Assembly: GCA_021828245.1 (NCBI GenBank)
Contig: JAKASC010000002.1
Coordinates: 1-34,577 of the forward strand
Length of the DNA: 34,577 nucleotides
Reading direction: 5' to 3'
Source of the DNA: Acidobacteriota bacterium
GTDB taxonomy: Bacteria; Acidobacteriota; Terriglobia; UBA7540
In this document: piece after piece, positions 1 to 34,577 of the stretch
Position numbering within the stretch: the first letter of the stretch is position 1
Layout of the letters: each line of letters opens with the position of its first letter
Translations under genes and position numbers: made by a program
The notes under the pieces: model-generated
The model's database searches: none
What the model was told of the DNA's origin: nothing
Seen by the model: the letters and a program-made list of their open reading frames with translations, nothing else

Positions 1-788
1 TTCGCAACTGCCTGGTGGCGCTGGCGGAAGAAGAACAAATCCTCTCCCAAGTTTTTCAGTACCGATTCTCGCGCGGCCTCGGCTTGCGGGGGCACAGCTT
101 TGGAAACCTTTTTCTGACCGCGCTGACCGACATCACGGGTGATTTTGCCCAGGCCGTACGTTCGGCCAGTGAAATCCTCGCCGTGCGCGGAGAAATCTTC
201 CCCGCCACGCTGACCGATGTACGCTTGCGGGCCCAGTTGACCGATGGCCGCGTGGTGGAGGGGGAAACCAAGATTTCTCGCGCCTCCTCGCCCATTCGTC
301 GTCTCTTCATCGTTCCCGAGGATTGCCCGCCGTTATCCGAGACCCTGGAAGCCATCCAAGCGGCTGATTTGATTACGGTCGGCCCAGGCTCGCTCTACAC
401 CTCTCTCATCCCGAACCTGTTGGTGCGTGGAATTGCCGAGAAAATCGAGCAGTCCTCCGCCAAGAAGGTCTATATTGCCAACCTGATGACCCAGCCGGGC
501 GAGACGACTGGATATTCGGCCGCTGCTCACCTGCGGGCCTTGGCCGAGCATGCCGGCCGGAATCTGTTTGACTACGCCATTTTGAATACTCAACCCTTGT
601 CGCCCGAGCAGTTGAAGCGCTACCGAAAGCGGGGCGCGGAGCCGGTAGCCAACGATGAGGAAGCCGTCCGTGCCCTGGGGGTCGAGCCTGTCTCCGCCGA
701 ATTGCTCATGGAAGTGGACCATGTAGCGCGGCACAACCCGCGCATTTTGGCAAGCGAGGTCTTGCGATGGGCTGCTCACCGCCCGTGA
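1..788 (+). CDS. YvcK/CofD-like family protein (gluconeogenesis factor type), C-terminal part, truncated by window start
   Basis: Frame is open to the window edge (RNCLVALAEEEQILSQVFQYRF...); motifs GHSFGNLFLTAL, TVGPGSLYTSLIPNLLV, ANLMTQPGET typical of YvcK-like proteins. Confidence 0.88.
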   Translation, partial: RNCLVALAEEEQILSQVFQYRFSRGLGLRGHSFGNLFLTALTDITGDFAQAVRSASEILAVRGEIFPATLTDVRLRAQLTDGRVVEGETKISRASSPIRRLFIVPEDCPPLSETLEAIQAADLITVGPGSLYTSLIPNLLVRGIAEKIEQSSAKKVYIANLMTQPGETTGYSAAAHLRALAEHAGRNLFDYAILNTQPLSPEQLKRYRKRGAEPVANDEEAVRALGVEPVSAELLMEVDHVARHNPRILASEVLRWAAHRP

Positions 789-857
789 ACCCCGACTCCT
801 CTCAAGATGCGGAGCCTCTTCCGAGGCGCGGATTGAAGCTTTGGGCGAGGTTTGTTG

Positions 858-2126
858 CTAGATTTGAGTCAAATCCACAACGGTCTTTTGCTTTAGAAGA
901 GGGTGAATCAAGGTAGGGAGGTCATCGCCGCCCCTCGTCAACACAATCACTTCGCTCGTTTCCAATAACTCCTCCCAGGAGCGAGCCAATAGGCGAGCGA
1001 TCTGCGGCAACTCGCGCTCAATGTATTTTCGGTTCGCGCCCCACAGGCGCTCGAGCTCGACCTTTGGGTCGTAAATACGCACGATTCGCTTGGCCCGCAA
1101 CAATTCCCGCACCAGGGCGACCATGGGGCTTTCGCGCAGGTCATCGGTGCCCGCTTTGAAGGCGAGCCCTACCACGCCGACCCTTCTCTTGCCCGTTGCC
1201 AGCACCCGTCGGACTGCCCGGCGCAAATGAGACTCGTTGCTTTCTAAGATGGCCTGGGCAAGCGGCACCGCGACGCGATATCTTTTGCCGAGCGCGCACA
1301 AGGCTCGCACATCCTTCGGCAGGCACGGTCCGCCAAAAGCGAAACCCGGTTTGAAGTAAAGCGGTGAGATATTAAGTTTTGTGTCTTGAACAAAAATCTC
1401 CATGACCTGCCGTCCATCGGCGCCGCAGCTTTTGGCTAGACTGGCGATTTCATTGGCGTAGCAAATCTTGAGGGCGTGGAAGGCATTATCCGCGTATTTC
1501 AGCAATTCGGCGGATTCGAGGGAGGTAATCAACAGGGGAGCACGAACCGGGCGCCACAAGCGAGCCAGCACCTTGCTGGCCTTCGGCTCGCTCGCACCGA
1601 TGACCGTATGCGGCGGGTGGAAGAAATCCCGTACCGACGTTCCCTCGCGCAAGAATTCCGGGTGGTAACAAACGCCAAAATCCCGTCCTGCCTTCTTGCC
1701 CGAAACCCGCTCGAGGATCGGCGACAGCACATCCGCCGTGGTGCCGGGCGGAACGGTGCTCCGCAGCGCCACCGTGTGGAAGGTTTTGCGGCCCCGCAGT
1801 CCGATGCCGATTTGCCTCGCCACCGCTTTCACGGCGTCGAGATCCACCCCTCCGTCGGGGCGCGACGGCGTTCCTACCGCAATCAGGGAAAGCTCGGAGG
1901 CGGCGACGGCATCGCTCGCTTCAAGCGTCGTCTCTAATCGCCGAGCCCGCACCGCTTGCCGGATTAATTTCTCAAGCCCCGGCTCCGCGACCGGCGAATG
2001 GCCCGCTTTCACCAAGTCCACTTTGGCCGGAGCCACATCCACCCCAATGACCCTGTGGCCCATCTTGGCAAGACACGCTGCCGTGACGCTGCCCACATAG
2101 CCCAGCCCAAAAACCGCAATCCGCAT
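858..2126 (-). CDS. ugd: UDP-glucose/GDP-mannose dehydrogenase family (UDP-glucose 6-dehydrogenase)
   Basis: N-terminal Rossmann MRIAVFGLGYVGSVTAACLAKMGH; GFAFGGPCLPKDVRAL catalytic Cys motif; C-terminal GLAFKAGTDDLRESP. Confidence 0.93.
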   Translation of the reverse strand: MRIAVFGLGYVGSVTAACLAKMGHRVIGVDVAPAKVDLVKAGHSPVAEPGLEKLIRQAVRARRLETTLEASDAVAASELSLIAVGTPSRPDGGVDLDAVKAVARQIGIGLRGRKTFHTVALRSTVPPGTTADVLSPILERVSGKKAGRDFGVCYHPEFLREGTSVRDFFHPPHTVIGASEPKASKVLARLWRPVRAPLLITSLESAELLKYADNAFHALKICYANEIASLAKSCGADGRQVMEIFVQDTKLNISPLYFKPGFAFGGPCLPKDVRALCALGKRYRVAVPLAQAILESNESHLRRAVRRVLATGKRRVGVVGLAFKAGTDDLRESPMVALVRELLRAKRIVRIYDPKVELERLWGANRKYIERELPQIARLLARSWEELLETSEVIVLTRGGDDLPTLIHPLLKQKTVVDLTQI

Positions 2127-2546
2127 TCCACATCACCCCAAGGTTGACAAGTTCTCCGTTCATTCACCTTAACGGGTTGCGAGGACTATATGCGACCGAT
2201 GGGATTAAAGTCAAAACAGAGTATAGGAGGGAAGAATTGCCGCGCTTGCCGACCCGCGTCCCAGGCCCCAAATGTGCAAGTGAGGCGCGAGCCGGCCGCG
2301 AGCAGCCCGCTCACCCGGCGACTCACTTGACTCTGACCGCGCCCTCAATCACCGCCGCCATCACGCTAACAGCCGGGATTATTTGCAATGCGTGGCCCAC
2401 GCTGGACAGTCATCTTGCAAGTAGGCATACTGAATAGAGCCTGGCCGGAGGGGAGCCTCGTCGCGTTGACGCCACCGCTAAAGAAAAGAAAGGTGGCGGC
2501 CTGCAGACCCTCACCCGGCCTGACGGCGGTTGTGGTTCCGATTCTT

Positions 2547-2623
2547 CGGGGCGTGGCGCAGCCTGGTAGCGCGCTTGCCTTGGGCGCAAGAGGTCGAGAG
2601 TTCAAATCTCTCCGCCCCGACCA
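2547..2623 (+). tRNA. tRNA-Pro (anticodon TGG)
   Basis: Cloverleaf by eye: acceptor CGGGGCG/CGCCCCG, D-arm GCGCAGCCTGGTAGCGC, anticodon stem CTTGC/GCAAG with loop CTTGGGC, T-arm GAGAG-TTCAAAT-CTCTC, encoded CCA. Confidence 0.95.
2579..2623 (+). repeat. Left att direct repeat (3' half of tRNA-Pro)
   Basis: CTTGGGCGCAAGAGGTC-GAGAG-TTCAAAT-CTCTC-CGCCCCGACCA; matches 10473-10517 at 37 of 45 positions, all mismatches in the T-stem. Confidence 0.88.
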
Positions 2624-2640
2624 TTTCAACCCTTGTAAAT

Positions 2641-3903
2641 TCATTGAATTACAGTTTCCTTTTTTGGTAATACTTCATTAGATTTGGGCACATTTGGGCA
2701 CAAAACCTCGGCGACCTTCTCGACCGCCGCCCGCTCCGCCGCCTCGACACGATGCATATAACGCATGCCCGTTTCGAGGTCGGCGTGACCAAGCAAGCCT
2801 TGCACCAACTCCGGCGCAATGCCGTGATTGCCCGCCATCGTGCGGAACGTGTGCCGCAATGAGTGCCAGCCAAAGCGCGGAAGGCCGAGACCGTCACAGG
2901 CAGGCTCGACTTGACGCCGCATCAAATCGCGGTCATTCAAAACCGTGCCCGCCTGAGACGCGAAAAGCCATTCCGAGTTTACAGCACGATCCTTTAGGTA
3001 AGCCGCAAGCCGCGCCACCACAGGCGAAGCCAGAGGAATTGTCCGCTCGCTTCGCTGTGTTTTCGGGCTGCCGACCGTGCCCCGATAGACGCCGCGCCGA
3101 ACCGAGAGCATGTTGCGCTCAAAATCAACATCGGAAACTTTGAGGCCCAACAGCTCTCCAATTCGCAGCCCTGTAGCGACCCCAAGCCCGAAGATCGTTC
3201 TTGAAGGCTCCGGCAGGACCCCCAAGAGCCTTCGGACTTCATCGGCGGACAAGATGCGGCTTTCCCGCCGCCGCTCGGCCGGCGGAAGTTTAACGCCGCT
3301 CGCGGGATTGGCTTCCACCATCCCCCAGGAAATCGCCGTCGAGAAAAGAGCACTCAACAAATTGCGGAGATGGGAAAGGGTTTCAGTGGACAAGCCGGCC
3401 GACTGTTTCAGCGCGATGAACCGCTGGACCTCCACGCGCTGAACCTCTGCCAGCTTGCGAACGCCGAAGTAAGGAAGCAGGTGATTTTTGAAAAGCGATT
3501 GGTAAGTTTTCCGACCAGAGACTTTCAGGGTTGGGAGAATTTCCGGCTCATAGTACCGACTCCAGAAATCCTCCAGTGTGATGTCCATGCGCGGACGGCA
3601 AGCCCCCTGGTTCACAGGGCGAAGATAAGTTTCCGCCGCGCGTCGTGCCTCTTTCTTCGAGGCAAACGCGCCGAGAACTACCGAGCGATGACGGCGACAT
3701 AATCGTCCATCAGGGGTCAGATAATCCTCACGGAAACGCAGCTCCCAATTCCTACCGCGCAAACGAAGATATCCCTTCTGAAAACGTGGACGGCTCACGG
3801 GTAGAATCCTTTCCCCCGTGTTTTGCCACGTCCCTTCTGCCGCGCTTATGGTATCACAAGAAAACATTTCCCGAACGGCTCCATCAAGTCCCATCACGTT
3901 CAA
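2641..3903 (-). CDS. Tyrosine recombinase / phage-type integrase
   Basis: Catalytic motifs [54 protein letters not shown] start overlaps the upstream stop, or ATG at 3894. Confidence 0.95.
2683..2702 (+). repeat. Perfect tandem decamer TTTGGGCACA x2, candidate integrase arm-type sites (left)
   Basis: TTTGGGCACATTTGGGCACA about 100 bp inside the left att; similar pair at 10378-10398. Confidence 0.6.
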
Positions 3904-4379
3904 AACGGCACGTCATCGTCGGAAACTTCCAACCCGTGCGCGTTCACAAACGCGCCGGGCTTTTCAAGCTGCAATTCCAAGCCCGCATCCGCCAACTTCG
4001 CCAGAATGTCCGTCAGGGGCGGCACGTGATACCCTTGCGGCTCTGCCATCCGCCAGTTCAGGTCTCTCAGGTAGGCCCGGAAGAATTGCCCCGCGTTCGT
4101 CACCACGCTCACCGGAGCCACAGCAAACGGCGCTTGCTTGGGCTGATAGGAAACCAGCCGGACGCCCGGCGGCAAGGCGGCCTTGATTTCTTCGAGTGTG
4201 GGCGGCTGACTTTCTGAGTCCCGAAGCAACGCCTTGATCGCTTCCTTGTCGCGCTTGATGGCTTCCAAAAGCTCGCGGGCTTCGGGGCAGTCAGGCAAAC
4301 GATAGGGCAGCTTGTTACCCTGCAAAGTCAGCTCCCCGCCGAGTTCCCGAACACTATCGAGAATCTCCCCTGTGGTCAT
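3900..4379 (-). CDS. Hypothetical protein with TubC N-terminal docking-like domain
   Basis: N-terminus ILDSVRELGGELTLQGNKLPYRLPDCPEARELLEAIKRDKEAIKALLRD resembles TubC_N-type domains; start overlaps the upstream stop (ATGA). Confidence 0.65.
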   Translation of the reverse strand: MTTGEILDSVRELGGELTLQGNKLPYRLPDCPEARELLEAIKRDKEAIKALLRDSESQPPTLEEIKAALPPGVRLVSYQPKQAPFAVAPVSVVTNAGQFFRAYLRDLNWRMAEPQGYHVPPLTDILAKLADAGLELQLEKPGAFVNAHGLEVSDDDVPF

Positions 4380-4945
4380 ACGGTCACCTCGGCAAACTTT
4401 CCGTCAGCGGTTTGAATCTCACCGGTCAGAAGAATTTGCTCGGCCATTCGCGCGCGCCCTTCGGCATCCGCCTCCAGCCAGCGCCGCCGCTCGGCTATCG
4501 CGCCATGACAAAGCAGGGCGTATTCCACGGCGAGGCGCGGTTGTTGCTGGTAAACCAGCGCCAGGGCGTCCCACGTCTGCGGATGTTCCGGCCTGCATTC
4601 GTGGGCCATCAATTCGAGCCGCCCAAGCTCACGCAGCGCTTCGGCGGCGCGCCGGCGAGCCTCTCCGCACGCCGCGACAAACTGCCGCGCGGCGCGTTCG
4701 GCTTGCTCGCGGGCTTTTTGCTGGCGGATGTAATCGGCCTTCGGAATGCGCTGATATACACCAAGCTCTTTCGCTAGAGTGACGGAATTTCCTTTCGACC
4801 CGCACTTATGGCAGTAGAAGCATTCCGCCGTGTGAGTAACCGTCCGCAGTCCGCCGCACTTGGGGCAGTCGTGCCGGTTGCCGCGTGGCCGCGCGCCCGC
4901 CATTTCGAGCAACGTGCTTATGTCGTATTGGGTCCTTGTACTCAC
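4376..4945 (-). CDS. CHC2-type zinc-finger (DNA primase-like) protein
   Basis: CPKCGGLRTVTHTAECFYCHKCGSKGNSVTLAKEL; GTG start at 4945 overlaps the stop of the upstream ORF (GTGA), so the longer ORF start in the track is rejected. Confidence 0.75.
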   Translation of the reverse strand: MSTRTQYDISTLLEMAGARPRGNRHDCPKCGGLRTVTHTAECFYCHKCGSKGNSVTLAKELGVYQRIPKADYIRQQKAREQAERAARQFVAACGEARRRAAEALRELGRLELMAHECRPEHPQTWDALALVYQQQPRLAVEYALLCHGAIAERRRWLEADAEGRARMAEQILLTGEIQTADGKFAEVTV

Positions 4946-5349
4946 TGCTTTGCCTCCGGCAGGTTGCCCCACCACCAGGACTTCACCAGGTGCGGCGCCG
5001 CCGGCGGATGGCACGTTGCACAGACGAGCGCGCCGTGGGTCGAATGCCACCATAACCAACCCCGGCAGGCCGGGCACTGCGCCCGCTCCGGGAAGTCGGC
5101 GCCGGGGATAGAAACCCAGCCCGCAGGCGTGTCACGGGAGCTTTCTTCGTTAAATTCGTAACCCCCCGCCAGCGAGTTTTGGGGTGCAACATCGTGTTGC
5201 AACAAGGGCGACACGAAAGAGAGCGGATGCAACACGCTTTTTTGGCCCGGTGTCGCAGCGCGTCGCGTCGCCGTGTTGCGCTCTAAGACCTTGAAAGCAC
5301 TACCTTTTAACCCTGTGTGTTGCATGGGTGTTGCATCACGGTGTTGCAT
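4942..5349 (-). CDS. Small putative zinc-ribbon protein
   Basis: CPACRGWLWWHSTHGALVCATC double CxxC; coupled to the downstream CHC2 gene; start placed at MQHRDATP because the upstream part overlaps the repA-like gene. Confidence 0.6.
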   Translation of the reverse strand: MQHRDATPMQHTGLKGSAFKVLERNTATRRAATPGQKSVLHPLSFVSPLLQHDVAPQNSLAGGYEFNEESSRDTPAGWVSIPGADFPERAQCPACRGWLWWHSTHGALVCATCHPPAAPHLVKSWWWGNLPEAKQ

Positions 5350-5405
5350 GGAAATTACCCTCCTGTTGCATGTTTTCGGTGTTAGGGGGTGCGACAGTGC
5401 AACAT
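5185..5405. repeat. Iteron-like cluster of TGTTGCA motifs
   Basis: Eight exact TGTTGCA/TGCAACA copies (5185, 5195, 5228, 5318, 5329, 5342, 5364, 5398) plus one near match (5273); GTGTTGCAT direct copies at 5317, 5328, 5341. Confidence 0.7.
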
Positions 5406-6391
5406 CAGCCACCTCGCGCCTCCGACCGGGCCAAAATGCGGTACACAGTACTGCGGTTGACCCGCAGCTCCTCAGCGATGTCCCGTTTCGGCATTCCGGC
5501 GTCCGCCAGCTCGCGGACGCGCGCCGCGAGGCTCTGCTGCAAGGGGGAGTACGCCCATCTGACGCCGCCACCGTCCACGGCTTCAAGCCTTGCATCAAGA
5601 GGCTGGAACTCGGCGCAGAGGGCTCGGCTTTTTTCGATATGAATTTCAAACCGGGCAGGGCCGCTCGCCCCGCCATCGGCAGGCGGGCGCAGAGCGAGCA
5701 CAGCATCGAGCACGTCTTCGCGCTTGGACGTGCCTCGCTGCTGACCATCTTTTCCAGCATGATGTAGAAAAATAACTGAGCGCCCGGCCACCCGCTGCGC
5801 GAGCGCCCAGCTCGCAACCGGCAGCCAACTCTCAGCCTCATTCTCCCGCCCTTCGCCGCGAACCAGAGACGAAAGCGAGTCCACGACAATTAAGCCCGTG
5901 TCGTCCGGCATAACCTCCGCTAGGGCCGCTTGCCCGCCGATGGTCGCTAAATCCGGCATAAACCCCTGTTGCAAGTCTGGCGTAACGACGTTCAGCATGC
6001 CCGGCGCCGGCTCAGTCTCAGAGCCGGCCGCTACAGCGGCCAGCCGCTCTTGAAGTGCGCCGCTTAACATTTCGCCATCGAGGTAAAGGACCTTGCGCGG
6101 CCGGCTACACTTCCAGCCAAGCAATTCGCCCCCGGCAGCAACGGCGTAGGCAAGGCTTAGCGCGAGATAGGTTTTGCCGGTGCCCCGTTTCCCGTAAATC
6201 ATGTTGAGGGACTGGCCGAGCAACCATGGCGAAAGCAGTACTTCTCGCGGCGGGATGGCCATACCCAGAAACAAGTGAATGTCAACCACCCGCAAAGGCG
6301 CCCGATCCGGCGACCCCGCCCAGCGGCTGCCAGGCCCCGGCGGGCGCCTACCGAACTCCCCGACAGCGCCAAGGAACTCAGACTCAGCCAC
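5405..6391 (-). CDS. RepA-like AAA/RecA-fold ATPase (AAA_25 type) with C-terminal HTH
   Basis: Walker A YGKRGTGKTYLALSLA, Walker B GLIVVDSLSSLV, SVIFLHHAGKDGQQRGTS; C-terminal PKRDIAEELRVNRSTVYRILAR. Confidence 0.85.
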   Translation of the reverse strand: MAESEFLGAVGEFGRRPPGPGSRWAGSPDRAPLRVVDIHLFLGMAIPPREVLLSPWLLGQSLNMIYGKRGTGKTYLALSLAYAVAAGGELLGWKCSRPRKVLYLDGEMLSGALQERLAAVAAGSETEPAPGMLNVVTPDLQQGFMPDLATIGGQAALAEVMPDDTGLIVVDSLSSLVRGEGRENEAESWLPVASWALAQRVAGRSVIFLHHAGKDGQQRGTSKREDVLDAVLALRPPADGGASGPARFEIHIEKSRALCAEFQPLDARLEAVDGGGVRWAYSPLQQSLAARVRELADAGMPKRDIAEELRVNRSTVYRILARSEARGG

Positions 6392-6620
6392 GCCGCACCC
6401 CCGCGCGCCGGCGACGGGACGCCGCGCCGAACAAAGCGCCTTGAGAAACGCCTAACGCCTCGGAGATCAATCGCCGCTCCCGCGCCCGGAATGGCCGACG
6501 CCCGTTGAGTAACCTCGACAGAACTTCGCGGCGCAGGCCGCACTGTCGTGCAAGCTCGGCGATCGACAATTTCCTTCTCCACAAGGTGGTTCTGATTTTG
6601 ATAATATCCTTCGCACGCAT
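6384..6620 (-). CDS. XRE-family HTH regulator
   Basis: KLSIAELARQCGLRREVLSRLLNGRRPFRARERRLISEALGVSQGALFG; first plausible ATG at 6620. Confidence 0.75.
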   Translation of the reverse strand: MRAKDIIKIRTTLWRRKLSIAELARQCGLRREVLSRLLNGRRPFRARERRLISEALGVSQGALFGAASRRRRAGVRRG

Positions 6621-7272
6621 GGGCAAAAGATCACACGCACGTGGCCGATTGTCACGGACAGCAAACGCCGCCTTCGTGTCCCGAGCGCCGAGCCAACGGC
6701 GGACGCCAAAACTGCCGGTTGGCGCGGCTCCATCTGCCTGGGAGCGGAAACTCGACGCCGAATTTTTAGCCTTCGTTCGATCGTTTTCCAATTCCCGAAA
6801 GTTGCTGATGGCGGGCCAGCAGCGCTACGCCCAACGGTTTCTCGCAAAGGCATTGCCACAACTCTTAAAGGGCCTCCAAGGGAACGCTGCTAGGATGGGC
6901 GTGTCGGTTGACAACTGCCTGGCCTTCTTCCTGTGCTGGGATAAATATCAGGTCCGCCTAGACAGGCTGATAGAAAAGACTCAGCGCCAGTACGACCTAA
7001 AAGCGTATGACCGACTCGCCTGGGTCGGTCGCGCGCTCTACAAGCTCCACTGGGGTCAGTTCAATTTGAAAACGGAGCTTCGCAGTAAATCGGGAGAGCC
7101 TCATAATCTTTTGATGACTTGCGGACTGCTCTTAGGGCAATTACAGAGACTCTCCGGCGAAGAACTTCTCGGTTTCTTTGACGCCGTATGCTCGTGCAGG
7201 AAGGAGAACGCGCACACTCTGGACGCTTTGACGAAGTTGCGGAATAGAGTACGTAAGAGGCTGCTTGAGTGA
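6619..7272 (+). CDS. Hypothetical protein, candidate element cargo
   Basis: Long ORF opposite in orientation to the int-rep operon; start uncertain (MGKRSHARGR or downstream); no recognised domain. Confidence 0.6.
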   Translation: MGKRSHARGRLSRTANAAFVSRAPSQRRTPKLPVGAAPSAWERKLDAEFLAFVRSFSNSRKLLMAGQQRYAQRFLAKALPQLLKGLQGNAARMGVSVDNCLAFFLCWDKYQVRLDRLIEKTQRQYDLKAYDRLAWVGRALYKLHWGQFNLKTELRSKSGEPHNLLMTCGLLLGQLQRLSGEELLGFFDAVCSCRKENAHTLDALTKLRNRVRKRLLE

Positions 7273-7317
7273 GGGGGCTGGGATGAGGCGATTTCGGCTC
7301 CCGAGCGGAGGTGTTCC

Positions 7318-7677
7318 ATGACGGAGTACGACCCTAAAATAATTCTCCAGTTTGCCGACCGGCTCTATGCGAGTGCGGCGCAAATCGTCGCTGAGACCAT
7401 AGCGCTTTATGCTGTTGTCGCCGCGATAGCGGGCTACATCGTTGGGTCGCTTCTTGTCCGTTTTTACGGCTCCCCTGCCTTTGCGGCCGATCCAACAACT
7501 CACCTCGTCCTCGCCGGTTTTGCGGTCGGAGCCGTGATCGGCATTTTTGTAGGCCGAGAAAAAGCCTTCAGGCTAAAGTTGCAGGCTCAGATGGCTCTTG
7601 TCCAGCTCAAGATCGAAGAAAACACGCGGCCGGCGGGCGATGTTAGTGAGACTCCTAGCGTAGTTCGTCCTCAATGA
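7318..7677 (+). CDS. Small membrane protein of unknown function
   Basis: Two hydrophobic segments (ETIALYAVVAAIAGYIVGSLLV, HLVLAGFAVGAVIGIFVG); GGAGGTG upstream of ATG; follows the previous ORF. Confidence 0.65.
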   Translation: MTEYDPKIILQFADRLYASAAQIVAETIALYAVVAAIAGYIVGSLLVRFYGSPAFAADPTTHLVLAGFAVGAVIGIFVGREKAFRLKLQAQMALVQLKIEENTRPAGDVSETPSVVRPQ

Positions 7678-8929
7678 TTTCGTGCACGAATTCTTTAAGT
7701 TCCTGAGTATCCTCATCGCCCGTCAGCTCTTCTTCGAGCGCATCCCTGACGGCATCCGTAACGTCGGCAGCGAAACGAGAATCCCAAAACGCCTCGCTTG
7801 AAATTTCTCCCTCGCTTCTCAAATGCAAAAGGTATGAAGAGACTTCTACCAGCCCTTGCTGGATGAGCGCTGCTTTCCGCTGCTTTCTTTCCTTGCGCGC
7901 CTCGCGCTGCTCGATTTCGGCTTGTACCTCGCGGACTGGCGGCCGCAATACTTCTTTCGCCTCGACCTCCGAAACGTCCGGGGGCAATCCGGCCAGAATC
8001 TCGACGCACTGGCGGCGAAGCCGCGCTTCGTCTTGCTCCGTCCGACCCCATGGGAGCTCGCGAATCGCCCACTCAATAAGTCGCTCATCAAGCAAACGTT
8101 TTTCCGCCGCCTGCTTAATCGGCTGGATGGCCTCATTCGCGGCCGCGCGGATTTCAAATTCTTCGGCCTCGAGCGGCAAAGCGCCCAACGCCTCGCGGAT
8201 TGCGGCCGCTGCCCTCGAACGCTCTAGTTCGGTGCAAAATAATGGCAGAGTGAAAAGCGCCGAGTTGGTCGCCCGCTCGCGCGCCTCGCGGCCTTCCCGT
8301 TCGACTTTCCACGGCGCCATCAGCGCGCCGACAGTATCCTCGATAAGCTGATCCATGAACCGCTCAGACTCAGGCCCGCGCTTAGCGACCTCAACTTCAA
8401 GGGCTTGGACTGCTTCCTTGCGCTGCCCGGGCGAGAGCCAGTAAGGGAGCCTCGCCGTTGCATTCTCAAGCCACTTCGCGCGCCACATGGCGAGCCGTTC
8501 GGCCTGCTGGCGCTCTTGCTCCTGCTGCTGACTACGAAGGCGAACGCGCTCGAGTCGGAGCCGTTGTGCTTCAGCCTCACGACTCGCCGCGCGCTCCTGG
8601 GCCTGGGCCTCCTCCTGTCGCCTGCGGGCCTCGGCTTCCTGGTCGGCCTGCAACTTGGCAATCTCGCGCTTGGCCCTCAATTCTTGGGCCTCAAGTCCAA
8701 GTTCTTCCACACGCTCACGGCGATTCTGTAGCACGCTGGATGCGGGCGGGAAATTTAGAGCGGGCCTCGGCGCGCGTGTATTGACCAAACTCTCAGCCGT
8801 GACTCGCAAGTGGCCGCCAGGCGTCCTAAAAGTCTCAATCCGGCCATCGTGGGCCATGCGCTTAAGCGTCGGAATCGAAACCCCCAGGGCGCGCGCGGCC
8901 TCACTGACAGAATAGGATTCTTCACGCAT
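7655..8929 (-). CDS. HTH (MerR/excisionase-like) protein with long charged coiled-coil
   Basis: MREESYSVSEAARALGVSIPTLKRMAHDGRIETFRTPGGHLRV; followed by an extended E/Q/R-rich helical region; start at 8929 chosen because the preceding codons are repeat-derived. Confidence 0.75.
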   Translation of the reverse strand: MREESYSVSEAARALGVSIPTLKRMAHDGRIETFRTPGGHLRVTAESLVNTRAPRPALNFPPASSVLQNRRERVEELGLEAQELRAKREIAKLQADQEAEARRRQEEAQAQERAASREAEAQRLRLERVRLRSQQQEQERQQAERLAMWRAKWLENATARLPYWLSPGQRKEAVQALEVEVAKRGPESERFMDQLIEDTVGALMAPWKVEREGREARERATNSALFTLPLFCTELERSRAAAAIREALGALPLEAEEFEIRAAANEAIQPIKQAAEKRLLDERLIEWAIRELPWGRTEQDEARLRRQCVEILAGLPPDVSEVEAKEVLRPPVREVQAEIEQREARKERKQRKAALIQQGLVEVSSYLLHLRSEGEISSEAFWDSRFAADVTDAVRDALEEELTGDEDTQELKEFVHEIIEDELR

Positions 8930-8946
8930 AACGGCTACCCCATCAT

Positions 8947-9046
8947 CGGTTTTTGTCGATTTTTTTACCGATTTTTGATACCGATTTTTCACGATTTTTG
9001 CAGGTTTCGCCCGTGCGGATTTTCACGATTTTTTGCGATTTTTTTC
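8947..9046. repeat. Phased CGATTTTT tracts, iteron-like or curved DNA
   Basis: CGAT(T)n at 8957, 8969, 8982, 8992, 9026, 9036 plus CGGATTTT at 9016 and CGGTTTTT at 8947; T-tract centres mostly 10-13 bp apart. Confidence 0.75.
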
Positions 9047-9070
9047 AGTTCTCCCAAGCGAGGGTAGGGG

Positions 9071-9337
9071 TTAAATGCCGAGCGTTTTGCGGACCTTACG
9101 CCGTTCTTTCTTGGCCCACTTCCGGGCCAAGTCGAACAAAAAGACTGCCCCCAAAACTGCCAGGGCGACTTGCCCAAAGGTGGGCGCGCCGCCGAACAGT
9201 TCATGTTCCAACTCGGCGCGGAAGCCGAAAGCGGGGCTTGTGGCTGGCGGCGTTGGGAACGGCGAATAATCGCCGAGCGCTGGCACGTAGGTGTTGCGCA
9301 ACGGGTCAAAGGCCATCAAAATGAATGGACGTTTCAT
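9071..9337 (-). CDS. Small membrane-anchored protein
   Basis: MKRPFILMAFDPLRNTYVPALGDYSPFP...VALAVLGAVFLFDLARKWAKKERRKVRK; start codon overlaps the HNH stop (TGATG). Confidence 0.6.
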   Translation of the reverse strand: MKRPFILMAFDPLRNTYVPALGDYSPFPTPPATSPAFGFRAELEHELFGGAPTFGQVALAVLGAVFLFDLARKWAKKERRKVRKTLGI

Positions 9338-9768
9338 CACTTCCCATGCGCCCGACGCCGCCGCCAAATTTCCTTGGCGAATTTACTGCGGCGTTCGGGC
9401 GGCGTTTCGTGAATCACCAGGCCACCCGGATCGTGCTCGCCGCGCCGATGTTCCACGGCGGCCTGAACGTATTGGGCGAGCGTCTCGGCGCCCGGGTTGA
9501 ACTGCCGCGTGCGGCGGCCTTCGCCCGCCCGCGCCATCGCCAAGCCCAAGCGGGTATTACAGCCTTTGCAAAGCCAGCGGAGATTTCCCGGCGCGTCGTT
9601 GTGCTCATCGCCATCCCGGTGGTCAATCACCAGAAAGCGCCGCGAACCACAAAGCGCGCATCGGCGCGGACCACGCGGAATGCATTGCTGCGCTCGATAC
9701 CGGTGGGCGCGGTCCGTAATCTGCTCGCCCCGCTTGCGCCAGCGAAGCCCGCAAGCGGGAGCCGTCAT
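9337..9768 (-). CDS. HNH endonuclease family protein
   Basis: CALCGSRRFLVIDHRDGDEHNDAPGNLRWLCKGCNTRLG: zinc Cys pairs plus DH-N-H-type core. Confidence 0.88.
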   Translation of the reverse strand: MTAPACGLRWRKRGEQITDRAHRYRAQQCIPRGPRRCALCGSRRFLVIDHRDGDEHNDAPGNLRWLCKGCNTRLGLAMARAGEGRRTRQFNPGAETLAQYVQAAVEHRRGEHDPGGLVIHETPPERRSKFAKEIWRRRRAHGK

Positions 9769-9920
9769 TCCCCCTCGTCGTCGTCTTCCTCCTCGTCCTC
9801 GTCATCGCCGCTATCGGGCGGGGCCACGATGTCAGCAATGTCGTCAAGCTGGGTCTGGAGTTGTTCGTTTTCCTCCTCCAGCTCCCGAATACGTTCCTCT
9901 AATTCCTGTTTGGTCGGCAT
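9765..9920 (-). CDS. 51-aa acidic leucine-zipper-like protein
   Basis: MPTKQELEERIRELEEENEQLQTQLDDIADIVAPPDSGDDEDEEEDDDEGE; strong AAAGGAGA ribosome-binding site; stop overlaps the HNH start (ATGA). Confidence 0.75.
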   Translation of the reverse strand: MPTKQELEERIRELEEENEQLQTQLDDIADIVAPPDSGDDEDEEEDDDEGE

Positions 9921-9979
9921 GACTTCTCCTTTCGTTTCGAGCCTAGCGAACCGGGAAGGCCCGGAACAAGACGAAAAAA

Positions 9980-10342
9980 TCAGGCATGAATTTCTTGGCG
10001 TTGAAAATGGGGGCGGGATTTTCTTGGCTTCCGTTGATGCGTGCGCGAGCGGACGGCGGATCGAAACCGTGTCATCGCCAGTTGGCGGTCTCCGTCGCCG
10101 AGGTCGGCAAAGTTGGGAATACACTTCCGATAGACTTCGAGCCACGGCGTCCCCCGCTCCCGTAACTGGATGGCGCGGGTGATGGCCTCATCCGGCGGGC
10201 GGCCGGGGCCTGGGGGCAAGCCGAGGCGAACCAAGCGCACGACCTGGTGCTTAAACGCGCGCGGGTTCCGATGGATTTCTCGGCCGTAATCCCGGCGAAG
10301 GGCATCGGTGAATTCGCGAACGCGCTGAGCAAGCCTGGCCAT
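9980..10342 (-). CDS. Hypothetical protein (element)
   Basis: ORF collinear with the 51-aa/HNH genes; GRPPDEAITRAIQLRERGTPWLEVYRKCIPNF segment. Confidence 0.55.
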   Translation of the reverse strand: MARLAQRVREFTDALRRDYGREIHRNPRAFKHQVVRLVRLGLPPGPGRPPDEAITRAIQLRERGTPWLEVYRKCIPNFADLGDGDRQLAMTRFRSAVRSRTHQRKPRKSRPHFQRQEIHA

Positions 10343-10355
10343 GGAATTCTAGCCT

Positions 10356-10373
10356 CTTGGGCAACCGCCCAAG
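10356..10373. repeat. Inverted repeat CTTGGGC-aacc-GCCCAAG near right end
   Basis: Perfect 7-bp inverted repeat; the arm matches the CTTGGGC of the att core. Confidence 0.5.
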
Positions 10374-10377
10374 CGCC

Positions 10378-10398
10378 AATGGGCACAAAATGGGCACA
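10378..10398 (+). repeat. AATGGGCACA x2 direct repeat, candidate integrase arm-type sites (right)
   Basis: AATGGGCACAAAATGGGCACA, 11-bp spacing; counterpart of 2683-2702, similar distance from the att core. Confidence 0.6.
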
Positions 10399-10472
10399 AA
10401 ACCCCCCTTTTCAGGGGGCCAATTTGGCAGAAGGGCTGTTGAAAACACGGGACTTAGAGGGGTTGGGTTTAT

Positions 10473-10517
10473 CTTGGGCGCAAGAGGTCCCCGGTTCAAA
10501 TCCGGGCGCCCCGACCA
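10473..10517 (+). repeat. Right att: displaced 3' fragment of tRNA-Pro
   Basis: CTTGGGCGCAAGAGGTC-CCCGG-TTCAAAT-CCGGG-CGCCCCGACCA with no D-arm or 5' acceptor upstream. Confidence 0.88.
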
Positions 10518-10701
10518 ATTGCTGATAGTTTGCGTAGCTTACCTGCTTCCAAATCCTTTCAAAGAAGGCTTCCCCTAAGCCCGCACGCTTGCTGGGCGCT
10601 CGAAGAATTCCAGCCTCCATCAAGTCGGGAGAAGTTGGGTGGGGCTGACGGCGAGTTTCGTAAAGGCAACCGCAGGATCAGGCGCTGTTCTTGCGTCCCG
10701 C

Positions 10702-11226
10702 TTAGCGGAGGCCGGCCAGCCAACGAATCAAAAGCACCAGGCCCGCCAGGAACTTCACAGCGTCTAAACTGGTGAAGGCGCCGTGAAGCATCCAAAAGCG
10801 GCGCATTTGGGGCGGCTCAGGCGTGCGCGGCGCGAAGTCGAGCGTGCGGCCGAGCGAGGTCATCCAGGGGGTAACGATGAGCGTTAAGGCCACGACCAGC
10901 GCCAGCATCCCACTGACGACAGCCAAGCCCACGGTATCGCGCGGCGTTTGCCGCCACAACAGGCCGAGCAAGACCACCCCCAGCAGCATCTCCGTCCAGC
11001 CGTAAGCTCGAAAATAGCGCCGGTTAATTTCCGAGGCGGCGTAGCGGAGGACCTGCCGGGTCGGTTCATCGCCCAATGGCTCAACGGCCTGGCTGAAGCG
11101 CGGGTCGGGCGACTTCAGGATTCGCTCGACCGTCGAAAATGTTCGCGTGGCCGCAAACCACACGAAAAGGTTCAGGCCAATCCAAAAGGTGAGAAGAGCC
11201 GTGGCGACAAGTTGGGAGGACACCAT
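10702..11226 (-). CDS. Integral membrane protein (DUF4149-like)
   Basis: MVSSQLVATALLTFWIGLNLFVWFAATRTFSTVERILK plus further hydrophobic helices; family assignment tentative. Confidence 0.6.
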   Translation of the reverse strand: MVSSQLVATALLTFWIGLNLFVWFAATRTFSTVERILKSPDPRFSQAVEPLGDEPTRQVLRYAASEINRRYFRAYGWTEMLLGVVLLGLLWRQTPRDTVGLAVVSGMLALVVALTLIVTPWMTSLGRTLDFAPRTPEPPQMRRFWMLHGAFTSLDAVKFLAGLVLLIRWLAGLR

Positions 11227-11505
11227 GAGACTGCCTCTTTGGGCCGAGTCTTGGCCCGACGCGGATGGCGCAGGAGGTGGCGTCAAGCTCGGTCGGTTCG
11301 CGCTTGCGAGCGAGCTTCGCGCGCGGCGCCGCGTCTCCAAGCTGGCCCGCGTATTATACCCCAGGCCGTGGCGGGGCGCTGGCCAGACGTTGGTTGGGTT
11401 CGCATGATGCGCGCATCCGCTTTGCTTTGGCGGGGATGTCACGCCGATGCTCGTGCCGGGTTACGTCCCGATGCAAGCTGCTGTTGCCACAACCGCCAGC
11501 TCGGT

Positions 11506-12432
11506 TCAAAACGAGCATCCCACGCCCACGCGCAGAACAAGCGGGTCACTCACGGCTGAAAGTCCGAAGGCGGGTTCCAAGCGAACGGACCAGCGACGTG
11601 AAATTTGATAGCCAAAGACCGGCCCAACGTACTGTTGTTCTCTGTGCCAGTAGAATCCGAAATGGTGGGCGTTGCCGAGCGCTCCGATCATCTCCAAGCC
11701 CACTCCCAGCCGGCGGAGGGAAAGGGCCGGTGGCGCGGCCATGGGCGTTGTTTCGGCCATTCGCATTCTCATCCACCGCGCTTCGCGGTAGATTCCCCAG
11801 GCGTAGCCGAAATCATTCTCCTCGCTTTGAAGGTTGGTCTCGCTGATAAAGTTAAACGTGACGTTCAGCCGGCCCCAGTCGTGATAGACGATGGCGCGTT
11901 GTTCAAAGGTGTGCGCGGCGGTTCGCTTGGCCACGGCGAGCGGACCCGTGAGGTCCTCGCCGCCAAATCCACTAACCTCCATCTTGTAGAGCGCCGCGGC
12001 GTTCAAATCCTCGTATTCGCCGTAAACCGTAAAGTGCAGCCAGCGGTCGCGCGGGAAAAGCTGGAAATAGGTATTGAAGCGAAGCCCGCCGAAAGCTCCA
12101 GGCAGTCCGGAAATCTTTTGTCCCTCCGCCATCGCTCCCACGGTCCATCGCGACGTCACGCCATACTCGGCCATGCCCATCTCCGTGATGAAATCGTTTC
12201 CCTGCTGCGCGGTCTGGAAATCCGGCAAAAACATCAACATGCCGTGGCCTTTCGTTTCCGGGTAATTGATCGCCGTAAAAAAGGGGTCCATTGGCATTTG
12301 CGCGCGGGCGCGAGCGGACATCGGGCCCGCCGCCATCAGCGCTAGAAATAAAATTAGGACTGCCTTCGTGCCTGGCAGTACTACCGCACCTGGCAGTCCA
12401 CAGCGGAGAGACTCTTTCCGGTTTTTGCTCAT
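11506..12432 (-). CDS. Secreted or outer-membrane protein of unknown function (beta-barrel-like)
   Basis: Signal-like N-terminus (AVLILFLALMAAGPMSARARAQ); alternating-pattern strands, aromatic C-terminus ending VGCSF. Confidence 0.6.
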   Translation of the reverse strand: MSKNRKESLRCGLPGAVVLPGTKAVLILFLALMAAGPMSARARAQMPMDPFFTAINYPETKGHGMLMFLPDFQTAQQGNDFITEMGMAEYGVTSRWTVGAMAEGQKISGLPGAFGGLRFNTYFQLFPRDRWLHFTVYGEYEDLNAAALYKMEVSGFGGEDLTGPLAVAKRTAAHTFEQRAIVYHDWGRLNVTFNFISETNLQSEENDFGYAWGIYREARWMRMRMAETTPMAAPPALSLRRLGVGLEMIGALGNAHHFGFYWHREQQYVGPVFGYQISRRWSVRLEPAFGLSAVSDPLVLRVGVGCSF

Positions 12433-12995
12433 TGCCTCGCTCCCTTTTCAGCGGCTCCTCTGGCCGATGGGTTTAGGTTGCGGTTCAGCCCGGGCCTACG
12501 AGCGGGAGGCTTCCTCATTTGGTGGAGGTAGGTGACCAGAGCCCAGATTTCCTGGTCACTCAACTGCCCGCTCCACGCCGGCATGGCCGTCCATCGAATC
12601 CCGTGCTTAATGACATAAAAATTTTCGAACTCCTCCATGTCGGTCGGCTCTTTTGGGAACTGCGGTGCCGGTGGGTAGAGACTGACTCGCCATGCGCTCT
12701 CAGCGCTGTTCATCGCCCCGTGACATGCGGCGCAATACGTTCCGTAGAGCTTTGCCGCACGGGCCAAATTTGTCGCCGTCGGTCGGACAGGATCGTTCAA
12801 TTGGGGAGCGTACCGGTCGAGCGCGGCATCCAAGGCCTCCATCGCGCGTTTTTTCTCGAATGCGGAGGGCGGGATATCGGCGCGAGGGTCAACATATCCC
12901 TGCGTCACGTACATGAGCGCGCCCATTCCCATGACCAACACGGCGACGATCGCGAGACCAAGGCCCGTGGCGATTCCGAAGAGGAATTTCCGCAT
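12429..12995 (-). CDS. c-type cytochrome
   Basis: Heme-binding CAACH in YGTYCAACHGAMNS; N-terminal membrane anchor; TAMPAWSGQLSDQEIWALVTYL. Confidence 0.88.
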   Translation of the reverse strand: MRKFLFGIATGLGLAIVAVLVMGMGALMYVTQGYVDPRADIPPSAFEKKRAMEALDAALDRYAPQLNDPVRPTATNLARAAKLYGTYCAACHGAMNSAESAWRVSLYPPAPQFPKEPTDMEEFENFYVIKHGIRWTAMPAWSGQLSDQEIWALVTYLHQMRKPPARRPGLNRNLNPSARGAAEKGARQ

Positions 12996-13136
12996 GTCAG
13001 TTGTCTCCTGTTTTCCTGCTCAATTTCGGCACGGACGCGCGCTGACAAAGCCGCGACGAGCGCATGCCTCGCGCTTAGCAGCAGAACAGCGCGGGGCTTC
13101 CGGCGCGGTCCACGGGTGGAACTGACAGAGGGAGGG

Positions 13137-13553
13137 CTAAATTCGGAGGAAGGATTCTTTCAGGCAAACTTGTCTTCCGTTCACAACGCCCGGAGGTCCA
13201 TGTGAACCTCCCGCGTAAGTGGCCAAGGAACGAAGTTGGGAAAGAAGATGCGCCCTTGGAGCCGCAGTGAGCGGGGCAACAGGAAGATGAGGAACCGAGC
13301 CGGCCAAGTCCGCGGCCGGCGAGGCCAGCACGGACGAGTGGCCGTGCCGGGCGCAGTCGGAGTGGTGCGGCAAGCTGCCCGATTTCGGCGAATGGCCGTC
13401 GCAGCGTCCCGCGTGCCCATCCTGTGACTGGGCCGGGCATGTCCCAAACTGGCAAAACAGCGCGCAATAGGTTGGATAGGCCGAGGTGAGGCTTAACGTT
13501 GCCGCCAGCGTCAGCGCCAGTAAGCCGCAACGTCGGTTCCGTTCAGTTCCCAT
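13137..13553 (-). CDS. Small exported Cys/His-rich protein
   Basis: Signal-like peptide LLALTLAATLSLTSA, then many Cys/His (CALFCQFGTC..HAGRCDGHS..HHSDCARHGH). Confidence 0.5.
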   Translation of the reverse strand: MGTERNRRCGLLALTLAATLSLTSAYPTYCALFCQFGTCPAQSQDGHAGRCDGHSPKSGSLPHHSDCARHGHSSVLASPAADLAGSVPHLPVAPLTAAPRAHLLSQLRSLATYAGGSHGPPGVVNGRQVCLKESFLRI

Positions 13554-13812
13554 ATCTTGCCCAAAGCGTCCAGAAGAGCGTCTCAGATTGCGCGCTGTCT
13601 GTCAACGGGCTTGCACCGTGTTGGCTTGTACGGCGCGCTGGGGCGTTCGAGGCGGCGATGAACTCTAGCGCCGCGGCGGAATGTTGAAATGGCATGGGCT
13701 TGGCCATGAAATGTGGCTTGACCTCGGCGGGTGGAGTGTTAAATTTAGAAAGAGGGCCACACTTCAAGATGGAAAGAAGCAAAAAGAAGGGCGAACCAGC
13801 GGGCTGTCAACA

Positions 13813-14643
13813 ATGAGGGAACTTGAACTCAAGGAGCGGCGGCTCAAGGAAACGTTGAGCGAGCTATCTTCGCTCGTGGTGGCCTATTCCGGCGGCGTGG
13901 ATTCGGCCTACTTGGCTTATGCGGCGCATCAGGTTCTGGGCGGGCGAATGCTCGCCGTCACGGCGCTGAGCGCGAGCTATGCCGGTCGCGACCGCGAGGA
14001 AGCCGAAGCCCTCGTGGGACGCTGCGGGTTTCCTCACGAATTCATCGAGACCGATGAGCTTTCCGATCCGAACTACCGCGCTAATCGTCCCGACCGCTGC
14101 TTCTTCTGCAAAGATGAACTGTTCACGAAACTGGACGCTTTGGCGGCCGAACGCGGGTTCGCGGCGGTAGCCTACGGGGTGAACGCCGACGACCAAGGTG
14201 ATTGGCGGCCGGGCCACCGCGCCGCGCTCAAGCACCGGGTTCTTGCGCCCCTGCTCGATGCTGGCCTGACCAAGGCCGACATTCGCGAGTTGGCTCGCCA
14301 AGCCGAAATTCCCGTCTGGAACCGTCCCGCTTCGGCATGTCTCGCGTCGCGCATCGCTTACGGCATCCAGGTGACGCCGGAACGGCTGGCCGTCGTCGAG
14401 CGGGGTGAGGAGGCGCTGCGGGCGCTCGGCTTCCGGCAATTTCGCGTCCGCCACCACGATCAACTGGTCCGTATTGAAATCGCGCCGGATGAACTGCCGC
14501 GCGCGCTCGAGCCCGAAATGGCTCGGCAGTTTGTCGCCATCTTCAAGCCGCTCGGATTTGCTTTCGTCACGCTCGATCTCGAAGGCTACCGACGCGGTTC
14601 GCTCAACACCCACCTCACGACCCTTCAAAAACCTGTGCCCTGA
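13813..14643 (+). CDS. larE: ATP-dependent sacrificial sulfur transferase LarE-like
   Basis: PP-loop VAYSGGVDSAYLAYAA; NRPDRCFFCKDELF; PASACLASRIAYG. Confidence 0.9.
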   Translation: MRELELKERRLKETLSELSSLVVAYSGGVDSAYLAYAAHQVLGGRMLAVTALSASYAGRDREEAEALVGRCGFPHEFIETDELSDPNYRANRPDRCFFCKDELFTKLDALAAERGFAAVAYGVNADDQGDWRPGHRAALKHRVLAPLLDAGLTKADIRELARQAEIPVWNRPASACLASRIAYGIQVTPERLAVVERGEEALRALGFRQFRVRHHDQLVRIEIAPDELPRALEPEMARQFVAIFKPLGFAFVTLDLEGYRRGSLNTHLTTLQKPVP

Positions 14644-14791
14644 GCTCACGTTCGAGGGGTGAGTTGGAGCGTAACCGGAGCAGGCGTGTGTCTCCGCGAA
14701 AGCGTGCGCGCCGGCGCGACCCCGCTCGGCTCCGAGATAAGGAAGCTTGGCAAATGATGCGCGGTCGCTGACGGAACACGAACCGCGTCTT

Positions 14792-15688
14792 TCATCGCGC
14801 CATATCCTTGGCAATCCGCATCGTGTGGGTGTGAATCTGCACGGTGTCTTCGAGCTTGCGCGCGTAGCCGCCGGCGAGCGTGATGACCAATGGGGTCGCC
14901 AGCGTGTGGGCGCGCCCGATGACCACCCGGTCGCGCTCGGCGAGGCCTTCGAGGGTCAACTTCAATCCGCCCAATTGATCTTCGCGGTAAGGATCGGCGC
15001 CGGCCAGATAAAAAATGACCTGGGGCGAAAAACTTTCGAAGATTCTATCCAAACTCTGCTGAAGAAGGCGCAAATATTCCTCGTCGCCGGTACCATCGGG
15101 CAAATTGATGTCAAGCGAACTGGGCGGTTTGGGATAAGGATAATTATTTTCCTGGTGCATGGAGAAGGTGAAGACCGAAGGGTCGCCGGCAAAGATGGCG
15201 GCCGTGCCGTTCCCTTGATGGACATCGAGGTCCACGGTCAAGGCGCGCTCGATGAGTCGCTCCTTCTGCAGGCGGCGGATGGCGATGGCTACGTCGTGCA
15301 GCACGCAGAAGCCCTCACCGTGGTCGGGAAAAGCGTGATGAAAGCCGCCGCCAATGTTGGCGGCCACGCCCTCTTCAAGCGCCAGTCGCCCGGCCAAAAT
15401 CGAACCGCCCGCCGAGAGCCACACGGCGCGCACGAGCTCACGAGAATAGGGCACTTCCATCCGCAAAATTTCAGCGTAAGAGAGTTTGCCGTTTTTCAAT
15501 TTCCAGATGTACTCACGATCATGAACCAGCGCCACATCGTCATCCGAGGCCGGCTCGGGCTCCACGAAGTCGTTGGGCTTGGCCACGCCCTCCTCCAGCA
15601 ATTTCTCGCGGATGAGTTTGTACTTGACTGCCGGGAAGATGTGGTCGCCCAGATGAAGATCGTATTGGTCGGAATAGACAAATTTCAT
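14792..15688 (-). CDS. Histone deacetylase family protein (class IV-like)
   Basis: NIGGGFHHAFPDHGEGFCVLHDVAIAIR, VDLDVHQGNGTAAIF, LAGADPYREDQLGGLKLT, LAGGYAR. Confidence 0.92.
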   Translation of the reverse strand: MKFVYSDQYDLHLGDHIFPAVKYKLIREKLLEEGVAKPNDFVEPEPASDDDVALVHDREYIWKLKNGKLSYAEILRMEVPYSRELVRAVWLSAGGSILAGRLALEEGVAANIGGGFHHAFPDHGEGFCVLHDVAIAIRRLQKERLIERALTVDLDVHQGNGTAAIFAGDPSVFTFSMHQENNYPYPKPPSSLDINLPDGTGDEEYLRLLQQSLDRIFESFSPQVIFYLAGADPYREDQLGGLKLTLEGLAERDRVVIGRAHTLATPLVITLAGGYARKLEDTVQIHTHTMRIAKDMAR

Positions 15689-15695
15689 TAGGCGA

Positions 15696-15986
15696 TCAAC
15701 GCACCCCGGTAAAGTGTTCAACGGTCGGAAAGGGTTCGTAGAAAGGATGCAGAAGCCGCTTCCATTCCTGACAAGCGGCCGACTGTCGGAACCCCACGGT
15801 GTGGCCCTCGACGGTGCGCCACCTCACGACCAGCAGGTACTTGCCCTGCGTCTCGATGCATCGGTGCACTTCGTGCGACAGGCAATCCTCGCGCGAGGTC
15901 ATCAGGGGGCTTACCGGAGCGAAGGCTCGCTCAAACTCTCGCTCTCGACCCGGTTGGACGCTCAAGATGGCGGCTTTCGGAATCAT
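15696..15986 (-). CDS. Antibiotic biosynthesis monooxygenase (ABM)-domain protein
   Basis: Ferredoxin-like fold pattern MIPKAAILSVQPGREREFERAF...KYLLVVRWRTVEGHTVGFRQSAACQEWKRLLHPFY. Confidence 0.75.
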   Translation of the reverse strand: MIPKAAILSVQPGREREFERAFAPVSPLMTSREDCLSHEVHRCIETQGKYLLVVRWRTVEGHTVGFRQSAACQEWKRLLHPFYEPFPTVEHFTGVR

Positions 15987-16036
15987 CGTCGTTGGGCGGG
16001 CCGGGCCACCTTCTTCTAGCTCCCGGCCAAAGCGGA

Positions 16037-17905
16037 CTACTCCACCGTCACCGACTTCGCCAAGTTTCGCGGCTGATCCACGTCGCAGCCGCGCAGCACG
16101 GCAGTGTGATAAGCCAGCAGTTGCAGAGGCACGACCTCCAGAATAGCCGAGAGCAGCTCGTGGGTGGGGGGCAAGACGACGAGATGGTCGGCCATGTCGC
16201 GCACCTCGCGGTCGCCTTCGGTGACCAAGGCCACGATCGCCGCGCCGCGCGCTTTCGCTTCCTTGATGTTGGCAAGCGTGCGCTCGTAGCGAATGCGAGA
16301 ATCGGGGGCGTTCCAATCGCAGGTGGCAATCACCACCACGGGCAGGGCATCGGCGATGAGCGCGTTGGGGCCATGCTTCATTTCGCCGGCGGGATAGGCC
16401 TCGGCGTGCGTGTAGGCCAGTTTTTTCATCTTCAGCGCCCCTTCGAGCGCCACCGCAAAATGCACCCCGCGGCCCAAATAGAGGAAATCCGACGCGCGAT
16501 GATAGTGGCGTGCTAATTCTTCAAACTCCTCGTCTTTTTGCAACACCGACTCGAGTTGGCGGGGCAGGACGGTGAGCGCTTGAAGCAGCGGAATCGAAGC
16601 TTCGCGGGAAAGCGAGCCGCGCACTTGTCCCAAATAGATGGCGAACAGAAAAAGGGCGGTCAATTGGGCGGCAAAGGTTTTGGTTGAGCCGACACCGATT
16701 TCCGGTCCGGCGTGCGTGTAAATGGTGCCGTCGGCTTCGCGCGGCACCATGCTGCCGAGGACGTTGCAAATGGCCAGCGTCTTGGAGCCTTTGCTCCGCG
16801 CCTCCCGCTGGCCGGCAATGGTATCCGCGGTTTCGCCCGACTGGGTAATGAGCAGCGTAAGCGTGTGGGGCTCAACCAGCGGGTCGCGATAACGGAATTC
16901 CGAGGCGTAATCCACCTCGACCGGGATGCGCGCCAGCCGCTCCAGCATGATTTTGCCGGCAAGTGCGGCGTGGCGCGAGGTTCCTGCCGCCACGATCTTG
17001 ACCTCGCGAAAAGAACGGAAATCCTCTTCTGTAATTTCCATTTCATCCAAAAAAACCTGGCCGGAGCCGGGGGAAACTCGGCCCAGCGCGGTGTCGCGCA
17101 CGGCGCGGGGCTGCTCATAAATTTCCTTGAGCGTGAAATGACGAAACCCGCCCTTTTCCGCTAAGACGGGATCCCAGGTGATGTGCTGGACGCGGCGGGT
17201 GATCGGGCGGCCCTCGAAGTCGCTCAACTGCACACCGCCGGGGGTTAACACGGCCAAGTCACCGTCATTCAAGAAGAAAAGATCGCGTGTGTGATAAAGA
17301 ATGGCGGGCACGTCGCTCGCCACCAGGTATTCGTCTTTTCCCAGGCCGATGACGGCGGGCGGGCCCTGCCGCGCCGCCACAATTTTGTTGGGGTCGAGCG
17401 TGGTGATGACGGCCAAGGCAAAGACGCCCGTCAGCCGCCGCACGGCGGCGCGCGTCGCCTCGTCCAAATTGGGGCCATTGGGCCGCGTGGAGTTCAAGTA
17501 TTTCTCAATCAGATGGGCGATGACCTCGGTGTCAGTTTCCGTGCGGAAGGTGTGGCCTTCCGCCACCAGCTCCTGCTTGAGTTCCAGATAGTTCTCAATG
17601 ATACCGTTATGGACCACGGCCACCGCGCCGTGGCAGTCGCAGAGCGGGTGAGCGTTTTCTTCGGTGGGCGAGCCGTGCGTGGCCCATCGAGTGTGCCCGA
17701 TGCCGTACGTCCCCTCGACGGGATGCAATCGCACCACCTCCTCGAGGTTGCGCAGCTTTCCCAGGGCGCGGCGAACCTCCAGCCGGTGGTCCTGAATCAC
17801 AGCCAAGCCGGCCGAGTCATAGCCGCGATATTGCAGGCGTTGCAAGCCCTCCAGCAGGACGGGCGCGACGCGCTTGTTGCCGATATAGCCGATGATCCCC
17901 GACAT
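16037..17905 (-). CDS. glmS: Glutamine-fructose-6-phosphate aminotransferase (isomerizing)
   Basis: MSGIIGYIGNKRVAPVLLEGLQRLQYRGYDSAG; SIS domains with GTSRHAALAGK, SQSGETADT-type motif; C-terminal DVDQPRNLAKSVTVE. Confidence 0.97.
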   Translation of the reverse strand: MSGIIGYIGNKRVAPVLLEGLQRLQYRGYDSAGLAVIQDHRLEVRRALGKLRNLEEVVRLHPVEGTYGIGHTRWATHGSPTEENAHPLCDCHGAVAVVHNGIIENYLELKQELVAEGHTFRTETDTEVIAHLIEKYLNSTRPNGPNLDEATRAAVRRLTGVFALAVITTLDPNKIVAARQGPPAVIGLGKDEYLVASDVPAILYHTRDLFFLNDGDLAVLTPGGVQLSDFEGRPITRRVQHITWDPVLAEKGGFRHFTLKEIYEQPRAVRDTALGRVSPGSGQVFLDEMEITEEDFRSFREVKIVAAGTSRHAALAGKIMLERLARIPVEVDYASEFRYRDPLVEPHTLTLLITQSGETADTIAGQREARSKGSKTLAICNVLGSMVPREADGTIYTHAGPEIGVGSTKTFAAQLTALFLFAIYLGQVRGSLSREASIPLLQALTVLPRQLESVLQKDEEFEELARHYHRASDFLYLGRGVHFAVALEGALKMKKLAYTHAEAYPAGEMKHGPNALIADALPVVVIATCDWNAPDSRIRYERTLANIKEAKARGAAIVALVTEGDREVRDMADHLVVLPPTHELLSAILEVVPLQLLAYHTAVLRGCDVDQPRNLAKSVTVE

Positions 17906-18023
17906 GAATTTGGAGTCTCGCTCGACAAGCCCTGCGGCTCGGTGGCGGCCGCAGCGATGGCCAGCTCGATTATAGCAGAGGGCGCGCGCTGCCCGACGTA
18001 GGGTGGGCTTCTGCCGGTTGGAC

Positions 18024-19238
18024 TCAGGTTCGATAGGAGGCGTTGATGTCCACGTACCGGTGCGTCAAATCGCAGGTCCACATGCGAGCCGCCGCTCGGC
18101 CTTGATGGAGATGGAGGCGCAACAGCACTTCCTTTTGCGCCAACGCTTTTTTGGCGGTGGCTTCATCAAAGCCGGCGTCGAGCCCGCGACGGCAAAGCGC
18201 CATGCCGTTTACCCAAATATCTATCTTGTCAGGATCAAAACGCGCGCCGGAATAGCCGGCGGCGCAGAGAATTCTTCCCCAGTTGGGATCATTGCCATAA
18301 AGCGCGGTTTTGACCAGTGGCGAATTGGCGATGGCGCGGGCAGCACGCTCGGCGTCCGCTTCATTGCGCGCTCCCAGGACCTCCACGGTAACGAGTTTGC
18401 TTGCGCCCTCGCCGTCGCGGGCGATCATCTTGGCGAGCGTTTGGCACAGTTCCACCAAGCCGGCTTCGAACCACCGTGCGTTGTCCCCGCTGATTTTGAC
18501 GCCGGCATAACCGTTGGCCAGCACCAGCACTGTGTCATTGGTGGAGGTATCGCCGTCCACGCTGATACGGTTGAAGGATTGGCGCACAGCGGACCGCAGC
18601 AGGCGTCCCAGCAAGGCCGGCGGCACTTCGGCGTCCGTCGTAATAAAAGAGAGCATCGTGGCAATGCGCGGGTGAATCATGCCGGCGCCTTTGGCCACCC
18701 CGGCCAAATGGACGGTGCGGCCTCGGAACTCAGAGCGCAATACGCAGGATTTGGCGAACGTATCCGTGGTCATGATGGCGTGCGGCACTTCGGCGGCGTT
18801 CTCCGACGACAATCGCTCAACCAGGCCGGAAAGCTGTCCGAGGACGAGGTCCGTAGCGAGTGGCACACCAATGACCCCCGTGGAGCAGACGAGGACTTGG
18901 TTCGACGGAATGGCCAGCCGTCGGGCAACGGCTTCGACCGTGCGCTCGGCGGCTCGGCGGCCCAGGCGTCCCGTTCCGGCATTGGCGTTGCCGGAATTAA
19001 CCACAATGGCCCGCGCATGGCCGCGGCTTTGAGCCAGGTTCCGACGTGAAACGACTACGGGTGCCGCGGCGGCGCGGTTGGTGGTGAAGGTTCCGGCGGC
19101 GGTGGTCTCGGCGCCTTCGGACACAATAAGCGCCAAGTCGAGCGCGCCCGGCTTCTTCTTGAAACCCGCGGCCGCCGCCGCGGCTCGAAAACCCTTGGGC
19201 GTTCCCAGGTGACCTTCCGTTGCTTCCCAACGTTTCAT
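18024..19238 (-). CDS. argJ: Bifunctional glutamate N-acetyltransferase/amino-acid acetyltransferase
   Basis: VVNSGNANAGTG; CSTGVIGVPL; GVAKGAGMIHPRIATMLSFITTDA; DGDTSTNDTVLVLANG. Confidence 0.95.
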   Translation of the reverse strand: MKRWEATEGHLGTPKGFRAAAAAAGFKKKPGALDLALIVSEGAETTAAGTFTTNRAAAAPVVVSRRNLAQSRGHARAIVVNSGNANAGTGRLGRRAAERTVEAVARRLAIPSNQVLVCSTGVIGVPLATDLVLGQLSGLVERLSSENAAEVPHAIMTTDTFAKSCVLRSEFRGRTVHLAGVAKGAGMIHPRIATMLSFITTDAEVPPALLGRLLRSAVRQSFNRISVDGDTSTNDTVLVLANGYAGVKISGDNARWFEAGLVELCQTLAKMIARDGEGASKLVTVEVLGARNEADAERAARAIANSPLVKTALYGNDPNWGRILCAAGYSGARFDPDKIDIWVNGMALCRRGLDAGFDEATAKKALAQKEVLLRLHLHQGRAAARMWTCDLTHRYVDINASYRT

Positions 19239-19418
19239 GGTCCTGACGCGCCTCCCTCCAATATCGAACCGGCCGGCGGGGGTTGGGTCTTCGCCGGCAA
19301 CGGAGATTTCTGAGTGTAGCAGAGATTGTTCCGATCGCTGAAAGGAGGATAACAAGCCTGGCGGTTTTTTGATGCGCCTTGTCGCAACCGCCCCACGGGC
19401 CTGGGTTGTGCGCGGATT

Positions 19419-20042
19419 TCACTTCACCGGCAGGAGCTTCAAAACGCCCGGCGAGGGAGGCGAGGGACTGGGCGGTCCCGCCACCCTGATGGTGCGAAGG
19501 GTTTCCTCGCACGCCTGCTCATAGAGGCTCACGTCCGAGCCGCCGGTCGAGCAGTCGGCGCGGACGATATAAGCGGGAGAGATGATGTGTGCCGTGATGA
19601 GCATCGCTTGGCCTTGCTCCTCCCAAATCATGGCGGCGTTTCTTCCCTGGATGGGCGAGGGATCAAAGCGATACTGGGGAATATTATCGTAGTCGCCGCG
19701 CGTTTCCCACTTGGCTAGAAGTTGCGGAGAGAATTGGGCGGCTTGGCCGGGATTCGGCTCGGAGGTAATGGTCAACGTGGGGCCGCTTGAGAAGATTCCG
19801 GAGCGGTAGATTTTCACGCCGCCAGGAAAATCCTGCACCTTGCCGTAGATGCCGGCGGCAACTTCCATGCTAATGCCGAGCCGAGGATTTTGATAAGGCA
19901 ATAAATTGAGCGCCGCCGTCTCCTGCGCCAGGCGATAACGTGGATACCATTTGGCCAAAACGTATTCAAAGCTGAGCCAGGCGCCACCAATGATGAGCAC
20001 TCCCAAGCCGAAAACGATTTGGGGCGAGATTTTGATTTTCAT
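19419..20042 (-). CDS. Hypothetical membrane-anchored protein
   Basis: N-terminal TM (IVFGLGVLIIGGAWLSFEYVLA) then soluble domain; no recognised family. Confidence 0.65.
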   Translation of the reverse strand: MKIKISPQIVFGLGVLIIGGAWLSFEYVLAKWYPRYRLAQETAALNLLPYQNPRLGISMEVAAGIYGKVQDFPGGVKIYRSGIFSSGPTLTITSEPNPGQAAQFSPQLLAKWETRGDYDNIPQYRFDPSPIQGRNAAMIWEEQGQAMLITAHIISPAYIVRADCSTGGSDVSLYEQACEETLRTIRVAGPPSPSPPSPGVLKLLPVK

Positions 20043-20424
20043 CCGTCCTCCATCATAACGCCGCAGGGTAGCCGCCGCAACGACCCGGAGCAGTTTCCAC
20101 CCGCTGCCCAAGGGAATAGCAAAAGACAGGCGGTTGAGATGCTTGAGGAGCGGGGAAAAAGACGCTCCCATCTTTGCGAACGGTTCGGCGGAGCATCCGA
20201 GGGGCCGGGAAAATGCCGATGGCTCGAAGGCTAGGCAGGAGTCAAGCCGCCGTCTCATGGGCATGGTCGTCGCGCCAAGGGGGTTACTCGGAGCGCCCCG
20301 CAGGTTCCACGAACGCTTCGAGGAAAGGGGTCAACCGGCCCTCGAGTTCTACTAAGGTTGATGGTGTCATGCCACCGGCGGAACTGTCACAGCCTGGCAG
20401 GCCAACCGATAGTTCACCGAGCAA

Positions 20425-20784
20425 TTAAGGCCGCGCGGGCTTTGGGCCTTGGCCGACGGCATATGGCGTGCGCTTGGGATCTTGGCGGGGAAGGGCATAG
20501 ATGATTTCGCCCGGGCGCGCAAAGTGCATTCGTTCGCGGGCGATTTTCTCGATGGCTTGGGGATTGGATTTGAGCGCCTGAATTTGCTGGGAAAGTTGTT
20601 TATTTTTCTGCTCGAGCGTGCGCACCTGCTGCTGTAACGCCCGAAATTCCTTCTGCTGGCGACGCATGGCAAGGTAGCCGTGCGGTCCGAAAATTTCATG
20701 CGCGAGGAGCAGCAGGGCGATGACAGCCAACACGCCGATGGCCTTGCGGCGAAGCCTCTGGTGTTGGTCAGGGGTGGGCATCAT
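20425..20784 (-). CDS. FtsB/DivIC-like septum formation initiator
   Basis: Short TM followed by coiled-coil (LQQQVRTLEQKNKQLSQQIQAL) and IEKIARERMHFARPGEIIYALP; ATGA overlap with the upstream gene. Confidence 0.85.
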   Translation of the reverse strand: MMPTPDQHQRLRRKAIGVLAVIALLLLAHEIFGPHGYLAMRRQQKEFRALQQQVRTLEQKNKQLSQQIQALKSNPQAIEKIARERMHFARPGEIIYALPRQDPKRTPYAVGQGPKPARP

Positions 20785-22199
20785 GGTTCGGTCACAAAAT
20801 CCTTGGCTACTTGCAGAAGGCGGTTCATTTCCCCCTCCGAAGCGGCTTCGGCATAAAGGCGCACCACCGGCTCTGTGCCGGAGGGACGCATGAGCACCCA
20901 CGAGCCGTCGTCCCGAATCAGCTTCAGCCCGTCGGTGCGATCTATCTTGGCGACTTTGCGGCCGTCGAAGCGATCGTAATCCCGCTGGAGCTTTTCCAAC
21001 ACCCGCTGTTGCGTCTCGGGCTTGAGCGCCAGGTTGATTCGGACCGTGTAGCACGGCCCGACTTTTTTGAAGAGCGCTTCAAGCTGCTGCTTCACCGATT
21101 GTCCGCGGTGGGCGATGGTCTCGGCCACCAGCAGCCCCGCGAGGATGCCGTCTTTTTCCGGCACGTGCCCGCGAATCGTCATGCCGGCGCTCTCTTCGCC
21201 GCCCAGCACCACTTTGTCTTCCTTAATCAGTTCGCCGATGTATTTGAATCCCACCGGCGTTTGGTAAATCGGCACGTGATGGTAGCGCGCCACCGCGTCG
21301 AGCAGGTGAGTGGTCGCTACGCTTCGCCCGATTCCTCCCGGAATCTTCCGCGCCTCAATCAAATAATCCGCCACCACGGCCAGAATGTAATTGGGATGAA
21401 TCCAGGTTCCGTCGGCATCCACTACGCCGAAGCGGTCGGCGTCGCCGTCGGTTGAAAGACCCACGACGCATTGCTCCGCCTTGACGAACTGCGCCAATTC
21501 CTGGAGATTTTTCTCGCTCGGCTCCGGCCCTACGCCGGAGAAAAGCACGTCGCGATAATCGTGCAACGTGTGGACAGCGGCGCCCGTTTCCCTCAGCAAG
21601 TCGTTCAAGTAGCCGCGACCCGTTCCGTAGAGCGGGTCATAGGCGATTTTCAGCTTGGCCTGCGCGATGGTTTTGAGGTCCACTTTCTCGCGCAGGCTGT
21701 CGAGGTAGGCTGGACGCGGATCGGCGGGTCGTTGGAGCGGCGCGGTAAAGTTCGGCCCTTGAACCGAGAATTCTCCCGCCTGCGCCCGCCCGGCCAACTC
21801 CTCAATTTGGCGGGTGATTTCCGGCAAGGCGGGAGCTCCGTCGGCGCTTGAGAATTTGAGGCCGTTGTACTCGGGCGGATTATGGCTGGCGGTGATGTTG
21901 ACGCCGCCGTCGAGCCGGCTGTGGAGAATTTCGTAGGCGAGCGCCGGGGTCGGATCGGCCCTCGCGCACCGCCACGTCTCGACGCCATGCGAAGCCAAAA
22001 CCTCCGCCACCGTGGCGGCGAATCTTTCCGACAAAAACCGTGTGTCGTAGCCGACGATCACGCGCGGCCGGCCCGATTGCGTCAACAGAAATTGCGCGAT
22101 GCCCGCCGCCGCCAGTCGGACGTTTTGAAACGTGAAGTCTTCCGCGATGATGCCGCGCCAGCCCGACGTGCCGAAGTGGATAGGGTGGTTGCGTCCCAT
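20781..22199 (-). CDS. Phosphoglucomutase/phosphomannomutase family protein
   Basis: FGTSGWRGII; GGVNITASHNPPEYNG; STDGDADRFGVVD; GGEESAGMTIRGH; RPSGTEPVVRLYAEA. Confidence 0.95.
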   Translation of the reverse strand: MGRNHPIHFGTSGWRGIIAEDFTFQNVRLAAAGIAQFLLTQSGRPRVIVGYDTRFLSERFAATVAEVLASHGVETWRCARADPTPALAYEILHSRLDGGVNITASHNPPEYNGLKFSSADGAPALPEITRQIEELAGRAQAGEFSVQGPNFTAPLQRPADPRPAYLDSLREKVDLKTIAQAKLKIAYDPLYGTGRGYLNDLLRETGAAVHTLHDYRDVLFSGVGPEPSEKNLQELAQFVKAEQCVVGLSTDGDADRFGVVDADGTWIHPNYILAVVADYLIEARKIPGGIGRSVATTHLLDAVARYHHVPIYQTPVGFKYIGELIKEDKVVLGGEESAGMTIRGHVPEKDGILAGLLVAETIAHRGQSVKQQLEALFKKVGPCYTVRINLALKPETQQRVLEKLQRDYDRFDGRKVAKIDRTDGLKLIRDDGSWVLMRPSGTEPVVRLYAEAASEGEMNRLLQVAKDFVTEP

Positions 22200-22312
22200 A
22201 GCCCGACCATTGTATCGTTAGGGGCTTGCCGCTGCAACGAGGGCGCGGGAGCGCCCGATGGCGCCAGAGCGGGCTCGGCCCCTTCGGCCTCGACGGAGGC
22301 TCGGAGATTCGC

Positions 22313-22654
22313 GTGACCGACAAGGTCGTCATCTTCGTCACTGCGGGCAATCGTCGCGAGGCGCGCAGGATTGCCAAACGTCTGGTGAATTCTCGCCTCG
22401 CCGCCTGCGTCAATCTGACGGCGCCCGTCGAGTCGGTCTATTGGTGGCAGCGCAAGGTGGAATCGAGCCGCGAAGTGTTGCTCATCATCAAAACGCGGCG
22501 TGGATTGTTCCCCCGGGTCGAAGCTGAAATCAGGAAGTTGCACACCTACAAAACGCCCGAGATCATCTGCCTGCCCATCATCGAGGGCTCGGCAGACTAT
22601 CTCAAGTGGCTCGACGATTCCGTGACACCCGCCGATGGATCCAGGGACCGCTAG
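22313..22654 (+). CDS. cutA: Divalent-cation tolerance protein CutA-like
   Basis: GTG start; LAACVNLTAPVESVYWWQRKVESSREVLLIIKT; HTYKTPEIICLPIIEGSADYLKWL. Confidence 0.93.
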   Translation: MTDKVVIFVTAGNRREARRIAKRLVNSRLAACVNLTAPVESVYWWQRKVESSREVLLIIKTRRGLFPRVEAEIRKLHTYKTPEIICLPIIEGSADYLKWLDDSVTPADGSRDR

Positions 22655-22761
22655 CCACGGCACTCCCCTCCGTGTCGCGGGCCGTGCATGAGGAACAATC
22701 CCGCGGCGCCGCCCGACGCAGCAATGGTTGCGCTGTTGGGTCTGCGAGTCGCTGACAAGCC

Positions 22762-23901
22762 TCAAATTCTTTCGAGCGCCTGCTCCAAATCGGCGATTAA
22801 ATCCTCGACGTCTTCAATGCCCACGGAGATGCGCACCAGGCCGTCGGTAATGCCGAGCCTTTGACGTTGTTCGGGCGGGACGCTCGCATGCGTCATCGTC
22901 GCCGGATGTGAAATTAGCGTCTCGACGCCGCCCAGGCTCTCCGCGAGCGAGCAGAGCCGGACAGACTTCAGAACCTTTTTCGCGTTTTCAAGCGAGCCGG
23001 TTTCAAAAGACAACATGCCGCCAAAGCCGGTCATCTGCTTTTTGGCGAGCTCGTGCTGCGGGTGACTCACAAGACCGGGATAATGAACTTTTTTGACTTT
23101 GGGATGCTCGGACAAAAATTTGGCGACGGCCAGGCCGTTCTCATTGTGCTGGCGCATGCGCACGGCAAGCGTCTTCACGCCGCGCAGCACGAGCCAGCTA
23201 TCCATCGGGCCGAGCACCGCGCCGGCGGCGTTCTGAATGAACTTCAACCGTTCCGCCAGGCCCGCGTCCTTGACAATCACCGCTCCGCCCACGCCGTCGC
23301 TGTGGCCGTTCAGGTATTTGGTGGTGCTGTGCAGCACGATGTCGGCGCCGAGCGCGAGGGGCCGCTGGAAATACGGACTCATAAACGTGTTGTCCACGGC
23401 CAAAAGCGCGTTCGAGCGATGCGCGAGCGCCGCGGCCTGCGCGATGTCCGTGATTTCCATCACGGGATTGGTCGGTGTTTCCATGTAAAGCAAGCGCGTC
23501 GTGGGTTGGAAAGCGCGCTCGGTCGTCGCAAGGTCGGTCGTATCGGCGTAGGAAAAGCTCAAGCCGGTGTCTTTGAGCAGGCGCTCGAACAGGCGGAACG
23601 TTCCGCCGTAGAGATTGTGTCCGGCCACGATGTGGTCGCCGGGCTTGAACAGCGTCATCACGGCGTTAATCGCGGCCATGCCGGAGGCGAAAGCCAATCC
23701 GAACTCGCCGCCTTCCAGCCGCCCCAGGTTGCGCTCGAGCGCCGCCCGCGTCGGATTGGACGTCCGCGCGTACTCGTAGCCCTTGTGCTTGCCCAGCTCT
23801 TCCTGCACAAAGGTCGAAGTCTGATAAATGGGAACGATAATCGCTCCCGTGGCCGGGTCGGGCTCCTGGCCCACATGAATCGCATCGGTTGAGAATCCCA
23901 T
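22762..23901 (-). CDS. Cys/Met metabolism PLP-dependent enzyme (cystathionine gamma-synthase/lyase)
   Basis: YEYARTSNPTRAALERNLGRLEGG; VDNTFMSPYFQRPLALGADIVLHSTTKYLNGHSD; SLGGVETLISHPATMTHASVPPEQR. Confidence 0.95.
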   Translation of the reverse strand: MGFSTDAIHVGQEPDPATGAIIVPIYQTSTFVQEELGKHKGYEYARTSNPTRAALERNLGRLEGGEFGLAFASGMAAINAVMTLFKPGDHIVAGHNLYGGTFRLFERLLKDTGLSFSYADTTDLATTERAFQPTTRLLYMETPTNPVMEITDIAQAAALAHRSNALLAVDNTFMSPYFQRPLALGADIVLHSTTKYLNGHSDGVGGAVIVKDAGLAERLKFIQNAAGAVLGPMDSWLVLRGVKTLAVRMRQHNENGLAVAKFLSEHPKVKKVHYPGLVSHPQHELAKKQMTGFGGMLSFETGSLENAKKVLKSVRLCSLAESLGGVETLISHPATMTHASVPPEQRQRLGITDGLVRISVGIEDVEDLIADLEQALERI

Positions 23902-24058
23902 AATCTCCCTCCTTCCTGTAGCGCCGATCTATGACCGGCGGCCGGTCGCTTTCCTTCGAGTTGCGGGTTCGTGAGCGCCCGCAGCACACACGATGCAGTA
24001 TCGCGGCTACCTGCTCTAAATTGCCACCAAAAAAATCAGGGATAGCTGGGCGGGTGAC

Positions 24059-24082
24059 GCAGGGGCGCGCGTCGTCGGCGCT
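24059..24082. repeat. Diverged copy of the 26.28/26.35-kb repeat core
   Basis: GCAGGGGCGCGCGTCGTCGGCGCT versus GCAGAGGTGCGCGTCGTTGGCGCT at 26275-26298 (3 differences). Confidence 0.5.
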
Positions 24083-24239
24083 ACTTGCTGCTCACGCCGC
24101 GCCCCGGGACGATACCCGATAACGTGTGGCCTTGCGATATTATCAGAATGAAGAGCCGCGGACCTCATAAACGGCGGTCCGCGCTGCTTGCTTGAACGGC
24201 GCAGGCAATACAAGAAGCCGCTGACGACGACCGCTCCGG

Positions 24240-24272
24240 CCTGAACTGAAAGGCCTGCGCCAGCCAGCGGCC
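24240..24272. repeat. Hairpin repeat R1, copy 1
   Basis: CCTGAACTGAAAGGCCTGCGCCAGCCAGCGGCC; stem GGCCT/AGGCC around GAACTGAA. Confidence 0.6.
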
Positions 24273-24324
24273 TTGCGCGGGGCCTTCGGCTTGACAGGCT
24301 GCCGCGCCGCATGACAAAATTGCC

Positions 24325-24337
24325 GTATGCGTCATAC
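24325..24337. promoter_or_regulatory. Candidate autoregulatory operator of the RHH/PIN module
   Basis: Palindrome GTATG-CGT-CATAC overlapping the antitoxin start codon, nested with ATGAC/GTCAT. Confidence 0.35.
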
Positions 24338-24539
24338 AACTACGGTTCGGCTTACAAAAGATATTGCTCTCTGGCTTGAAGATAGGGCGCGAAAAACGGG
24401 CGTTCCCGCCGGGCGGATTATCCGCGAGCAACTTGAAATCGCCCGCGCGCGCCAGGGCAAAGGGCGATTTCTGCGCCTGGCGGGCAGGATTGCCGGACCC
24501 CGTAATTTGTCCTCGCGCCAAGGCTTTTCGAGATCATGA
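24327..24539 (+). CDS. Ribbon-helix-helix antitoxin
   Basis: MRHTTTVRLTKDIALWLEDRARKTGVPAGRIIREQLEIAR; ATGA overlap with the downstream PIN gene. Confidence 0.8.
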   Translation: MRHTTTVRLTKDIALWLEDRARKTGVPAGRIIREQLEIARARQGKGRFLRLAGRIAGPRNLSSRQGFSRS

Positions 24540-24946
24540 AAGGCATCGCGGACACCGGTTTTGTCGTCGCCTTCGGCAACCGCAACGATGCCCACCACTC
24601 GTGGGCGGTCGAGGTGGCGTCGGGGCTTTCTGAGCCCTTGCTGACTTGTGACGCCGTGCTCGCGGAAGCCGCCTTTCATCTCGGTTCCAGCGAATACGTC
24701 CTCTCACTCGTTAGCGAAGAAATGCTTCGGCCCGCGTTTGAAGTTGGGAAAAACCTTGAGCAACTGCGGGCGCTGGCGGCGCGCTATGAGAATCGTAGTC
24801 CCGACCTCGCCGACCTTTGTCTCATTCGCATGAGCGAACTTTATCCCCGACATACCGTCATCACGGTTGATGAGGCCGACTTCCGCGTTTATCGCCGCAA
24901 CAAGCGCGAGGCCATTCCCTTGCTCTGCCCGCCTAGACGACGTTGA
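24536..24946 (+). CDS. PIN-domain (VapC-like) toxin
   Basis: MKGIADTGFVVAFGN..; LLTCDAVLAEAAFHLG; SPDLADLCLIRMSE; HTVITVDEADFRVYRR acidic pattern of PIN domains. Confidence 0.88.
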   Translation: MKGIADTGFVVAFGNRNDAHHSWAVEVASGLSEPLLTCDAVLAEAAFHLGSSEYVLSLVSEEMLRPAFEVGKNLEQLRALAARYENRSPDLADLCLIRMSELYPRHTVITVDEADFRVYRRNKREAIPLLCPPRRR

Positions 24947-25013
24947 GGCGCCTGGCGACCCGCTGTAGCGCAGGGCCTGCGATCAAAGCCTCCATTGCGC
25001 CTTCGCCGCGCAG

Positions 25014-25046
25014 ACCTGAACTGAAAGGTCTGCGCCAGCCCGCGGC
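25014..25046. repeat. Hairpin repeat R1, copy 2
   Basis: CCTGAACTGAAAGGTCTGCGCCAGCCCGCGGCG; extended stem GCAGACCT/AGGTCTGC with the same GAACTGAA loop. Confidence 0.6.
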
Positions 25047-25182
25047 GATCCGATCAACGGCCGCAAGGGTTGAACGGCCCGGCGCGTCGCGCGGGGGTGA
25101 GGAGTGTGAAACCCTGCGGTTCTTTCCGGCGGGCACCGGCCCGAGCCGCAGAGGTTGCTCGTCGCAACCTCTGCGCTCCCCG
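25045..25182. repeat. Dispersed repeat R2, copy 1
   Basis: About 138 bp closely matching 26429-26566; contains GCAGAGGTTGC-tcgtc-GCAACCTCTGC hairpin (25148-25174). Confidence 0.75.
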
Positions 25183-25270
25183 CTCTCTCTGGGCAGTCCG
25201 ACCCTCCGGCGCATTTACAAAAGAACGGTTTCCGTTCCACTCCCCGGGCAGAGGGCTGGTTATTTGAGCG

Positions 25271-26113
25271 CTAGACGGGTTTAAGGCTGGTTGCATTGTC
25301 CACTAGCATGGATAAGGGGTCGATGGGGTCATCGAAAAACTTCACCGCTGCCGAGCTCGCTTTGATAAAGAACTGCGCCGCGTCGGAGGTCGGTACGAAA
25401 GCTGAGGAGGTCCACTCCGCCTGTTTGAACATGCACTTGGTGTCTGAGCAATTATCGTGCACTTGCATCTTTTTGAGCTGCTCGAATTCTGCACGATACT
25501 GGGCCTCCATCACCGTGTGCGCCCTGGAGTAATTCTCCTCCACCTGCATGAGCCAGACATCCACCTCCTCCATGATGGCCCGCATGGCTTCCATGCTTTC
25601 TCGCAGTCGGCCGATGCGCGAACCGAGGTAGTAGTACTTCGCCCAAAAGCGCACCCACATGTCGCACGGCGGCTTGTCTGAGGATGACCTCAATTCCTCG
25701 CAGGCCTTGTTATACTGCTCCACGGCATGGCTAATCTTCCACCGGAAGCGATCCCAATCCGCTACCTGAGCCCCTATTTCCTTCAACTCAAACTTCACGC
25801 GTTCGGCCAGGTTGGCGGGATACTTGATTTTTCGTTTATGGTGGTATTGCCGAATTAAATTACATGCCTTTGTCCAGGCCTTATCCACAATGCTGCCAAC
25901 CATTGGCACCGGGATGAGGTTAGTGGCTGCGCTGGCCAGTTTTTGGACGGTCGAGAAGGCGAAGGACGCAGCCGCGCCAGGACTCTGGACAGCCCGACGC
26001 AAAGGATGCAGAAACTGAGAATGGCGGACCTTTTTGCCTACGCTTGGATTGGCGACGATCATCTTGCCGATTTCTTCCAGGTCTCTCGTCGATTGATAAA
26101 GGTTAACAGGCAT
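25271..26113 (-). CDS. Orphan 280-aa helical protein of unknown function
   Basis: ATG with strong GGGGAGGAGCGA upstream; hydrophobic/amphipathic segment SFAFSTVQKLASAATNLIPVPMVGSIVDKAW, then long helices; no recognised family. Confidence 0.75.
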   Translation of the reverse strand: MPVNLYQSTRDLEEIGKMIVANPSVGKKVRHSQFLHPLRRAVQSPGAAASFAFSTVQKLASAATNLIPVPMVGSIVDKAWTKACNLIRQYHHKRKIKYPANLAERVKFELKEIGAQVADWDRFRWKISHAVEQYNKACEELRSSSDKPPCDMWVRFWAKYYYLGSRIGRLRESMEAMRAIMEEVDVWLMQVEENYSRAHTVMEAQYRAEFEQLKKMQVHDNCSDTKCMFKQAEWTSSAFVPTSDAAQFFIKASSAAVKFFDDPIDPLSMLVDNATSLKPV

Positions 26114-26270
26114 TCGCTCCTCCCCGCCCCCAAAGGATGGGAGCTTCGCTTTTATGTCTTCGAGGATTGACTCAACCTCAACTCATCGGGGCTTTTATCT
26201 GGCGCCCTGCACGTTGAAGCACCTCGAAACCCCCTCCTTATACACCTCTGAATCTAAGTTGGCAAGCCAG

Positions 26271-26410
26271 TAGCGCAGAGGTGCGCGTCGTTGGCGCTCC
26301 TCTGCGGCGTTTGTGCCGTCGGCCGCGGCAATGAGCAGCAGGTAGCGCAGAGGTGCGCGTCTTTTGGCGCTCCTCTGCGGCGTTTGTGGCGTCGGCCGCG
26401 GCAACCAGGC
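26271..26410. repeat. Two tandem ~73-bp hairpin-containing units
   Basis: TAGCGCAGAGGTGCGCGTC..GGCGCTCCTCTGCGGCGTTTGTGcCGTCGGCCGCGGCAA repeated at 26271 and 26344. Confidence 0.8.
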
Positions 26411-26428
26411 GGTGGCAGCGAAGGGACG

Positions 26429-26566
26429 GCGATCCGACCAACGGCCGCGAGGGTTAAACGGCCCGGCGCGTGGCGCGGAGTTGCGGAGTGTGAAACTCTG
26501 CGGTATTTTCCGGCGGGCTCCGGCTCGAGCCACAGAGGTTGCGCCGCGCAACCTCTGCGCTGGGGC
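26429..26566. repeat. Dispersed repeat R2, copy 2
   Basis: GGCGATCCGACCAACGGCCGCGAGGGTTAAACGGCCCGGCGCG... matches 25045-25182; hairpin CAGAGGTTGCG/CGCAACCTCTG (26533-26557). Confidence 0.75.
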
Positions 26567-26725
26567 ACGGCTCGCCGCCAATCCCACACCAAGAGCCGCA
26601 AAGGAAGCCAAACCACGGCTACCTTTGCGCTACCTCGCTACCGGCTGATTGAACTCTTAGCCTCAATTTGATATGGTCAAGCCGAGGGGGGAACGGACAT
26701 CTCGGAAGGGGGAAAAGCGCTTGCC

Positions 26726-27196
26726 ATGCTGCTTTCGACACGTTTGGTTCAAAGGATTGAAGAGCAAGCCGATGAATTAACCCGAGGCGTGGTGGAGGAT
26801 TTGCAGTCGAATCCCAAGACGCCTTCTTATCACGCGCTCGCAACGCGAACCATCGAGCGTCGCGCGTATGACGTTTACCGCAATCTCGGAAAATGGCTTA
26901 CGACGATGTCCGATGAAGAAATCGAGTCGGCGCATTATGAGCTGGCCCGCCGCCGAGCGGAGGAGAAAGTACCTCTGAGCGAGGTCATCTATGCTCTGAT
27001 TCTGACGAAATACCATTTGCGGAACTACATCAACGCCTCGGGCATGGTGGACTCGGCCGTGCAGCTCTATCAAGAGCAGGAACTTCAGCATTTGATTGGC
27101 CGCTTTTTCGATAAGGCGACGTATTATACGGTCCGGGGATATGAGCAAGCGCTGCTGAGCCGCCCCGTGGAAGAGGTGACGTGGCCACAGCCCTAG
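26726..27196 (+). CDS. RsbRD-like N-terminal sensor domain protein
   Basis: IEEQADELTRGVVEDLQSNPKTPSYHALATRTIERRAYDVYRNLGKWL...EVIYALILTKYHLRNYI. Confidence 0.65.
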   Translation: MLLSTRLVQRIEEQADELTRGVVEDLQSNPKTPSYHALATRTIERRAYDVYRNLGKWLTTMSDEEIESAHYELARRRAEEKVPLSEVIYALILTKYHLRNYINASGMVDSAVQLYQEQELQHLIGRFFDKATYYTVRGYEQALLSRPVEEVTWPQP

Positions 27197-27250
27197 CGCG
27201 ACAGTTCGGCCGAGGCCGGCGGGCCACTTCGGCGGAGTGGAATTATTTCC

Positions 27251-27634
27251 ATGATTGTGGGCACGGGCGTAGATATTGCGGAAACACGCCGCATTGAGGA
27301 AGCCCTGGCGCGGTACGGCGAGCGGTTTCACAAACGAATCTATACGCCGGCGGAGATTGCCTATTGCGAGCAGTTCAAAAACAAGGCAGAGCGCTATGCG
27401 GCGCGCTTTGCCGCCAAAGAAGCCGCGTTTAAGGCTCTGGGAACGGGGTGGGGCCAGGGTGTCCGATGGCTGGACGTCGAGGTGACTCACCAGCCGAGCG
27501 GCAAACCGGTATTGGTCTTTGCTGGCCGAGCGCAAGAGGTGGCCAGCGAGTTGGGCGTCACGGGAGCCGAGGTCTCAATCTCACACGCCGACCGTTACGT
27601 CATCGCTCAGGTGATTCTGGAATCCAGCTCCTAA
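27251..27634 (+). CDS. acpS: Holo-[acyl-carrier-protein] synthase
   Basis: MIVGTGVDIAETRRIEEAL; AARFAAKEAAFKALGTG; VSISHADRYVIAQVI. Confidence 0.95.
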   Translation: MIVGTGVDIAETRRIEEALARYGERFHKRIYTPAEIAYCEQFKNKAERYAARFAAKEAAFKALGTGWGQGVRWLDVEVTHQPSGKPVLVFAGRAQEVASELGVTGAEVSISHADRYVIAQVILESSS

Positions 27635-27654
27635 ACGCCCGTCGGAGCCAAGCG

Positions 27655-28353
27655 ATGGGCTCGCAAGTGCTGTTGACGATGCTGTTGGCGACCTTTTCTA
27701 CCAAGGCCCTGCCGAGGCGGGCTTCGGAAACTTCGCCGGTCGTGTTGAGCAAGCGCATGGCCACGCGGTTGCTGGTGCGCCAAGTCATCCCTGAATATCC
27801 TCCCTTAGCCAGAATCAACTACGTTCAGGGCAAGGTGGACTTGCAGGTGATTGTCACCCCGCAAGGCCGCGTGGGTAAGGTTCACGTCTTGCGAGGCCAA
27901 GCGTTGTTGGCGGCTGCGGCGCTGAAGGCCGTGCGGCGTTGGCACTATCGCCCTTACGTGGGCGCTCACGGCCCCGTGAGCTTTGAAACTCATATCCGCG
28001 TCAATTTTGCGCTGCGCGTCTGGAAAGTGACCAGCTTGCCCATCCATCCGGCACGGGATTTCGCGCGCCAGGTGAAGCCGCCGCAGGTCGTTCGCGCTCC
28101 CACGCGCGCCGCGCCGGGACAGTCAGTTCGGATGCGCGTGTTGGTGGGGAAAAGCGGACGGGTCCTGGACGCCGAACCCATCGTTCGCATGGATGACCAA
28201 GCAAGTGCGGCCCACGCTTCACTCCGCAACTGGAAATTTCTTCCTGCGCATTGGGGAACCCTGGCCATTCCGTGGTACGTGGAGGTCAATGTGCCCGTGG
28301 CCTCTGCGACCGGGGACCATCGCGCCACGACTTCCGCTACAGCCGGGCCTTAA
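27655..28353 (+). CDS. TonB C-terminal-domain protein
   Basis: VIPEYPPLARINYVQGKVDLQVIVTPQGRVGKVHVLRGQALLAAAALKAVRRWHYRPY. Confidence 0.85.
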   Translation: MGSQVLLTMLLATFSTKALPRRASETSPVVLSKRMATRLLVRQVIPEYPPLARINYVQGKVDLQVIVTPQGRVGKVHVLRGQALLAAAALKAVRRWHYRPYVGAHGPVSFETHIRVNFALRVWKVTSLPIHPARDFARQVKPPQVVRAPTRAAPGQSVRMRVLVGKSGRVLDAEPIVRMDDQASAAHASLRNWKFLPAHWGTLAIPWYVEVNVPVASATGDHRATTSATAGP

Positions 28354-28386
28354 GCAGTGCCTAACCTGTGGCTCGAAAGAAACGGC

Positions 28387-28905
28387 ATGGAAATCGGTTC
28401 GAAAAGCGAAGGGCGGAGCTGGAGATGGCGGCGTCGGCAAACGGCCGCGACGCTATTGGCCTGTTGGGCCCTCGGCTGGAGCGCGACCCTGCGGGCATCG
28501 CCGCGCCCGGCGCGCGAAAGGTATCGTGCTGCTCCGTTCAAATATGTTGGGGGAACGGAAAAAATCAGAAAAGGATGTCGCGGCGAGCTGGGGTTGACCG
28601 CGTCCTCCATGGTTTTCCGTTGCCCGGAAGGTTCCATTACCATCCCTTACCATTCGATTCTGGTGATGCAATACCGAGCCGAGGTCAGCCCTCAAGTCCG
28701 CCGCATGGGACTCGCATGGCGGTTTGCACCGCGGGGTCACGGCGGAAACCACAATCGCTACTTCACGGTCGTCTATCGAACGGCTCGCGCCCAGCGCGCC
28801 ATGATTCTCGCCGTCTCTCCGAAAGCCATGCGGCCTTATCTGGCGGAGATTGACCTCAAGGTGGGGCGGCGCGTCCAGGTTGAAACCCACGAACATTATT
28901 ATTAG
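28387..28905 (+). CDS. Hypothetical exported protein
   Basis: Arg-rich N-terminus plus hydrophobic segment (TAATLLACWALGWSATLRAS); follows the TonB-like gene. Confidence 0.55.
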   Translation: MEIGSKSEGRSWRWRRRQTAATLLACWALGWSATLRASPRPARERYRAAPFKYVGGTEKIRKGCRGELGLTASSMVFRCPEGSITIPYHSILVMQYRAEVSPQVRRMGLAWRFAPRGHGGNHNRYFTVVYRTARAQRAMILAVSPKAMRPYLAEIDLKVGRRVQVETHEHYY

Positions 28906-29019
28906 TTCTTGGTTACACCCTGCCGCGTTATTGCCACGGTGGGATGGCACCGCAACCCCACTCCTGTACCCGCTTCGGATATTTTCCCGATTCCTGGGCC
29001 GAAGCTCCGCGAGCCTGGT

Positions 29020-30162
29020 TCAGCGTGTTCCCGGCTTATAGTAGAAGTAACCTTCGGGGTTTCGCACGCGCAGGCCGGGCATGGTCACGCGAACCTCGAT
29101 GCGGTGAAAGCCTGTTTGCGTAAGATCATTTGGAACGTAAGCCAGCTCGTACTGGGTGTGAATCTCATCCGCCAGGCGAGCCAAATGCTGCACCAGCGCC
29201 TGAGACGACCATTGGGAGTAAAGGGCGCCGCCGGTAAAGCGGGTGTAAAACGCGAGAGGGCTCTTAAAAATGATCGAGTGGCTGAGGGTCGTCCGTGCCA
29301 CCTCGCCAAGAATCGGTCCGCCGGGAACGGGGTTCTCCCAGATGCGGGTGTCCATGTCCGGTGTATTGGGCATGCCGGGGACAGGCGGCCGGGCGACGTT
29401 GGTGTCAATCGGGTTGGGCGGAGGCGGCGTGGGCTTGCGCTTCAGAAGCGATTTAAGTCCGCTCAGGTCGAGTCCGTAGATGCTGACCTGGGCGGCAGCG
29501 GCTCGCTCGACCACTTCTCGGCGCGTCGTCTCACTGCCCGAATCCCAGCCATTGGAAATCGCCAGGATGATCCGGCGATCTTCCTTGGGACGGTGATCGA
29601 GCAGGTTAACCGCCTGCATGATGGCGTCATTGAGCCGCGCGCCGCCGCCCTCCGCCCGAATATCTTTCAGTGCGGCATCCAGCCGACGGCTGGAGTTGGT
29701 GAAGTCCTGCACCCGTTTTATTTGATCGGAGTAAAGAATGACGGCCGCCCGGCCTTCCGGCCCCAGCAACATTTGCGTCAGCACCGGCACAATAAAATCC
29801 AGATTTTTGACCAGCGGCGCCACCGCGTCATTGTCTTGAATTAACACGACGGCAGAGACAGGGTGTTCTTCGTGGTCGAATCGGGTAATCTGCTGAGGAA
29901 TGCCGTTGTCATAAACGCGGAAGTCGCGCTCCCGCAGCCCATAGACCACCTGGCCGGAGCGGTCGGTCACCGTCACCGGCGCGGTGACCAGGTTCGATTG
30001 GACTTTGATGGCGGCTTTGGTGTCCGGGCGGTCAGCGGGCGTGGCGGAGCTTTGCCCGCCGGCGGTTTGGGCCCTAAGCGACAGAACCCCCAGGCTCCCT
30101 CCCAGCAGGAAAGTGATTGCGGCAACTATAACGCGCTGCTTTTGGCTTCGAGCGTTGCGCAT
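29020..30162 (-). CDS. VWFA-related (Acidobacterial type) domain protein
   Basis: NLVTAPVTVTDRSGQVVYGLRERDFRVYDNGIPQQITRFDHEEHPVSAVVLIQDND..; YELAYVPNDLTQTGFHRIEVRV. Confidence 0.85.
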   Translation of the reverse strand: MRNARSQKQRVIVAAITFLLGGSLGVLSLRAQTAGGQSSATPADRPDTKAAIKVQSNLVTAPVTVTDRSGQVVYGLRERDFRVYDNGIPQQITRFDHEEHPVSAVVLIQDNDAVAPLVKNLDFIVPVLTQMLLGPEGRAAVILYSDQIKRVQDFTNSSRRLDAALKDIRAEGGGARLNDAIMQAVNLLDHRPKEDRRIILAISNGWDSGSETTRREVVERAAAAQVSIYGLDLSGLKSLLKRKPTPPPPNPIDTNVARPPVPGMPNTPDMDTRIWENPVPGGPILGEVARTTLSHSIIFKSPLAFYTRFTGGALYSQWSSQALVQHLARLADEIHTQYELAYVPNDLTQTGFHRIEVRVTMPGLRVRNPEGYFYYKPGTR

Positions 30163-30254
30163 CGCACGCTCCTCTCGCGTCTTCTGGACCCTCATCCTTT
30201 AGATGAAACCGGCTGCAGTGGCGTTGTAACCGGCGGCCCGACGCAGAGGCCGCC

Positions 30255-30992
30255 TCACCTTGGTCGTCTCTGCCGCACCGCCTCATAAAGCACAACGGCC
30301 ACCGCCACCGAGACGTTGAGCGATTCTACCGCACTTTGAAGCGGAATGCTGGCGCGTTGGTCGCAGCCTTCCCCCACCAGCCGATGCAACCCACCTCCTT
30401 CGCCCCCAAACACCAGCGCGCAAGGGCTGCGATATTCGAGGTCATAATAGGCGGTGGGGGCGCCGGCTTCAAATCCATAGACCCAAAGGCCCTGTTTCTT
30501 CAGAGTGGCCAAAGCGCGCGGCAGGTTGGGAACGCGAGCGACGCGAGCGTGTTCGAGGGCGCCGGCCGCCGCGCGCGCCACCGCCGGAGAAAGTCCCGCC
30601 GCCCGCCGCTCCGGTACGACGATGCCGTCCGCGCCGGCGCCAACCGCGGTGCGAATCACGGCGCCGAGGTTCCCGGGATCTTCCACGCCGTCCAGAACGA
30701 CGAGCAGGGGCTTCTCATTTCCATCGAGCAAAGCCTCCAGGCTTTCATAGGCTTTGGCCGCGCAAACCGCAATCACGTCTTGATGGTGGGTCGTGGCGGC
30801 TTGCCGTTCGAGCGCCGCGCGCGGCAGAAAGCGCAGAGAAACGCCGGCTGACCGGCATTCATCAATCAACTGCTGCAAGCGCGGGTTCGCAGCGCCGCGC
30901 GAAATCGCCACGTACTCTACGGGCCGCGACCGGAGAGCCTCAGCCACGGCATGGATGCCGTAGAGCACCTCCGGGAATTTTCCCTTGGACAT
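30255..30992 (-). CDS. 23S rRNA 2'-O-methyltransferase RlmB/TrmH family
   Basis: YGIHAVAEALRS; VLDGVEDPGNLGAVIRTAVGAGADGIV; LVFGGEGGGLHRLVGEGCDQRASIPL; SLNVSVAVAVVLYE. Confidence 0.94.
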   Translation of the reverse strand: MSKGKFPEVLYGIHAVAEALRSRPVEYVAISRGAANPRLQQLIDECRSAGVSLRFLPRAALERQAATTHHQDVIAVCAAKAYESLEALLDGNEKPLLVVLDGVEDPGNLGAVIRTAVGAGADGIVVPERRAAGLSPAVARAAAGALEHARVARVPNLPRALATLKKQGLWVYGFEAGAPTAYYDLEYRSPCALVFGGEGGGLHRLVGEGCDQRASIPLQSAVESLNVSVAVAVVLYEAVRQRRPR

Positions 30993-31070
30993 GCCTCGTG
31001 CCCCTGCCTCCGCTGCCGCCTGCCGCCAATCCATAATCGAAACCGCAGGGACCGCCGCGCCGGAACGCTG

Positions 31071-32591
31071 TTACAGTTTTGCCGCCGCTTGGAATTCGCG
31101 CAGCCGCTCGGCGCAGCTTTTCACATGTTTTTTCAGTGGCAGCTTCGAGCCTTCTTCGAAAAGGGGTACCAATTTCTCGAGCTCCGGGCCGGACACTTGA
31201 CCGGTGAGCGCCACGCGAATCGGATGAAACAGCTCTTTGCCCTTCTTTCCGGTTTCCTTTTGGACTTCTTTGGTTATCGCTCGAAACCGCTCGCCGCTGA
31301 GTTCCGTCTCCGCCAAAGCCTTGGATATGAAGGCTTGGAGCACTTGGCGCGCACCCGGTTGTTCCACAACGTCGCGCGTCGGTCCGCGCTCCATCATGGC
31401 CTGCGCATCGTAGTTGAAGACCACCGAGGCGCGCGCCGACAGTTCGTCCAGCCGGTCCACAGAAGGCGCCAGGATGAGGAAAAGCTTTTTGAAAAGCCAC
31501 TCGGAGAGCTTGCCGTTGATCGGACGTTCAAGATAGCCGACGTCAACCAAGTGCTGCTCGACCCACGCGCGGAGGGCAGCGTCGCGGTCAAAGTCTCCCA
31601 CGTTGATCTGGCTGATGTAATGCCGATTGAAGGCGTAAAGTTTTTTAATATCGAACACTGCGGGGCTTTTGGTGATGTGATCGAGTGAGAACTGCGCGAT
31701 GAGTTGCTCTGTGCTCAGAATTTCCGTTTTGCCGTCGGCGGGTGACCAGCCGAGGAGCGCCAGATAATTCCGCAAGGCTTCGGGCAGAATGCCCATCTGG
31801 CGAAAGTTCTCAAGCGACGTGGCGCCGTGACGCTTGGAAAGGCGCGTGCGGTCAGGACCGAGAATGGTCGAGAGGTGAGCGAACTGGGGCGGCGTCCAGC
31901 CGAGAGCGCGATAGAGCGCCAACTGCCGAGGCGTGTTCGAGATGTGGTCATCGCCCCGAATCACGTGGGAAATCTGCATGAAGTAGTCATCAATCACCAC
32001 GGCGAAGTTGTAGGCGGGCTGGCCGCTCGAACGCATCAGGATGAGGTCTCCCATGACCTCGCTCGAAAAGCTCGTTTCGCCGTGCACCACGTCGCGCCAA
32101 CGGTAAATGCCTTCCGGGATTTTCAATCGGACCGCCGCCGCTTCGCCCGAGGCGCGGCGACGTTCCGCCTCGTGCAACGGAATAGCTCGGCATCGCCCGG
32201 AGTATTTCGGCTGACGCCCGGCTTCGAGCGCTGCCTGGCGCTCCGCCTCGAGTTGCTCCGGCGTACAGAAACAATAATAGGCTTGTCCGGTCTCGATTAA
32301 TTGGCGGGCGAACTTGCCGTAGAGTTCGCGCCGCTCCGATTGGCGATACGGCCCGTGCGCGCCGCCCTTATCCGGCCCTTCGTCCCAATCCAGGCCCAGC
32401 CACCGCAGATCGTCCAGGAGTTGGGATTCGTATTCCGCGCGCGACCGCTCCACGTCCGTATCTTCGATGCGGAGGATAAACTGCCCCTGATGATGCCGCG
32501 CGAACAACCAGTTGAAAAGCGCCGTTCGCGCGTTACCGACGTGGACATAACCGGTAGGACTCGGAGCAAAGCGGACTCGCACGCTCGACAT
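31071..32591 (-). CDS. gltX: Glutamyl-tRNA synthetase
   Basis: MSSVRVRFAPSPTGYVHVGNARTALFNWLFARHHQGQFILRIEDTDVERS; TRLSKRHGATSLENF (KMSKS-like). Confidence 0.96.
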   Translation of the reverse strand: MSSVRVRFAPSPTGYVHVGNARTALFNWLFARHHQGQFILRIEDTDVERSRAEYESQLLDDLRWLGLDWDEGPDKGGAHGPYRQSERRELYGKFARQLIETGQAYYCFCTPEQLEAERQAALEAGRQPKYSGRCRAIPLHEAERRRASGEAAAVRLKIPEGIYRWRDVVHGETSFSSEVMGDLILMRSSGQPAYNFAVVIDDYFMQISHVIRGDDHISNTPRQLALYRALGWTPPQFAHLSTILGPDRTRLSKRHGATSLENFRQMGILPEALRNYLALLGWSPADGKTEILSTEQLIAQFSLDHITKSPAVFDIKKLYAFNRHYISQINVGDFDRDAALRAWVEQHLVDVGYLERPINGKLSEWLFKKLFLILAPSVDRLDELSARASVVFNYDAQAMMERGPTRDVVEQPGARQVLQAFISKALAETELSGERFRAITKEVQKETGKKGKELFHPIRVALTGQVSGPELEKLVPLFEEGSKLPLKKHVKSCAERLREFQAAAKL

Positions 32592-32745
32592 AGTAATGAT
32601 CCCAGTATTGCAAACTAACACAATCGCCAAAAGCCTGTACAGGCGGTAGCATCTTGAGTCCTACTCCCGGCGCTGATAGAGTAGGTCGGGCCGAGCGCCG
32701 AGCGTGCGGTTCGCTTCAAGTGTCGAGCATTCCGGCTGACAGGGG

Positions 32746-33591
32746 GTGACAATGGGTTCCCTCGAGCAAAGACGTTCGGAGCGCTTAGCGCTCTCCATTC
32801 CCATTCGCGTCATCGGCATTGACCTGGCGGGAACACAATTTTCCGAGGACACGCATACCCGAATCATCAGCCGCGCCGGCGCGCAAATTGCCCTCACCCA
32901 CCGCGTGAATCCGGGAGATTCGATTCGCATTGTCAATTTGGAAAATTACAATGAAGCCGACTTTCGAGTGGTGGGGCTGATGACCACGGGCACGGGCACC
33001 AGCCCCAACGAGCTGGGCGTGGAGTGCACGGAAAGCGGCCGCAATATTTGGGGAGTGGAATTGCCCGCCGCGATGGATCCGCAGGGTTCGGAGGCCGGAG
33101 CTCTGCTGGAGTGCCGAGGCTGCCGGCAGCAAGCTCTTTGGACCGTCACCTTGATGGAAGTGGAGGTTTTGAACGCGACCGGCCAGGTGACACGTCCCTG
33201 CGACCGTTGCGCCAAGCTGATGTATTGGACCTACGCGGATACCATTCGCCGTCCCCGCGCCTTCGCCGAGACGGAACCGACCAGCCCCCCGCCCCGCCTC
33301 GATGAAGCTTTGAAGAAAGTCGAAAAACGGGGCGAAAAACGCCTGGGAATGAAAATGCCGATCCGCATCCGCAACGCGAACGGAGAAGTGGAAATTACCA
33401 AAACCGAAAATATGTCGAAGAACGGTTTTGCGGCCAACCTCGGCATGGACCTCCACGTCGGAGACACGGTGTCGGTGGTTTGCCCTTACTCGCCGGGGGA
33501 CGACGCGTTCGAGCAAAAGGCCGAGGTGCGTCGCCGCGCTCTTTTTGACCTGGGCGGCCGGCGCATCTACGGGTTTCGATACGTTCGATAG
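32746..33591 (+). CDS. PilZ-domain protein, apparent tandem PilZ with central CxxC pairs
   Basis: Two similar segments (RRSERLALSIPIRV.. and RGEKRLGMKMPIRIRNANGEVEITKTENMSKNGF) separated by CRGCRQQ..CDRCAK. Confidence 0.75.
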   Translation: MTMGSLEQRRSERLALSIPIRVIGIDLAGTQFSEDTHTRIISRAGAQIALTHRVNPGDSIRIVNLENYNEADFRVVGLMTTGTGTSPNELGVECTESGRNIWGVELPAAMDPQGSEAGALLECRGCRQQALWTVTLMEVEVLNATGQVTRPCDRCAKLMYWTYADTIRRPRAFAETEPTSPPPRLDEALKKVEKRGEKRLGMKMPIRIRNANGEVEITKTENMSKNGFAANLGMDLHVGDTVSVVCPYSPGDDAFEQKAEVRRRALFDLGGRRIYGFRYVR

Positions 33592-33684
33592 AAGCACGCG
33601 GCCCCCAACGGAGACGCATCCCGCCGGTCATCGGCCGGAGCGCGGACGGGAGGGATGTGGGGCCGCGCACAAGAGGAGCTTGCA

Positions 33685-34577
33685 ATGGAACGCTCGGGGT
33701 CGCAGGGCAACGGTCGGAGTGCGGCAGTCAATCCTGCCCAAGCCGCGGACGCGCCTCGCGCCCGGCAGCTTGCCGCTCTCGGCTGGAAACTCGGTATCAT
33801 TACCGACGAAATCGCGGAGGACTTTGAGGTCGCCGTCCGTTTTATTGCCCGTCACGGCCTGCGCGGGTGCGAATTGCGCCGGCTGTGGAACAAGAATGTG
33901 ATGAATCTTTCCCGGGCGGAGCTTGACCGCGCCCGCGCGCTGATGGAGCAACACCATCTGAAGGTCTTGCAAATCGGCTCGCCCATTTTCAAATACAACC
34001 TGCCGCAGCTTCCCGCTCGGCCCCAGGAGCAGCGCGACACTTTCCGAGCGAATTTCACCGACGCGGATACGGAGCGGCTGTTGGAGGAGTCGTTTCGCTT
34101 GGCCCGTTTTTTCGGGACCCGCCGGGTGAGGGTTTTTAGTTACTGGCGCGTGGACCATCCCGCAGAGGCCTATCCTCATGTCCGCGAGGGCTTGGCTTGG
34201 GCGGCCGAGTTGGCCGGAAAGAACGGAATCCTCCTGACGCTCGAAAACGAGCACGAGTGCAACGTGGGAACGGGCAAGGAATTGGGGCGCCTGCTGCGCG
34301 ACATCAACTCGCCTCACCTGCGCGCCACCTGGGACCCGGCGAACGCAGCCATGTTGGGTGAGACGCCCTACCCCGACGGCTATGAGGCGGTCCGTGGCTG
34401 GGTGGAGCACGTTCACGTCAAAGACGTGCGCAAAAACCGCCGGACCGGCAAACTGGAGTGGGCCCCGGTCGGCGGCGGCGTGATTGACTGGAAGGGCCAA
34501 TGGGAGGCGCTTCGGCGGGACGGCTACTGCTCCACGGTTTCGCTCGAAACCCATTACCGCAAACCCGGCACCAGCAA
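33685..34577 (+). CDS. Sugar phosphate isomerase/epimerase (AP endonuclease 2-like TIM barrel), truncated by window end
   Basis: Manual translation from ATG 33685: ..LGWKLGIITDEIAEDFEVAVRFIARHGLRGCELR..LTLENEHECNVGTG..ATWDPANAAMLGE..HVHVKDV..VGGGVIDW; open to the window end. Confidence 0.88.
   Translation, partial: MERSGSQGNGRSAAVNPAQAADAPRARQLAALGWKLGIITDEIAEDFEVAVRFIARHGLRGCELRRLWNKNVMNLSRAELDRARALMEQHHLKVLQIGSPIFKYNLPQLPARPQEQRDTFRANFTDADTERLLEESFRLARFFGTRRVRVFSYWRVDHPAEAYPHVREGLAWAAELAGKNGILLTLENEHECNVGTGKELGRLLRDINSPHLRATWDPANAAMLGETPYPDGYEAVRGWVEHVHVKDVRKNRRTGKLEWAPVGGGVIDWKGQWEALRRDGYCSTVSLETHYRKPGTS

Follow-up and report, generated by a model that had tools for sequence, protein, structure and literature searches.

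The repeated GTGTTGCAT motif very probably marks where a small integrated mobile element starts its replication. Its array is likely to be the replication origin of a satellite-like element, on which the element's RepA-type helicase would dock through its own helix-turn-helix (HTH) domain.

The repeat array and its integrated element

In the window (the whole 34.6 kb stretch of DNA analysed here), TGTTGCA occurs nine times within 5185-5404, five copies being direct and four inverted. The initial annotation had listed eight; its five direct copies stand, and one inverted copy must be added to its three, probably that at 5198-5204, which overlaps 5195-5201. The TGCAACA-TCG-TGTTGCA palindrome it described at 5185-5201 is present, and its spacings of 11, 13 and 22 bp agree with ours. 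One-mismatch copies of TGTTGCA were found at 5251, 5274, 5332 and 5390. The parts of the array are as follows.

5185-5404: iteron array, with nine exact TGTTGCA/TGCAACA copies and one-mismatch copies
5195, 5318, 5329, 5342 and 5364, plus strand: TGTTGCA copies
5185, 5198, 5228 and 5398, minus strand: TGTTGCA copies
5185-5234: outer cluster, formed by the TGCAACA-TCG-TGTTGCA palindrome and two further inverted copies
5251-5280, plus strand: second iteron set, degenerate in the window (TGTCGCA 5251-5257, TGTTGCG 5274-5280)
5281-5317: iteron-free gap, a candidate melting region; in 18 of 21 relatives the A+T content of the gap exceeds that of the remaining array
5318-5348, plus strand: direct iteron triplet (5318, 5329, 5342) with spacings of 11 and 13 bp; the triplet-gap-triplet arrangement also occurs in relatives

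Multiple short repeats thus lie beside the gene of the proposed initiator, beyond what chance would give. The whole window holds 11 copies of TGTTGCA, against 3.2 ± 1.7 expected; in the 800-bp region 4900-5700, nine were counted against 0.17 expected, and the maximum in 2000 dinucleotide-preserving shuffles of this region was three. TGTTGCA exceeds all other 7-mers of the window by count per 221 bp, and in whole-window shuffles a count of nine was reached only by CG-dinucleotide words such as CGCGCGC. From the triplet at 5318, 5329 and 5342, TGTTGCG follows 44 bp on at 5274, and TGTCGCA comes next, at 5251. The A+T content of the gap (5284-5319) is 58%, compared with 40% for the element. The window copy may be partly decayed, its second iteron set being degenerate. 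TGCAACA copies are mixed with TGCGACA copies (5251-5257, 5390-5396) in the window, and the near relatives L001 and L002 (helix DRSTVYR) carry mainly TGCGACA; the mixture is possibly a motif switch in progress. A search for the spaced TGTTGCAT pair gave no match in the window's own genome, an uninformative result; the host assembly is 57% complete.

The array had been proposed as a plasmid oriV; it lies instead in an integrated, satellite-like element of ~7.9 kb at tRNA-Pro, an integration that goes beyond the initial annotation. The element has the attributes of site-specific integration: the tRNA gene, a partial repeat of it at 10473-10520 and an integrase gene.

2547-2623, plus strand: tRNA-Pro (TGG), attachment-site gene and left end of the element (ARAGORN; Rfam tRNA, 67 bits)
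2641-3903, minus strand: tyrosine integrase adjoining the tRNA (Pfam Phage_integrase, 1e-27; PHROG integrase, 8e-74)
4376-4957, minus strand: small protein with a DnaG-like zinc-binding region (weak PHROG DNA primase match, 0.0012; Pfam not significant)
4942-5370, minus strand: downstream open reading frame (ORF) with a C-terminal zinc ribbon (CPACRGW...CATCHPP); start codon uncertain
5405-6391, minus strand: AAA_25/RepA-like helicase with a C-terminal HTH, the proposed origin-binding initiator-helicase
6384-6650, minus strand: XRE/HTH_3 regulator, upstream of the helicase gene (Pfam HTH_3, 6e-7)
10473-10520, plus strand: partial copy of the tRNA-Pro 3' half at the other element end (48-bp match to 2579-2626, 81% identical)

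The tRNA was the only match of the Rfam search. The two tRNA-Pro 3' halves (2547-2626 and 10473-10520) differ mainly in the T-stem, which is changed on both arms (GAGAG/CTCTC versus CCCGG/CCGGG); apparently, the element either brings along a tRNA 3' end whose T-arm differs or has displaced one of that kind. No TOPRIM domain was found in the small protein at 4376-4957, and no TOPRIM or Prim-Pol primase was seen in the window. The zinc ribbon of the ORF at 4942-5370 is Trm112p-like (2.6e-4), just short of the Pfam cut-off. A 445-aa protein (7655-8992, minus strand) combines an N-terminal MerR/HTH_17 excisionase-like domain with a long charged, probably helical region; this protein and the weakly matching DnaG-like zinc protein are the only candidates in the window for regulator and primase of the type found in phage-inducible chromosomal islands (PICIs). 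An HNH/endonuclease VII-like protein (9337-9768, minus strand) is encoded near the right end of the element.

The RepA-like helicase and the array in its relatives

The array starts directly at the stop codon of the helicase gene, on its 3' side. The encoded protein matches Pfam AAA_25 (1e-28) and, at its end, the resolvase-type HTH_7 (4e-8). In its AlphaFold model (pLDDT 84), RSF1010 RepA is the best solved-structure match (Foldseek against 1nlf: E 1.5e-10, TM 0.74 on target length), in agreement with a profile search. A G-x-x-G-x-G-K-T-like P-loop and acidic motifs are conserved; Walker A, Walker B and related motifs are thus present in addition to the RepA fold. DUF927, D5 or P4-alpha-like helicase domains were not found, Pfam and fold both giving AAA_25/RepA; by analogy, the helicase may work like the SaPI and P4-type initiator helicases, without membership of their families. 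Its DNA-binding part comprises the following.

5417-5542, minus strand: C-terminal HTH, residues 284-325 (Pfam; model helices 284-297, 302-309 and 313-325)
5426-5458, minus strand: recognition helix NRSTVYRILAR, residues 312-322

Homologues were collected from GTDB genomes and IMG/VR with the helicase gene as selection criterion, and were reduced to 105 loci of <90% mutual identity. An array was called significant when some 6-mer was over-represented (p ≤ 0.01) in 350 bp. Such an array was detected 3' of the gene in 70 of the 105 homologues and 5' of it in one of 99; by this strict test, 35 of the 105 lack one. The motif varies by element (GCAAC, GGGAC, GAAAC, GGAAC and others, mostly with A or T next), and the sites share a common register, N1-N2-N3-N4-A5-C6-(A/T)7. 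They include [CT]GCAAC[AT], TGCGACA, [CT]GGGACA, GGAACA, TGAAACA, GGAAAC, TGAGACA, TGGACCA and TGCACCA, among others. L014, for example, is of the GGGAC type and has the recognition helix SKSRVSRLQAK. The position of the array is conserved while its sequence is rewritten, a persistence that adds to what the initial annotation had described. That annotation would have counted loss of the motif in homologous elements against an origin. The exact motif is indeed usually lost; such loss would mislead as a refutation, because the array persists, rewritten to match the HTH. The register was fixed after inspection of the data, and the labels of L034 and L103 were assigned by hand; these two labels entered the site-listing, spacing, tree, weak-array and identity-thinning analyses and were not used in the predictor scan or the leave-one-out prediction. 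Rare site types (TGCACCA, TGGACCA, TGACACA, CGCACA) accompany unusual recognition helices in L045, L046, L049, L050, L056 and L064, loci useful for extending the helix-site code. The iteron of L039, GTGAACA, is one that we take to resemble the origin repeat of satellite P4.

The arrangement of sites is quantised. Same-strand neighbours are spaced with peaks at 7-8, 11-12, 21-22 and 43 bp, and inverted neighbours lie 18-19 bp apart; many loci show a triplet, a 43-bp gap and a second triplet. An empty gap of 42-44 bp was observed in 21 of the 70 loci, compared with 8.6 expected under random placement (maximum 17 in 300 trials). The gap between the iteron sets is AT-richer, by a modest margin: its A+T content is 54%, and that of the remaining array 46% (21 relatives, p = 0.001). 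In relatives, as many as 20 sites occur within about 230 bp.

Near the helicase genes, TOPRIM or Prim-Pol primases are encoded in 20 of the 105 relatives, and phage packaging or capsid genes in 17 (L010, L018, L019, L021, L027, L029, L042, L045, L048, L049, L053, L055, L059, L068, L092, L146 and L154). The latter genes include DUF5681, prohead protease, portal and capsid-like genes, and several of these relatives resemble capsid-forming satellites or small prophages. Among plasmid records, the window query gave one partial match, to a Nitrobacter plasmid; two other family members gave the same match and one weak Caldicellulosiruptor match. Phage records yielded nothing beyond distant helicase-domain matches, and L014, when used to scan IMG/VR, gave no relative.

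Coupling of iteron motif and recognition helix

Across the relatives, the array motif tracks the recognition helix of the adjacent helicase. In a scan that treated all 282 variable protein columns alike and favoured none, the best predictors of the motif were S314, N312 and I319, which are positions 3, 1 and 8 of the recognition helix. When the loci were thinned to <70, <60 or <55% helicase identity, helix position 3 always ranked first, position 1 ranked 4-5, and position 8 ranked 2, 12 and 7. Some columns outside the helix (-23, -110) also score high, as is expected from shared ancestry. Pairs of loci with only 40-50% helicase identity and similar recognition helices had the core in common in 88% of 48 cases; among pairs with >60% identity and dissimilar helices, the core was common to none of 12.

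Leave-one-out prediction of the motif, with neighbours limited to <50% helicase identity, succeeded in 57% of cases from the helix contact residues, compared with 19% from the helicase domain and a mean of 14% (maximum 24%) from eight random helicase columns. In 27 weak-array loci kept outside rule-making, 77 predicted sites were found against 20.8 ± 4.3 expected; this gain stems from about half of the 27 loci, and the remainder fail. At the level of single residues, 21 of the 22 loci with C at site position 3 have N, H, D or A at helix position 1, as do four of the 48 loci without that C.

The helicase-domain tree requires at least 26 changes of the core motif. Its supported branches provide 3-5 independent pairs per contrast, too few for significance; nearly all agree in direction, and no contrast is significant. 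An exact-match test of helix positions 1 and 3 in 35 disjoint nearest pairs gave p = 0.09; this sister-pair test is weak because similar residues (N, H, A) act alike. Covariation is an indirect test of whether the repeats are sites for the DNA-binding domain of the adjacent initiator, and by this test, recognition of the iterons by the helicase's own C-terminal HTH is well supported. In about a hundred relatives the repeats and the HTH vary in concert, and their pairing follows a partly readable code.

Origin reading, alternatives and known systems

The reading of the array as a replication origin beside a RepA-like gene, proposed in the initial annotation, remains the best one, with the array conserved 3' of a whole gene family; it is strengthened by the family's resemblance to replicative helicases and by the covariation of the repeats with the protein's own HTH. 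Its closest competitor, which we regard as unlikely, is an operator at which the AAA-HTH protein controls downstream transcription, with no replication from the array. The array does separate the helicase gene from the downstream genes, which share its strand, HTH proteins commonly regulate, and a double role is possible, as in many iteron systems. However, a simple operator would not require as many as 20 sites in ~230 bp, with their quantised spacing and fixed 43-bp gap; in many relatives the array extends into coding sequence; it stands 3' of the gene with none in front; and its proposed binder has a replicative-helicase fold.

Binding by another factor, be it the XRE regulator, the zinc-ribbon protein, AlpA, the integrase or a host factor, is markedly less probable still. 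In the window, the XRE gene and the zinc-ribbon ORF are next to the helicase gene and array, and both had been named as possible binders together with the RepA-like protein. Only the last of these is favoured as the likely binder, through the covariation of its HTH; gene content in the relatives argues against the other two. Integrase genes are present near the helicase in 45 of 105 relatives and AlpA-like regulators in 47 of 105, no neighbouring family approaches all loci, and the motif tracks the helicase's own recognition helix; a host factor would not change its site with the HTH of a mobile element. XRE or zinc-ribbon proteins as a conserved binder were rejected, no other real family occurring near the helicase in more than about half of the 105 loci.

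It is very improbable that the repeat serves to encode a repeated peptide (MQH, ATP, RD or RN) in the small protein downstream and is kept for that peptide. As previously described, the array overlaps the next small ORF, with copies in its 5' part on the minus strand, and the same overlap is seen in several relatives. The window gap encodes the peptide GLKGSAFKVLER, which matches LKALAxxVLxR of relatives. The peptide LKALAxxVLxR[ND] recurs inside the gap across motif classes (window 5281-5317, L009, L011, L014, L018, L019, L021, L038, L044, L091, L092 and L150), and the downstream ORFs differ at their C-termini. Against a peptide repeat, the same 43-bp layout persists in L026, L029, L040 and L042 with a gap that lacks this peptide; moreover, copies lie on both strands, and in 68 of 70 loci the direct copies occupy two or three reading frames. 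This use of both strands and several frames marks the repeat as a feature of the DNA, and the peptide-repeat reading was rejected on these grounds. A functionless array, produced by chance clustering or local low complexity, for which the shortness of the words might speak, has a negligible probability in view of nine copies against 0.17 expected and of the 70 relatives, out of 105, that have an array in the corresponding position.

The best explanation is a rep-ori module of the satellite type whose helicase would dock on its own iterons via the C-terminal HTH. Replication at the array is suggested by the layout and by the SaPI, PICI and PLE precedents. SaPI Rep and SCCmec Cch2 are self-loading initiator helicases of the DUF927 and D5/primase-C-terminal families, and each uses its C-terminal domain to recognise iterons that directly follow its own gene (PMC7581432). 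The window shares with them the helicase C-terminal domain and the short-iteron origin directly downstream of the gene, whereas its helicase is AAA_25/RepA-like with a resolvase-type HTH. In PICIs, the origin directly follows rep on its 3' side and has an AT-rich stretch between two sets of iterons; a construct with pri, rep and ori was assayed there for its maintenance as a plasmid (PMC6092414). The window likewise has two iteron sets around an AT-richer gap immediately 3' of the helicase gene, and relatives have integrase, AlpA and primase genes near the helicase, as in Gram-negative PICIs (int-alpA-pri-rep-ori). Unlike these, the window element has a different helicase family, no recognisable primase or AlpA, and an integrase downstream of the array.

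In the Vibrio cholerae PLE, the RepA DNA-binding domain and the origin covary as an exchangeable module, and replication requires that the two match (PMC8263062). A similar covariation of DNA-binding domain and site is seen here; PLE RepA has an N-terminal RepA_N domain and ~30-bp semi-palindromic iterons, in contrast to the C-terminal HTH and 7-bp sites of the window. RSF1010 RepA provides the best solved-structure matches to the window ATPase domain. In RSF1010, a separate RepC melts oriV before RepA loading (PMC8965321), whereas in the window the helicase and DNA-binding domain are on one chain, to which both functions appear to belong. Iteron specificity and Rep residues also evolve together in geminivirus Rep (PMC12548392), whose iteron-related domain is a precedent for iteron/Rep co-evolution, although it is an unrelated rolling-circle Rep of eukaryotic viruses.

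We propose the following mechanism as the most probable. The RepA-type hexameric helicase (5405-6391, minus strand) would use the resolvase-type HTH at its C-terminus to recognise the iterons, each TGCAACA site being bound by one HTH. Docking of several subunits on the helically phased copies that flank the ~43-bp AT-richer gap would melt the gap and place the helicase ring, with no separate initiator. The array, its position 3' of the gene and persistence in relatives, the coupling of motif and helix, the quantised spacing and the RepA fold are computational results; we infer physical binding, melting, self-loading and replication in this scheme. The recognition helix would set the variable site bases, so that each lineage would keep a matched helicase-iteron pair.

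We also lean towards a broader reading, in which these elements form a large mobile-element replicon class, unrecognised in the open-access literature, with an AAA_25 (RepA-type) helicase that would read adjacent iterons through its own HTH, a partly decodable code and an origin often embedded in the next gene's coding sequence. In this code, N, H, D or A at helix position 1 would specify xGC.., [SKTPG][KR][ST] would specify GGGAC, and A or G at position 3 would favour ..AAC; the class would evolve as many orthogonal initiator-origin pairs. One subgroup thereby gains a specific, testable role, that of origin-reading helicases. For annotation, the origins of such elements should be sought 3' of the AAA_25-HTH gene, and eleven residues allow a partial prediction of the motif. 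The natural matched helix-site pairs allow tests of how helix-turn-helix specificity changes and of how satellites and related elements keep their replicons orthogonal, and they are a possible source of non-cross-reacting origin-initiator pairs for laboratory vectors.
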